Assembly (NCBI GenBank): GCA_006538405.1
Contig: BJKQ01000001.1
Coordinates: forward strand, 620,001 to 684,000
Direction of reading: 5' to 3'
DNA: 64,000 bases
Source: Hansfordia pulvinata
Taxonomy: Eukaryota; Ascomycota; Sordariomycetes; Xylariales
Part shown: piece by piece, positions 1 to 64,000 of the stretch
How the letters are laid out: every line of letters begins with the position of its first letter
Numbering within the stretch: the first letter of the stretch is position 1
Position numbers and translations under genes: made by a program
Notes under the pieces: model-generated
What the model was told of the DNA's origin: nothing
The model's database searches: none
The model's input: only the letters and a program-made list of their open reading frames with translations

Positions 1-2121
1 AGCCAGAATAACGGCCAAACGAAGAGCTATATGGGTCATGTCACAGTAATACTCCCATCAGAGAATGATGTAAACACAGGGCCATTGATATTCGGCTCAC
101 AAGGCCTGCCTTGCCACGCGCCCTTTCAGCCACCCAAACCCCGATCAGATGCCACATACTCTGCACTGGGTGATCTTGGCGACGTATGCAAATCAGATTC
201 CAAAAGGACCACCGTGCATTGTGTAGAGGGGCTCGAATTGTGTCTGGAACGGAAACCAATTTTTGTCGAACCACGACATCTTCGTCTGCCCTCCCTCCTC
301 TCTTTCTCTTCTCTGCCCTTCTAAACCTACAAGCAGCAGGCTGCCACGCGTTGGCCTGGCCCCGCTCTAGGACGGAGCAGGCCCAAGGCGGCTCTGCAGA
401 CCTACTTGCGCCACGACTCAAGAGGGACCCCCAACAGATCGCCATCTGGCCCAATCGATGGCAGGACACTCTCTGGGGTGGTGGGCCGGCGGCACTTCGC
501 TGTCATGCTCGTGCGGCGAGCCCTTCAGGCACCGAAGTGGCGTCATTGGCAGCCCTGTTCAGCAGCGGGTGGACACGCCGCAGCCTTACGAGTACAGACA
601 GAAGCACCGCCACGTGCTTGCCGGGTCCCAGTCGGCCGTTTCAGGCAGGTGGTTGTGCCAACGCCAAAATGACGAGGGGGCTGACTGACGAGGCGGATAG
701 GGCTGGATGGATACTGGTAGAAAGGGTCTGTGAGATCCCTGTTGAGGCCTTATTGGGAAGCTGCGAAAGCACCGGACGGACGGACCGTGGAAACCCCCAC
801 GAGTACTCGCATCTGATTCGGCGACCCCTGGGATGAATGGATGACTTGTCCCCTCCTAAAGAGAGAAAAGAAAGGAAAACCTCCACATGGCACAGCAGCG
901 AGTATGCGTTTGCGACTGCGCCATGCAGTCATCACACGTGCGTCCGTCGGGCAGCGAGCGGGACTGACTGTGAGTAACCGGAACCAGCGCGCGAATATTG
1001 TCTGCCCCCTCGGGTGTCTTTCGGTTCGGTCCATGCCTGCCGATTACTTGTTTTTTTTAATTCTCTCTTCTCTCTCTCTGCCTCGCCCCTCTGAAGGACA
1101 AACCGAGTTTCTCCAACCATTCAACCGGACTCGAGCCTCGCAGGAGTCATCCCCACTCGGGCTGCTTCTCGGAGGCGAGGCGAGATATGGTGTCGGACAA
1201 GATCAGGTAACCTGGCTAATTCGTAGGAGTACCGCATCACCCGAACGAGTACCAAGCCCGCGTCGGTGTATATTCCCCTTGATCTCTCAGCTTGCTAGAG
1301 TGCGCAGCGACGTGCGATCGTCTGATTGGGTGCCGACAAGTCGACAAGTCGGGAGGCGGCCCGAAGCCACAAAAGCGGTCAGCAAGCAAGCAACCGGGTC
1401 TTTCGGTGTGCCCAGCCAGTCAAGCAAGCCCTCTCCTCTGCAGGCACACCAGACGGAGAGGAGAGGACGGGTACTGTAGCAATCACTCTGTGAGCGGCGC
1501 GGCGATCCGGCACAAGCAGAACAAGAACAAGCGCCAGGAAGGTGGGTGGGCACGCAAGCGCAGACAGATCACGTACATAGTCCAATGGTCACGATTGCCT
1601 TCATTCAGCGTCACATGGAGAAGCAACAGTGCTTTCTTCAAGGGACGACTACGAGTCAACGGGCAGCGAGAGAGTAGGGTTTTCATCATGAAATTCGTGA
1701 TCCAACAACTTCATTAAACAGTTATTGACAAGGAGTGTACTGCCTGACTGAGTAGACAATAGGTTTTGAATACATGCAAAAGAAGGGAAGTTTTCCTCTG
1801 AAGGTTCGTAGGCGCTCGGCGGGGCGAAAATGCACGCGAGACGCGTCAGGGAGAAGAAGGATAGCCCAAGGAAGAGGTCCGATCTGGGGGAAACAAACCA
1901 GAAGCTTGGAGCAAGCCGCTGATCGTATACACAGACAAGAATAAACCCCCCGAGATTTCGCCCCGTATCCCATGGTAGTAAAATAAAATCAGCGCCGAAT
2001 TTCTCAGGCGCCTCGCTCATAAACTTGTGTGAAAAAAAGACATCCATAAAACGCCACCTCTCCGTCCACTGGGGGGGATTTCGTTCCGTGAGCCACACCC
2101 CAAAGCCGGCCATCTCAGCTT
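1..2121. other. Intergenic, no gene recognised
   Basis: I see no open reading frame here with recognisable motifs or fungal exon-intron structure. The open frames present are short, overlap on both strands and have arginine/serine/proline-rich composition expected of GC-rich noncoding DNA. The right end should hold the 3' UTR of the minus-strand secreted-protein gene. Confidence 0.6.
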
Positions 2122-2134
2122 CTACCTTTTGCCC

Positions 2135-3269
2135 TTACGCCTTGGTGACGCCGCTGTAGTCAATGGAGCCCCAGCCTCCGGGGGAGTGCCGTACTTGGGG
2201 GTGGAGGGGCGGCGGGAGCGCCGGTGCCGTAGCCGCCAGACGAAGGGGCCGGGGCCGGGGGGTTGGTGCCGTAGCCACCGCCGCCCTGCGAGGGGGCGGG
2301 GCGGGGGCGCCGGTGGCGGAAGGCTGCGAGGGGTAGCTGCCGGCGCCGCTGGCGCTCAGCATGTTGGCCTTGAAGGTGACGTTGATGTCGCCGCCGTTGG
2401 CGAAGCCCTGGCAGCCGCCCTCGGGGTTGCCGTTGACCATCTGGTTGTTGGCACCGGGGACCTTGGCGGGGTCGCAATTCTGGAGCTGGTAGGAGCCGGA
2501 CTCGCCGCAGGTGCTGCCGGACTTGCAGGTGAAGACGCAGGTGTTGCCGTCGGAGCGGCAGTTGCTGCCGGACAGCTGGATGCTCATGTCGTGGCCGTTC
2601 ATCTGGATCTCGCGGGTGACGTCGATGGTGCCGTAGGGGCCGGTGGTGTACTCGCCCTGGGTGTTGTCGATCTGGCCGTTGGCGGTCAGCTTGGTGGAGC
2701 CGACGTGGATGGCGGCCCAGCCTCCGGAGATGCCGTTGGCGACGGAGACGGTGACGCCGGCGCCGGGGGCCAGGGTGTAGGTGATGGCGGCCTGGCGGGC
2801 GTTCATGAAGATGGCCTGGTAGTCGCCCTGGGCCATCTCCCACATGACGAGGATGACGGTGACGCCGGCGCGGTTCTTGAAGTTGAAGCGGTTGGGCTGG
2901 TTGCCGCCGAGGCAGACGTTGCCGCTGGCGGCGTTGACACCGGCGCCGGTCATGCCGATGCTGGTCAGGTACTGCAGGCTCTGGGGGGCCAGGGCGGCGC
3001 CGCCGGTCGAGTAACCGCGGGCCTCGACCGCCGCGGGCGACGTGGCCGGGGTCAGAGCAGCCAGGTGGCGAGCGATGCGGTTAGGGCTCCTGAGCGCGGG
3101 TGTTAGTACGGCTGCTGGCGGTGGATGGTCACTGTAGTAGTAGTGGTGGTGATGGTGGTGGTGGTGGTGGTGGTGGTGGTGGTGGTGGTGAGACATACTG
3201 AGCGGTGGTGGGGGCGGCAGTGGCAGAGCCCAGGAGGCCGGCGGCCCAAGTGAGGGTGGAGAAACGCAT
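2135..3269 (-). CDS. Secreted effector-like protein (effector 5 / allergen type), C-terminal frame uncertain
   Basis: Exons are 3269-3199 and 3089-2135, about 341 aa as read. Exon 1 encodes a signal peptide (MRFSTLTWAAGLLGSATAA). The intron (3198-3090) starts GTATGT, has a perfect TACTAAC branch site and ends CAG. The mature part has a hydrophobic beta-rich core and a cysteine-rich stretch (NCRSDGNTCVFTCKSGSTC) resembling fungal secreted proteins annotated as effector 5 or Asp f 4-like; family assignment is from memory of the pattern. The ORF extending upstream through a poly-His tract is an artefact of reading the intron. Near the C-terminus the plausible Gly-Tyr-Gly-Thr/Pro-rich repeats switch frame twice (around 2310 and 2190), each switch equal to one missing base in a C-run. 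If so, the true stop would be at 2122-2124 instead of 2135. Likely extracellular; function unknown. Confidence 0.7.
3134..3189. repeat. (GGT)n/(CCA)n microsatellite inside an intron
   Basis: A near-perfect trinucleotide run lies wholly within the 109-nt intron of the effector-like gene. Read in one minus-strand frame it spells about 16 histidines, in another frame polyproline. Confidence 0.9.
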
Positions 3270-3598
3270 TTTTTGGTCGTTGTTTTGTCGTCGTCGTCGT
3301 CGTCGAAAGTGGTTATGTTCTATGTGATATCGTCGTTCGTCCGAAGATTCCCTTGTGAATAGCAACAGCAACAAACACACCAGAAAGGCGCGAGCGAGCG
3401 AGCGAGCGAGTGTAAAGAGTGACTTTGTGTGTGTGTGATAGATCGGGACACTAGATCGTGTCAGCTGTGAGGGCGATGCCGGCACCACCAAAAGAGAGTG
3501 AGTGAGTCGTAAGGACAGTGGCTTCGAGAGCGGTGATGTGTGATGATGGACCAGAACAACGAAAGGGAGGGGCCGCAACGCCGGGGTTGGGGCGGGTG

Positions 3599-3604
3599 CT
3601 TATA
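3599..3604 (-). promoter_or_regulatory. Possible TATA box of the effector-like gene
   Basis: TATAAG reads on the minus strand about 330 bases upstream of the proposed ATG at 3269. It would imply a 5' UTR of roughly 300 nt containing GAGC and GT repeats. Position and sequence fit a TATA element; not tested. Confidence 0.35.
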
Positions 3605-3737
3605 AGGGAGCGATGCTCATAAAGAAACGGCTAACTACTCCGTAATAATAAACAGCCCGAGCCTGACAGACAAGCAAAGCGGGCTGGCGTTTGCCGCTAC
3701 TCGCCACCCCTGGCTCCTAACGTGGGTCTCTTCTCGT

Positions 3738-3776
<39 letters not shown>
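3738..3776. repeat. (TGTC)n microsatellite
   Basis: About nine to ten perfect copies of a tetranucleotide, upstream of the effector-like gene. No coding signal is associated. Confidence 0.95.
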
Positions 3777-3803
3777 CGTCGCTTGCTGTCAACGACGGAC
3801 AGT

Positions 3804-6800
3804 ATACTCGTACAGAAGTCGAGTGAGTACCGATTCTGCCCACACCCCCTGGTTGCCCCCCTGTCTGTCCGCATCTTGGAGGACAAAGCCCACGCGCCGA
3901 ACCAGGAAGCCCTGCTCCGTGCAAGAAGAGAAGCGTGATGACACTCGTAGGTGGCGAAGGGGGCCGTCCGTCGCTGCTCCTTACTCCGTACGCAGAGAGC
4001 CCAGCATCCTTGGGACGAGAAAGATCTGGTCCACCCAGACGACGCGGCGCAGCCGCATTGGGCGATCATGCTCGAAAAGGGGGCGAGGGTCGAGTTTGCC
4101 CCTGAGCAAGCCCGCCGCGGCAGCATGGCACATGGCGGGCTCCATATTCCATATCCCCCCCACCCACCCACCTCTCCTCCCCTTGGGTTCCAACGCTAGG
4201 CAAAGGTACCTCTCACTCCGTTTGAGGCGGTACAAGTATACTCGTACAGGAGGGCGGCACCGGGGCTGAGGAGTCCTTCTTCGAGTACCTAACTCGTACG
4301 AGTAGCCCTGACTGTTTGTTCCGTTCCAAAATGGATTCCAAGTGGGACATCCTTCAGCCCCTAGCGGCTCCGTGTGTTGTCCCTGGCCGTCGTTGCTTCG
4401 CTGCGTTGTCACCTCACCTCGCAAAGTGCGTGGCGTTGTGGGCGCTAATGCACGATCGGTCACGCTTTTCCTAACGGTTCTGTCCTACGAGACGAGCACG
4501 CGCAATGCCCTCTCCGTGGTGTGCCTGTCGCGCCCTCCCCCAAGTTAGCGCGCGTCTTGGACGAGCTGCAGAGGAAATGAGATGCCCAGATGGGGTGGAA
4601 GTACTGCCCACCGGTATCCGCACCCGATAGAAAGACTACGAGTACCTGCACAGACAGGCAGACTACCGCCCACCGATTGTGTCGTCCGAGTACTCGTGGG
4701 TCCGTACGAGTACACGCGTCCTCGTCTTCATCCGTTTAGGTACGGGTACGTGCCCACGACACTCATCTCATACTCGTAGGTAGGTCCACGAGTACTCGTG
4801 CGCACCACGGTTGGATCGGCATTGGCTCGGAGCCTCATGTCTCTCTCTCGACTGTTCTGGCCCGGCTTGGGTAATTACGGACACTGCCGCTATTCGTGCT
4901 CGTTGATCTGGGTGATAAATTGACCACGCTCGCCCCCCCTCTCCTCTTCCGATGAGAGCTCCCGACAGACACTACAATACAAGTATTTTGTAACGGATTG
5001 GATACTCGTAGGAGTACCCTTTGCGAGCAGGGAAAGACCAAGAGAGGGTCGCCGAACAAGCAAGCAAGCAAGCATCCGAAAATCTACTATATGGGTACCT
5101 AAGTACTCTCCAAGAGTAAGACTACCAAGGCAGCTCGGTAGATGAGACGAGAAGAGACGAGAGGCGAAGACTGCGCATCGTCGGCCGCCCGAGAGGATCG
5201 GACGTCGCGAGGCTGTGACAGCAGCTGTTTGCGATGCGCTCCGGTAAACGCCTGCACGCTGCCCCTTCGCCGTCGGGACCACACAGTACCCGCACAAGTA
5301 ACTGATTATCTACCTATTAGTAGGTAAGGAAGGTACTCGTATCGTCGATCCCTCGCAAGCCCCGGCGGAATCATTGGCGAGGTGCCTTCTGCTACACCTC
5401 GCCACTGCCAACGGAAATCTTGGAATCCCAATTGCTACCATGGACGCAAATGGACGGTGGCTGCGAATTTGGAGTACCTATGATCAGACGGATATCTGTA
5501 CTCGTACGCGCAATTTTACGGAGCAGGGCTGGTATACGGACAGGCGGTACTCGTATTGTGCTCCGTAGGGCATGCAAGGGCACCTTGGCCGTTTCTCCCG
5601 GCATCCGGTACTTCTGCATGTTTATTGTGCGGCCTTGGCCAATCACCCGGCCAGGGCACAGCCCGTTCTCGTCAGGGCTAGCCCGGTATCCCTGCCGCTC
5701 GGGGCTGCTTTTCCTTTTGGGTGGAGATGAAGCTGACGACTCTTCTTCTTCCACCGAGTACGAGTACCTACGCGTACCTACTTAGTACTTCCCCTTGCGC
5801 GAGCACTGCTGGCTGCTTGTGCTGTTGCGCATCGGTACAAGCAACCCGCTGCCGACAGAGATTTTCTGGTGTGCTGGCCTGGCCTGACCTGGGGAGTGGA
5901 AACTGGTGCTCTTTGTGTTTTGTTGTCTCTTTTCTTTTTCTTGTTCTTTCTTTGCTTGTGCCTGTTTTCCCAGCCGTGCCAGCGCACTCGAGCGGCTACC
6001 GGGGCACAGGGACTTTACGACTACGGGTGTCTACTCGTGCCCGTGCCGGCGAGACCCATTCATGGGGGGAGGGGGCAGGGCAGGGAGCAACCACGGAGGT
6101 ACTCGCAACTTTGAATGAATACTCGAAGTGGTGAGCGGTTTGCAGTCTATCGGGCGCACTCTGGACGCGCGCGCGTGCGCAAACTGTCCGGCCGACTCCT
6201 CCCTCTTACGCGTACGAGTACCTATGATGAAGTACCTACAATCACTGCAATCAACCGGTATGGAGTGGCACACCGTTTTGGGCTCTGCTAATCCAAACGT
6301 GAGTGCTGAATCTTATCGCCGCTACGAGTACGCGCACATGTAGGTGAAGTACCCTTGTGGTCTTTGCGTGTTCCAGCGCCGTAACAGCCGCATCCAAGCT
6401 CGAGGTCGGACAATGAAAAGCATCGTGAGAACAACAGAGGAAGGGGGAGAAGACAGAAGAGTCTGCCACCTTTCGAAAATGCCCGTGAGTAGTTTCTCAC
6501 TCGCAGTATGTAGTTTCTCACTCGCTTGCCAGGGGTACTCGTGTAAAAAAGGGGGGGCCCGTGAGGACGCCGTCAGCCCGGCGCCGCCCCGCCCCCGCCG
6601 TCTTGGCAGGCACAGTTGGAGAGAACCTGGCAGATTATTGGAGACGGGCCCAGCATCGACTCGCCGTAATCAATAAAAAGTGTACCGCTCATCAAAGCAC
6701 GCGCGCGGTAGCGTCGTGCTGGTGCGCTCCGGGGGGCCTGGCAACCAACCACCCACTACCGCTCAGATGGGGCCACGGGGGCCTCCCCTCGATGGGTTTG

Positions 6801-8331
6801 GTCTCTCGGCTGGGTCTATGCGCACGAGTGAGTACTCGTTCGAGTACTCGTACCCCTGCCAGCGCGACTTGCCGGAAGCCCTGCCTCGGGAGATTCGATC
6901 CACCGCAGTTAATTGCTGTGTTATTATTCTCGTTATCCGTCCCTGGCGTCTCATCTGCCGACATCGACAGAGAATGTCGACAGGCAGTACGGAGGCGGGC
7001 AGACGCCGGCTTTTGGAAATGAGTCTGTCACGAGAAAAGCCGTTTCTATGCCAGGAATATCCGTATGAATAGGTAGTTCCCCGTGGGAGCGCCCAGGCAT
7101 CCAGGCTCTGAAGGGTGGTCAGTCTCCCATCCCCCGCCCCCCTCCGGAGTCTGGGTGCTCCCATGTCCAGGCAATAGCAGCATCCATGAAATATCAAGGA
7201 AGACCGAGAAACGTGCCTCGAGTGGCTCTCGCCGGCTGGAGGGATGTTGGGAGTCCTCCGTACTGCACGAAGTATATACCTACCCATGCTTTTATGGAGG
7301 TGTCGCCCGGTACTCGTACGGGTAGTGCCGTGCACGCCCGACATACAAAGAAAATGCGCGTCTCGATTCACAGCCGACGACGAGCAATCGATCGTACCGA
7401 GTACTGCACGATCGGCGCCCGCTGGGCTGGCCCGGCGTGTGCCTGCTCAAGCATACTCGTACGAGTAGCCCCGGTAGCGTCCGTTGCAGAACGAATGGAT
7501 CTGCGTGCGCCCGAACTCGTCGTGATGGGCCGGCGCTGTGGCCCTGCATCGCCCTGCTCTGCTTGGTTGGCCTGCGAGGCTCATGTAAATCACCAGTTCT
7601 AGAACGTGGTCTGCTCAGAGATCGCCGCGGCTTTCACGGTCCCAAGCTGCCCTTGGCGGTCCCTGCGAGCATCGCATCCGCGTCCAGAACGCCGATGACC
7701 GCGGCGGTGGGTGGGTGCCTTTGCTTTCATGGCTTGCCTCCAGTACTCGTACCTCCCCAGCGCATCTGACAGAACGGGGGGTGCACAAAGACGCCGAGAC
7801 GGCCTCCGGTCTCCACCAACTTAGCTCCTTTCGATGAAAGTTTTCCTTTCCCTCTCTTTCACTCTCCTCGGTGCCCCATTCTGCCCCTGGTTAGCTAGCA
7901 GAAATCCCTCGGGGGCCATACCGTTATTATCCAGAGTCTGGGCTTGCCGTCTGGCCTGAATATGTGCCTGACGGTTGGTTTGCTCCTGGCTACGAGTAAC
8001 TAGTCCAAAGGTCGGTGGCGACCAGTCAAGCCTACGAGTCCCTACCTACCTGCGACTGATGAGTGCCGCGCAGAGGAACAGCGAGATGGATCACTCGCGA
8101 CGATCACCCCGGTGGCTCTCCCGCTGATCTTCTCAGTGACGTGCATTAGGAGACCATCCTAGTTACGCGTAGTGTACGCTCCAAGATGATCAGGCCGGCA
8201 GGTCCGTTTCTGGAGACTCATCAGATCCCGCCCGTGCTGCGTGTCCCCTGGTGTACGAGTAGCAGTACGGAGTATCTGGAGCCCGACCTTCTCTGGCGAT
8301 CACTGGGTCGCTGATGAGAGGCTACGAGTAT
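3804..8331. repeat. Dispersed palindromic word TACTCGTACGAGTA and variants
   Basis: The half-site TACTCGTA/TACGAGTA, often extended to a palindrome, recurs through this gene-free block. Examples: 3804, 4239, 4293-4304, 4637, 4704, 4771, 4787-4800 (CACGAGTACTCGTG, a perfect 14-bp palindrome), 5003, 5333, 5499, 5547, 5756, 6211, 6323, 6841-6853, 7311, 7454-7467 (TACTCGTACGAGTA, perfect), 7744, 8254 and 8324. Copies also occur in other intergenic regions (29386, 32686, 33315, 45082, 47088, 49423, 60585) but I did not see the full word in the conserved exons. Confidence 0.75.
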
Positions 8332-10484
8332 ATGGTTATTCACAGACTCATCGCCTCGCCGCCCGCGAATCCAAGTCGACATCCACACAGGGGGTTGCTT
8401 CTGCGCTTTGCTTGGTCTGAGAGGCGACTCAGCCCCAATTTGACAGGCTCGCTTATCGGATCTCCCAACGGTGATGCCGGCGGGTCATGAAACACGCCCA
8501 AAGGCGCCGGCCGTGGCGATATCTGTTGTTCGTGCTGTGTCGTCGCGATCTCCGAGATGCCCTCGGTGTGATGTTTACGGCGGCTGCGGCCTTCCAATGT
8601 GCGCAGGAGCATGTTCGAAACTGGGAAACAAGGCGCCTCGTATGATCCTGCGACACAGCCCTTGCGTAGAATTGGCGAGTAAACAGAGTTCTCTTTTTTC
8701 TTCTTCCTCTTCTTCTCGTCCTTCCTTTCTGGCTGGCTTGACCGAGACTTCGGGCTAGGCAGTACTTGGCCGCAATCCTGCGCTCCGAGTATATTGCGTC
8801 GGCCGGCTCTCTCTGTTTCTGGCGCGTTCCGGATCGCCAGCCTTCGGGTTCGCGGTCGGGAACCCACGATGCCCCTCGTTCCACGCTTTGCGTCTGCTGA
8901 ACCGAACTCTCGGCGACCCGCAGCGAGGCGAGGAGGGCTGCCCCGTGGCGTGCCCGAAGAGATGGGCTGCCAATGCCATCTCATAGGTAGTACTCGATCA
9001 TGGCCCATTGTGTACCTAAAGCTTTTCTGACAATCCGCCAGAAAGATCCCAGTCGCCACGGCAGCGCTGTGAAGCGCCCGCTGGAGGCTCGACCGTGGAC
9101 TGGCGTTGCAGTTTGCCTCGTCGTATGCCAGATCCTCAAGGTTGGGCACGTAAGGCCAAGATGGAAAGCGGTGTTCGCACCCGGCCGAACCCCCCCCCCC
9201 CCCCACCCCCGGAGGCAATTGCGCGGGCCACGGGTCGAGATTGGTGAAACGGACTACGGGAGTATAGCGGGCGGCGAACTTGACAGTCGGCGTGGGAAGT
9301 GGCACAGGCTGCCTCGGGTGCCGCAAACTGAAGCCGCGGCGCCGGCGACGGTGGCGGCACCGTACTCCCGACACGTCGTGCTCGGGTGCCGCGGTTGCCA
9401 CCGCCAGCGCGATGGCTGGCCGCTAGAAGCGGGACTGGAAAACAGTGACGAGGCAGGCCGACACAGTAACATCTCCAGGCGATGGCCGGGAGCGCGGCCG
9501 ACTTTCGGTGGCAATGGCATTGATCCGCAACGAGCCGGACGACGACCGCCAGACGGGAAGCACCCGACTGCGGTGGGCGCGTGGCCACTCGGGAGGGGGG
9601 CGGAAGGATCGTAACGGCCGACGTTTGGGGCAAACTTGAACGTCGCGAACATGACCAGCTGCAGAATCGAGGAAGCTACTTGCAGATTTCCCAGCGGGCG
9701 GGCCGATGGGTCAGCAATCCCGTCGGTGCCGTTTTCGCTCCGATGTCAAATGTCAAATGCTCTTCCTTCGAGGATCGATTGAGAGTGCCAACATGGCCGC
9801 TTCGGAGCAGGATTCTTGCACGTCAAGGCTCCTGGAGCAGACAGAGCGCACGTCTTGCGCGGACGCTCCAATCTCCCAACAACACTTCCGAGTTCCTTTC
9901 GGACCCCCCTCTGCTCGTTCACCAGGATTGGCAGAACAGAACATGCGGTGCAGCCTGCGGATTGGGCACCGAATGCTACCACCTGAGCTCGTCACACGGG
10001 CCCGCGGACTGCCATGACAGGCGGCTCCTCTGCCACTGACAGGACGGGGAGCCCTGGGCTCGAACAGTCGAACGCAGACCGTGGGTTGGGATCCGATCAG
10101 CAAGAGCGAAACGGGCTGGTAAGCGCCATCGCTCCTCGACCTCCTCTGACCCATATTTCGACACCGGGGGCCGGATTGCTTGGGCAGCCGCAAAGCTGCG
10201 AATGGCGCAGACAATCCTTTGACTGCGGATTCATAGCGCGGGAACGCGGCGAAGAACACGCCTGGAACCCAGAAGGCTTCCTGCCGCGACTTCTTTCCCC
10301 CGGTTTGCAAGCCCATATTACACGCGGAACACTTCGAACTCTCCACCGTCATGCAGCCGACCACCGAAAATATCGGTTGATCAATGGGCACTTGACCGCC
10401 CCAGATCGAAATACCAGTGCTGTTGTTACCAAAGTTCATCCAGAGGGCTGGGGAGCACTGGTCCAATTGATCAGGCCCGCCAAC

Positions 10485-10532
10485 ACCCCGAGTCTTGAGT
10501 CAACTCCGAGCCTTGAGTCAACTCGGAGTCAG
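10485..10532. repeat. Short tandem repeat with CTTGAGTCAACTC unit
   Basis: Two adjacent copies of a unit of about 16 bases (CGAGTCTTGAGTCAACTC then CGAGCCTTGAGTCAACTC). Each contains TTGAGTCAA, itself a near-palindrome. No gene overlaps it. Confidence 0.7.
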
Positions 10533-11888
10533 GGCCAGATCAGACAAGACTCGGTATGCAACACCACACATGGGGATAGTGTCGCAAGCTCAAGGATTTT
10601 CTCAGGTAGGCCGAGAAAGGCTCGAGTGTTAGTTGTCAAATCTCTGTACCCGTGGTTGTGATGAAGCCTTTGTTGCGTTTGTGAAGTTAAAGTGCGTCGT
10701 CCCATGGGTTTTTCTAACCTGGCAAGCAGTGCTATTGATACACCCAGAGATCCACTGCCCACTAAGCAGAGGCGACGAGGTCAAGAACTGGTTAAGGTTG
10801 ATCCGAGAGATAATGACCTCGAGATGTCATCTCGGGCGGTTGATCCCTGAGATCCCCCCAGCCGGCCTGAAATCTATCATTCTGTGCACCTGAACAAATC
10901 AAGCCCATTGCCACATCGGATTCGCTGTATCTTACCCATGCGCAGATGGCTGTTCACATATATTGGGGGCTCGAGGCCATGCGAGGAATCGGTGCTCTCA
11001 TCGGCATCTCATGCATTGATCGCGCGCGCCAGTGCCTGATAGACTCGTAGTAGAGAAAAGCGGCCAGAGAAAGCCGGGGATCAACTCATCGGGAACGAAC
11101 AGTGCCTGTCACTCAACTACAATACTTCCTGGCACGATCTTAACTTCTCAGCAACATAGCTTTGCGGTGACTGATACCAGTATCCGCCCCGAGGGGTAGC
11201 TTTCGATCCAAAACAGACCGGGAAGAAGCCACATCCAGTCACTTGCGAGCCACCCAGCGAATGAAGTGGCTGTCGTTCATCCAGCGAGCGACTACTCGAA
11301 TCATCTGCATGTATTGAGTAGACCAGGCAAGGCCTCGATCCAAACCATCCAAGTAAATCAGATGGCTCGAGCACTTAGGGCTTGATCAAGACTTCGCGCC
11401 TCAGCCGCAGACTTCGATGCCTAAGTACGCAGTGCACTTCCGGCGTGGCCGCGCCTATACGCATAACAGGGACGTCGTCTGATACACATCGGTATTGCAA
11501 GAGCATCTCTGGATAGTAGAATATCGAGATCCCTGGCGAATAACAGGATCTCGGCGAAGAGCACTTCTGAGCCTCGCCTCGACCCAATAAACTGCCGAAT
11601 ACCACATGAACCCCATCAGGATCCCCGGGCCATGGATCACGAACCAAAGTCGGACTTGCAGCATTGACATACGCTCCGTGATTGAGCACAAGAGCCTGCC
11701 TATTGTTCTTGATTGAGGTAGTACAGCCTGAGAAGGTCCTCAGGTATTCATGACACTGCTAAACATATGGGGGGACGGGAAAATGAAAGTCAAACGAAGC
11801 CCAAGACCACAACTCCGGCGAATGGCATGCATTGTCCCTGGACCCAAGATTACTAGACGCAATGGACAGAGGCTTGCTACGCGATAAA

Positions 11889-12997
11889 CTAAAAAATGAC
11901 ATCATCGTCGTCGGCATTGGCCAGCAAGTCCGTGGGGCCATCCTGGTCGGGCTTGACGTTCTCCTGGTTTTCGCCCTTCGCTTCGGCATCTCTCTTGGCC
12001 TTGAGTTCAGCATCGGCGGCAGCAGTGTCTCGCTGTTTCTTGTTGGCAACCTTCTTCAAGCGATAGAACTCTTCTCGGTCCAGTTCGTCCAGTTCGGAGT
12101 TGATGTCTTTGAGACGTGGGGTCAGCGAATGGAAGGGTTTCAGAAAGGGGGACAGTAACGTACATTTGATGGTGTTTTCGGTTCTAGGGATAATGACGTG
12201 TTCACTATAAGGCAAGAGGCACAGATTAGTGGCTGCTGGGATCGAAGGTAACCCATAGGGCCATGGGGCATGCGGCGGCGTATGGTTCTTCTTACATGGC
12301 GTTGACTCTGCGGTTGACAACCTTGATGACCTCGTCGAGAATGACGAACGCGGTCTGCAGACTGGCAAGCTCGACAAGAGTCTCGACGGCACGGGCATAC
12401 GTCTCGCGACAACGCTGCACCTGCTGGCCACCCTTTCCGAGTCCGGTCAGGCCGAAATCGTTGTTGGCCTGTTCCTGGTAGCTCTCAAAGGCGGGCAGGA
12501 AGACACCAGATACGTTCTCTTGCTTTGTGCGCAGGCGGAAGCGAGCCTGGCGGGCTGATTCTTGGACCTGGTAGCCGATATCGCCTCCAACGGCGTAGGT
12601 GACCTCGGCAAGGGAGAAGGCGGCAATCTGCATGACGCGGCCCATCTTGCGTTTGGCTTCGTCAATGCGCTTGGTGATCTCGCGGAAACGTCTGTAGCGG
12701 GGTGGTCAGCACCACGCGCAGGTCCTTGCAACACGTATGTGGGAGCCTACTTCGTCAAAGCCTCGCTCTTGCGCTTGAGCAAGCTGTGGCCCACCTCGGC
12801 GCCCTTGAGCTTCGACTTCATGACGCCCAAGGACTGGCGGGTGGGGAAGACGGCCTCGCGATCCTGCAAGACAACCGACGGTATTCTGATTAGCTGCTGC
12901 ACGGCTGCGCTGAACATGATGGATGGCGAGATGTGGACGAAAACATGACGACGGCGGGGGCCGGAGGTGGGCAGGCATGACGTACGCCGCTAGACAT
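11889..12997 (-). CDS. VMA8: V-type proton ATPase subunit D
   Basis: This is the central-stalk (rotor) subunit D of the V1 sector, which couples ATP hydrolysis to proton pumping across the vacuolar membrane. Five exons: 12997-12986, 12863-12751, 12691-12296, 12204-12164 and 12106-11889, giving 259 aa. All junctions keep frame and the joined protein matches the family throughout: DREAVFPTRQSLG at the N-terminus, KRKMGRVMQIAAFSLAEVTY, FGLTGLGKGGQQVQRCRETY, VNRRVNAIEHVIIPRTENTI and INSELDELDREEFYRLKKV. The C-terminal tail is charged and ends DDDDVIF, as in fungal homologues. The first coding exon is only 12 nt (MSSG). The last intron (57 nt) uses an AAAG acceptor. Divergent from SYF1 with 1.6 kb between. 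Confidence 0.95.
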
Positions 12998-14639
12998 GTT
13001 GATGGGTGGAAAGCGAGGTTTCGTGGAAGACCCGGTGGTGTGGTGTGGTGCTGATTGTCGGCGTCGTCAATCCGGGACTGCGGAGGAGATTCGGTGAGGG
13101 CTTAGGTCGGAGCAGTGGGAGCTGAGGCTGGAGCTGGAGCTGGCGGAAGATGAAGGGGCTGGACAGCTGGTCTGAAGCTGTAGGGATGCGAACACGGTCG
13201 AAGCTCTGGCGATGATGCCGAAGCGACGGGCAGCCAACAGTCGAGGCGGCGGCGTTGGTGGCGTCGGAGGAGCACATGCAAGGTACGTGCGCCCGGCCTA
13301 GCACTGCAGTCAAGGCCACATAGCTCGGGCTGAATCAAGCAGCTGGTCAGGTACCTACAGGGTCTCAAGCAGGACATACATCATACTGGATCTGAGGACC
13401 GCTCTAGAGCGGCTCTGAGACCAGTGTAATTAGCCGGTTTGAGAAATAGCACCGTTCCAGTCCTTGCTGTAGTTGAGCCACGATGGAGGGGCAGTAGGTA
13501 TGCATATGACGAACGTATTCATCTTGTGGGGTCTTCACCCTGTATCCAATCTCAACCTGCTACCACACAAGTCGCGCTACTTATACGATGCAAGGTTGAC
13601 ACTAGCCACTAGCCTCAGTCTTATGCTACATAAGGTACATCTACCACGATCTAAGCCCACCTGCGATTGCTCCACGAAGAAACTGCCGCCAGCCACGCTC
13701 CCGTCCTGGGCTGTCCAGGTCGCGTCCAACACCTGGAGGCTAGAAGGTCGGGGTACTTGTCATTAGGACAATCGCTGGGCATTATCTAGGTACCGGCATG
13801 AGTAGCCCCTTAGGTAATGAGGCATGTCCTGCTCGCCGCCGCGCGACCAACCATCGAATTGACCTACTCCGTACTTCTCAAGCCGGAAAGGAGCGTGCAC
13901 TGTCGCAACCCATCGGATGCACGTGCTTGCTTCGCCTTGCATTGTCGTCGCCGTCGTCAAGTCCAGCCGTCGAGGTACACATCAAGTACAAGGTTGAATA
14001 GCAGCACGAAAGATCGACGCTGTGACCGCAGCCCGGTCGTTGTCGCCCTCCGTGTCCCAGCGACCCCTGCCTTCCTCAGCTTGGGCAAGCGAGACGCATC
14101 GCACGACACATCACACGACAACGTCCGGCCCATCGTCCCTTCTCGACCTCAGGCATGTGGATGTGGCTCTCGATTTGATGTAACGGCCTATTTCGGATCG
14201 AATCTACTCTCACCCTCGCCTCAGATTCCACGACCTGCCATCTCCACAACCCCCTCAGCAGCCCGCCATCAACACCGTCCGATTCCCCTCCTCCCCTCGT
14301 TTTCACACAGGCACCGACTCTATCGGCTCTTCGAATCCCTCCCGAGTCAGCTCGATAACTCGGCGACATCGACGTCTACCGCTACGTTCCGCTCCCAATC
14401 TTCGCGTCTTGCCTGCCTCGGGTCCAGCGTCCAGCATCCCAACTCGCTTGGACCTCGACACGAAACTTAACGCCACGCGCTCGACGATTCTGCTATCATG
14501 ACGTCTTCATAGCAATACTCTCCCTCCATTCCACTCAGCACGGCCCGCAACTTGCGCCCGCCCCCTCTCTGCTTCACGCGCCGAACCACCGCTTTCCACG
14601 CTGGACAACCTCTGTCCTGAATTCGCACTCGCGATCGTC
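12998..14639. promoter_or_regulatory. Divergent intergenic region between VMA8 and SYF1
   Basis: Holds both promoters and 5' UTRs. The part next to SYF1 is C/T-rich, as usual upstream of fungal housekeeping genes. I see no gene; the 217-aa plus-strand frame at 13817-14470 has serine/proline/arginine noncoding composition. Confidence 0.6.
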
Positions 14640-17423
14640 ATGGCGCCCAAAAGCCGAACCAACGGCGCCGTCAAGGCCGCCACTGCCAAGGCCGCTGCTG
14701 GAGCCAAGGCCGCCGCCGTGGCTGTCACTGCCGTTGTGGCCCCCGAAGCTGTTGTGCCTACGTCCGACGGCCCCGTCTCGATTGCTTCTCCTGCCGCTCT
14801 TGCGCCGGCGCGAAAACCCGACCTACATTTAGTGGTGAGTAAACTCCTTGAACGCCCAAGTTGCAGGGCCCGATCTGACATGGCATCTGCCGCCGACCAG
14901 TCCAACGATGATGCCGTCTACGAACAAGATATCGTGCGCGACCCTGGCAGCATCAAGCCCTGGCTGGCCTACATTCAGTTTAAAATGCAGCACGGCACTC
15001 TTCACGAACAAGCCTTCGTTCTCGAACGCGCCTGTCTACAGCTGCCCCGCTCCTACAAGCTGTGGAAGATGGTAAGTCCGGCGAACCACGCTCCTTGCTT
15101 CGTCAATCATGGGCCTTAGCTTCATTTGTCCAAGTCGACGCTGACCAGTTTCCAGTATCTGCGCCTCCGTACGAAACATGTCGCCAAACTCAACGCCGCT
15201 GTCTTCGCCTCCGAATTCAACAAGGTCAATGCCCTGTTTGAAAAAGCTCTCATCCTGCTGAACAAGATGCCCCGTATATGGGAGATGTATCTCAAGTTTC
15301 TACTACAGCAGCCCCTCGTCACCCTTACCCGTCGCACTTTTGATCGGGCTCTGCGCGCCCTCCCTATCACCCAGCATAACCGGATCTGGTCTATCTACCG
15401 CCCCTTCGCAAACTCGGCTGCCGGCCAGACTGCCGTCAAGATCTGGAGGCGCTACATGCAGGTCCACCCCGAGGATGTGGAGGACTTCATTGAGCTGCTA
15501 TCACACCCCCATGTGGCTCTCTACACTGAAGCTGTCCACAACTACATGACCATTCTCAACAACCCCCGCTTCCACAGCAAGCAGAGCAAGGGCCACTACG
15601 AGCTATGGGGCGATATGATTGACTTGCTCGTCGAGCATGCCACCGCCGTCGAGACGGGGTACGAGTCAGGCATAGACGTCGACCGCATCATCCGTTCCGG
15701 TATTCTTCGCTTTGCTGATCAGCGCGGGAAGCTTTGGTGCGGTCTTGCGACCTATTGGATTCGGCGCGGCAGCTTTGAACGTGCTCGCGATGTCTTCGAG
15801 GAGGGCATCACCACTGTCATGACTGTGCGCGATTTCACCACGATATTCGACACATATGCCGAGTTCGAGGAGTCTGTTATTGGTGCTCTCATGGAGATGG
15901 CATCGACCCGCGCTGAGACAGGCAAGCCCGACGACGACGCCGACTTCGATCTCGATATTCGCATGATGCGCTTCGAGCAGCTGATGGACCGCCGCCCCTT
16001 TCTGCTTAATGACGTTCTACTCCGCCAAAACCCCAACACCGTCGCTGAGTGGGAGAAGCGCGTTAACCTTTGGGGTGAGAACTCCCACGAGGTGGTACAG
16101 ACCTACACGGACGCCATCGCTGCAATCCAACCCAAGAAGGCCGTGGGCCCCTTCCATCAGCTTTGGGCCAACTATGCAAAATTCTACGAAAAGGCTGGCG
16201 ACATTCGGAACGCCCGCGTCATCATGGAGAAGGCCGTCAAGGTGCCCTTCAAGTCAGTCGCCGAACTTGCTGACATGTGGATTGAATGGGCCGAGATGGA
16301 GCTACGCAACGACAACTTCGACGAAGCTGTCAAGATCATGGCCAAGGCTGTCCAGTCCCCCAAACGCTCCACCGTCGACTACTTTGATGAAACCCTGTCG
16401 CCACAACAGAGGGTTCACAAGAGCTGGAAGCTGTGGTCTTTCTACGTCGACCTCGTTGAGAGCGTAAGCTCTCTTGATGAGACCAAGAAGGTGTACGAAC
16501 GCATTTTCGAGCTGCGCATTGCTACTCCTCAGACAGTCGTCAACTACGCGAATCTCATGGAGGAGAACAAATACTACGAGGAGTCCTTCAAGATCTACGA
16601 AAGGGGGCTGGATCTTTTCAGCTACCCCGTCGCCTTCGAGCTGTGGAATCTTTACCTCACCAAGGCCGTCGATCGCAAGATCGGCATTGAGCGATTGCGT
16701 GACCTGTTTGAGCAGGCTGTGGAAGATTGCCCTCCCAAGTTTGCCAAGACGATATACCTGATGTATGGCAATCTTGAGGAGGAGCGGGGACTGGCGCGAC
16801 ACGCCATGCGCATTTACGAGCGTGCAACCCGTGCTGTCTCCGACGAGGATCGCGCCGACATGTTCAACTTCTACATCACCAAATCAGCCTCCAATTTTGG
16901 TTTGCCCTCGACGCGGCCAATCTACGAACGCGCCATCGCTGCGCTGCCGGATGATGAGGCCCGCGATATGTGCATCAAGTTTGCGGACATGGAGAAGCGT
17001 TTGGGTGAGATCGACCGTGCCCGCGCCATTTACGGCCATGCCTCCCAGTTCTGTGACCCTCGGACCAACCCCAACTTCTGGGCCCGCTGGGAGGGCTTCG
17101 AGGTACAGCACGGAAACGAGGACACGTACAAGGAGATGCTGCGTGTCAAGCGCTCTGTGCAGGCGCAGTACAACACGGACGTCAACTTCATTGCCAGTCA
17201 GGCCATTGCGCGTCAACAGCAGGGCGAGGGGGCACCTGCAGGCAATGGTGGCGATGCCGAGGTGGCTGATGCAATGGAACAGCTCGAGCGCCAGGCTCGC
17301 GCTCCAGCTGGATTTGTCCCCAGCAGTGAAGGCATACAGGGGACTATTGCCATGGGCCAGCAGCAGCCACCTGCGGCCAGCAATCCCGATGCAATTGACA
17401 TTGACGGCATGGACGACGACTAA
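14640..17423 (+). CDS. SYF1: Pre-mRNA-splicing factor Syf1 (HAT-repeat protein)
   Basis: Syf1 (human XAB2) is a scaffold of the Prp19/NTC complex of the catalytic spliceosome, in the nucleus. Exons 14640-14834, 14901-15071 and 15156-17423 give 877 aa. After a low-complexity alanine-rich N-terminus of about 60 residues, HAT (half-a-TPR) repeats follow one another: GSIKPWLAYIQFK, LPRSYKLWKMYLRLR, NKMPRIWEMYLKFL, GPFHQLWANYAKFYEKAGD, KSVAELADMWIEWAEMELR, YPVAFELWNLYLTKAVDR and PKFAKTIYLMYGNLEEERG. The C-terminus is short and acidic (IDIDGMDDD). Intron 1 (66 nt) has a length divisible by three and no stop, so unspliced RNA would still be open; the splice is preferred because it restores LVSNDDAVYEQD as in homologues. 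Confidence 0.95.
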
Positions 17424-18029
17424 AACACGAATGGCCAGTTGAATAGAGCCTTGCGACAAGCTGAAGACCCATTTGTACCTAACTAAGTGACACAACATTT
17501 CTCCTAGTTTACCGAGTTTCTATGTCCCGGGACACGGGCAGCCCTTCCGGTAGAGCGTTCAGCTCGAGGCAAACGGAGGGGACGTGGCTCAATTTCTATT
17601 TTCTTCCTTCTCTCATCATGTTACGGGCTATGACGATTTGGCATCCATCTTTTTCTTTTACCAAAATCAAAGTTCCATTTCTCCGCGTTGTGTAACGTCG
17701 CACCCGATCAGATCATCAACAAGAACGATTCAGGCGGTCCGCCAACGAGCATCAAGTGTCGGCCATGATCATACAAGTCGGATGAGCGGCTGTTCTTCCG
17801 GTTGATGCCCGCCCGTCTGCGGATTGTGCAAGATATAGCTTGCGCATCAAAATGGGTGCTCGTTTGGTACTCGCGGAAGACCCCGTTGTCGGAGCCCCAC
17901 GTGACTCATTTGCCCCTCCTAACCCACCCAGCCAAGCCCCGCCTCACGCACAAAATTTTGTTGACCATTGCGCCAGGGTATTAGACAGACATAAGATGGA
18001 TCGCTTTCAACGCAATCGAGCTGATAAAC
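17424..18029. other. Intergenic between SYF1 and the tRNA pair
   Basis: Contains the SYF1 3' UTR and sequence upstream of the tRNA genes. No coding or RNA feature recognised. Confidence 0.6.
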
Positions 18030-18159
18030 AGCATCTTGGCGCAGCGGAAGCGCGGTATGTTCCAATCCACACGTCTTCGACACCTTCGAACACACCCACT
18101 GACATATCACAGCCGGGCTCATAACCCGGAGGTCCTTGGATCGAAACCAAGAGATGCTA
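18030..18159 (+). tRNA. Initiator tRNA-Met(CAT) interrupted by a 58-nt insert
   Basis: Exons are 18030-18054 (positions 1-26) and 18113-18159 (positions 27-73). Joined they fold perfectly: acceptor AGCATCT with AGATGCT, D stem GCGC/GCGC, anticodon stem CCGGG/CCCGG around CTCATAA (anticodon CAT), and T stem CTTGG/CCAAG around ATCGAAA. Eukaryotic initiator hallmarks are present: A1:T72, GGG:CCC in the anticodon stem, and A54/A60 in the T loop. Both internal Pol III promoter elements are intact (A box TGGCGCAGCGG, B box GGATCGAAACC). The insert lies after position 26, not at the canonical 37/38 site. A T4 run follows at 18173-18176. Confidence 0.9.
18055..18112 (+). other. Spliceosomal-type intron inside the initiator tRNA gene
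   Basis: The 58-nt insert begins GTATGT, contains ACTGAC with the candidate branch A at 18102, and ends CACAG ten bases later. Length and signals match the protein-gene introns of this window (HAP3 intron 2 is also 58 nt; HAP3 intron 3 and the effector-gene intron also start GTATGT). Removing it exactly restores a complete initiator tRNA. I see no bulge-helix-bulge at its ends. That it is spliced is inference. Confidence 0.7.
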
Positions 18160-18175
18160 TGCTCATCCCATCTTT

Positions 18176-18247
18176 TCCGAATTGGTGTAGTGGCTAACAT
18201 TTGACGCTCTCACCGTCAAGCCCGGGGTTCGATTCCCCGATTCGGAG
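18176..18247 (+). tRNA. tRNA-Glu(CTC)
   Basis: A 72-nt intronless tRNA: acceptor TCCGAAT/ATTCGGA, D arm GTGT...ACAT, anticodon stem TGACG/CGTCA with loop CTCTCAC (anticodon CTC), T arm CGGGG TTCGATT CCCCG, discriminator G. It starts 16 bases after the initiator tRNA on the same strand. Confidence 0.95.
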
Positions 18248-18251
18248 TTTC

Positions 18252-18258
18252 TTTTTTT
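18252..18258 (+). terminator. Pol III terminator after tRNA-Glu
   Basis: A run of seven T starts five bases after the tRNA 3' end. The run between the two tRNA genes is only T4 and overlaps the first base of tRNA-Glu. Confidence 0.8.
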
Positions 18259-20462
18259 CTCGTCTATTTCTTGACAGTCGTGGTTGAGGCGTTGAGGAGT
18301 CGGCTTCTTCCTTCTTTTTGTCCATGATGCTGGTGTTCTTACTGACTCGCACTTACAGCGAGCCCATGCAACGACTTGTTATCGTTTCGCTTGCCTACAG
18401 CCGGTGACAAATGTGGCTGAAGTATTGTCTTGGTATGGAACAACAGTCTCTGTTGCGGATCTATACCATGGCTATCCACGCCTCTGACCCGACACATTAT
18501 CAGCCAATATACAATACGGCATGTCGATCGTGAGTCGCCTTGTCCGCATAATTCCAGGTTTTATGGCCGGACTCGGCTGCCATTGGTCGGCCCAGCCGCC
18601 TCCATGCTTTGCGCTTTTCGGGCATCTTGGCGGCTTTACCGATCGAGTGGCTTGACTTATCGAGCACTGATGGATCCTTCGCCGGCCGGAGTGCGTATGA
18701 TATTCAACAGGACTCTCGGGTGGCGCTGTTCCCACGTGATGCTCCACGAGCAGGCAAGCCGAGCCGGCCAAGCCTGGGCTTGGAACGCAGATAACGAGAA
18801 CGCAGCTGGAAGGGACCATCGGCACGGGCTCGATTTCGATCCATCCCAGGCGCGTGGCTGCCAGGGTACCACTCCCGGCAACTTGCGAGGCAAATCTGCG
18901 GCGGATCGAACGCCCAAGACATGCCCGCCGTGGATTCGTGATTATTCGCAGCAAGGGTAGTGGAACAGTATCGATGGGAGAATAAGAAACAGCCCGTCGG
19001 AAAGTGAAGTGGCTCAAAGGGGTCGCTATCAAGGAAAGACACCCTTGCCGCCGAGTCGTTGGAGTTTTGGGAAAGCCGCCCACCCCGGCAAGCTGGGAAC
19101 GGACAGGCCACCAAGGTAAGGCCTGGACCACAGGCGCATCTAATTCCGTTGAAGGAGTTGAGGGTCACAGGCTGCAGTCACTGCACTTTTTATTTTGTTG
19201 CCATGTCCTTGCCGCGGGCCGGCAGTGTCACGGGGGCGAAATCTCGCCCTCAATCCCTGGTGGCGCGTCGATTGACGACGCCCGCGCAAGCTTGGTCCCG
19301 GGGCTCCGGCGACGGCGACGGGATCAATCTGCAGCGTGGCGCCGCCCCTGGCAGCTGCGCGTGCTCTGTGTTGGGGTCCGAGGCTGATCGCGCGGGTCTG
19401 TCTGTGCCCGTCGGTCATTGTGGGTGGTGAGAGAGAAGAGGCCTGGAATCCTCCAGGAGCAGGATTGCTTCTAAACAGCCAGGCAGGAGCCCTTCTGCGC
19501 CCCCCGCCGAGCGCCTCTCTACCGCACGCCCGCGCGGACGAGCGCCCTTCCGAGCCTTCGAAGAGTGCCGAGCGCATGGCAATGGGGCTTCTCTCGACGA
19601 CCCTTTGGATTGGACATGCCCGGCCTCCATGACGGGGCGCAGGCGCGAGATCTGCCGGGCCCGGCCACCATCCACGATTGGGGGCCGCCCCATGCTGACT
19701 GGAAGAGAGCCACTTGCGCCGATCGGGGTGGTTCAAACAATGGTGCTCGCTCAGGGCAACTGCCGCGACTGAGGCTGATCAATGGCCGGGCGTCGACAGG
19801 AGTTTTTGAGTCCTGGCCACCACCAACTTACTCGATGACAGGACGCGGGGAACGGCGTGGCTCTGCTTAATGACTTCTTCTTGGCTGTTGTGCTCGTGAG
19901 GACCTGCGCGCCTTGGCCCGAGGTCCTTCAGGCTGGACAGCAGACGGACATGGCCGCTCGCAGGCGAGGAGGATCGCGCCTGGCCGAGGTGGCGAAGAAG
20001 ACGGCAGAAGGGCGGCGGGCCCGCACACGACGCTGCCCATTGATGAATGTCATCATCCGGCGCCACCTTGGCCAAGCAGAGAAAGCTCACCTGCCTGCCC
20101 GCGGTGGCGTGGGCCGGTGTTCTCTCTCCCACGGACAGCGAGATCCAACGTGATGTGACGAGGGGCTCTGGGGACCGGGTGGCGAGGCGAGGCGGCCCTC
20201 CCATCATGGCTGTGTGGCGGCTCACCACTCCCACCACCGCCGCCGCCGCCGCCGTCGCCGCTGCGGGCTTGATGATGAAGAGGAGGAGGAGGAGGAAGAA
20301 GCAAGAGGTATATCATTCCGGCTGCCGCCCTCCATCTCGTCCGGCCTGCCTCTCGTGATGGTCTTGCTGTTGGAAGCCCTACACTACCACGAGACTGGGA
20401 CGGACGGCACTCAAAAGGACGTGATGCCACCCCCGTCATCGACCAACTACTACTGACGAGAC
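18259..20462. other. Intergenic, no gene recognised
   Basis: Open frames on both strands (up to 219 aa) overlap and lack motifs. Near 20240-20300 there are CCG and GAG trinucleotide runs just upstream of the RTA1-like gene. Confidence 0.55.
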
Positions 20463-21768
20463 ATGAGGCCGCTCGACACGTGCAGCCTGGACACCTGCCC
20501 CCTGTCGCAGTCGCCCTACGGCTACCAGCCGACCATCGCGGGCAATGCCATCTTCCTGGCCATCTTCACGCTCTCGCTGCTGGCCTGCCTGGTGGTGACG
20601 GTCGTCAAGAAGGGGTGGCTCAAGTTCAGCGCCCTGATCTGCGCCGGCTGCGTGTTTGAGATTGTGGGATACGCGGTGCGCATCGCGAGCTGGCACAACC
20701 CCTGGAACGTGCAGTACTATGCCGACTCGACGGCGTTGCTGTCCATCGGCCCGTGCTTTGTATCGGCAGCGTAAGAGACCCCCCGAATAGCCTCTGTCTC
20801 TCTCCCTCTCTCCTCGGTGGTCATTCTGATGATCCTCTCTCCTCCCGAAGCGTCGTTCTCGTAAGCTAACATCCCTCCCTCCCTCCTCCAGACTATACTT
20901 GACGCTGTCAGAAGTGGTGCTGGCGCTGGGCCTCAGGAAGGGCACGTTCCTCGACTATGCCCGGCACTGCGCCCACCTCATCTGGCTCGAGGCCGTGGCC
21001 CTCGCCCTGCAGGTCGTCGGCAACGCGGTGGCCTTCTCGGACCTGTCGGCGGCCCGCGGGCTCGGCCCCCGCGCGCCGCTGGGCAACCAGATCATCGCCG
21101 CCGGCGTCGGCGTGCAGGTGTTCTGCCTGACGGCCATGATGGCGGTCCTGTGCATCATTGTGCTGCGCGGATCGGCCGAGGAGGAGGGCGGCGGCGGCGG
21201 CGGGGCCGGGAAGAGGAGCCGGATGCTCCGGGGCAAGTCGCGGACGTTTGTCGTCATCCTCGTCATCTCGGCGCTGTGCATCTGGATTCGCGGCCTGTAC
21301 AACATTGTCATGCGCGTCACGACGTCGGGGTTCGGCACGCCCTGGAGCGAGGCCGTCTTCGCCGCCTTTGACGGCGCCTTCATCTTCCAGGCGGTCGTCG
21401 GCCTCGTCTTCGTCCACCCGGGCCGCTTCAAGGTCGAGGTCACCGAGACCCCCGCGCTGCTGCCGTCGCCGCAGTGCGCCGAGAATGGAAGAGCGGGCAG
21501 CGTGGCCGCCGCGGGGGCGTTCGGCGCAGGGGCGTTTGGTGGGAACAACGACGACGGCGCCGTTGTCGGTGGCGAGAAGAGGCGCGGCGGCAGCATCGTG
21601 AAGCGCACCCCCAACCTCGCCATCATGACCGAGTACGACGCCAAGTCGGGGCTCGGCTGGCGCCGGGGCAGTGGCGGCAGCGGCGGCGGCGACGACGACG
21701 ACGATGACGATCTCGAGTTTGAGTGCTGTGGGCACCCCGACCCGCCGCAGCCGGCGCATGTCGTTTGA
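20463..21768 (+). CDS. RTA1-like protein (lipid-translocating exporter family)
   Basis: A polytopic membrane protein of the fungal RTA1/RSB1 family; members are linked to resistance to toxic lipids and azoles or to phytosphingosine export. Exons 20463-20770 and 20892-21768 give 394 aa; the 121-nt intron starts GTAAGA and has a GCTAAC branch site. The N-terminus has the family's YGYQPTIAGNAIFLAIF segment, then EIVGYAVRI and CFVSAALYLTLSEVVLALG, with seven likely membrane helices ending near FVHPGRFK. The roughly 110-residue tail is cytoplasmic-looking, Gly/Ala-rich, and ends in an Asp run. The substrate cannot be told from sequence. Confidence 0.9.
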
Positions 21769-21775
21769 TTATCGT

Positions 21776-21792
21776 CGTCGTCGTCGTCGTCG
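21776..21792. repeat. (CGT)n run in the RTA1-like 3' region
   Basis: Short trinucleotide run directly after the stop codon, a continuation of the GAC-rich composition of the gene end. Confidence 0.8.
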
Positions 21793-21867
21793 TTTTTAGG
21801 GAAGAGGGGGGGTGTCCTCTCACTGTGGAACTCGTAACTTTGTGGAAACGCAATAGCAAGCGACACA

Positions 21868-21868
<1 letters not shown>

Positions 21869-21915
<47 letters not shown>
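21869..21915. repeat. (CA)n microsatellite
   Basis: About 22 CA units about 100 bases downstream of the RTA1-like stop codon. Confidence 0.95.
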
Positions 21916-21917
<2 letters not shown>

Positions 21918-22321
21918 TACGCATTCATCCACATGCTTTAGGTCTTATGGCGACCAGCTAGTCGAAGCCGCTGCCGAGGTTTCCGGCGTTCTCTTCCTTT
22001 TTTCCCCATCATTTGTTTTTTCATACCTCTTTCAGGACTGTACTATATATACATACACCCGGCTGGTAGAACACATAAACAGGCACCACAATACACATGA
22101 ATTGACGACTCGAAGTCCTGCAAGGTATCAGGACTTGAAAATCCCATGAAAGCGCTGCGACGACGGGCTGGCGCGATGGCAAATTGGCAGAGAGTCGTGA
22201 AGCCCTGAAGATTCGGCAGACGGGCGGGCGCGGGTCTTTCAGACGACCTCCTTTCTTGAGAACGGCAGCGGCCTATCACGACACGGCAATCGCCGCTCAT
22301 CCTCGGGACTTGGAGCCGGAG

Positions 22322-22346
22322 TTTTTTTTTTTTTTTTTTTTTTTTT
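22322..22346. repeat. T25 homopolymer
   Basis: Twenty-five consecutive T in GC-rich surroundings, followed by a CTT run at 22379-22400. It could be a simple repeat or the A-tail of a minus-strand retroposed sequence; nothing next to it supports the latter. Confidence 0.9.
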
Positions 22347-22909
22347 CGTGAGTCCCCGTTTCCGAGGCGGCATCCTTGAACTTCTTCTTCTTCTTCTTCT
22401 TTGCTCCCGTTCTCTTCTTTTCTTTCGTTCTCTGTTCAGTGCCACCGCTCACTGTGCGGCAGGGCATTTCGTCGTGTTGGTCCAGTTATTGGAAGCAGTA
22501 TTACACCTTGCCCGCAATCTTATTTTGCCACCATGTTCAAGCAGGCCCTAAACAGCCTCGTTATCGTACGTAGTGGCGCCATCCTGCAAGGATCGGACGG
22601 CTGCCTGCGCGCTGAAGCGTTGCCTACCTACGCGTATTGAGAACGACCGTGGACGACGACTCGAGTTTCCGTGCCTAGTTAAATACAGGATAGCTGAAAA
22701 TCCATCCCCACAGAATGGGTGGCCACAGGAGCCAACCAACTCAAGAAGAAAAAATAGCGGCGGGAAAGCCCGCGCACGGCTTCACTCGTACAGGATGGCG
22801 TGGAAACCCCAGAGAGCCCAGCCAATGCTGATGCTGCTGCTGCTGCGCCCTTTCTTGGTCTGCAGAACCCTTCAATCGCCAGCACAAGAGGGAGAGAAGT
22901 ACGCGGTTG

Positions 22910-22914
<5 letters not shown>

Positions 22915-22946
<32 letters not shown>
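22915..22946. repeat. (GA)n microsatellite
   Basis: About 16 GA units in the region upstream of the M13 peptidase gene. Confidence 0.95.
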
Positions 22947-22949
<3 letters not shown>

Positions 22950-23619
22950 GGAAGACGGGTGGATGGTCTTTGAGTGGCCCTTTCCATGGGCTTCGGACCG
23001 CGGCACCGCAACCCCCGAGCATCTATCTACCTGCGAGCTGAGGAGGCTGCGACTTGCCGGTGGCGCGCCGCCCTTTGCCACAACCACCGTGCTCTACCAG
23101 TATTCCATCTATAGGCCATGAAGACGGGGCCCTCGGACCGGTAGGATGCCGCTATGGCCCGCCTGGACGCTTGCCAGTGGAGCTGAAGGGTGTCGGGTAG
23201 GATGCGCCTCAGCCTTCTACTCGATATACCTGGTGTTGAAATGGCCGCCGGAGGCAAAGACCGTGGATGCCAAGTCGAGCTGGGAGCTGACTGAGCATCT
23301 TGTCCCTTGTCCGTCTGATGAGTGGCCAGCCGGAGTTGGGGAGCCTGGTGAATGGCATACCAGGAGAGAGAATAAGAATAAAGTAGTGACATCTCCAGAT
23401 GTTTTTTCCCCATCAACCCCATTCCGCTCCCAGGAACCCTCCAAGCCCGTGGTCCGGTCCTTGCAAGCAGCGCCATATAGAGACCCATGCCAGCCCAGGA
23501 AGAGCCGGCGAAACCAGACAGGCTCACTCACGTCTCTGGCTCATCTCCGGTGGCTTCTGGTGCCCGCTGTCGCTGTCCCTCCTCTGCAGAGCCACTGTTT
23601 ATTAGTGACCGCCGCCCAG

Positions 23620-26460
23620 ATGAGTGCAGTATGCAACACTCCGGGTTGCCTGCAGGTGACGGACAGAATCCTCCGTAAGACAAACCCCTCCCCGCCTTAC
23701 CGTTCTTCTCCTCCGTCCCGACTTGCCGTCTGCTGCCTCTCGAGCTCACACATGTTTGTTTGTTTTCCTGCGTGCAGAAACACTGGTCAGCGACTGGGAG
23801 TCGTGGGAGGATGACAAGATATGCAACGACCTCACCACCTTCGCCTGCGGGGGCATCATGGAAGGGACGAACCGGCCGGACAGCTACATGGGCACTCTGG
23901 AAAAGGGCAGAAGAGACATCCTCAAGGAGGTGCTCTCGGGGGACGTGTCGGCCTGGGGCGGCAAGAGCTCGGACGAGGGCCAGCTGTTCCTCATGGTCAA
24001 GGACTCGTACGACGCGTGCATGGACACCAAGGCCGCCAAGGAGGTGGGCGACGCGCCCGTCGTCGAGATGATGGAGGAGGTTGCCAAGCTGTTCCCGGTG
24101 GATGACGGCGACTTTGATATCATCAGAAACTGGGGCCAGCAGCGCAAGTTCTCCTGGTCCATGCTGCCCCACGGGGAGGCCTGGGACCGGTTGACCAAGG
24201 CGCAGCGGTATCTTGGCGAGAAAGGCGTGGATGCCTTTGTATCGGTCGGCCACATGCCGGATTTGCTTCACGGCGCAGCGGTTCGTGGACATGACCCCTT
24301 TCCCCCCTTTTCCCCCTTTGAACCTCTTGCTTTCCCCCTCGAACCTCTTCCTTTCCCGCCCTCCCCCTCGCTACAGAGCTTCCGCTACATAAATATCCCC
24401 GGCAAGAAGAAGAGGACCATACTGACCCGCGCGCGGACCTTGGACGGCCGCTCTCAGATCTACGATGAAGCCATCGTCATCGACTCGGCCCCGCTGCCGC
24501 TCGGCAGGGGCAGCGCTACGCGCAGAAGTCCAAGAGGGACAGACTCGCTGTCGCGGTCGAGGCCGTCCTCCGGACGATGCACCCCGTGAAGAAGGCGCAA
24601 GCGACGGCAAAGGCACTGGCTTATCACGTGGTATATCTAGAAGAAGAGCTTTCGGGGACCGTCTCTAGACTCTCGGACATGAACAACTTGGTACGTAGGG
24701 CCTTCCTTGAACCTTTTCTTTCCACATCGATGCACCCACGCACCCACGCACCCACCCAGACAAACCCGGCAGAAGTGAGCTCCGAGTGGTTGAGTGCCAG
24801 ACAGGCCGACTTGTGTGTGTGTGTGTGTGCCTGTGTTCTTTTCTTTTCTTTTCTTTTTTTTTTTGCTGACATATACATCCATCTACATGCAGAAAGAAGC
24901 TGAGCGCATCACCCGGGCCCAACTTCGCAAGGTGGCGCCGTTTCTGGGGCTGGACAAGTTGGTGGACGACCTGGCGCCTCTCGGATACAACGTTGACTCG
25001 AACCTGATTTCCGTCCAACCCAAGTTCTTGGGCAGGCTCAAGGAAACCCTGGGGCGGACCCCGAAAGCCATCCTGCAAGCATACTTTGTGTGGAGGACGG
25101 CCTTTGCGTTCTCCGTCTCGGGCGCCAACGACGCGCTCGAGAAGGTGTGGACCACGACGTCCGAGCTCACCCTGGAAGTAAGTGGCGGCGGAAAACTGCA
25201 CAAACATGACACGAAGAAGAAGAAGAAGAAGAAGAAGGATGCTGACGAACGAGAAATGCAGACGTCCCCACGAGGATCGGAAAAGTGCCTGGAATGGACG
25301 CGGCAAGCTGCGGGCGACGCCCTGAGCTACCTCTACCTCACCAAGGCCCTCCCCCACGGGGCCAAGGCGAGCAAGGCCAAAGTGCTGCAGATGGCCGAGG
25401 GCATCAAGCAGGAGCTGACCAGGCGGATCGACAAGTCGGCCCTCGCCTCGAAGGACAAGCAGTGGGCCGCGGCCAAGGCCAAGAAGATGGCCATGGAGAT
25501 CGGCTGGCGGGACGAGGACCCGGACATGATGGACGCCGGGGCGGTCCTGCGCCAGTCCAAGGACGTCAAGGTCAAGGCGGGAGAGTTCCTCGCCAACGTC
25601 GTCGCCGAAAAGGCCCGCGTGAGGGCCGAGACCGTCTCGGTTCTTCGGGACGGCGTCCCGGCATCCTGGGCCTACGCGAACCCGGTGGAGATGACGGCCT
25701 TCTTCTCGCCCGATATCAACGCCTTCTACCTCACGGCGCCCTTCCTGCACTTCCCGGCCTTGACCGCCGACATGCCCGCGTACATCCTGGCGGGAGGCTT
25801 GGGGAGCATCATCGGGCACGAGATCTCGCACGGGTTCGACTCGCAGGGGTCCATGCTCGACGGGAACGGCAAGATCCTCCAGGAGCAGCCGTGGACGCCG
25901 GCGACGCAGAAGCTGCGCAAGAACCTGCAGCAGTGCTTCGTGAAGCAGTACGACAAGATCCCCGTGCTGGACGGGGCGGGGACCGCCCTGTCCCGGAACA
26001 AGGTGATGGCCAACACGCATGGCAGGGTCGTGGCGAGGCCTGCCATGAATAATGGCCAGGTCACGCTCGCCGAGAACGAGGCCGACGCCAACGGGCTCGC
26101 CCTGGCCTGGGGATACTACCAGGCGGGAGCCGGCGGCAGCAAAAGCAGCAAGAAAGAGCCGGACCTGCCCAACCCCAAGCTGGCGGCCAAGTTCTCGCAC
26201 GAGAAACTGTTCTACATAGCGTGGGCGCAGTCGCACTGCTCGCACGCCGGCAGGGAGTTGGCGCTGGACTCGGCCAGCACCGGCGAGCACGCCAGCTTCA
26301 ACGCCCGCATCGTCGGCGCCGCGGCCAACTCGCGGGCTTCCGGCAGCTGTTCTGCGGCGAGGAGAAGAAGAAGCCGGTCTGCGGCCTCTGGGACGACCCG
26401 GAAGGCGACAATGACTACGAGGGGACTGGTGGTGGTGGTTGGCTCCCCTGGAGCAGGTAG
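23620..26460 (+). CDS. M13-family (neprilysin-like) zinc metallopeptidase, two apparent frameshifts
   Basis: Exons 23620-23674, 23778-24280, 24377-24690, 24893-25177 and 25262-26460. The N-terminus (CNTPGC...ICNDLTTFACGG) matches the M13 start. Catalytic features are present: NAFYL substrate-binding motif, GHEISH zinc helix (His codons at 25817 and 25829), ENEADANG with the third ligand at 26072, and a C-terminal EHASFNARIVG segment. Two one-base losses are needed: the frame moves by -1 at the G-run 24507-24510, and again near 26333-26336, after which GFRQLFCGEEKKKPVCGLW reads through to TAG at 26458. The sequence is divergent between about residues 160 and 260. Members are type II membrane or secreted endopeptidases; the N-terminal signal or anchor is unresolved (the frame stays open upstream to 23146). 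Two introns (96 and 84 nt) have no in-frame stops. It is either a sequence error or a decaying gene. Confidence 0.75.
24811..24866 (+). repeat. TG and TTTTC runs inside an M13 intron
   Basis: The 202-nt intron 24691-24892 holds a CCCACGCA repeat, a TG run and a TTTTC/T run before the TGCTGAC branch site, making it the longest intron in this gene. Confidence 0.8.
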
Positions 26461-26973
26461 ACTGGGATTTCGCCAACGTAGACGCGGCCAATAAGCACCA
26501 ACCCACTTACACCGTTACTTAACCTTAAGAGCTTTATATATATAGAAGGGGGGGGGAAAGGTTTAAAAGGTGATATCCATAGTACATACTTGCTTATGGA
26601 GGTAAGTAAGTAAAAATTAAGAGAGCCTGTATATACTACTTACTTCAGGTACTTACTTACTTCGTGCGATCTATGCAGGTATCTATATATCGAAGGTTAA
26701 GTACGTAGCTCATCTTCTGGCCTGTGTATCCCGACTTGGACCGGTGCTTCTTACCCTATGTAGGGAGTGGATACATGTTTAAGAGTTGCTACCTAGGTTA
26801 TAAGGTGGTTAACTTGTATCAGGTCGCAGCTTCCTTAATGACTGTCACAGTTATATGTACACTTTACGGAGCTGCCCCGGAGATACTAAAAGCCAGCGAG
26901 TCGATAAGGCTTCACTTCTTCATTGCCGCGGCTTGCCTGGGACGGAAATAGCCTTAAGAATCGCTGAACATTT

Positions 26974-27002
26974 TTCTTCTTCTTCTTCTTCTTCTTCTTC
27001 TT

Positions 27003-27031
<29 letters not shown>
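26974..27031. repeat. (TTC)n microsatellite
   Basis: About 18-19 TTC units. The poly-Ser and poly-Lys frames through it on either strand are artefacts. Confidence 0.95.
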
Positions 27032-27033
<2 letters not shown>

Positions 27034-27367
27034 TCCCTCCTCCTCTTCCCTCCCCCTCGTTGAAAAGGCCCAGGCTTTACATATCCTTGCGAGTGCGTGT
27101 GGACGCCGACACAATCCCGGCCTTGCCACCTTACAGTGGGCGAGTGTCTTCCCAGTGCCACCATCCCGAGTCTCTGCCTCACCTTACATTTGGTGTGCAC
27201 TTGGTGTGCACCTTCAGCCACTTTAGAAAATAACTCTCTTCTTCAGCGCGAGGCGTTGTGACTGGGTGGCGGTGGGACAAGCAACGCTCGCAGCCAGCAC
27301 TCACTCCGACGCCGCGAGGCCAAAGGCTAGGTAGTTAATATATGAGGCGAATCAGCTCGACTCGATT

Positions 27368-27517
27368 CAGCCGGGAGTCGTGGCGATTCGACTCGACTCG
27401 ATTCAGCCGACACCCGGTAATTACCACCTACCAGTCAACCCATGTCGTCAGCCGGGTGTCGTGGCGAATCGACTCGACTCGACTCAGCTGACGACTGGCT
27501 AACTACCACCTACCAGT
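27368..27517. repeat. Imperfect direct repeat, about 67-bp unit, period 81
   Basis: Copy 1 (27368-27434) and copy 2 (27449-27517) share CAGCCGGG-GTCGTGGCGA-TCGACTCGACTCGA then -CAGC-GAC and the end TACCACCTACCAGT. CGACTCGACTCG is internally repetitive, and an extra partial copy precedes at 27355. Confidence 0.7.
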
Positions 27518-27959
27518 TCGCTTATTGCCAAATGGAGCCAGGCCGACGTGTGAGCGGGTGGCGGTGGTGGCTAGCTAATCCCCTGGCCTAATCGGCGACC
27601 TGCGGACTTCGCGCGTACTCAAGTCTCAGCCTCACTCACCTCGGGCAACTCATCGCGAGACTCGAGAGGCGCCTGCCGGCGATGAATGGCTGTCTGGCCT
27701 GGCTGACTGTGCTGGCTCTCCAGATGGGACATAGAAAAGCCGCACAGGTGCCCGCTTCCGTCGGATCCCCATCTTGCCTCGGGTGTGTTTGTTGTCGCTC
27801 TGTCCCACGATTCCCCGTCTCGACACGCACGCCGCCGCTGACCGCGCTGACCGTCACGTCGAGTTATAGCGTCCCGAAGACACTGATATCACATTGCTCA
27901 TTGACCGCCGCCACCCCCCCCTCTGCCCTCCTCAGTTTCCCTTGGGAACGACGGAGAAG

Positions 27960-28946
27960 ATGAGGTTCACCGCCAAGTTCGCCGTGCTGGGCTGCGCCCT
28001 CTTGGGCTCGCAGATGGCCCTCGCGTCTCCCCTGAGCTACGACGACAACCACTCCGTGTCGGCCCGGCATGAGGCTCTCCTGGCCCTGCGGGCCCCAGTC
28101 GACCCCAGTTCGATCATGTTCCTGGAGCCCCGCGGCGGCGGCGGTCTTTTGATCTCATCGTCGTCTCACCATCATGACATGACTGGATGGCAAACTGCAT
28201 TTGTCGTCGGTCAAGTCTTCGGGCAGATCCTCATGGTCCTCGTGGCTACTTTCTTTGCTTTGGCAGGAAAGGAAGGCTATGAAATGTACTGCAAGGATCT
28301 GCGTAGAAAGAGCGACTACCAATGCGAAACCTGGGGCTTCATCGTCGGGCTCCTGGTCTGGGTCGCGATCGAGGGGCCCGTCCAGGCCGCCTTTGGTTAC
28401 GGGGACACGAAATTTGGCTCGATGAGGAAGAGGGGCGGCGTCGGCGACGACCAGCAGCTGATGCAGCAGAGCGCCTCCGCCTTTGAAAAGGTCTTCTCGG
28501 CAGGCGGCGGCGGCAGCGTCCGAGCCCAGGGAGGGGACCTGGTGGTGGACGGCGCGCAGCTGGCAGGGGTTGACAGCCGGTTCAACGCCAGGATGAGCAG
28601 GACGGACTGGGGATTCCAGAACAAGGTCACCGTCGGTGGTCTGGACCCCATGTACATCAACGTCTTCATGAACCTGGAGGACATGGACCCCAAAACCGTC
28701 GAGGAGGAGAGCAAGCTGCGGAACCAGCCCAACGCCGCACGCGACTTTGCGAACCAGTTCCCTAGATACTTCAACGCCTTGTACGACGAGGACCTTGGCC
28801 TCCCGACCGGCTTCATCGGCGGCAAGCTCAGCCCCATCGGCGGCGCGCCCGTCTCGTTCAGTCTCACGTCGGCCCCGGACGCCATGGCAGTGGATGACAT
28901 GCCGAGATCCCAGCACTCCCGCGTCAACACCATCGTGGAAGACTAA
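27960..28946 (+). CDS. Hypothetical secretory-pathway protein with one or two membrane segments
   Basis: An intronless 328-aa frame. The start at 27960 is preferred over the upstream in-frame ATG-like codon at 27894 because it places a clean signal peptide (MRFTAKFAVLGCALLGSQ) at the N-terminus. Residues 78-102 (WQTAFVVGQVFGQILMVLV) and 125-145 (WGFIVGLLVWVAIEGPVQAA) are hydrophobic and separated by a two-cysteine basic loop. The rest is soluble, with a Gly-rich stretch near 180-190 and no motif I recognise. Consistent codon use and a coherent length support a real gene. I cannot name a family. It probably enters the ER and may be membrane-bound or cell-wall associated. Confidence 0.7.
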   Translation: MRFTAKFAVLGCALLGSQMALASPLSYDDNHSVSARHEALLALRAPVDPSSIMFLEPRGGGGLLISSSSHHHDMTGWQTAFVVGQVFGQILMVLVATFFALAGKEGYEMYCKDLRRKSDYQCETWGFIVGLLVWVAIEGPVQAAFGYGDTKFGSMRKRGGVGDDQQLMQQSASAFEKVFSAGGGGSVRAQGGDLVVDGAQLAGVDSRFNARMSRTDWGFQNKVTVGGLDPMYINVFMNLEDMDPKTVEEESKLRNQPNAARDFANQFPRYFNALYDEDLGLPTGFIGGKLSPIGGAPVSFSLTSAPDAMAVDDMPRSQHSRVNTIVED

Positions 28947-29972
28947 TCAACAGGCGGGAGCCAGGGCATTGCGGATCATCCCAAAAAAACCCCATTAGAA
29001 CTTCTAGACTAGAGCAGAATGGAGCTGGCACCCGCGAGACCTTTCGGAGAAACGTTTAGAGAAATGCTAACCCAAAACCCGTGGGACGGACGTATCCTGG
29101 GGCCATGGACGGTTATTCTGAGTGGAGATTACCTCGATAGTCGGTGGCAGTGGTAGAGATAGAAGGAATTCATAGAGGCAGTTTAGAAATAGAAAGAGCT
29201 TGTAGAGACCAGAAAACAAGAGTCTTGCAGGCATGGCCCTGACCGATCCAGATGGCGCTGTGGAATCGTCGCGTTTGATTCCCTGCGCGGGCGGTGATTC
29301 GGTCGCAAGGGCCCCGGCCCGTTCGAGGCTCCGGGCCGACGTGCTGGGGGAGCTCTGCAGTCTGAGCTCATCCTGACCGACCTGTACTCGTAAATAGATG
29401 TAATATTGATGTGACTTTTGGGGACAGAATTTCAATCGTGATGCGGTACCGGATAGAAGGCCGAATAAACAGTGAGAAGAATGGCCACCCACGAGGCCAA
29501 GTTTCAACGCCAAGGTCTTTCCTGTTCGGTTATCCCCCCCTTTTCATTCTCACTCTCACACACCTCACGCTTCGCCCCGTAACTGAGTGTGCGCCTCAAC
29601 GGATAGAGGTGCTATTCCTGACCTTATCATGTATTACCCTACCGAAACTACGTCAGCTTAAATTGTACCCGAGACGGCCGTGTGGTATCACGGTTTTGCA
29701 CCAACTATCCTGTACGCCACTATATTGGAATAGGATGGCAGATAGCCACCAGATATCTCCATAGTATAATTGATTATCCAGAATATGTAAAAATGTTTTA
29801 ACCCATCGAAAGATCACCAAGCATGTACGGCATCCGCAGGTCTGGCTCGCCGCGGAGTACCATTACTTTCCCCGCAATCTATCCCTCCCACCGTGCCACC
29901 CCCCCCCCCCCCCCCCCCCCCCGTCGCGGATCGATGCCCCCAAGGCGCCCCACGCGCCACTTGAAGGGTGCA
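28947..29972. other. Intergenic with a C24 run
   Basis: No gene recognised. A run of 24 C lies at 29899-29922, just beyond the 3' end of the minus-strand bZIP gene, and one TACTCGTA word at 29386. Confidence 0.65.
29899..29922. repeat. C24 homopolymer
   Basis: Twenty-four consecutive C, about 50 bases downstream of the bZIP stop codon. Confidence 0.95.
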
Positions 29973-31882
29973 TCAACCGCTCCGGGGGGCTGAGGATCTG
30001 CGGCGACCGAAGAACCGCAGGAAGCGCCTCTTGACGCGGGTACTAACGTCGTCTCCGCTGCTGTTGCTTTTGCGGCCAGCATCTGACCCTGCCGTCTTAG
30101 ACCTCGCCTCGTTGTCGCGGCGGTCGGCGTTGTTGATGTCGTGGGCGACCTCGGGATCCTTGGCCACCCACGAGGCGGCGCGCGCCTTGGCCCAGAAGAC
30201 CTGCTCGCTGTCGGTCCAGGTACCCCACTCGTGATAGGCGGCGCCGGGACTGGCGCTCGACCACCAGCCTGCTCCGCCGCCGGCCCTTTGCCATTCGCTC
30301 ACAGCAGTCCCTATGACGTCATCAAAGGCACGCCGCGTGATGACTGCTCCGAAGACGGGGCAGTCCACCGCAGCACCCAGGCCGTAGGCGGCGCGGGCCA
30401 GCAGGTCAGGGTCCAGGGCGGCTGCCAGGCCGTGGCGGCGGGCCAGTTCGAACCAGGCCTGGACAGGAGCCAGCTCCGAGTCGGGCGGGTTGAGCACCTG
30501 CGCCAGCTCAAAGAGCTTCTGCAGTGATACGTTGGCGGAGCTCCAGCTGATAAAGGGCGAGGGCGATTCGCTCTGCTGCTGTCGCTCATGCTGGTGCCCT
30601 GCGGCTCCGGTGAAGGCCTCGGCGGCGCCCTCGCCGGTGGGCTGGGACGTGATGGGGACGGATTTGCCTTGGTGCTGGTGCTGTCCCTGGTGATGGTGAA
30701 CAAACTGGGCCCTGCGGGCTCGCGAGGCCTTGTCGATCTGCGACAAGACCTCGGGCGGCGCGCTCTGCATGGCCAATGTGGTAGCCATGAGCTCGTGGCC
30801 CCACGCCGGCGGCGGCGAGCCCTCCGAGTCCGAGGCGCCGCCGTTGGCCTCCATGGCAGTGCAGCCGTAGTGTATGTGGTCCCAGCAGATGTGTTCGAGT
30901 CTGCAGATGTCCGTACTGTCAGCTCATGGTCGGACAGGGCAGTGTGGTGGACGAGAAGATTCGTCGTCATCGTGGGTTCGAATTAAGGAGGGGAAAGAGG
31001 GCATTGGTCTCCTCAGAAGGCGGGCACCGAATAATAGGGTACGTACGCGAGAATCCAGTTGACCACCATGTCTGTCTGCTCGTCGGTCATACCATCAATG
31101 GCTTCACCCGAGACGTTGCGGGATATCTGCAGAGAGGGCGCGCGTACCGACTGGTCGACGTTGATGGAGACGGTGTACTCTGTGGGCTCGCCCCAGAGGT
31201 CGTACGTGTCGTTGGTGCTGTCGATGTAACCCCCCATGAACGCGTCCTCGCCGCTGGTCAGCATCCCTCCGCCTCCGACTGCGGGTGCCTCTGGTGGTGA
31301 CACTGATGATGTGTGCAGCTGCTGATCCGCACCGCCAACCAGGTCCGGGATCACATTTGAAGCGGGCGGCCCTTGACTCTGGTCGGCGGGCAGAATAAGC
31401 CCCGCGGCCGCGAGGCTGCGCCGCATAGCATCGTTCTCGGCGGCCAGCGAGCGCGTCTGGCCGTGGGTGCGCTCGACGTCGCCGCGCAGGCGAGCAATGT
31501 CCTCCTCGAGCTGGCGCGTGTACTCGGCCTTGCGGGCGCGGTGCTGGAGCTGGGCGCGCCGGACCTGGGCGCGGCGCTGAGCCTTGTAGTCCTGGTCGGT
31601 GGCGCTCTTGTTCTTGGTCTTGGTTGGTTTCTTGCCCTTGCCTTTGCCCTTGTCCTCGCTGCCTGATGACGAAGACTGGCCTACCACCGCTGCTGTCTCG
31701 TCAGGCGCGACCGAATTCTCCCCGGGGGCGCGGACTTGAAAGTCGCTGGCCACAAACGTCAGGTCGCGGGGCTCAGACGGGTCCTCCCTTTGGTTGACCT
31801 GCCAGAACTCTGCGAATGAGGGACGGCCTTCCGGGGTCGGTGCTGCCGCTGCGAGCCCCCGCTGGGACCTAGTTCTCGGCAT
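29973..31882 (-). CDS. bZIP domain transcription factor
   Basis: Exons 31882-31047 and 30900-29973 give 587 aa. The 146-nt intron starts GTACGT and ends TGCAG, and the join produces NWILALEHICWDHI, typical of a Pezizomycotina bZIP family with a conserved C-terminal helical region. A Lys-rich stretch (residues 78-92) precedes the basic region (about 99-121: YKAQRRAQVRRAQLQHRARK) and a short zipper (QLEEDIARLRGDVERTHGQT). The invariant Asn of classical bZIP basic regions is replaced by Gln, as in related fungal proteins. The second half is Gln/His-rich and acidic and ends in a basic tail (RVKRRFLRFFGRRR). A nuclear DNA-binding regulator; targets unknown. Confidence 0.85.
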
Positions 31883-34800
31883 AGCTAGCGACGTTGGCTG
31901 CTTGAGCGGGCCGGGAGAAAGCGCTCTTGCGAACAGATGGACACGATTTGGTGCAGAGGCGATATGGCAGCCGAAATGGTGTGCTGACGGCCCGATCTGA
32001 CCTCGACGATGCCCGGCCCTGCTGTCGAGGGACGGGTGTGTACGTGTGCGCGCGTGTGTGCGTATGTGTGCGTCTTGGGCACCATGCGACGTGGTGGGAG
32101 AGGGATTGGTGGCGATGGAGAACAGTGATAGGCTCGCTGCCGGCCGTAAATGGCGAGGTAGGTAAGCTGAAGGAGGCTCCGAGCAGAGCAGAGTTTCTGC
32201 TTCCCCTGATTTTTATCTTTTGTCTTTTCCGTCGTGTTCTCCCGTGCTTCCGGCCTGGGCTGCGAGGCGGCACTTATTAACCCTGGCGAGGTTATTAGCA
32301 TTGACATTGAGCACATAATAATAGTCTCGTACACAACCTTAGATCCCCGCCACTCGACAGTGCCTGTCGCCGCCTTGCCTTGGCAGCAGCGACGGAAATG
32401 GACGGGCCAGCCAGTTAGTCGAGTACGGGTCGAGGCCCTAGTGCAGTGGTGGAGAGTGGGTTTTCGTTTCCGCGCTATGAGGAATCAACATCAACGCTCT
32501 TGGAGCCATGATTCCCGCTCTGGGCGACAGGTAGCGACTAGTCGACATGATCGACCTGTTGCCGCTTTGGGCGAGGGCGCTCACTTGTCGATCCAGTAAA
32601 CCCACGCACATGACCGCCGCGGTGAGAGGACACGGACTTAGAGGGTGCCACGGTTCCCCTTGGCTGGCGATATCGAAGCGACAGGTACGAGTACGCGTAG
32701 GTGAGGTCGGCGGTGGGTAAGTCAGTGGTGATGCCGGAGGGCCCTCTCGGAGAAAGGGTTCTGACGGTGGGAAGGATGTCCTCGTAGGTACTCGTTGGTC
32801 AAACGGGCTGGAGATCCACTGGACGCAATTCGCCCGGTGGAAATGGAAGACACAGAGTCGGGCTCGATCGACGGTCGCACCTTCTTACGCGAACTCTGAG
32901 GGATAGTCCCCGCTCGCGCCTGCTTCGTCCTCTTCAGACACCCGCGGCCCAAAGCATAAATATTGGCTTGTCTATTCCTGGCCGGCTTCGGGCACAAAAA
33001 CGTCGAGAGATGGAGGGGGGTCCACGGGCAGATTCGGGCTGAGCCTAAAACGGGAGGCAGGTACTGGGTATTCTCGTACCTACAGCGAGGCTGCGAGCAG
33101 ACCTCCCTCCAGCTCTCACATGTACGCCGGGCGGGCCAGCAGGCCTGGAGCCTGTACGTACTTGAGTGTGGGTGTGTCGAGGTCCAATGCGCACCTCAAA
33201 ATATCGAATGCAACCCGGCCTTGTAGATGTACGCGTATCCGTGTCAGACAAAAGGCGGGAAAGGCTACATGCATCCATTCATGTCAGGTCCCAACGCTGT
33301 ACTGTACGAGAGGTACTCGTAGGGTAGGTAGCGGGATTTCCCATTCTCGCCGCCTCTCTTTCCGCTCGTTACCATCACGAGTCACATGTTCCTCATGGAA
33401 GTGAGTTAAGGCTGCTTTGGCCAGGTATACAGCACACGTTCATGCACACACCAGGCACTCCACCGTCCATGCCATTCCGAACTCCCATTACTTGGTAGTA
33501 AGTACCCACCTACCTTACCACTACTGACCTATACTCGTGCCCATTGCCCCTCTCTCCACAAGCTATGCCGGCAATTTCAAATACTGTCCGACTAACTACC
33601 TACTAGGTAGTGGCCTATATCCTCCCATACCCGACAAGGCAGCCCTTCGAGAAGGATCGGGGAGTCCTATAATGCTCCGACCTCGCTTAGCGAGCTCGCC
33701 TTACAAGGAGAACCTACATGTACTCTGGTTATCGTACGTATGGAGCCGTCCAGCAGAGTCGTTCAAATGCTATGTGTACTCTCGGTCGTCCGTGAGCTGG
33801 GCGAGGCAGTGAAGCTCGCAGCAAGCAGAACATGGATGCTGGCAGAGTCGAAACTACTACTGTCAGACCCTGGGAGAAGACACTTACTCGTAGACGTGCA
33901 GGCCTTTACTGCCCTGAGCCCTGCACATTCATTCAACATTATTGCGAGCCGGATGCACCAACTTGACGCTCTTGAAAGAGGGATTCTGCTTCACAACCCC
34001 ACCCCGGGGCGCCCACTCAACATTGGGTGCCTCTATATCTCTGCTGTTCCCCTAGCTCGTCGGAGACGCAAGCCGTCCCCTATGAGGGGCACCCTCGAGC
34101 ACCGGCTACGAGTATAATGGATGGGCTCTCGAAGGAACCCGCCCCTGGTCTGGCAGCCCCCACCCTCTCGGCCGACACCACCAGCCCAAGTTTCCATACC
34201 AGACAGCCCATTTGCCGCGTCAGGAGGTGGCTTCCAGCGACGGATGCCCACGCAGCTCTTACCATCTGCAGGCTAACGCCTGCTATATTTGACCCTCTGA
34301 GTCGGCCGAGGAGGTCTGGCGCTAATCTTGTAATCAACCAACGTGGATGAATCGCAGACGTAGCTATCCGAGGCGACTTCGGCCCACAGCGCCCGCAATC
34401 GCCCATGCACACGGGGCTAGATCAGCGGCAGTCCGACCAGCACCGGTGAAATCAGCCGAGGGATCTCATGATGAGAGCAAGGGGCACGTATCAACTGTTG
34501 CTGGCATGAGCGCGGCGCAATCGCCAGGCCTGCGTCAGCAGGGAGCCAACTAAGGAGCGAACGGTGCGGTAAAGGAGGCGTCGAGCTTTTTCTATCTAAA
34601 GGACCGACAAGTTGAAAAGATCCAACGCGCCGAAGGCGAGCGCGGACCTCTGTCCGCGTGCACAGAAGGAATGACGAGCAGGTCTGGACTTGGAGGAGGA
34701 GGAGAGGGGGGAGGCTGCGCGGGATTCGTGACGCTTGACCCCAGGTAAATAATGGCTCCGTCCTGCTACCCTCACTTTATACGAGTTTGAACACCACCCA

Positions 34801-35977
34801 CTCGGCGAGAACCGCTCGCTGCATCTTAGCGGCGTGCAGACGGTCGAGATGCACAAAAGTCGTCTTCTGGTTCAGGGCACGACCTGGGCCGTTACCCGGC
34901 CATTAATGTGCGGTCCTCATACATTCAATGTACGGCGTGGAACTATCTGGAACTGCTGCGGCCGTGCTCTCTTTGTGGACGATTACAAATCCAGATAGGG
35001 TGCACGGGAAACGTGGAGAGTCCCGAGCAGCTGAAAGGAACACATCATTCTTCTTGTTACCTAGCCATGGCAGCCACCCGCTGTGAGCGCTCTACTGGCA
35101 TGAGATGGGAAGGAACAGGCAACTACCTCCTACTCGACTGGTCAACACAACAGCTAAGACTTTGAGAGCGCTCTCAACCCGCGAATAGCGTTTGTGAAAA
35201 ACTCCAAAGTTCTGGTCCATGTCCAGTGGGTGGAGCCAGAGCCGAGTTTGCAACCACTGTTTGCTAGGTTAGGTACTCAAGCAGATGGCTAAGATGCGAG
35301 AACCGTCAAAGGATCTGGCTCCAGTACCCTGTGAAGGTTCACCACAATGCAATGTTGCCCGCCGATCCTTTCTCCCCTCCCCGGGGGAGCAGGGGTCGTT
35401 GGTTTCCAGTAGGGGTCGTTGGTTTCCCTCCTCCTCTCCACCGTGCATAGTGAACAAAACCACTCTCACAAACCTCGAGCCTGCTTCCCACAGAGCCGGT
35501 AGCGCTCTCTTGTCTCCGCCCGAGGAGTTGAGTGTGGGGCGGTAGAACCGACCCTCTGTCTAGACGGTCCGAACTTCTTGCGGGTACCGATCGTCGTGTG
35601 CCCCCGAAGCATCAAGACTTAAGCATGCCTCAACTGTCATGATCTATTCCGTGAGAGAAATCGCATTTGTTGCCTGTCGTTAGTATTGCATTCAACCTGA
35701 CGAGCCAAGCTCGAGACGAACATGATGCTACAGTGTCACAGAACACGTTCTCAGGTAGGTACTGAGTTTCAGCGAGCATCTGCTGGCATCTGCCAATGGA
35801 ACAGTGCCAACTGGTGTATTGGCTTCTCTCAAACAGAATTGCTTTTCAGGATAAACCGAAACGCCGCGGCTGAACCAGGAAGGATATCAAGAAATAGAGG
35901 GAAATGAGGCAACTCCGGCATGAGCCCCAACGCCAGCCATATGCAATGTGAAAGCAGATAAAATCAGAGACCCAACA
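31883..35977. other. Intergenic, 4.1 kb, no gene recognised
   Basis: Includes the bZIP promoter (GTGCGT/TGTGCG repeats near 32050) and further copies of TACGAGTA/TACTCGTA (32686, 33315, 33889, 34109). All open frames are short and motif-free. The right end should contain the RRN3 3' UTR. Confidence 0.55.
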
Positions 35978-38094
35978 TCAGTCATCAACCTCTTCATCCG
36001 TCGCCGTGTCCTCGTCCACCTCATCATCGTCATGATCCAACTCGCCCACATCACTGTCGCTATCGTCCTCATTGTCAAGCCCCGGGATAGCTTGCCAGGT
36101 GAGATAGTCGCCTTCAACCCAGTGCTTGCTTGCAGGCAGCTGGTAAGGGTCAAAGGGAAAGTACGAATCAAGCTGTTGCTGGCTCTCATCGTTAACGTCG
36201 TATGCCAGATCCCGAAGAGCGCCTCCGTTGGAGTACGCGCCAATGGCGTACTGCGACAAGCGAACCCTCTTGTTCTTCTCAACAAGGGCAAGAACAAACA
36301 TGAAATTGAAACGGGTACTGAGTTTGGCAAATTCCTCCACAATAGCCGGAGAACAGACTTTTAGCGGGTTCAAGTCGGAACGGATGTTGCGCCGCATAAT
36401 GTCTTTGATTTCCGGTTCCCATTCGATGTCTTGGCCTAGGTAGGAAGACGGATCGTCCTTGTCAACATCCTCGGGGACGGATCTGACAAGGTCCCGCCAC
36501 CGGAAACAAAAAATGTAAATGAGAGCCTGCATGAGAGAATAGAAAGGCCCGTAACGTCGGACGTCGGGTCCTCGGCAGTTGGCCTCGTACAGCGACCTCA
36601 TTTGGTCCAGATGATAGCCAAGCACCTCGAAGATCTTGACGACGATGTGGCCCGGCACGTGTTTTCCGCGGGCGACAAAAGAAGCCAAGTAGGCGGCCGC
36701 GGCTTGTTGCAACACCGGTGGGCGCTGCGACTCGAACGCAATGTTGATACAGGTGCCGCAGAAGGCGTCAATCAATTGCTCCGATTGCTGGGCAAAGTGG
36801 AAGACAAGGAACTGCGTGTGTCGAGACTTCAAGTTCGGCAGGATGATATTGGAAAAGACCGAGAGCAGGTCGCCGAAGGCATCCATGGCAGTGTTGGAGC
36901 TGGGGTCGGCGAAAAGAGGCGCGTAAAGGGTAAACAGGGTGTCAAGGACGTAATCCATCTTCTCTATGTTCTCTTTCACCGATTTGACGCGGGTGTACTC
37001 GTCATCTTCCGACTCAAGGCTGGACACGGATGCGTTGTCGTCGTCGTCCTCGTCGTCGGACTCGTCTTCCGCCTGCTCGCCCTTTTCCTGGGCCGACTTG
37101 AGGGCCATGGCGACCATGGTTGCTAACCTATCATCCATGTCCTCCAAATCCATTTGCATCTCGACATCGGCCTTGACAAGGCGGCTGATAATAAGATCGG
37201 TAATGTCATTCTCCAACTCGGGGGTGTAGGTGCGGAGCTTGAGGAGGTTATTCACGTAGGCGAGATGCTTGCGCTTTGAATCATCGTGATAAGGATAGCG
37301 CTGGGCGACAATGTGGGAGAGGACCGGCTTCGCGGCTGGCGAGATGCGGAGTATGTATTTGAGAGCAAAGTGGACACGTTCGTGAGCAACCTCCTTGGAT
37401 ACGGGAGGGAATGCGCGAACAGCCCATTCGGCAGGTCGGGACAGGGTAAATTTGTCGACGAGGGACGTCAGGACCTGGGCCAGACTGGAGCCTTGCGCGG
37501 AGACGAGAGAGGCGAGAAAATGTGTATAGACCTTCACAAACTGTGAATCGCGGCCAATCCACTGACAACGCAGAACGCTGGTGACGAGGCCGGTGGCGGA
37601 GCGTCGCAGGCGGGGCGCAAGTGCGGAGAGGGCGAGAATGTAGATTTTGAGCTCGGCGCGGCGCTTTTCGGGAAGGGAGCGGTCATAATCGTCGTCTTCG
37701 TCGAACTCGTCGTCCAGAGTGTGTTTGCCGGACAGCGTCTCCTTCAATATGTCGTATTCGTCATCGTCCCCTTCGTCGTGCTCGTCAAGGGCCTTGAGAA
37801 TCTCGCGCTTGACCTCATCTACCGATCGCACACCAATTTCGTGAATCATGTTGTTGCTTAGATCGAATTCGACGCGCTGACGCTTGCGCGGGCTGTTAGA
37901 GCCGGTGCCGTCCATACTGTCATCATCGAGAGCGGCGTCTTCGCGGGAGCGACGGGTGCCAAGCAGGACGAGGTCGCCTTAAGAATGGGCTTCAAGGGAG
38001 TTGGGATCTTGGAAGGCGGGAGACCAGGCTGGATGGATTTGGTGATGGCGGCGGTGGCGACGGCGGAGGGAGGGGTAGCCTGCACCGAGGGCAT
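35978..38094 (-). CDS. RRN3: RNA polymerase I-specific transcription initiation factor Rrn3
   Basis: Rrn3 (TIF-IA) bridges Pol I to the core factor at rDNA promoters in the nucleolus. The main frame (37915-35978, 645 aa) covers the HEAT-like Rrn3 fold: LYILALSALAP-type start (ELKIYILALSALAPRLRR), FVKVYTHFLASLV, an acidic insert (DDEDDDDNASVSSLES), KMDYVLDTLFTLYAPLF, FCGTCINIAFESQRPPVLQQ and YGPFYSLMQALIYIFCFRW. The C-terminus is highly acidic. Translation could start at the ATG at 37915, but a Met at 38094 opens a 39-residue stretch (SIQPGLPPSKIPTPLKPILK) typical of the family's N-terminus. It joins GDLVLLGTRRSREDAALDDD only if one base is missing in the GG at 37977-37978. No intron can explain the shift. 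RRN3 itself is secure; the N-terminus is not. Confidence 0.9.
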
Positions 38095-39806
38095 GGCGAT
38101 TGAGATGCTGATTTCGTTGCGAGCCGATAATGTATTAAATGATGATTCGGCCTACAAAGTTGATGATGAAGGTAGAGGCTGCTGGTTGTAGACGCCTGCA
38201 ATAGTAAAGACTGGCTTGAACGCTCGTCGGGCTGCTCCTGTTCGCTTCCTGTTCCTATGATGTGGGACGGATCCTGGCTGGCGAAAGGATATTGGACTCT
38301 CCCCCGGTACAGCGTGGTAGCCCCTGGGCATGCTCGAGGATTGGGCTATCTGGGTGGCTTGTCACATGGATGCGGACTGGAGGGAGATGACAGGCGGCAG
38401 CCGTGGTCGCGATCGTGGCACGCGCACCGACAACAGTGGCAGGCTTGGAAGAATGATTGTTGGTGAGGATGGGAGTGGGTGTGTCCGGCGATCACGAAAA
38501 ATTATCATGTACCCCAGGCCTGAGAAGAATGCCCCCAGCCTAAATGTCTGCCCGCATTCGATTTTTTAGTACCTGGACCCACCATTAAAAGAGCCTGGAC
38601 CGGATACCCACAGGGGCCTTACGAGTAGTCCACTACGATTTTGGGGAGGGGGGGGGGGGGGTTGCTGACTGCTGAGACAGACACAAAGGTCTACATCTGC
38701 TCCTTCGCGCCCGGAGTGCTCAAGCCCCCAAGGTTCGCGAGGCTCGAGGTATCGGCACGTCGGCCATGACGATGTTTCTGACCAAGCCTCCAGGGCCAAC
38801 TTTCCATTCAAGACCTTGCACCCTAATGTACACAGTAGGTACGTGATCGCGTGCGTCTATGTCGGCCCCCCCGCCTAGTCGTAAGGATGCAATGAGCGCC
38901 CACACTACGGCATGATGCGTGCCCTTTGCCTCTGCGTCACAATAGGACGAAAGTACCCGGAGACCGAGAACATCTTCCAATATTGTCGTACATCAGCCAT
39001 GATTTTTCGGCAGCCAGTCACATTGGCCAGGCAGGGGCAGGGTCTTGGTGAGAACGACGACCCATCATATTATGTACTACAATAAGCTCCCGCGTAACCC
39101 GTTGGGGTCTCACATTGGCGAGAGAACCGAGCAAGACGCAGCGACTCCGCCAGTGAGCAGGGATGGGTAGGAGCTTTGTGGCCCCCCCAAAGGTGGCCGT
39201 GCCATCGGAAGCCAGCGAGGGCGGCCCCATGATTAGACGTGACATTTCAGTGGCACCTCACAATGATATCCGCATTCAGCACGTGCTGACCGAGAGCATA
39301 CCAGCAAGTGGTGTAACAGCGGGGACCAGATCTTGGGAACTCTGAAATCCCCTATCAGAAGACACCGACTCGAGCGGGCGGACTGTTTCCGCGCCCCGAG
39401 CAGGTGTTAGCTGCCGCATTCGTACCTACTCGAGCTGGAAGAACTGTATCCAGCTATGCCCAGCAAATACAATCCATGCGGAACAATGAAAGCGCGAAGA
39501 GCAGACTTCAAAGAGGAAGGGAGACCTGCGGATGCGAACCAGCCGAGTCGATTCTCTTCTGCCCGAACGATCATTCCCTTTGCCATGTTGTAACTCCCTC
39601 GCCACCAGAAACCAGAAGGAACCCAGGTGCTCGAGCCAGCTCCTGGTCTCGGCAGAAAACGCAACGCCCGTATATACACAAACAGAGCCAACCGATCATC
39701 GGCGACGGCCACGCACATGGCCGCGGCGTCGGAAGTAGAGATGGCCGTCAAAAGCCAGATTGCGAGCTGACAAGGCAATGAGATGCACGAGCGCGGGCGC
39801 GATGGC
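38095..39806. other. Intergenic with a G-run
   Basis: RRN3 upstream region and HAP3 downstream region. A G-run occurs near 38647-38661. No gene recognised. Confidence 0.6.
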
Positions 39807-40853
39807 TTAATAGGCCTCGCCTGCTGCGCCGTTATGACCACCTTGCGCATAGAGATAGCTGTCGCCGGCCTCAGCACCGGCATCGCCCGGCGCGAAGCCG
39901 GTAGGTCCACCAGCACCGTAGCCTCCTTGACTTCCGGGCCTGCCTTGGTTTTCGCCACGGTTTGACTGAGACTGTATTTGGTAAGTATTCCGCCAGGTTA
40001 TGCTTGAGCCAGGAGAATGCCCACAAGCCATGTCAAGGGCTGCACATACCTCTCTGTACTTAGACAAGTAGATCTTGAGGGCCTCTGAGTAGTTCTCAAA
40101 GCCCAGAGACGTCATCGCAAACAAGATGTCTTCACCGTTTACGGTCTTGCGTTTCTCCTGCTGGCACTTCTCCGAGGCTGTACGTATGTTAGCACGCAAC
40201 TGGCAGGATCTGGTTTCTCTCAGGGTAGGACGCACCTTCGCTGGTGATGAAAGAAATGAACTCGCTGACACATTCTTGCATGCACTCCTTCGCCTCCTTG
40301 GCGATTTTGGCGTTCTCTGGCAGAGCCAGTTTCATAATGCGAGCCACTGGAACGAGAGGCACGAGATGTTAGCACCTAGCAGCTAAGAATTCTTGACTGA
40401 AAAGCCAGTGACCGCTGCCCATGTCATCCGTGCCCGGTAAAACCAGGAGCGGCGATACTAGACTTGAGACAAGCAAATTCGTGCTCGCCAGGGATCCAGT
40501 AGGCGCATATGTGATGGGCCGGGGAAGGTTGAATGTGGCCAATGACGCCAGGTCGAAGCATCCACCCCACAGCACCGCCATGGCTGAAGCCAGTCGGCAG
40601 AACGACCGGAGCACCCGTCGGGAGCCTCACGGCAAGGACCCAGAATTGGGACAGGAGCACAGATGAGCGACACAATCCGGAAAGGGGCTCACTCACCATT
40701 GGCTATGGGCAACCACCGGTCCTGTTCTTTGACCTCAAAGTCGTAGCCGATGACGGCGTGTGGGTCGTTGGGGTCATTCATTGCGTCGTTCTCCTCCGGC
40801 GACTGCGCATTTTGGTCGACATCTTTGGTCGGGGATTGGGGGGAGTCCGACAT
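39807..40853 (-). CDS. HAP3: CCAAT-binding factor subunit Hap3 / NF-YB
   Basis: The histone-fold subunit of the trimeric CCAAT-binding complex, in the nucleus; with Hap5/NF-YC and Hap2/NF-YA it controls respiration, iron and redox genes in fungi. Exons 40853-40697, 40346-40236, 40177-40050 and 39971-39807 give 186 aa. The joined protein contains the whole conserved core: [20 protein letters not shown], then [40 protein letters not shown] and [20 protein letters not shown]. The C-terminal tail is Gly/Gln-rich and variable. The first intron is long for this window (350 nt). The last (78 nt) has a length divisible by three and no stop, so retention would add 26 residues after YRE. Confidence 0.95.
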
Positions 40854-43800
40854 ATTTGGCTACTTGCGGCAGGAGGAACCTTTGGGCAGAATTTTCCTTC
40901 TCCTTTCCGTCGGGAGCGAGCTCGCACAGCTGGAAATCAGGTCGAGATGATGTGTCCCTGCCTCTGACACGTTGCAGTTGGGGGGGCTTGTAAGAAGAGG
41001 GCGGCTTAGCTGCAGAAGCCCGCGTCAATCCTGCCCTGTCGGTGGTGCCGGGGAACAATGGGAAAGCCTACTGTATGTCGCTGTGCCGCTGCAGTTCCTG
41101 AGAGAAACGCCCTATGCGCAGGGGACTTGGCCGCAAGTGCGGTGTGTGTGGGAGGCTTGTGACGGGCAGCAACAAGGACGGGGAGGGATCGCAAGTACGT
41201 GTACCCCGAGCGCGGCAAACCGTGGCGAGCGAGGGCTGGAGGGGAATGATGCTGTGAGGCGTCTGCGCAACAAGCCGCAGTAGTGTCGAGTCGTCTGGGC
41301 CCGTCAGAATCTGGAGCGGATATGCAGCCTGACTTCACGGAGTGGATATTGGTATGTGGATGGCAACCCTGGGGCAAGGTGGACGGGGGTGTTTGGGTAC
41401 TGGTCTGGCATCAAGGGGGAGCGGCGAGGATGGGACGATGCGATGCATTGGGTATCGGCAGCGGGTTTGTGTGGACGGGCGAGAGGTGGGAGCGGGGGCC
41501 GGCGTCCATGCCATGACGCCCCGAGGGTTGCGTTACTGCGGCACGCTAGGCTGTATTCCCCTAGCGCGGATCGCCCGGCCACGATGCGCAGCGGTGCGTA
41601 CGAGTTCTCTCGGTGTATTGGATGTAGGAGGTACCCGTTCGAGTACGTCTTACCGGCGCCGGCGCTGGAGCCGCCACCTACAACGCTCCGAACGCCGCAG
41701 AAGACAGGCGGCGCTAGCCACCAGATAGATGGATGCGAGTTATATGGGCGTGATGAGGGTAGTGTAGGGCCGTGTAACGTACAAGGAGGTATGCCAGGCC
41801 GCCGACTCGATGGCGGGCAGCCAACAACCGACCGACCAGCCCTTGAAGGCTTCGGCTGGCCAAGCGGGATGATTGGGTACCCAGACAGCGGCAGACAGGG
41901 CACAAGCGAGCAAGTCCATCTGCACGTTTGTTTTCCGGGGCTGCAGGGCCCGGTGGACTTGGTCGAGCGGCGCTGCGCTGGGGGCGCAGAAGCCCAGCCG
42001 GCTGGTGTTGCGCGCCAGCGAGTCGGATCGAGCCACGACGAGGCGGCGCAGCAGAGGGAGGGTGTTCATGGAGGTGAGGCGTACAGGGTGTGTGGACGGA
42101 CGTGTGCAACGACAGATCGGAAAGTAAGTACTCACCCACGGGTGGCTTGTGATGGAGCCGGAGGGCGCGAGGCCGCGAAGAAGAGGAGGAGGAGGCGGGC
42201 GAGCGAGATGGAGGGTCTGCGTTGGCAGGTGGGCTGTTGGTTGCTGGGAGGCAAGACTCGACGACTGTCAAGGCCAGGTACCGTACAGATGGGCCCAATT
42301 CGCGTGCGTCGTGGTGGTCTGGTAGCAGTGCGGCGCCCTCGACGGGTATGTAGGTTGATGGATGATGGTGCGTGCGTGTGCGTGCGTGTACGTGTGCGTG
42401 TGCGTGTGTGGGCAACGGAGGAGGCGTCCGTCCGACTGGGATCCTAGGTGCGTGCGTGCGTGCCTCTAGGGGCGTGGGGCGCGGATGTAATGCAAGCTGG
42501 AGAGAGGGACGGACGGTGGCGACGCAGGCACGCAGGTCACCAAACAGAGAGACGGGGACAGATCGACCCCAGCCGCAGGACGTCGACAAGCAGAAGACAA
42601 TCCAGGAAATATGAGCTGGCGGGAGAAGACGCGAGGCGACGCCCAGAAGCTGACGTCCCATGTGATGATGGAACGGGATCCTTGCAACTCGCCGCGTTCA
42701 CGTCCCGTTCAGGGCTGACGTCCGTGGCACCGGCGGCAGTTGCCCAGGTGGGCGCCTACGAGCAGGAGCACTCGTACTGAATACCTCCTTTTGCAAGCCT
42801 TGCTGATCAGCGGCAGCTGGCCGCTCGGCTGGACACAACTACGACAACGAACCACTCCAGCTGTACCTCTGTCACACCTCGGCATGTCGTGGCTTTCGAA
42901 GCTGGCAACGATACTCGGAAGCGCTGGCAGTTTTTGCTTTTTCTTTTCTCTAGGTAGGTAGGTAGGTATTCACTGTCTGCTCTTCCCGTACATGTACCCA
43001 ACCTTCTGATCCAAGTCAGATACGAGTACCGACCTTACCTCCTCGCCTCCCTAAGGGCAGGGTTGAGGTGATTGAGGACCCCCAGCAGCAGAGGGGGCAT
43101 CGTGCTCACCCTCGACGCCCTCGTTACCCCCCTTCCCCCCCTCTGGCGGCTTCTGCTCACTCGGGGGTTTCTTCTACGAGCAAGGCGTCGGCCACTGGCG
43201 CGTGGGAGGGCACCCCACTCCCACGCTTCGCGCTCCGATGGGCGACGCCAGCCATACTCGTTCTGCTGCCTCTACTCCGTAAGAGACCGGAATGGTGCTT
43301 TTTCTACGCCCTCCGCGCCGCGGTAGGCCGGGATATGCAAGATCCCACGCATGCCCGCTTTGGCGGTGAGGCGAGCCATGTGCTGAGCCGATGGCCCCCG
43401 AGACCGTATCCCCTTTGGGGATGGCAGGCCGCAGCTCACGCCGTTCACGTCACTGATTTCAAGGCACTCACTCTACGCGAGCAGAGGCCGCCCGGTTGTC
43501 ACGTCTTGTTTGTCACGCCCAGCGGCTGGCGCGACAAACAAACCAGCGTCATGACGAGTATTGTGCAAGCAGAGAAGCGAGCAAGCACAGAAGATTGCTT
43601 GATAGAAGGTACTCGATGGACACTGACTAGGACACTCCCCACGCTGACCGAGATCTGGAGCGGGTGGAGCGCACAAGCGACCCCCAGCCCTGGAGGAACA
43701 AATAGGCCATGTCGCGTAAAGGGTCCTGTGAATAAACCCCCTCTGGTGGGCCACTCGGCCGTGCGAGTATGCCTTCGCTTGGCCGAGTCGTCGCGCTGGG

Positions 43801-46034
43801 GAGCGCCGTCAACCGCGCGGGCCGTCCCCCAAAGTGGCCGAAACGGCCGATTATTTATATCCCCATCCCCATCGCTGTCTCTCTCTCCCGTAAGCGCCTC
43901 GTCAGGAGCCAGTGATGCTCTCAAAGGCTTGGCCAGCGGCGAGTAGGAAAGCCTCGCCTTTCTCGTTGGCGGAAAAGCCCTGACGCTGCTGGCCAATCAA
44001 GCAAATCGGCGGGCCTGGCAGTATTTCTATTGGGTGGCCACTCCTAAGCCTCTTGACGAGGACCCCCCTGGACGGTGGTGGAAGCTGCTGAGAATGCGGG
44101 GTCGAGGAGCGGGAGGCCATCAGTGAGTAAAAGAGCCGTGCTTATAATCATAGGCAGTCACTTGAACCTCGGACGGTCATGGCTGTCTGTCTCGTGCCCC
44201 CGCCGTCGCCAGCAAGGGGTTTTCTCGTTCGATCACGCGCTTGTGGATCTCATACGAGTACTCGGCTGCTACTGACGTATGCATCGGCGCCCATGTTGTG
44301 CTGGGTACAGTAGCACGGCAACCGCAAGGTCAGGTCTTGACGTGGAGGGGTCGATAGTGCCCGAAGTGACGGATCTCCTGGAGCAGCCAGCGGCCGACAG
44401 GTCATATGCGCCTCGCGCAGACGACAACAGTCGCACGTGCATATGTTGGAGGAAGGGCCCCGGCTGCGCGCACACCTGCGAGATCGTGAACGCAGCCTGG
44501 GTGCCTGGGTGCCTGGCGAATGTTCCCCGCTGAGGTCCTCGTTGCTGCCAGTGTTGGGATGCCGCCTCACAGTTTACGGGTACGATGCTGATCCTGCATA
44601 CTGGGAAGGCAGAGACACGAGAAAATGAAAAGCAGATCATCCGGCGCCAGGGAGGCAGCGAATTCTTAACTATTCATGTGGGAGATAAGTACTCATAAGC
44701 ACCCCCCTTTGAATTAGGAAACCCGCGGATGCCGGGCCGCAGCATCTTGTGACATCGATGGCGCACGCCGCTCCAAAACTTGGGCACGACTGCATACACC
44801 GCTCCGGGACCCAAGGCACACCATGCTAGCATACCACATACGTCGCCCATCGCCGGGCCGGAACTTCCTTCTTCTTTCCTCGCGTGTTCTAGTCTGTTAC
44901 ACTGCGCTTCGCACGCACGCTGCCGGCAGCTTTTCACAGGGCGGGATCGACTGGCACCATCGTCTCTCGCCAGTAGCCTGTTTTCTCGATCTCTCGGTCA
45001 AAAGCTAGCCGCACTCCCCGCCATCATTCGAAAGGACATGGGTGGCATTTGTGACCTTATATTGCATGCAGGTTCTACCTGTACTCGTACGAGTGTGTAC
45101 TCGAGAATCTAATGCAGCATACCGAGTAGGGCGGTACTGAACCCGCCTCCATCTTGCGGCTCTGGCCGGAAGTTTTTCACAAGCTGCGGTCTTGGTGGCT
45201 CGATTCTCGACCGTGAAAGCCAACTGACGGCTTGGCGTGGTCAGATATCTAACATATGCTAAAGGCATCCGTATTTCACTACCGGCCTTCTAAATCATGA
45301 GACACTAGCAAAGCTATTAGCACATTGTTTCTTCCTCCCGGGAAGTGGGCACGCCGCAGACCCGTACTGTACAGTCGATTTCGAAGCATGCGCCTTTGAC
45401 GAGAAAATGACGAAAGACCTGTTCCAAAGTATAGCGCGGTGCGTAATCACGTCGTCACCTGCACAGATCTTAGGCGCACTCCATCAGAGTGAAATTGGTG
45501 TTTGGGGGGGGGGGGGGGGGGGGGGCAGCCAAGCCGTCTCGTCTTAACGAGCGGTTTAAATTTTCTCTACTCGACGTGGGTGGGTGTCGATGAAGTTGAG
45601 GCGTGGTTGGAACTCCAATGGAACTAACCTGGAGCTTCGTCAGCCTCGAGACTCCCGATCCCGCGGTTGACAACGAGGCGCCGCTGACGCCGCTCAGCGC
45701 TGCAGGTGACGAAGCTCTAAACCACGTCAGAGGTCAACCTCCATAGCGCTGTATTTCTCCATCTAATGCAGGCGGCCCGGCCAGCTCGCATGCCGAAGCG
45801 ACTCTCCCGAATCCACCCGAATCCACCCGAAGTCCAACTCAACCTCTGAGTCGTAAAGCAGCACGCATCTCAGGAGGAAATCCCGGGTCTTCTTATGGAC
45901 AGGACCAAGTGAGAGAATCCCATATGTGAACGACGTAACGCAATCCTGAATTTGAGATAGAGCCGCGCGAAAGTACTCAAGCTTTTCTCCAGAGTCGACG
46001 CACTCAATCACTAGTTGCCTTGGATCGGACTCTC
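40854..46034. other. Gene-poor block of 5.2 kb
   Basis: No gene supported. Contains the HAP3 promoter, a GTGCGT-type repeat at 42367-42412, a G22 run and scattered TACTCGTA words (43020, 44251, 45082-45095). Long frames on both strands at 41.3-42.7 kb and at 43.07-43.95 kb overlap each other and have noncoding composition. Confidence 0.5.
45504..45525. repeat. G22 homopolymer
   Basis: Twenty-two consecutive G in an otherwise unassigned region. Confidence 0.95.
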
Positions 46035-46701
46035 TCAAGCGTTGTTCACAACCTGAATGTTGTTCTTTTTCTGTTGGGAGTACAGTGATCAGCGTCCGGC
46101 TCTGGATTATCGCGGAGGAGGCCTGCGGGTGTGTTGCAGGCCTGGGAAGGACAGAGCGTCAGCAAATTTGCAGCTTACCTTCCATTTGTCCAGATCATCT
46201 TGCTTAGTCTTGTATTGCTTCACAAGTTCGTCCAGAACCTTCTTGAGACCCTCGGCGTTGGTCTTGAGAGCGGGAACCACGTCCTCGACTGTCCGCTCGA
46301 CCAGGACGCCGTTGATCATTCGAAAGCACTTGCGATCCCTCGGCAGCGGGCCTAGAGTGTCGAGGACCAGCCTGGCGAGGCGTTAGCTTCTTCCATACCA
46401 TGCAAGGCCGATACTATGTCGTCACGGCACAAGAAGTTGCTGATTGTTGGAGTAGCGTCTGCAAATGGACAGGTTCCAGGTCATACTTGTGCTCTTCAGA
46501 CTCCTGCTCAACATCGCCAATCTTCTGGGCCAACTGCTGTAGCGTGTTCTTGTAGTTTTGGTAGGTTGTTTGCAGCTCTATCGAATATCAGTCGTTGATT
46601 CCTGCGGGACAAAGGGGCGTAGTGAGCCCTGTGGGATCCGGGGGAGTCATTCTCTACTGCTTACCCTGCTGCTTTTTCGGATTCATGCCCTGGGACGCCA
46701 T
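46035..46701 (-). CDS. GIM4: Prefoldin subunit 2 (beta-type)
   Basis: A beta subunit of the hexameric prefoldin (GimC) co-chaperone, which hands nascent actin and tubulin to the CCT chaperonin in the cytosol. Exons 46701-46665, 46577-46487, 46371-46179 and 46070-46035 give 118 aa. The core is nearly invariant: MINGVLVERTVEDVVPALKT followed by EGLKKVLDELVKQYKTKQDD. It is flanked by two coiled-coil helices (LQTTYQNYKNTLQQLAQKIG and the LDKWKKKNNIQVV end). The last coding exon is only 36 nt. Introns are 87, 115 and 108 nt, the second with GCTAAC. Divergent from CMC2, with 599 bases between start codons. Confidence 0.95.
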
Positions 46702-47300
46702 GATGTCTGCTATGCGATCGGTCTTCCGGCCTCCGTTGCAGTGGTGACTCTCGAGGCAGAGAGTAACAGAGTGAGTTCGAGACTAGGTAGTAGGGAGGGA
46801 GGGCTAGATAATAAGCGGCAGCGGGCTCAAGCCTCTCAATAACTCAGGTTGGCTGGGAAAATGGGCGCAAGGAGGCATGACCTCAGCGAGCGCGGGCACC
46901 AGCGCTGGTGGAGGGGCAGCGGCGCAGTGCAAACAAAGTGGCATGTGGGGATCGTCAATCTAGGTGGCCCGAGCGTCAAGAAGTCCCCTCACTGCGTTTC
47001 TGCGGCGAGAAGGGACTTCAAGACGACTGGACTGGAGTGCACTCGTACCCTGGGCGGGCAAGGTCGCTTCTCGGGTACGACGGGACCCTGTACTCGTACA
47101 TCCAACACCCGCAGCCGCAGCCAAGGGTCATCGGCGCTCGGCTGACCCAATGATTGTCGACGATTGGCCTGACGCCTGAAATTTCCCTGATCACCTCTAA
47201 CTACCACCTAGTGCACGAGGGTCGTCCGATCCAGCAACCTCCCTACCATCAGCACAAATATATCGGTCACCTACGCAGACGCCCACAATCGCTCTCCGAT
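46702..47300. promoter_or_regulatory. Divergent promoter region GIM4/CMC2
   Basis: About 600 bases between two start codons facing away from each other. Contains two TACTCGTA-type words (near 47041 and 47088). No gene seen. Confidence 0.6.
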
Positions 47301-47659
47301 ATGCATCCCCATTTGCACACCAAGGACAACATCGGTACGGTTGCTCGCCCCTAACCCCCCCTCCTGCTTGTATTTGAAGTCGAGAGGAGCGAGAACCTTT
47401 GGTGCAAGACTCAGGAACACGCGGACAGCTGACCCGCGCGCAAAACGCAGCCTGTGAGGAGGTGATGACAGCGCTCGAGGAGTGTCATGCCCGCGGCTTC
47501 CTGTGGAAGTCAATGGGCATGTGTAGCGACACCAAGCAGCGCGTCAACATGTGCCTGCGCGCCGAGCGCATCAAGCGCACCGCCGCCAACCGCGAGGTCG
47601 CCCGCGAGCGCCGCGCGCGCGTCGAGCGCGCCTGGGCCGACATCGACAAAAACTCTTGA
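47301..47659 (+). CDS. CMC2: COX assembly mitochondrial protein Cmc2 (twin Cx9C)
   Basis: A small protein of the mitochondrial intermembrane space needed for cytochrome c oxidase biogenesis. Exons 47301-47334 and 47451-47659 give 80 aa; the 116-nt intron has a GCTGAC branch site. The protein starts MHPHLHTKDN as in fungal homologues and carries the CHCH signature: C13-x9-C23 and C36-x9-C46, the oxidative-folding (Mia40) substrate pattern. The tail is Arg/Ala-rich and helical. Divergent from the prefoldin gene. Confidence 0.92.
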
Positions 47660-47745
47660 GCGGACGACCGCGGATGAGCGGACGACCGCGGATGAGCGAC
47701 ATGAGCGACCGAGGCCGACGAACGAACGAACGAACGGACGGACGG
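47656..47745. repeat. Tandem repeats after CMC2
   Basis: A GAGCGGACGACCGCGGAT unit occurs twice back to back immediately after the CMC2 stop, followed by GAGCGAC and CGAA/CGGA short repeats. Confidence 0.8.
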
Positions 47746-48426
47746 GGCAGCGACCGACACCCTTCTTCGCGGATAAACCTAGACTGATGTCCCACCGATG
47801 AAAGCATCCGAGACCGATCAAGAGGAGCCGGCGCCAGCCATTTAAAAGAGAATAATACGATGACGGCATTGGGGCACGAGGTGACGCTGGGCACCCCGCA
47901 AGATGTCCTGGCCACCAGCAAAGAGACGACAGATGCATACGGTCCCAGCGACAGGAACCCAACATATACGGAATTTGAAGGGAGCTGACAAAGCAGGCCG
48001 AGCACGACAGGCCTGGCTGCACTTCTAAACATGTACAAACAGCTGTGATGCATAGATATGGCGTTGTTTGCGGATATCAAATTTTGGGAAATGTGCAACA
48101 TCGCGCTGTGGCTGGACAGGCTCGTAGAAAGATGACAGACTACTACTCTGCGGCGAAATGCAAGTTGCACTTGATGATATTTCCACACAAGACAAATCCA
48201 CTATGCCGTTGAGCGGATCATGCCGTGGTCCAGTGCATTGGCATAATACGTTTTGGGAGATGTACCAGACGAATTGGTTCGTCTGTACATGCGGAGAACG
48301 CAGTTTGCAGATTCAATAGCCACCATCAACATCTGCCGTGGCTATCCGACGTGCTGCATCTTTCTTCTGTCCCCGCGTGACGCGCAAATGACCGCCCAGT
48401 CTGACCCTCCTCACAACGGCCCCTGT
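47746..48426. other. Intergenic between CMC2 and TMEM14 3' ends
   Basis: Convergent 3' regions of the two genes. No gene recognised. Confidence 0.6.
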
Positions 48427-48982
48427 CTAGAGCGACTTGCGGAAGGCGTTGCCAAAAGTGATGAGGCCAAAGATCGAGATGAAACTGAGGACGATGGGCA
48501 CGGGTTTGCCGAGGCGGACGGCGCGAGGGATGGAGGAGCCCCCGAGGACCACAGAGGCCAGCAGCGCCAGCTCGACGCCGTAGGTCTGACGGCTTTGCAG
48601 GCGGTAGCCACCGAGGCCGTCTGTTGGGCGCGTCAGCTGAGTATCGCACGAAGAGGGGAATTAGGTGGACACAAGGGGACCTGGAAACCTACACAGAAGC
48701 CCAACAGTCATGCCGGCAGCGATCGAGGGCACGGAGCCCGTCTTGACGTAACCCACTATATAGAAGGTTGCTCGTAAGTACTGGATCTCGTGTAAGCGGT
48801 GCGGGGAAGTGGAGGATCCCGCGTACTGGTGCCGCCACCGGCAGTCAAGGCGCCGAGAACGTATGCGATGGAATCGAGCGACTGTAATGCGTCGGTCGTT
48901 AGTTAAGTAAGAGTGACTGAGGATGCGACACGCCGAGCGACTCGGTGCGATAGCAGTATATGAACAGTGCCTCACGTACCAT
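48427..48982 (-). CDS. TMEM14 family small membrane protein
   Basis: Exons 48982-48980 (ATG only), 48881-48827, 48755-48693 and 48620-48427 give 104 aa. The join yields the family pattern: LTAGGGTMGYVKTGSVPSIA, AGMTVGLLYGLGGYRLQSRQ, TYGVELALLASVVLGGSSIP and VRLGKPVPIVLS, with four hydrophobic segments. TMEM14 proteins sit in the mitochondrial inner membrane or ER; human TMEM14C takes part in porphyrin transport for heme synthesis, and the fungal role is not established. The start codon is the last codon of its exon: intron 1 (98 nt, GTACGT, AACTAAC branch) follows ATG directly. Divergent from OST2. Confidence 0.9.
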
Positions 48983-49652
48983 ATTGAAGTCTTGTATCAA
49001 GATGAAGGACAATTGATTCGGCTAGGGGCTGAAATGGAAATCTGAAGGGGAATTGCTCAAAGGACAGACACAGCGAACTCGTGATGTCGTGGATTAATGG
49101 TTCGATTGGGGATCAGCAGCCGAGGCGAGACCAACAAGGCACAGTGCCAATGACGACTTAGGTAACCATGCTTACCTAAGGTACCTTAAGCTCCGAAGTC
49201 GTCGGACCTCGCCTCGAATGTGCTGCCCCGGGCACCTATCCTGGACGGTTAGCTAGAGCCCGCCTCGAATAACTGGGATTAGCTTCATTCGGACTAGAAT
49301 AAGAGCCGTTCCAGTCCGCGCGTCTAATGTGAGGTACTCGTAGTTGGATAAGGACTCACGCCCGAAATGACGCCTCTCCAGGTACCCGCCGCCAAAATGC
49401 CATGCTCTGCCAAGGCGTGCTCATACGAGTACGAGTCCCTCTGACGGTGGTGGGTGCTACCCGCGCCAGAAGCTTTCGTGTCCCGATTGGCGTCGACCGA
49501 CGACGACACATTCAAGCAGAACTGCGCAACCCCAGCATCATCAACCGCTTGCGACTTCGTCGAATTGCAACGATAGCCTCCTAGACCCCTCCGCCTGGCT
49601 AGGTAATCACCTCAACTGTCTCTCGTTTCGAATCACCTGCCTACCATACACC
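48983..49652. promoter_or_regulatory. Divergent promoter region TMEM14/OST2
   Basis: 670 bases between start codons. Contains TACTCGTA at 49334 and TACGAGTACGAG at 49424, and GGTACCTTAAG-like words. No gene seen. Confidence 0.6.
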
Positions 49653-50368
49653 ATGGCTCCCAAGAAATCGGCCGCGGCCGCTTCGTCCCCCACAGTCACG
49701 ACGGGCCCGACGACAACGACAACGGCGACGACGACACCGGCTGCCACGTCCTCGAGCAGCGCCAAGAAGACCGACATATACAGCATTGTCAACGACCTCG
49801 CCGCACACTACCAGCGCACCACACCCCAGCGCACCAAGCTGATCGACGTCTTCCTCGCCTTCATCGCCGTCGTTGGCGCCCTGCAGTTTCTCTACTGCAT
49901 TCTCGTTGGCAACTTTGTACGCCCTGCCACTCCCTCTCAGGATATATACAATAAACGCGCCGGAGGTTCTAACGCATCGCTTCATAGCCCTTCAACGCTT
50001 TTCTCTCAGGCTTCGGCGCCACCGTTGGCCAATTTGTCCTCACCGGTACACTCCCCCATACCGCCCGTTCCGCCCGCTACGTCCATCATGCTGACTTTGC
50101 AACCATTGCCTCACAGTATCTCTCCGTATCCAGACCACCGAATCCAACAAGTCCGATTTCCCCTCCGTGTCCCCAGAAAGGTAGGGATTCTCCCATTTGA
50201 CAAGCCCAGTCTTCGTCTTTCATACACCGCGGAACCTCCCCATCTCCCAAGCGGAGGCACTTTGTTGGAAACGGACAGCTAGCTAACTTCATGTCGTATA
50301 GGGCATTTGCCGACTTTGTCGTTGGGAGCCTGATTCTGCACTTCTTCTGTGTCAACTTCATAAACTGA
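49653..50368 (+). CDS. OST2: Oligosaccharyltransferase subunit Ost2 / DAD1
   Basis: The epsilon subunit of the ER oligosaccharyltransferase complex, which transfers the glycan to Asn in N-glycosylation. Exons 49653-49916, 49988-50045, 50117-50180 and 50302-50368 give 150 aa. After a Thr/Ala/Ser-rich cytosolic N-terminus (to about residue 38) come VNDLAAHYQRTTPQRTKLID, the first membrane helix VVGALQFLYCILVGNF, the hallmark PFNAFLSGFGATVGQFVLTV, SLRIQTTESNKSDFPSVSPE and the terminal helix AFADFVVGSLILHFFCVNFI. All introns are 71-121 nt with clear branch sites. Unspliced frames would read unrelated sequence. Confidence 0.95.
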
Positions 50369-51000
50369 GATTCAACCGACTGGAACGCCTCGCGTGAACG
50401 ATTCATTGACCGAGAAACACGGAGTTGTGTGGCTCAACTGCTGCTTGCATGTGGAGAAGAAAAGGGCAACAGGAGCAGAAATTCTGAGCACGGCAAGAGG
50501 AGGAATCTCGCCTCAACTACGGCGATTAGAGCGAAGGTCGCTCGTGCCCCAGGCCCGTTGGCTGCATGTCCACACCAGCAATGACCGGGCATGTCATTTC
50601 AATTTTAAAATGTACAAATTGCCGAAAGCCTTGGCTGGTCTCTTGGTATCCATCGTATGATTATTTGAGTTGCTCAGCGCAGCATTTGCAGCTATCTGGA
50701 AGGCACTGGCGGCTGCGTCCTGTGAAACGCGAAATTCGAACAGTTCATAAGCGAGACAACTGCACGCGTCTGGTCTTGGCGAGTCCGATGCCCCCGACTT
50801 TCCATTTCTTCAGTATCAACGGCGGTGAGGTATCGGAACAGGCAGCATTTGGGCTCGTACATCAGCGAATTTAGTGTCTATGTTCAGGATTTCTGTATAT
50901 AAGACTCTCGCCTCTGCGGCTCGCCTTGAGCAGACTGGTCAATCGCTTATGTATAACCCTCCGAATGGCCTCGGTACGCGCGCCCGCAGCTTCAGGGGGC
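50369..51000. other. Intergenic between OST2 and GRASP 3' ends
   Basis: Convergent 3' regions. No gene recognised. Confidence 0.6.
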
Positions 51001-52187
51001 TCACTCCCCACCCTCTGCTGGTGCCGGTGCCGCTGGTGCCGGCGGCGGCCCCCCGGCCTTGGGCGGCGGCGGTGGTGGCGTCTTGCCGGCCGGCGTACTC
51101 CTATTGCTGCTCCCGCCCTCGAGCTCCTTGCTCTTCTTCTCCTGCTCTGCAAAATAGTCGTCCATCATGCCCCGATTACTGTTGGCCGCCCGGCCCTCCT
51201 TGCGCTTATTCCGCGTCGGCATTGTCGTCTGTTGTGGGGGTCCAGCGGCTGCCGCCGCTTGATGGTCGATCTGCTGCTGCTGCTGCTGGTCGCCAGAAAC
51301 CATCTGCGCCGGGACGAGGAACTCGGATGAATCAGCCCCTGGCGGGGGCGCATCCGTGGCGCCGGCACCCAGGTTGGCGAAGCCGCCTGCATCGCCGCCG
51401 TCGAACATGGTCTCGCCGGGGCCGTGTACCGGCTCGCTGAGCGGGGCGGGCAGGCGATGCAGGGCGCCGAACCCGAGAGTGCAGCCAATGGCACCTTGTC
51501 CGCCCCAGTCACGACTTGGGGTGATGTCAACCTCGCGGGTGACGTTATACTCGTGGTTGTATACCCAGAGACGCAAGGGGCGGCCGATATGGTCTTCGAC
51601 TAGCTCACCCAGAGCGCCCTCGCCGTCGAGGGCCCAGGCGCCGCCGCCGTCCGGGGTGCCGAGCACGTAGTCGCTATAAGGCAGCAGGCCGGCGACGTCG
51701 GCGGGTGAGTTGGCGGGGACGTCCAGGACGTGCCAGATGCTCGAGGCGCTGGCGACGGGCGCGTATTGCAGCGACAGGCCCAGTGAGGGGTTGTCAGCCG
51801 GCACGGGGATTTGCAGCGCCCGCGTGCGCTGGCCTTTGGCGCTCCAGATGCCCAGCGACACGCTGCTGCCAGCACAGTTGCGCACCTCCTGGGAGAATAA
51901 TCGCGAATCGGGGTTGTCCTGGGAACAGAGGGGTAAAAGGTCGTCAGTAAGGGCATGCGCGTGTTGCATCGGTGGGGGGGGGGGGTTTGCCGAGGGCGAG
52001 GGTGACGCACTATCATGCGGCCGTTGATCCCGATGATGTAGTCGAACCACGGCTCTATTTGCAGGTCCAGATTTGTGTTGCGCAGAACCTGGAAGCCATA
52101 GCCCTCGAGGTTTTCGCGCTGGCTCTGGGCGGGGCCGACGCCGTCGCCGTCGAGGCGCGAGATAAAGCGGTTGAGGGCGTTGAACAT
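51001..52187 (-). CDS. GRH1: GRASP-family protein (Golgi reassembly stacking protein, Grh1-like)
   Basis: Acts at the early Golgi/ER exit sites and in unconventional secretion in fungi. Exons 52187-52011 and 51918-51001 give 364 aa; the 92-nt intron contains a G12 run (51974-51985). The N-terminus MFNALNRFISRL is amphipathic and lacks the Gly2 used for myristoylation in animals. Two GRASP-type PDZ domains follow: GYGFQVLRNTNLDLQIEPWF with YIIGINGRMI, then LGLSLQYAPVASASSIWHVL with SDYVLGTPDGGGAW and YNHEYNVTREVDITPSRDWG. The C-terminal 150 residues are a low-complexity tail (Gln run, Pro-rich). Divergent from TGS1. Confidence 0.93.
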
Positions 52188-52948
52188 GGCGGGCTATCGA
52201 TGGCGGGGCGTTGGGGGCCTGTTCATGCCGCGAAGCGGGCGGGTGCTGAAGGAAATGCGCGCGTGGCGGCAACGGCAGACACGACGTTCAAAACACGGGA
52301 GGACAGAACTGCGCAATTCTTATCGTCTCGCGTTCAATGTGCAAATGGGTAATCGTGTGTTCGAGCGCTTGGTTTCGCTTTGAGGGTGGATGAGGTCGGT
52401 TCGGGTCTGGTGTAGGTGGAAAGCTGCCAGGCTCAGGAAAGCTGTCATTTTCCAGTTAGCGTTAGCGGAGGCTTGAGGGCTCCTCCCTTGGGTATGACGG
52501 AGCCCCTGCAGCGAGGATGGGCCGTCCGCCCCAGAGGGTCCCTGTAACTCTAACTGCCTAATAGCTTGGGGGAGGCATGTCAGACGGGACCAAGGCCTTC
52601 AATACTTCGTAGGTGGAAGCTAGAAGCACCGGACTTTGAGACTCAGCGACCAAGGCACAGGTACGCTTATCCATTCTTGGATTAGCTGCAAGCAGCGCGC
52701 ATGCGACTCGTGCAGCGCGAAACAGGATGGGAAACCGCGACAGAGCCTCATGCGTCGAGGCAGTCCAGTCCGTCCTCAATCTTTTTCATCCGGTCTGCGT
52801 CGAATTGGCCCCTAAACTGCGAGGCCTTGGCAATACATTGACTCATATCATCGCCTAACAGCATCATACTCCCGAGCAAGTCTCGTGCCTTTTTTTCCCC
52901 CTGAAACCTCGTCCCTCTAATCCTCTCGTGCCATATCACCCCGTCCAT
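52188..52948. promoter_or_regulatory. Divergent promoter region GRH1/TGS1
   Basis: 761 bases between start codons. The minus-strand frame at 52748-53173 runs over TGS1 exon 1 and has no independent support. No gene seen. Confidence 0.6.
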
Positions 52949-54536
52949 ATGGGTCAGAATTCCAGCAACTCCGAGACCCCGGCCCGTCTCAAGCTGCGCA
53001 GGGTCGGTCAGCTGCCTTTGATGAATGACTGTCACCACTGGACAGACGTCAGCGAGGTCCCCTGGGATCTTCAAAAGTGAGATTGCCCTGCTGTCTTTGC
53101 TCCGTGCATATTGCGATTTTGCTTGTTGGTACCATGCTGACCCCGACACTCTTTCCCAAGGTATTGGCAACAACGTAAAACCATATTCTCTCTTTACAAT
53201 TCAGGAGTATACATGACTCATGATGCTTGGTATGGTGTGACACCCGAGCCCGTGGCAATGTAAGTTTACCCGACCCAGTCCGGGAGCTCTCTCGTTTCGT
53301 CTCCCAACGAGCAGCCCGGCCAGGATCGTGAGCAAGTACCGAGTGCATCATCAAGTGACTTCACTGACGTCTTCAAGTCAAAACGCCAATGATCTTGCAG
53401 CGGCTTTCTCCGATGGGAGCACAACCGTGATCGATGCGTTCGCTGGCGTCGGTGGCAATTCCATCAGTCTTGCGCTGGCAACGTGCGAAGATGGCGTCAC
53501 GCCTCGCTTCAAGCGTGTGATTTCCATTGAGCGTGATGCTGCCACTCTTGCCTGCGCCCAGCGTAATGCTGCGTTGTACGGCATTGTGGATGGCACCATC
53601 ACGTGGCTTCTTGGAGATAGCTTTGAACTATTCAGAGAACTGAATAGCACGTTGCGTTCTCACCGCAAGCAGCAGCGGAGGATGGACAAGAAGCGGCGTC
53701 AAGACGGGCCAGAGGCACCACACCACCAGATCAAGAGAGAGGTCAAGCTCACTTTGACCCATCCTTCAGCCGATCTCACCCAAGAGACGGGTGTCGGTGA
53801 GGTACCGGAGCCACCCGGTCTTCCGGAGGACGATGTGGACACTTTGACTATAGACCCGGAAACCACGATCGTGTTCGCATCTCCGCCATGGGGTGGACCA
53901 GGGTACAGCACAAGCAACGTCTTTGACCTGGAGGGAATGGAGCCCTACAACCTTACCGCGCTGCATCAAGCATATCACACCATGGACCATGCCCTTTTCC
54001 TACCGCGGACGAGCGATATACGACAGATCGCGGGACTTGCACATCGCCAACCAGTCGACGATAACAGCACGGGACGCTGGACGGCCGATGAAACGAGCAT
54101 CAAGAAGAAGCGAAAAAGGGGACAAGAGGCAGAAGATGAGACGGCCGACTGGCAGAAAATTGAGGTGGTGCAATACTGCGTCAAAGGAGCCAGCAAAGCC
54201 ATGGTGGCGTATATTGGCAAGGCCCCAGAGAGCAAGCTGGACGAGGAGGACCAAGGCGCCTTGGCCGAAAGCAGTGAGCGCATCAGCGACGAGCCAGCCG
54301 GAGAGGGAGAAGACGCGTGGGAAGGAGTCAGTGACAGCAACGGGTTGGTTCCGTGCCGTGTCGACGGGAAGACGAATGGGCATAAGCAAGCGGCAACGGC
54401 AAACGCGGAAAAGTCGAAGATTGATGACCAGCACGGAATGAAAGAAGAAGCCGAGCGGCGCAAGAGTGGTAACGGCCAGCAGGCGAAAAGGAAGAAACGA
54501 AGAGAGCTGGAGAAGATGGACACGATGCAAGGGTAA
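52949..54536 (+). CDS. TGS1: Trimethylguanosine synthase (RNA cap guanine-N2 methyltransferase)
   Basis: Converts the m7G cap of snRNAs and snoRNAs to 2,2,7-trimethylguanosine using S-adenosylmethionine; nuclear/nucleolar. Exons 52949-53076, 53161-53259 and 53324-54536 give 479 aa. Exons 1 and 2 were found by homology: VSEVPWDLQKYWQQRKTIFS and YMTHDAWYGVTPEPVA match the conserved N-terminal part. SAM motif I is DAFAGVGGN (about 113-121) and the catalytic motif IV is ASPPWGGPGY (about 262). Between them lies a charged insert (about 185-245) that separates the motifs more widely than usual. After the domain comes a roughly 130-residue charged tail ending in a Lys/Arg-rich cluster (KRKKRRELEK), plausibly a nucleolar signal. 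Confidence 0.93.
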
Positions 54537-55646
54537 CGGGAGAGGAGTCTTTGGCTTCGCGGCCCCCAGGCCGACCATGAAGCCTGCCACCATTCACTCG
54601 TAGTGGATTTACTACGTCAAATACCGTTGTTGCCCAGAAGTGATGCCCATGAATGAGATCAAGGACCATACTGACACGCAGGTGTCGACGCGTGGTAGTG
54701 GTCGTAGTGAAACGAGGCCAACTGGGAGGGGATCCAGTGGCTTGACGAGGAGGTGAGGGAACCCCACCTGGTGGCGGATGAATCATTCTGAGCAGGGCGG
54801 TTGGCTTCTAGCGAAGGCGCTAGAAATGCGGATCTGCACGGCCCGCGGTCGCGCCCAGAGCAGTCGTCATGAGGAAAAAATTATTGCGGTAGGCCGACTC
54901 CTCGGCGGTCCAATTTCTGGCGAGGACTGAGTCACTCATGCGCCATCTCCCATACCCTCTCCCCTGCCTGGCCTACCCGGAATTCCATGCCATCGGAAAG
55001 CCTTCCCGGGAGAGGAGAAGGAGGAAAAGAAGGCATGGTTGAACTTGCATGTACCTTGTACTTGTCGAATACTTCTTGACCCAGTTGAAAGGGACGGGAA
55101 GCACAGAAGTACCCGGACGCAGTCAACACCGCCCCCACCATGCACCGCCAGGCGGGAGCCCGACCTGGAGTGCTCGTACCCCAAGCCGCAGCGCCCCGCT
55201 ACGCCAGGATTCACTTCATTATCTGGTACATGTAGGCCCTAACAGCCCGCCAGCCCGCGAGAGGTACTCGCAACCCAGCCGTGGAGTTGGCGTCATCCTC
55301 TACGGTAGCATCCTCAACTTGGGCACGCATCCATATCTACATCCGGGCCGGCGTCGATCACGCCCGGGCATTCACATCGCGTGGGCGTCCAGTCTGCGTC
55401 TACTAAAGAAGACGCCCGCCCCCGCCTTCCATCTACGGTGCTCTTCAGCTTTAGATCTTGTCCCGTTTGCCGCGCCGGCTGTGATACCCATTGGTTTTTT
55501 CCTTCCACGTCTTCAAGTCGCTGTATTTCAAAAAGCGCACCTTTCTGCTGTCATTCGCTTGCCCGCCCCAGGCTACAACGGCACATCATCTCATAACCGG
55601 CATTATCCTCGATCAACCACTGCCTTCGCTACCGCTGGACGTCGCC
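54537..55646. other. Intergenic between TGS1 and FAP1
   Basis: TGS1 3' UTR and FAP1 promoter. No gene recognised. Confidence 0.6.
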
Positions 55647-58600
55647 ATGGCCGACTCGCAGGCCTCGCAGGCTCACGGACAACCACCACCTGGCGCAAAC
55701 CGCGGCCACGGCCGTCGAGGCCGCCGTGGAAGACCCTCGCAAAACAACCGCAGAGGTGGCCGGAGCAATGGCTCTGCCCCAGGAGAGGCAGCAGGCGCCG
55801 TTGCCAATGACGCGTTGGCGAGCTCGCCAGCCCCTCTCGCAGATTCTGCCCTCGGCGGTGCGCCGCCCCACCAAACCTCTTCGCGGGGCACTCGCGGTTC
55901 AGGGCCCCAAAGGGCGAGCCGAGGTCGGGGCCGTGGCCGGCAGCAAGCAAGTCAAAGAGTCGCAACCGTCATGGGATCACAGAGAGCTTTTGGTGGCCAA
56001 CTCACTCAGCCTGGCCAGGATACGGACACGGCCTCGGTGAATGGTGGTCTCAATGCCGATGCCCCTGACTTCGTTCCCGGCCAAGTCGCCCTCCCCAACG
56101 GGTCCTCTTCGAAGAAGTCCGCGGGCAAAAAGGCCAAAGACGGCTCTTCCAAGCACAAGGATGCTTCCATCGCCCGGCAGCCGCCAGTACGAAACCCAGC
56201 TGGCAGCGAGATCAAGTCTACTGCCCCGGATCTTCCCACCAGAATCCACGAGGACATCGACAATGGCCAGTACGAGTGCGTCATATGCACCAATGAGGTC
56301 CAGCGCAACTCACGCATCTGGTCTTGCTCCATCTGCTGGACAGTCACGCACATGACCTGCGTCAAGAAATGGTACTCCAACCGAGTCAAACCCGCCGATG
56401 ATCAACAGCCCGATACCTGGCGCTGCCCAGGTTGCAACTCGCAGATGACAGAGGAGCCTTCCATTTCCAGCTGTTGGTGCGGCAAAGAAACCAACCCCAG
56501 GTCTATTCCCGGCCTGAGTCCTCACAGCTGCGGACAGACCTGCTCGAAACCGAGAGGAACTTGTCCCCATCCTTGCCCATTGGAGTGTCACGCCGGCCCT
56601 TGTCCTCCGTGTCTGCTTATGGGGCCGGCACAGTCGTGTTTCTGCGGCAAGAACACTTCCACCAAACGCTGCGGCGAGACAACATACGGCGAAGGCTGGA
56701 GTTGCCAAGAAACCTGCGGCGACCTTCTCCCTTGCGGGGACCACGAGTGTCAGAAGGAGTGCCATCCAGGACTGTGTGGTAGTTGCGACATACTGGTAGT
56801 ATCCAGGTGTTACTGCGGCCGAAACAAGACTGAGATGGCCTGCGACCAACAGGGAGATAAACTCGAAAGCTTCGACAACACCAAGAGGAAGGAGAAAGGT
56901 ATCGAAGCCGAGGCCCATTTCGAGGGCGAGCTCTTCTTCACTGGCTCTCACAAATGTGACCAGGTATGCGATCAGCCGTTCGACTGTGGAGTGCATAGAT
57001 GTCGGCAGGAATGTCACCCACAGGACGAAGAAAGCGCCCACTGCCCCTTCTCTCCAGATGTGGTCGCCAGTTGTCCCTGCGGCCAGACACCTCTTGAACA
57101 AATTCTTTCGCAGCCGAGGACCAGCTGCGAAGACCCCATTCCGAACTGCTCGCGAGATTGTGGCAAGGAAATGGCGTGTGGCCAGCACCAATGCAAACGC
57201 AAGTGTCACACGGGACCGTGCGGAATTTGCACGCAGTCCATCAATGTTACTTGCCGCTGCGGGCGGACAACGTCTTCCTCGATCTGCCACCAAGGGGAGG
57301 TTCATACGCCAGTTTGTATGAAGCCTTGCCGAGCGCAGCTTAGCTGCGGCAGACATGAACACGGCAGTCGTTGCTGCCCCGGTGAGAAGAAGGCACAGGA
57401 GCGGATCGCTGCCAAACGCAAGAACAAAATCTCGACCAACTCGACCGAGGACTTTGAGCCTGAGCATATCTGCTTGAGGGAGTGTGGACGCGAGTTGAAG
57501 TGCGGTAAGCACCGTTGTCGACAAATGTGTCACAGGGGTCCCTGCCCTTCGTGTCCTGAAGCCATCTTCGAAGACATCAGCTGCAACTGCGGCAAGACAG
57601 TGCTCCCACCACCGCAGCCTTGTGGGCAAAGGCCACCCGAGTGCCGTTTCGACTGCGCTCGTCCACGGGAATGCGGCCATCCTCAGGTAAGATATCTACA
57701 TGCCTCTATTTGCTTACCATGTTGCGGCTCGGCATTGTCTAACAGCAACTTAGGTGTCCCACAACTGCCACACCGACGACAAGCCGTGTCCCAAATGCCC
57801 GTTTCTGGTTGAGAAGAGGTGTATTTGCACACAGCAGGTTCTGAAAAATCAGCCATGCTGGTTTCAGGAGCCTCGTTGTGGACTTCCTTGCAACAAGGTC
57901 TTGAAGTGTAGCGACCATCGCTGCCGCAAGAATTGCCACAAACCTGGTGACTGCGAAGACAAGGACGTCGGAGGATTGCACTGCAACCAACCATGCCTAA
58001 AACCTCGCGAATCGTGTGACCACGAGGACGTCGAGCAGTGCCATGCCCCCTATCGTAAGTTCAGGCCCTTCTTTTCTTCAAATGCTTATTCTATGATACT
58101 AAGAATTGGTGCAGCTTGCAAAGAGGAGCGACCGTGTCCTGCCAAGACATTTGTCACGTGTGAATGCCAGCACAGGAAACAGGAAGTCAAGTGCATGGCG
58201 TCCAAGACGAATCCCTGGCCCCAGAGAACGACGCTTAAGTGTGACGAGGAGTGCCTTCGGCTACAGCGAAACGCGCGCCTCGCCAACGCTCTCAACATAG
58301 ACCCACAGAGTCATCAGGATAATCATGTGCCGTATTCCGACACGACGCTCAAGTTTTTCCAGGACAACCATAAGTGGGCGCAAACCTACGAGCGCGAGTT
58401 CCGAGTCTTTGCCGGCGATCCTACCGAGAAACGCCTGAGGTTCAAGCCAATGCAGTCACATCAACGTGCGTTTCTGCATAGCCTCGCCGAGGACTTTGGA
58501 CTGGACACGGAGAGCAGCGATCCAGAGCCCCACCGCCACGTCTGCGTTTTCAAGACGCCGCGGTTCGTCTCGGCCCCGATGAAGACGCTGGCGCAGTGCG

Positions 58601-59145
58601 TCAAGATAAAGGCTGCTGCCCTATCCGCAGCATCTGGCGCTGAGACAGCCGAAGAGCCCACCACGCCCAAGCTCGCTTACAATGCTATCCTCCTCTCCAC
58701 GCTACGCTTTGGCTTAACCTTGGAGGAAATTGAACCGAACCTGCGGCGTGACTTTGCGACGCAGCCCACCATCTCGATTCAACCACTCTTCCTGCCTTCA
58801 GAGGAAGTGGCGCTTGTTGGCTCGGGAGCCTGGACTCCTCAAGTCCTTGAGTCGTCGCTTACAGCGCTTAAGGCTGCAGTGGCCCCCACTATTCATCGAC
58901 TAGACCTTGCCAAGGACGTCACTCTCTGTCATGTTGATGTCGAGACCCTGAGCGTTATACGCCGCGAAGAAAGGCCTCGGGTCTCGGAGAACGGGTGGAG
59001 TTCCGTAGCAGGTCGTTCGGCTGCTCGCCCGCGGCCGGCGCCTGCAACGACGTCAAACACGATGCCCCTGCGAAGTCGCTTTGTGGCTTTGGGGAAGACA
59101 TTGAAGAAGAAAGATGCGGATGATCAGCTTGACGCTAGTCCATAG
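55647..59145 (+). CDS. FAP1: NF-X1-type zinc finger protein (Fap1-like)
   Basis: Yeast Fap1 binds FKBP12 and human NFX1 is a transcriptional repressor. Exons 55647-57686, 57754-58054 and 58115-59145 give 1123 aa. The first 200 residues are low-complexity with RGR/RRG clusters (GHGRRGRRGRP) suggesting RNA binding. A RING/PHD-like module follows (CVICTNEV...WSCSICWTVTHMTC...WRCPGC), then a tandem series of NF-X1 fingers with the C-G-x-H-x-C pattern (CGDHECQKECHPG, CGVHRCRQECHP, CGQHQCKRKCHTGPC, CGKHRCRQMCHRGPC, CSDHRCRKNCHKPGDC). Near the C-terminus is an R3H-type segment (QSHQRAFLHSLAEDFGLDTE). The start is chosen at MADSQ, after which the family sequence begins. The 60-nt second intron is divisible by three without a stop. 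Confidence 0.93.
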
Positions 59146-61336
59146 TTTCGGTGTTGCCTGACAACACGCCAGTGTCCATATGCATTCGTCTGAAGGCCTT
59201 CATGTACTCACCAGATAGACCAAACGATAGACACGATTAAACTTTTCAGGTCACCTTGACCCCGGAACACAAGGCACTCATCTGCACATGGCAGATTGGT
59301 ATCATCAATTAGACTCTCTCACCGACTCGTGAATCTTGACAGGAATGGAAATTCTCAATATTAGCTTGAACACCTCTCGATAACGCAGCTCCCTGCTCCG
59401 TTATTTGATTGGTATCTCATTCCCTCGGCAAGACCTGAGCATGTTCTTGTTGACTGCGGAACACCAACGATAGATCAGTTCCCACGCAGAGTTCATGGTC
59501 TCTCCTGTCAGTGCGTCGGTTCCCAGGAGTCATGGCGCAGGTACTAGTCACTTCAGGGTACGTCAGGCTGTCGGACAAGAGGCGTCTCTGAAGCCTATCA
59601 ATTTCATTCGAGCCTTCTCTTCCTCATCAAGGCGAGGCAACTTTGCTAACTTGCAGCAAGCCGCGATATGAACAGAAGCGCCCCCCCCCCCCCCCTTCAG
59701 CACCGGCCTACGCTCCGAAGTGTCTGGTATCTGAGGTTGGATAGGGCAGAAAAACCTTGAATCACTACTGAAGTCGGTTTTCAGGGAGAACATTCAGCAG
59801 GTCAATTTCAGCTGGTATATTGGACGTGAATCGCTCGACTGATCTGCCCCGCAGAGCGATCCCCCTGGACTACCATGCGTTCCCTTGCGTTTGAAGCTGC
59901 CTTGCGTTCCGATGCTCGAGAGTGTGCCACGAACCTAGCACCAAGCGCGATATAAATGAGCGTATCGATGGAGTTTATGAGTCACATTCACCCCGCGATG
60001 AAGCCCCGGACTTGACCAAAACCACTGTGCCAGACCTTAGCCCTTTACATACTGGCTTTGCAATACCCACCCACGCAGTATGGACACAAGCTGAATTGAA
60101 CAGATTTGCAGAACGCATCCGTCTCACACACTAGGCTGCATTTCTCCCCCGCGCCATGGTTGACCAGTCCGAGGCCAGATAACAGCCCCCTGGGCCTGCT
60201 CATTTGCGTTTGTAGTCTCCACTGAACGCCGCCACTCTGGCGCGCAGTAAAGTTGGCGAGACGCCTCTTTCACATGTGTGCCGGACGATCTGCGATGTAA
60301 CGTGCCCGGCTCTTCCGCCTCGATTTCTTCCAAACGGCAAGAGGATGGAGGACAAGGGCGGATGCGATCGGGGACGAGAGCGGAGCCAACCGAAGAATTC
60401 AGCGTCGTTTCCCTTGTGAAGAGGCTACGTAAAGCTCGACAGGCGACTTGCCCAGAGAAGTTAGACACAGACCCGTGTAGTGTGTGCAAGGCGAAGGCTG
60501 TCGAGTGACCAGCTCAATCATGTTGTACTCGAACTACGTAGGATTGTTCGCGTTCTTAGAAAACATACGGCTCGTGAGCTCTAGTACTCGTACCTGTCTT
60601 TCGTCTTGTGCGGTATGCCTCATTCGGGGTGGCCTTGACTGCTACCAAAGGCGGCGCTGTACCCCGAGACCCTCAGGGATGTGCTGGGATGATGGTAGTG
60701 AGCTATCGCCGTATACGAGTGCATGCATTCAAATGAGTCTTGACCCGGAGGCCGGGTTTGCAATGAAGACCATTCAGGCTTTCAGAAATTTTGATTATTT
60801 TGTGTATGTCCAATCCAGTGCATACTTCCCAGGCAAATCTCATCGTAACCAGATGTGGCGCTATGTAGAGAACGCGGCCTTGCAGGTTTGCGTCTTCGCA
60901 AGGTGCCGTGCATATTGCATGTCAGGCGTCGTGCTCCAGATCCCTGTCAAGGCGAGGCAGACAGATCCAGCATGCGACTCTGGGTACCGAATTATGAGGG
61001 AGATGTTTGGATATGACGGACGCCATTATGAACAGCCACGCTTGAATGAGATCCATGATGGCCCGTTCGGCCTCCTCGCAGCGCGCAAAGATTGTTCCGA
61101 CTTGGGCGGTTGAGGCAATCCAAACATACCAAGCATCCAAAGGCCTGAGCTTGAGACCAACCTGGTGGCGACATGGGCCGCTGGACGAGCATGGCCGCGG
61201 CATCAGCCGTGGAAACTTCGCAGCCAGAGAGCTTCTGGCAGAGCTTCATGGGCCCCTGGACTTGAGCCTGCAAAGGAAGCGAGGCGCTATCTATGCGCCA
61301 GGCAAGTTGAGCTTAGTCTAAAGACAGATGCAGCCA
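59146..61336. other. Intergenic, 2.2 kb, no gene recognised
   Basis: Contains the FAP1 and PYM 3' regions, a C15 run at 59681-59695 and a TACTCGTAC word at 60585. A 209-aa plus-strand frame (60484-61113) has no motif I recognise. Confidence 0.55.
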
Positions 61337-61957
61337 TCAACCTGCATGGTCGGCAGCGTTGGACTGCTCTATCTTGGGCTCGCCGTCCGCATCCAAACCC
61401 AAAGCTTCAAGCTCACGTACGAGCTCATTGATCTTGATGACCTTGGCAATCTGCTCTGGTAGGAGAGCCTCGCCACCTTCCTTCTTGCTCTTGAGATCAC
61501 GGGCCTGCTTGAGTTTCTTCCGGAGGTTGCGGGCCTTTTTCTCCTTTTCCACCTCGGGGTCGACTTCGTCTTCAGGGGCAGGCGTGGCAGCCGCGGTGCC
61601 TGAAGGGACCGCAGCCTCGTCGTCGGGTTCGTTGGCAGACTTTGCTTTCTTACGGGCCTCACGGCGTTTGGCATTCTTGTTGCTAGCCGCGGAGGCCGCC
61701 GGGCCTGGGTCGACAGCGGCCTGAGGCTTCGTCAGGCCCTCGGCGCCGGGGATGCCGCCTCTGCCACGGTTGCGGAAACCCTCGGCGGTGCGATTCTTGT
61801 AGACCTCGACATCCTCCGGAGGGCGGTAACCTGGGCGGATCTTGATCGCCTTTCGAGTCGTGCCGTCGGCTCGGACGCTCTCGGGGATCTGGCGCTCGCC
61901 GCTGGAGGAGTCGGTTACGATGCCCGACGTCGAGGCCTTTGTGGGTTCTGAGGGCAT
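61337..61957 (-). CDS. Partner of Y14 and mago (PYM / WIBG-type) protein
   Basis: PYM binds the Mago-Y14 heterodimer and removes exon-junction complexes from translated mRNA in the cytoplasm. A single exon of 206 aa. The N-terminal Mago-binding motif is clear: SGERQIPESVRADGTTRKAI followed by KIRPGYRPPEDVEVYKNRTA. The middle is a basic segment (KNAKRREARKKAKS) and the C-terminal half a Lys/Glu-rich helix (EKEKKARNLRKKLKQARDLK) ending in a short leucine-rich helix (IAKVIKINELVRELEALGLD), as in homologues. Divergent from QCR9. Confidence 0.9.
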   Translation of the reverse strand: MPSEPTKASTSGIVTDSSSGERQIPESVRADGTTRKAIKIRPGYRPPEDVEVYKNRTAEGFRNRGRGGIPGAEGLTKPQAAVDPGPAASAASNKNAKRREARKKAKSANEPDDEAAVPSGTAAATPAPEDEVDPEVEKEKKARNLRKKLKQARDLKSKKEGGEALLPEQIAKVIKINELVRELEALGLDADGEPKIEQSNAADHAG

Positions 61958-62756
61958 GGTGCCGCGGGTTCGTTCGTTCGGATGGCGCTGGAGGAGGGGC
62001 GGCTGGCGGGGCCCGCGAGAATCGGGCTGGGGTATTGTCGAAAAAAGAAGCGGTACGGGTACGACTCGACAGTCGGGACAGGATGCAGAAACCAGGGGAC
62101 GCAGTCGGGCACCGCAGGACTCTCAGGATAAAGGGAGTAGTCCGCGCCGGACGGAAAGACGAAAGAGGAACGGCGACCAAGAGTGGTGCGGTGGCCGCAG
62201 TACGCACGAGAACTCGGTGGCCTCGCACCTGCAGGTAATAAAGTGGGATGGATGGGAGGGACGGCGGTTCGGATAATGACACTGGAACCTGGACCGCCGG
62301 GCGCGGGCCGAGTTCGCCGCGGCCGGGCGGGCAATCGGCGCCAGTTCAGGACCGTGGCAGTCTTTCGCGCACTCTACATCAGTAGATGTACCTGGGCACG
62401 TTGGCCAGCGCAAGAGGTACGCCAGAGGCAGGTAGCCAGAAGTGGCATGCTGGGGTGGTCTCTGGACATCTGGTAGGCTGTCTAAGGTGGCTGCCTCGCG
62501 TGCGGCCTTCGACATGAAGGTATCGGTACTCGCGCTCCTCACTGCCCAATCAACAGTCGCCAATTTCTAGTCGAGGGTCGTCGACCAACCAGATCGTCCG
62601 CTGGCCAATTGCGGTCGCCCGACTCTTTGCTGCCGACAATCTTGTCGCTCACTTCCACACGACTTCACATCTCGACACCATCGCCCGCTTCCACCTCAGC
62701 CGACCTCCTCACCAGCCACCGCCATCTCCACCGCGCTCCCCTCAACATCAATCACA
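61958..62756. promoter_or_regulatory. Divergent promoter region PYM/QCR9
   Basis: About 800 bases between start codons, GC-rich near PYM and C/T-rich near QCR9. No separate gene seen. Confidence 0.6.
62546..62609 (+). promoter_or_regulatory. Three CCAAT boxes upstream of QCR9
   Basis: CCAAT occurs at 62546-62550, 62560-62564 and 62605-62609, all in the same orientation, 148-211 bases before the QCR9 start and about 600 from the PYM start. The Hap/CBC complex is known to bind CCAAT in respiratory gene promoters; use of these copies is inference. Confidence 0.45.
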
Positions 62757-63255
62757 ATGGTACGTCAGCCTGCGAATCCGCATCAAGTCTCAATCGCTGC
62801 CAAGCCAAGCCACAAACTAATCCCGCAAGCAGGTCGCCAGCAACCTCTACAAGCAAGTCCCCCCCAGTCAGCCGACCGCGACAAACGCCTCCGAGCCCTT
62901 CTTCTCCGCAACCGACGCGTACTCGAGCCGAGACCTTTCTGCTAACCGGTATCCTACCTGCAGCGCATTGTTCCGGAGGAACTTCCAGATGCTGGGCCTT
63001 GTCTTCGCATCTGCATTCGCCTTCGAGATGTCAGTCACGAGCTCTGTTCACCACCACATGGCCCAATGCTGACATGACCTTTCCGTACAGGACCTTTGAC
63101 TCCGGCATGAACAAGCTCTGGGACAACATGAACCGGGGCGTAAGTCGCAATATCTGCCATCTATCTGCTCTGTTCCTTGCTAATATCGATGCTACCAGCG
63201 CCAATGGAAGGACATCCGCGCCCGCTACGTCGAGGCTGCCGAGGACGATGAATAG
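62757..63255 (+). CDS. QCR9: Cytochrome b-c1 complex subunit 9
   Basis: A small single-span subunit of respiratory complex III in the mitochondrial inner membrane. Five exons: 62757-62759, 62833-62852, 62964-63029, 63091-63139 and 63199-63255 give 64 aa. The joined sequence starts MVASNLYNALFRRNFQMLG, has the membrane helix LGLVFASAFAFEM, then FDSGMNKLWDNMNRGRQWKD and an acidic end (EAAEDDE), all family-typical. The first coding exon is ATG alone and the second only 20 nt. Intron 2 (62853-62963, 111 nt) begins GCAAGT, a GC-AG intron with a good TGCTAAC branch; no GT donor nearby keeps the family sequence. Intron 3 begins GTCAGT. Confidence 0.93.
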
Positions 63256-64000
63256 ACGCGCGCATCGCTGTGATCGATACACTTTGTACACTTGTTCCCG
63301 GGAGGCTTGGTGCACACAACTATCTTGGACGCCAACGAGAACGCCTCGATCGAGCCGCGCGGCTGTACATTACACATAGACGGGATCGCCCGACACAATC
63401 ACAAAACTTGGAGAAGCAGGCTCAATAGCTGGCTCGAAATTTTATTTGTTGTCCGGAAACCGTCCGACTTGAGGGGTTCCGTCCCTGTGATACCGAAGCG
63501 AACTGAATTGATTGAGACAACGCGACACGTCTCAGCCGCCAAATGCCCACGCAGTGCCGTGCCTGCTTCTGGCGCGGGCAGCCGAGATACTGGGATTCCA
63601 ACTAGGATGCTTTTGCTTGTCGCGCAAGTTGCGATGCAATTCACGTCGGAGAGCCTGTCCGACTGCCGTGCCCAGGAGCTGTCAAGGCGGACGTGGGATC
63701 TGGCTCGACCTCCCGGTTGATCGGTCCATTTATCGTCATGCGGCCTCTCGGCAATTGCCCTGTGACTGGGAAGAGAGCTATAGTTGAAGGTAGACTGATC
63801 CAACGAAGAGTGTTCGGCAAGCAAGAGTGCTTTACCAGTGCCAGCATATGGCGGCAGCAGGTAGCATGGCCTGCCAATTCACGTGTGCGATCGTGCTGGG
63901 GAGTGCAGCGTCCGCTGAGCAACAACCTGGTAAATGCATACAGCGAGGTAATGAGTTCCTATTACACGGCCAAACAGAAATGATGGTAAGTCGTTGTAAC
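63256..64000. other. Intergenic at the window end, no gene recognised
   Basis: QCR9 3' region and unassigned sequence up to the edge. Frames on both strands overlap and have no motifs. Confidence 0.55.

Follow-up and report, generated by a model that had tools for sequence, protein, structure and literature searches.

Can a fungal nuclear tRNA gene be interrupted by an intron of the mRNA type and, if so, how would the cell obtain the mature tRNA? The question is raised by a locus of Hansfordia pulvinata within a stretch of 64,000 nucleotides (hereafter, the window; positions 620,001 to 684,000 of contig BJKQ01000001.1, assembly GCA_006538405.1), where an initiator tRNA-Met gene is split by a short insert with splice signals. 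The reading that we prefer, with a probability of about 0.92, is that four initiator tRNA-Met genes of this genome carry U2-type introns, and that a Pol III precursor would be spliced by the spliceosome to an ordinary tRNA.

The split initiator gene and its copies in the genome

The gene lies on the forward strand of the window. Its 5′ exon (18030..18054) covers tRNA positions 1-26, with the 5′ strand of the acceptor stem, the D arm, G26, and the A box. Its 3′ exon (18113..18159) contains the anticodon arm with the anticodon CAT (18120-18122), the T arm with A54 and A60, the B box (about 18138-18148), the 3′ strand of the acceptor stem, and the discriminator A73. Between them, at tRNA positions 26/27, lies a putative spliceosomal-type intron of 58 nt (18055..18112, same strand), and three paralogous inserts occupy the same site in other genes. 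Both promoter elements, which we take to be the A and B boxes from their consensus, are intact, and the insert separates them.

Hallmarks of eukaryotic initiators include a CAU anticodon, A1:U72, three G:C pairs beside the anticodon loop, and A60. Joining the exons (removal of 18055-18112) gave a full initiator tRNA of 72 nt with anticodon CAT. Its stems are AGCATCT/AGATGCT (acceptor), GCGC/GCGC (D), and CCGGG/CCCGG (anticodon), and the T arm reads CTTGG-ATCGAAA-CCAAG, followed by discriminator A. The joined tRNA displays CAU, A1:U72 (A1:T72 in the gene), GGG:CCC in the anticodon stem, A54, and A60, all identical in the four loci; A54U55C56 is among the features stated for initiators in PMC3978253. 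A preliminary description of this locus had claimed an initiator gene split at 26/27, an insert between the A and B boxes, the initiator hallmarks, and a perfectly folding tRNA. The sequence is as described for the first three. The last held in part: the cloverleaf helices are mismatch-free, but the predicted best fold of the unmodified 72-nt RNA (-30.0 kcal/mol) has no normal anticodon arm and scores better than the cloverleaf (-27.9 kcal/mol).

We searched the whole assembly (46,805,188 bases, that is 46.8 Mb, in 63 contigs) and retrieved four initiator genes on three contigs: C1 at 638 kb (the window copy), C1 at 974 kb, C5 at 518 kb, and C11 at 58 kb. An exact pattern for the anticodon arm (GGGCTCATAACCC) matched exactly four places in the assembly and one for the D arm (TGGCGCAGCGGAAGCG) matched four mismatch-free places, the same four genes in both cases; with up to two mismatches, TGGCGCAGCGGAAGCG matched 112 places versus 175 in the control. 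As a DNA query, the joined 72-nt tRNA hit four loci, each as two pieces only, the downstream piece starting at base 25. A looser pattern of an initiator anticodon loop and an A54-type T loop (CTCATAAC...TCGAAAC) returned the same four genes only.

An unsplit initiator gene was not found in the assembly with the two exact exon patterns, the joined query, and the looser pattern, a search that would pass over unassembled stretches or a copy differing in both exon patterns. The preliminary description had named intact initiator genes elsewhere in the genome as the finding that would speak against it; all four genes retrieved carry the insert. Prokaryote genomes and viral contigs, scanned with exact patterns, gave no match, as expected.

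The inserts measure 58, 54, 52, and 54 nt, all at one site. In the alignment of the four copies, the 72 exon columns are all invariant. In five of the six pairs, the similarity of the insert interiors does not exceed that of shuffled sequence (shuffle fractions 0.10 to 0.77); those of the C5 and C11 copies are related, with 22 of 33 columns identical and 0 of 2000 shuffles as good. What is best preserved across the copies is the tRNA itself together with the splice signals. The 60-bp flanks scored above shuffles in four of six pairs upstream and three of six downstream (7/12; fraction 0.022 or less). From these alignments, the copies may be younger than insert divergence alone suggests, or the flanks may have promoter or terminator elements in common. 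A T run is the common element of the downstream flanks, and each of the four initiator genes has CAACG in the 30 bp before it.

At the technical level, gene finders passed over or misread these genes. On the window, ARAGORN (bacterial code) and Rfam (gathering score) reported the neighbouring tRNA-Glu alone. With introns allowed, ARAGORN read the four initiator loci (L009-L012) as Gly(tcc), Stop(tta), Tyr(ata), and Pyl(cta), with false introns of 30-38 nt each. Thus, such split genes may stay hidden in other fungal genomes, and where a fungal annotation lists an odd suppressor or Pyl tRNA, a split initiator gene may lie behind it. For tRNAscan-SE 2.0, a non-canonical intron search is described for archaea (PMC8450103). 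Of 1071 first-look candidates, our whole-genome tRNA search scored 63, which falls short of a census. In that search, the same tRNA matches recurred on contigs C37, C51, C54, and C62, and twice on C37, 69,855 bp apart; the pattern suggests that the assembly went more than once around a mitochondrial genome of about 70 kb.

Splice signals of the inserts and introns of the host genome

Introns of the U2 type have a branch consensus CTRAC and an acceptor YAG; self-splicing introns are far longer. The window insert starts with the 5′ splice site GTATGT (18055..18060, + strand), of which six of six bases are invariant in the four inserts. Its branch site is CTGAC (18099..18103, +), which is CTAAC in the other three copies, and its presumed branch A (18102, +) lies 10 nt from the intron end, a distance kept in all four. 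The 3′ splice site is CAG (18110..18112, +), and the other copies also end in YAG. A longer block, CACTRACAT, precedes the 3′ end in each of the inserts. All four thus combine a donor of the GURWGY type, a CTRAC branch site near the 3′ end, and a YAG end; GURWGY is given as the donor consensus for Hypoxylaceae in PMC8469720.

The signals named in the preliminary description were therefore located, and they are kept in the paralogous inserts: they are invariant or conservatively changed while the interior drifts. Their retention across four otherwise diverged inserts supports a spliceosomal intron and suggests selection for U2-type splicing. With the base composition of the window, the chance of finding these signals (GTATGT start, CTRAC in range, YAG) in one random insert is about 1.1e-7. 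Within the window, GTATGT..CTRAC..YAG occurred three times, whereas 30 Markov-sampled sequences had 0.53 on average and at most 3. One of the three matches in the window is the initiator insert.

To compare the inserts with mRNA introns, we used SYF1. The gene encodes a spliceosome protein and adjoins the split tRNA gene upstream (about 14781-17423, +; ORF 15267-17423 plus upstream exons), which is probably a coincidence. Among the best 120 of 2463 matches, its ORF had its best hits, at 89-87% identity, in Hypoxylon, Durotheca, Annulohypoxylon, and Microdochium (Xylariales), and a Sordariales match, Apodospora, at 87%. These hits suggest a host among the Sordariomycetes, close to Xylariales. 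Reading the boundaries by eye on an alignment to four relatives, we placed two introns in SYF1, 66 and 84 nt long. Their signals are GTGAGT or GTAAGT, CTGAC, and CAG, and intron 1 also has CTGACAT. On these sequences, mRNA introns of the host and the tRNA inserts look alike.

Genome-wide, the pattern GTATGT..CTAAC..AG gave 249 matches versus 247 for the reversed one, which is a poor control since it has different words. An enrichment of the intron consensus across the genome was accordingly dropped, the count being no higher than in that control. From the first 30 of the 249 places, we kept 20 distinct YAG-ended ones, of which one is initiator copy C1b and 19 are non-tRNA. In the sampled matches, taken as candidate introns, the distance from CTAAC to the end is 8-16 nt, with a median of 11.5. 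Joining the flanks gained an open frame in 8 of the 20 and lost one in a single case. With only 8 of 20 gaining a frame and a count no higher than the control, many pattern matches are not introns. The preliminary description had called the insert length typical of mRNA introns here, which is plausible as far as it goes: the comparison comprises two SYF1 introns (66 and 84 nt) and candidate introns of 46-73 nt, the latter from a length-bounded pattern.

Two further features were compared with the same sample. CTRACAT is present in all four inserts, which are related copies, and CTAACAT in 2 of the 19 non-tRNA matches. TTTT is absent from the four inserts and also from 16 of the 19 non-tRNA matches. 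Selection against TTTT inside the inserts was thus discarded; TTTT-free inserts are compatible with Pol III, not diagnostic of it.

Precursor folds, transcription, and rival explanations

In the predicted minimum-energy folds of the precursors, the acceptor, anticodon, and T stems form in four of four and the D stem in three of four. In two of these folds, the window's included, the 5′ splice site is predicted to pair with the bases that start at the branch A and continue downstream, a pairing that would have to open for splicing. In the other two precursors, 5 and 6 of the 6 pairs of the same helix are possible, outside the best fold. The consensus fold has the helix as well: 4 of its 6 pairs are invariant, one has changed on one side only, and one is broken in one copy. 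We dropped the idea of a conserved helix that might time splicing: it belongs to the minimum-energy fold in two of four precursors only, and its pairs show one-sided changes and a broken one. An origin of the inserts from the symmetrical stwintrons of Hypoxylaceae is not supported, since their ends pair over at most 8 bp; for those stwintrons, PMC8469720 gives terminal inverted repeats of 45-55 nt.

Features of Pol III genes (A box, B box, and a T run downstream) are found in all four copies. The T runs are T4 after the window copy and T7, T7, and T6 after the other three, where they lie within about 10 bp. Kept boxes plus a downstream T run fit Pol III, without being proof of it. The T4 of the window (TTTT, 18171..18174, +) is a possible weak terminator. 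It stands directly before an intact, unsplit tRNA-Glu(CTC) gene (18175..18248, +; ARAGORN and Rfam), and the interval between the two tRNA genes, 18160-18174, is just 15 bp long and ends in this TTTT. The initiator tRNA and tRNA-Glu(CTC) may at times share one precursor.

It could then be that the introns are spliceosomal but that the functional tRNA comes from a Pol II transcript, or from a longer RNA made jointly with, for example, tRNA-Glu. We regard this as very unlikely. The mere T4 between the window gene and a tRNA-Glu gene 15 bp away would suit it, as would the fact that most spliceosomal introns reside in Pol II RNAs. However, the A and B boxes are intact, T6 or T7 follows the other three genes, and ARAGORN found no further tRNA genes in the 3-kb loci around them. 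It is also highly improbable, in our view, that the four split genes are inactive and that an unsplit initiator gene absent from the assembly serves the cell. Gaps exist in an assembly of 63 contigs. A 2014 review (Yoshihisa; PMC4090602) states that a eukaryotic tRNA gene with an insertion in its D or T arm is mostly a single member of a large synonymous set and is regarded as a pseudogene, the nucleomorph and red-algal cases excepted. Here, by contrast, every copy found has the insert, and identical exons with drifted inserts are the reverse of pseudogene decay. The failure to find an unsplit gene in the assembly and the T run after each gene point the same way.

The inserts could also be unusual tRNA introns, cut out by the tRNA splicing endonuclease, with tRNA ligase sealing the junction, as in red-algal nuclei and nucleomorphs, where non-canonical D- and T-arm introns are known (PMC4090602). 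The enzyme is presumably present, since ARAGORN placed introns at position 38 in two tRNA-Lys(CTT) genes, of 32 nt in L086 (88-193, -) and 11 nt in L087 (118-202, +); the tRNA-Lys(CTT) loci L002-L005 were called without an intron. All four precursors can satisfy relaxed rules, under which the bulge has 4 nt and the adjoining helix 3-4 bp, G-U pairs included. Yet a strict bulge-helix-bulge of the archaeal and red-algal type (3-nt bulges, 4-bp helix) at the junctions is impossible in each of them, the best attempt reaching three of four pairs, and the insert site, 26/27, is far from the position 37/38 of endonuclease introns. Moreover, we know of no reason why the endonuclease should preserve GTATGT, CTRAC at a constant spacing, and YAG when the four inserts have otherwise diverged, and we consider its involvement extremely unlikely. 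The spliceosomal reading already proposed in the preliminary description is thus favored by the kept signals, by the search that found no unsplit copy, and by the failed strict endonuclease structure. As for other tRNAs, a search of the assembly for introns with the GTATGT donor placed before an elongator B box (GTTCGANTCC) yielded 0 matches versus 4 for the reversed pattern.

On the spliceosomal, Pol III reading, the four nuclear initiator genes would each be interrupted after position 26 by an old U2-type intron, 52-58 nt long. Pol III would transcribe them from the internal A and B boxes and stop at the downstream T run, and the nuclear spliceosome would remove the intron through GUAUGU, the CURAC branch site, and YAG. 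The spliced precursor would then yield a normal initiator tRNA of 72 nt. From the gene sequences we infer that Pol III transcribes the genes, that the introns are in fact spliced out, and that the cell depends on this splicing.

Significance and comparison with known systems

With no unsplit copy turning up in the assembly, the start of cytosolic translation would require that a Pol III transcript be spliced. We consider it likely that every cytosolic initiator tRNA passes through the spliceosome, so that initiation would be obligatorily coupled to pre-mRNA splicing capacity and a Pol III tRNA family would have left the endonuclease pathway. If true, a nuclear tRNA family would need the spliceosome to mature, and the tRNA concerned is the one that starts every cytosolic protein, tying translation initiation to splicing. 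The spliceosome would also act on a Pol III transcript other than its own component. Besides, the genes would be a natural test of the distance tolerated between A and B boxes.

Among the matches listed in the open-access full-text literature, no title or abstract described a tRNA with a spliceosomal intron. The closest systems share some of its features. The nuclear tRNA introns at 37/38 are, like the initiator inserts, intervening sequences absent from the mature tRNA; the inserts differ by their position at 26/27, their GT-AG ends, their branch site, and the lack of a strict bulge-helix-bulge. In red-algal nuclei and in nucleomorphs, functional tRNA genes have non-canonical introns in the D and T arms, which are attributed to the tRNA endonuclease, with bulge-helix-bulge motifs in C. 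merolae and inserts of 3-24 nt in Guillardia theta, according to PMC4090602. As described there, those introns resemble the initiator inserts in lying outside position 37/38 in eukaryotic tRNA genes.

mRNA-type introns are also present in structured RNAs that are not Pol II products. Spliceosomal introns in ascomycete nuclear rDNA are the subject, judging by the title, of LoBuglio et al. (1993). They are in line with the initiator inserts in this respect, whereas the rDNA system involves an rRNA, Pol I, and many copies.

Fungal U3 snoRNA genes have spliceosomal introns, with several copies in some species, and a 2017 survey of U3 in fungi names U3 and U6 as the only small structured RNAs so far known to be often interrupted by introns (PMC5832005). 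As far as that survey describes them, the U3 introns share with the initiator inserts canonical splice signals in the gene of a small structured non-coding RNA, and the RNA class is another one.

U6 is made by Pol III. Its genes reportedly have mRNA-type introns in fungi (Tani and Ohshima, 1989; Canzler et al., 2016). In the genome studied here, a single U6 snRNA match emerged from the 47 candidates scored (L043, G000:C6:1513530-1513630, -); it spans the whole model in 101 contiguous bases and is intron-free. The U6 introns of other fungi and the initiator inserts have in common a short spliceosomal intron in a small structured RNA. However, U6 is a component of the spliceosome, whereas the RNA interrupted here is a tRNA, with all copies found affected and a product needed for translation initiation.
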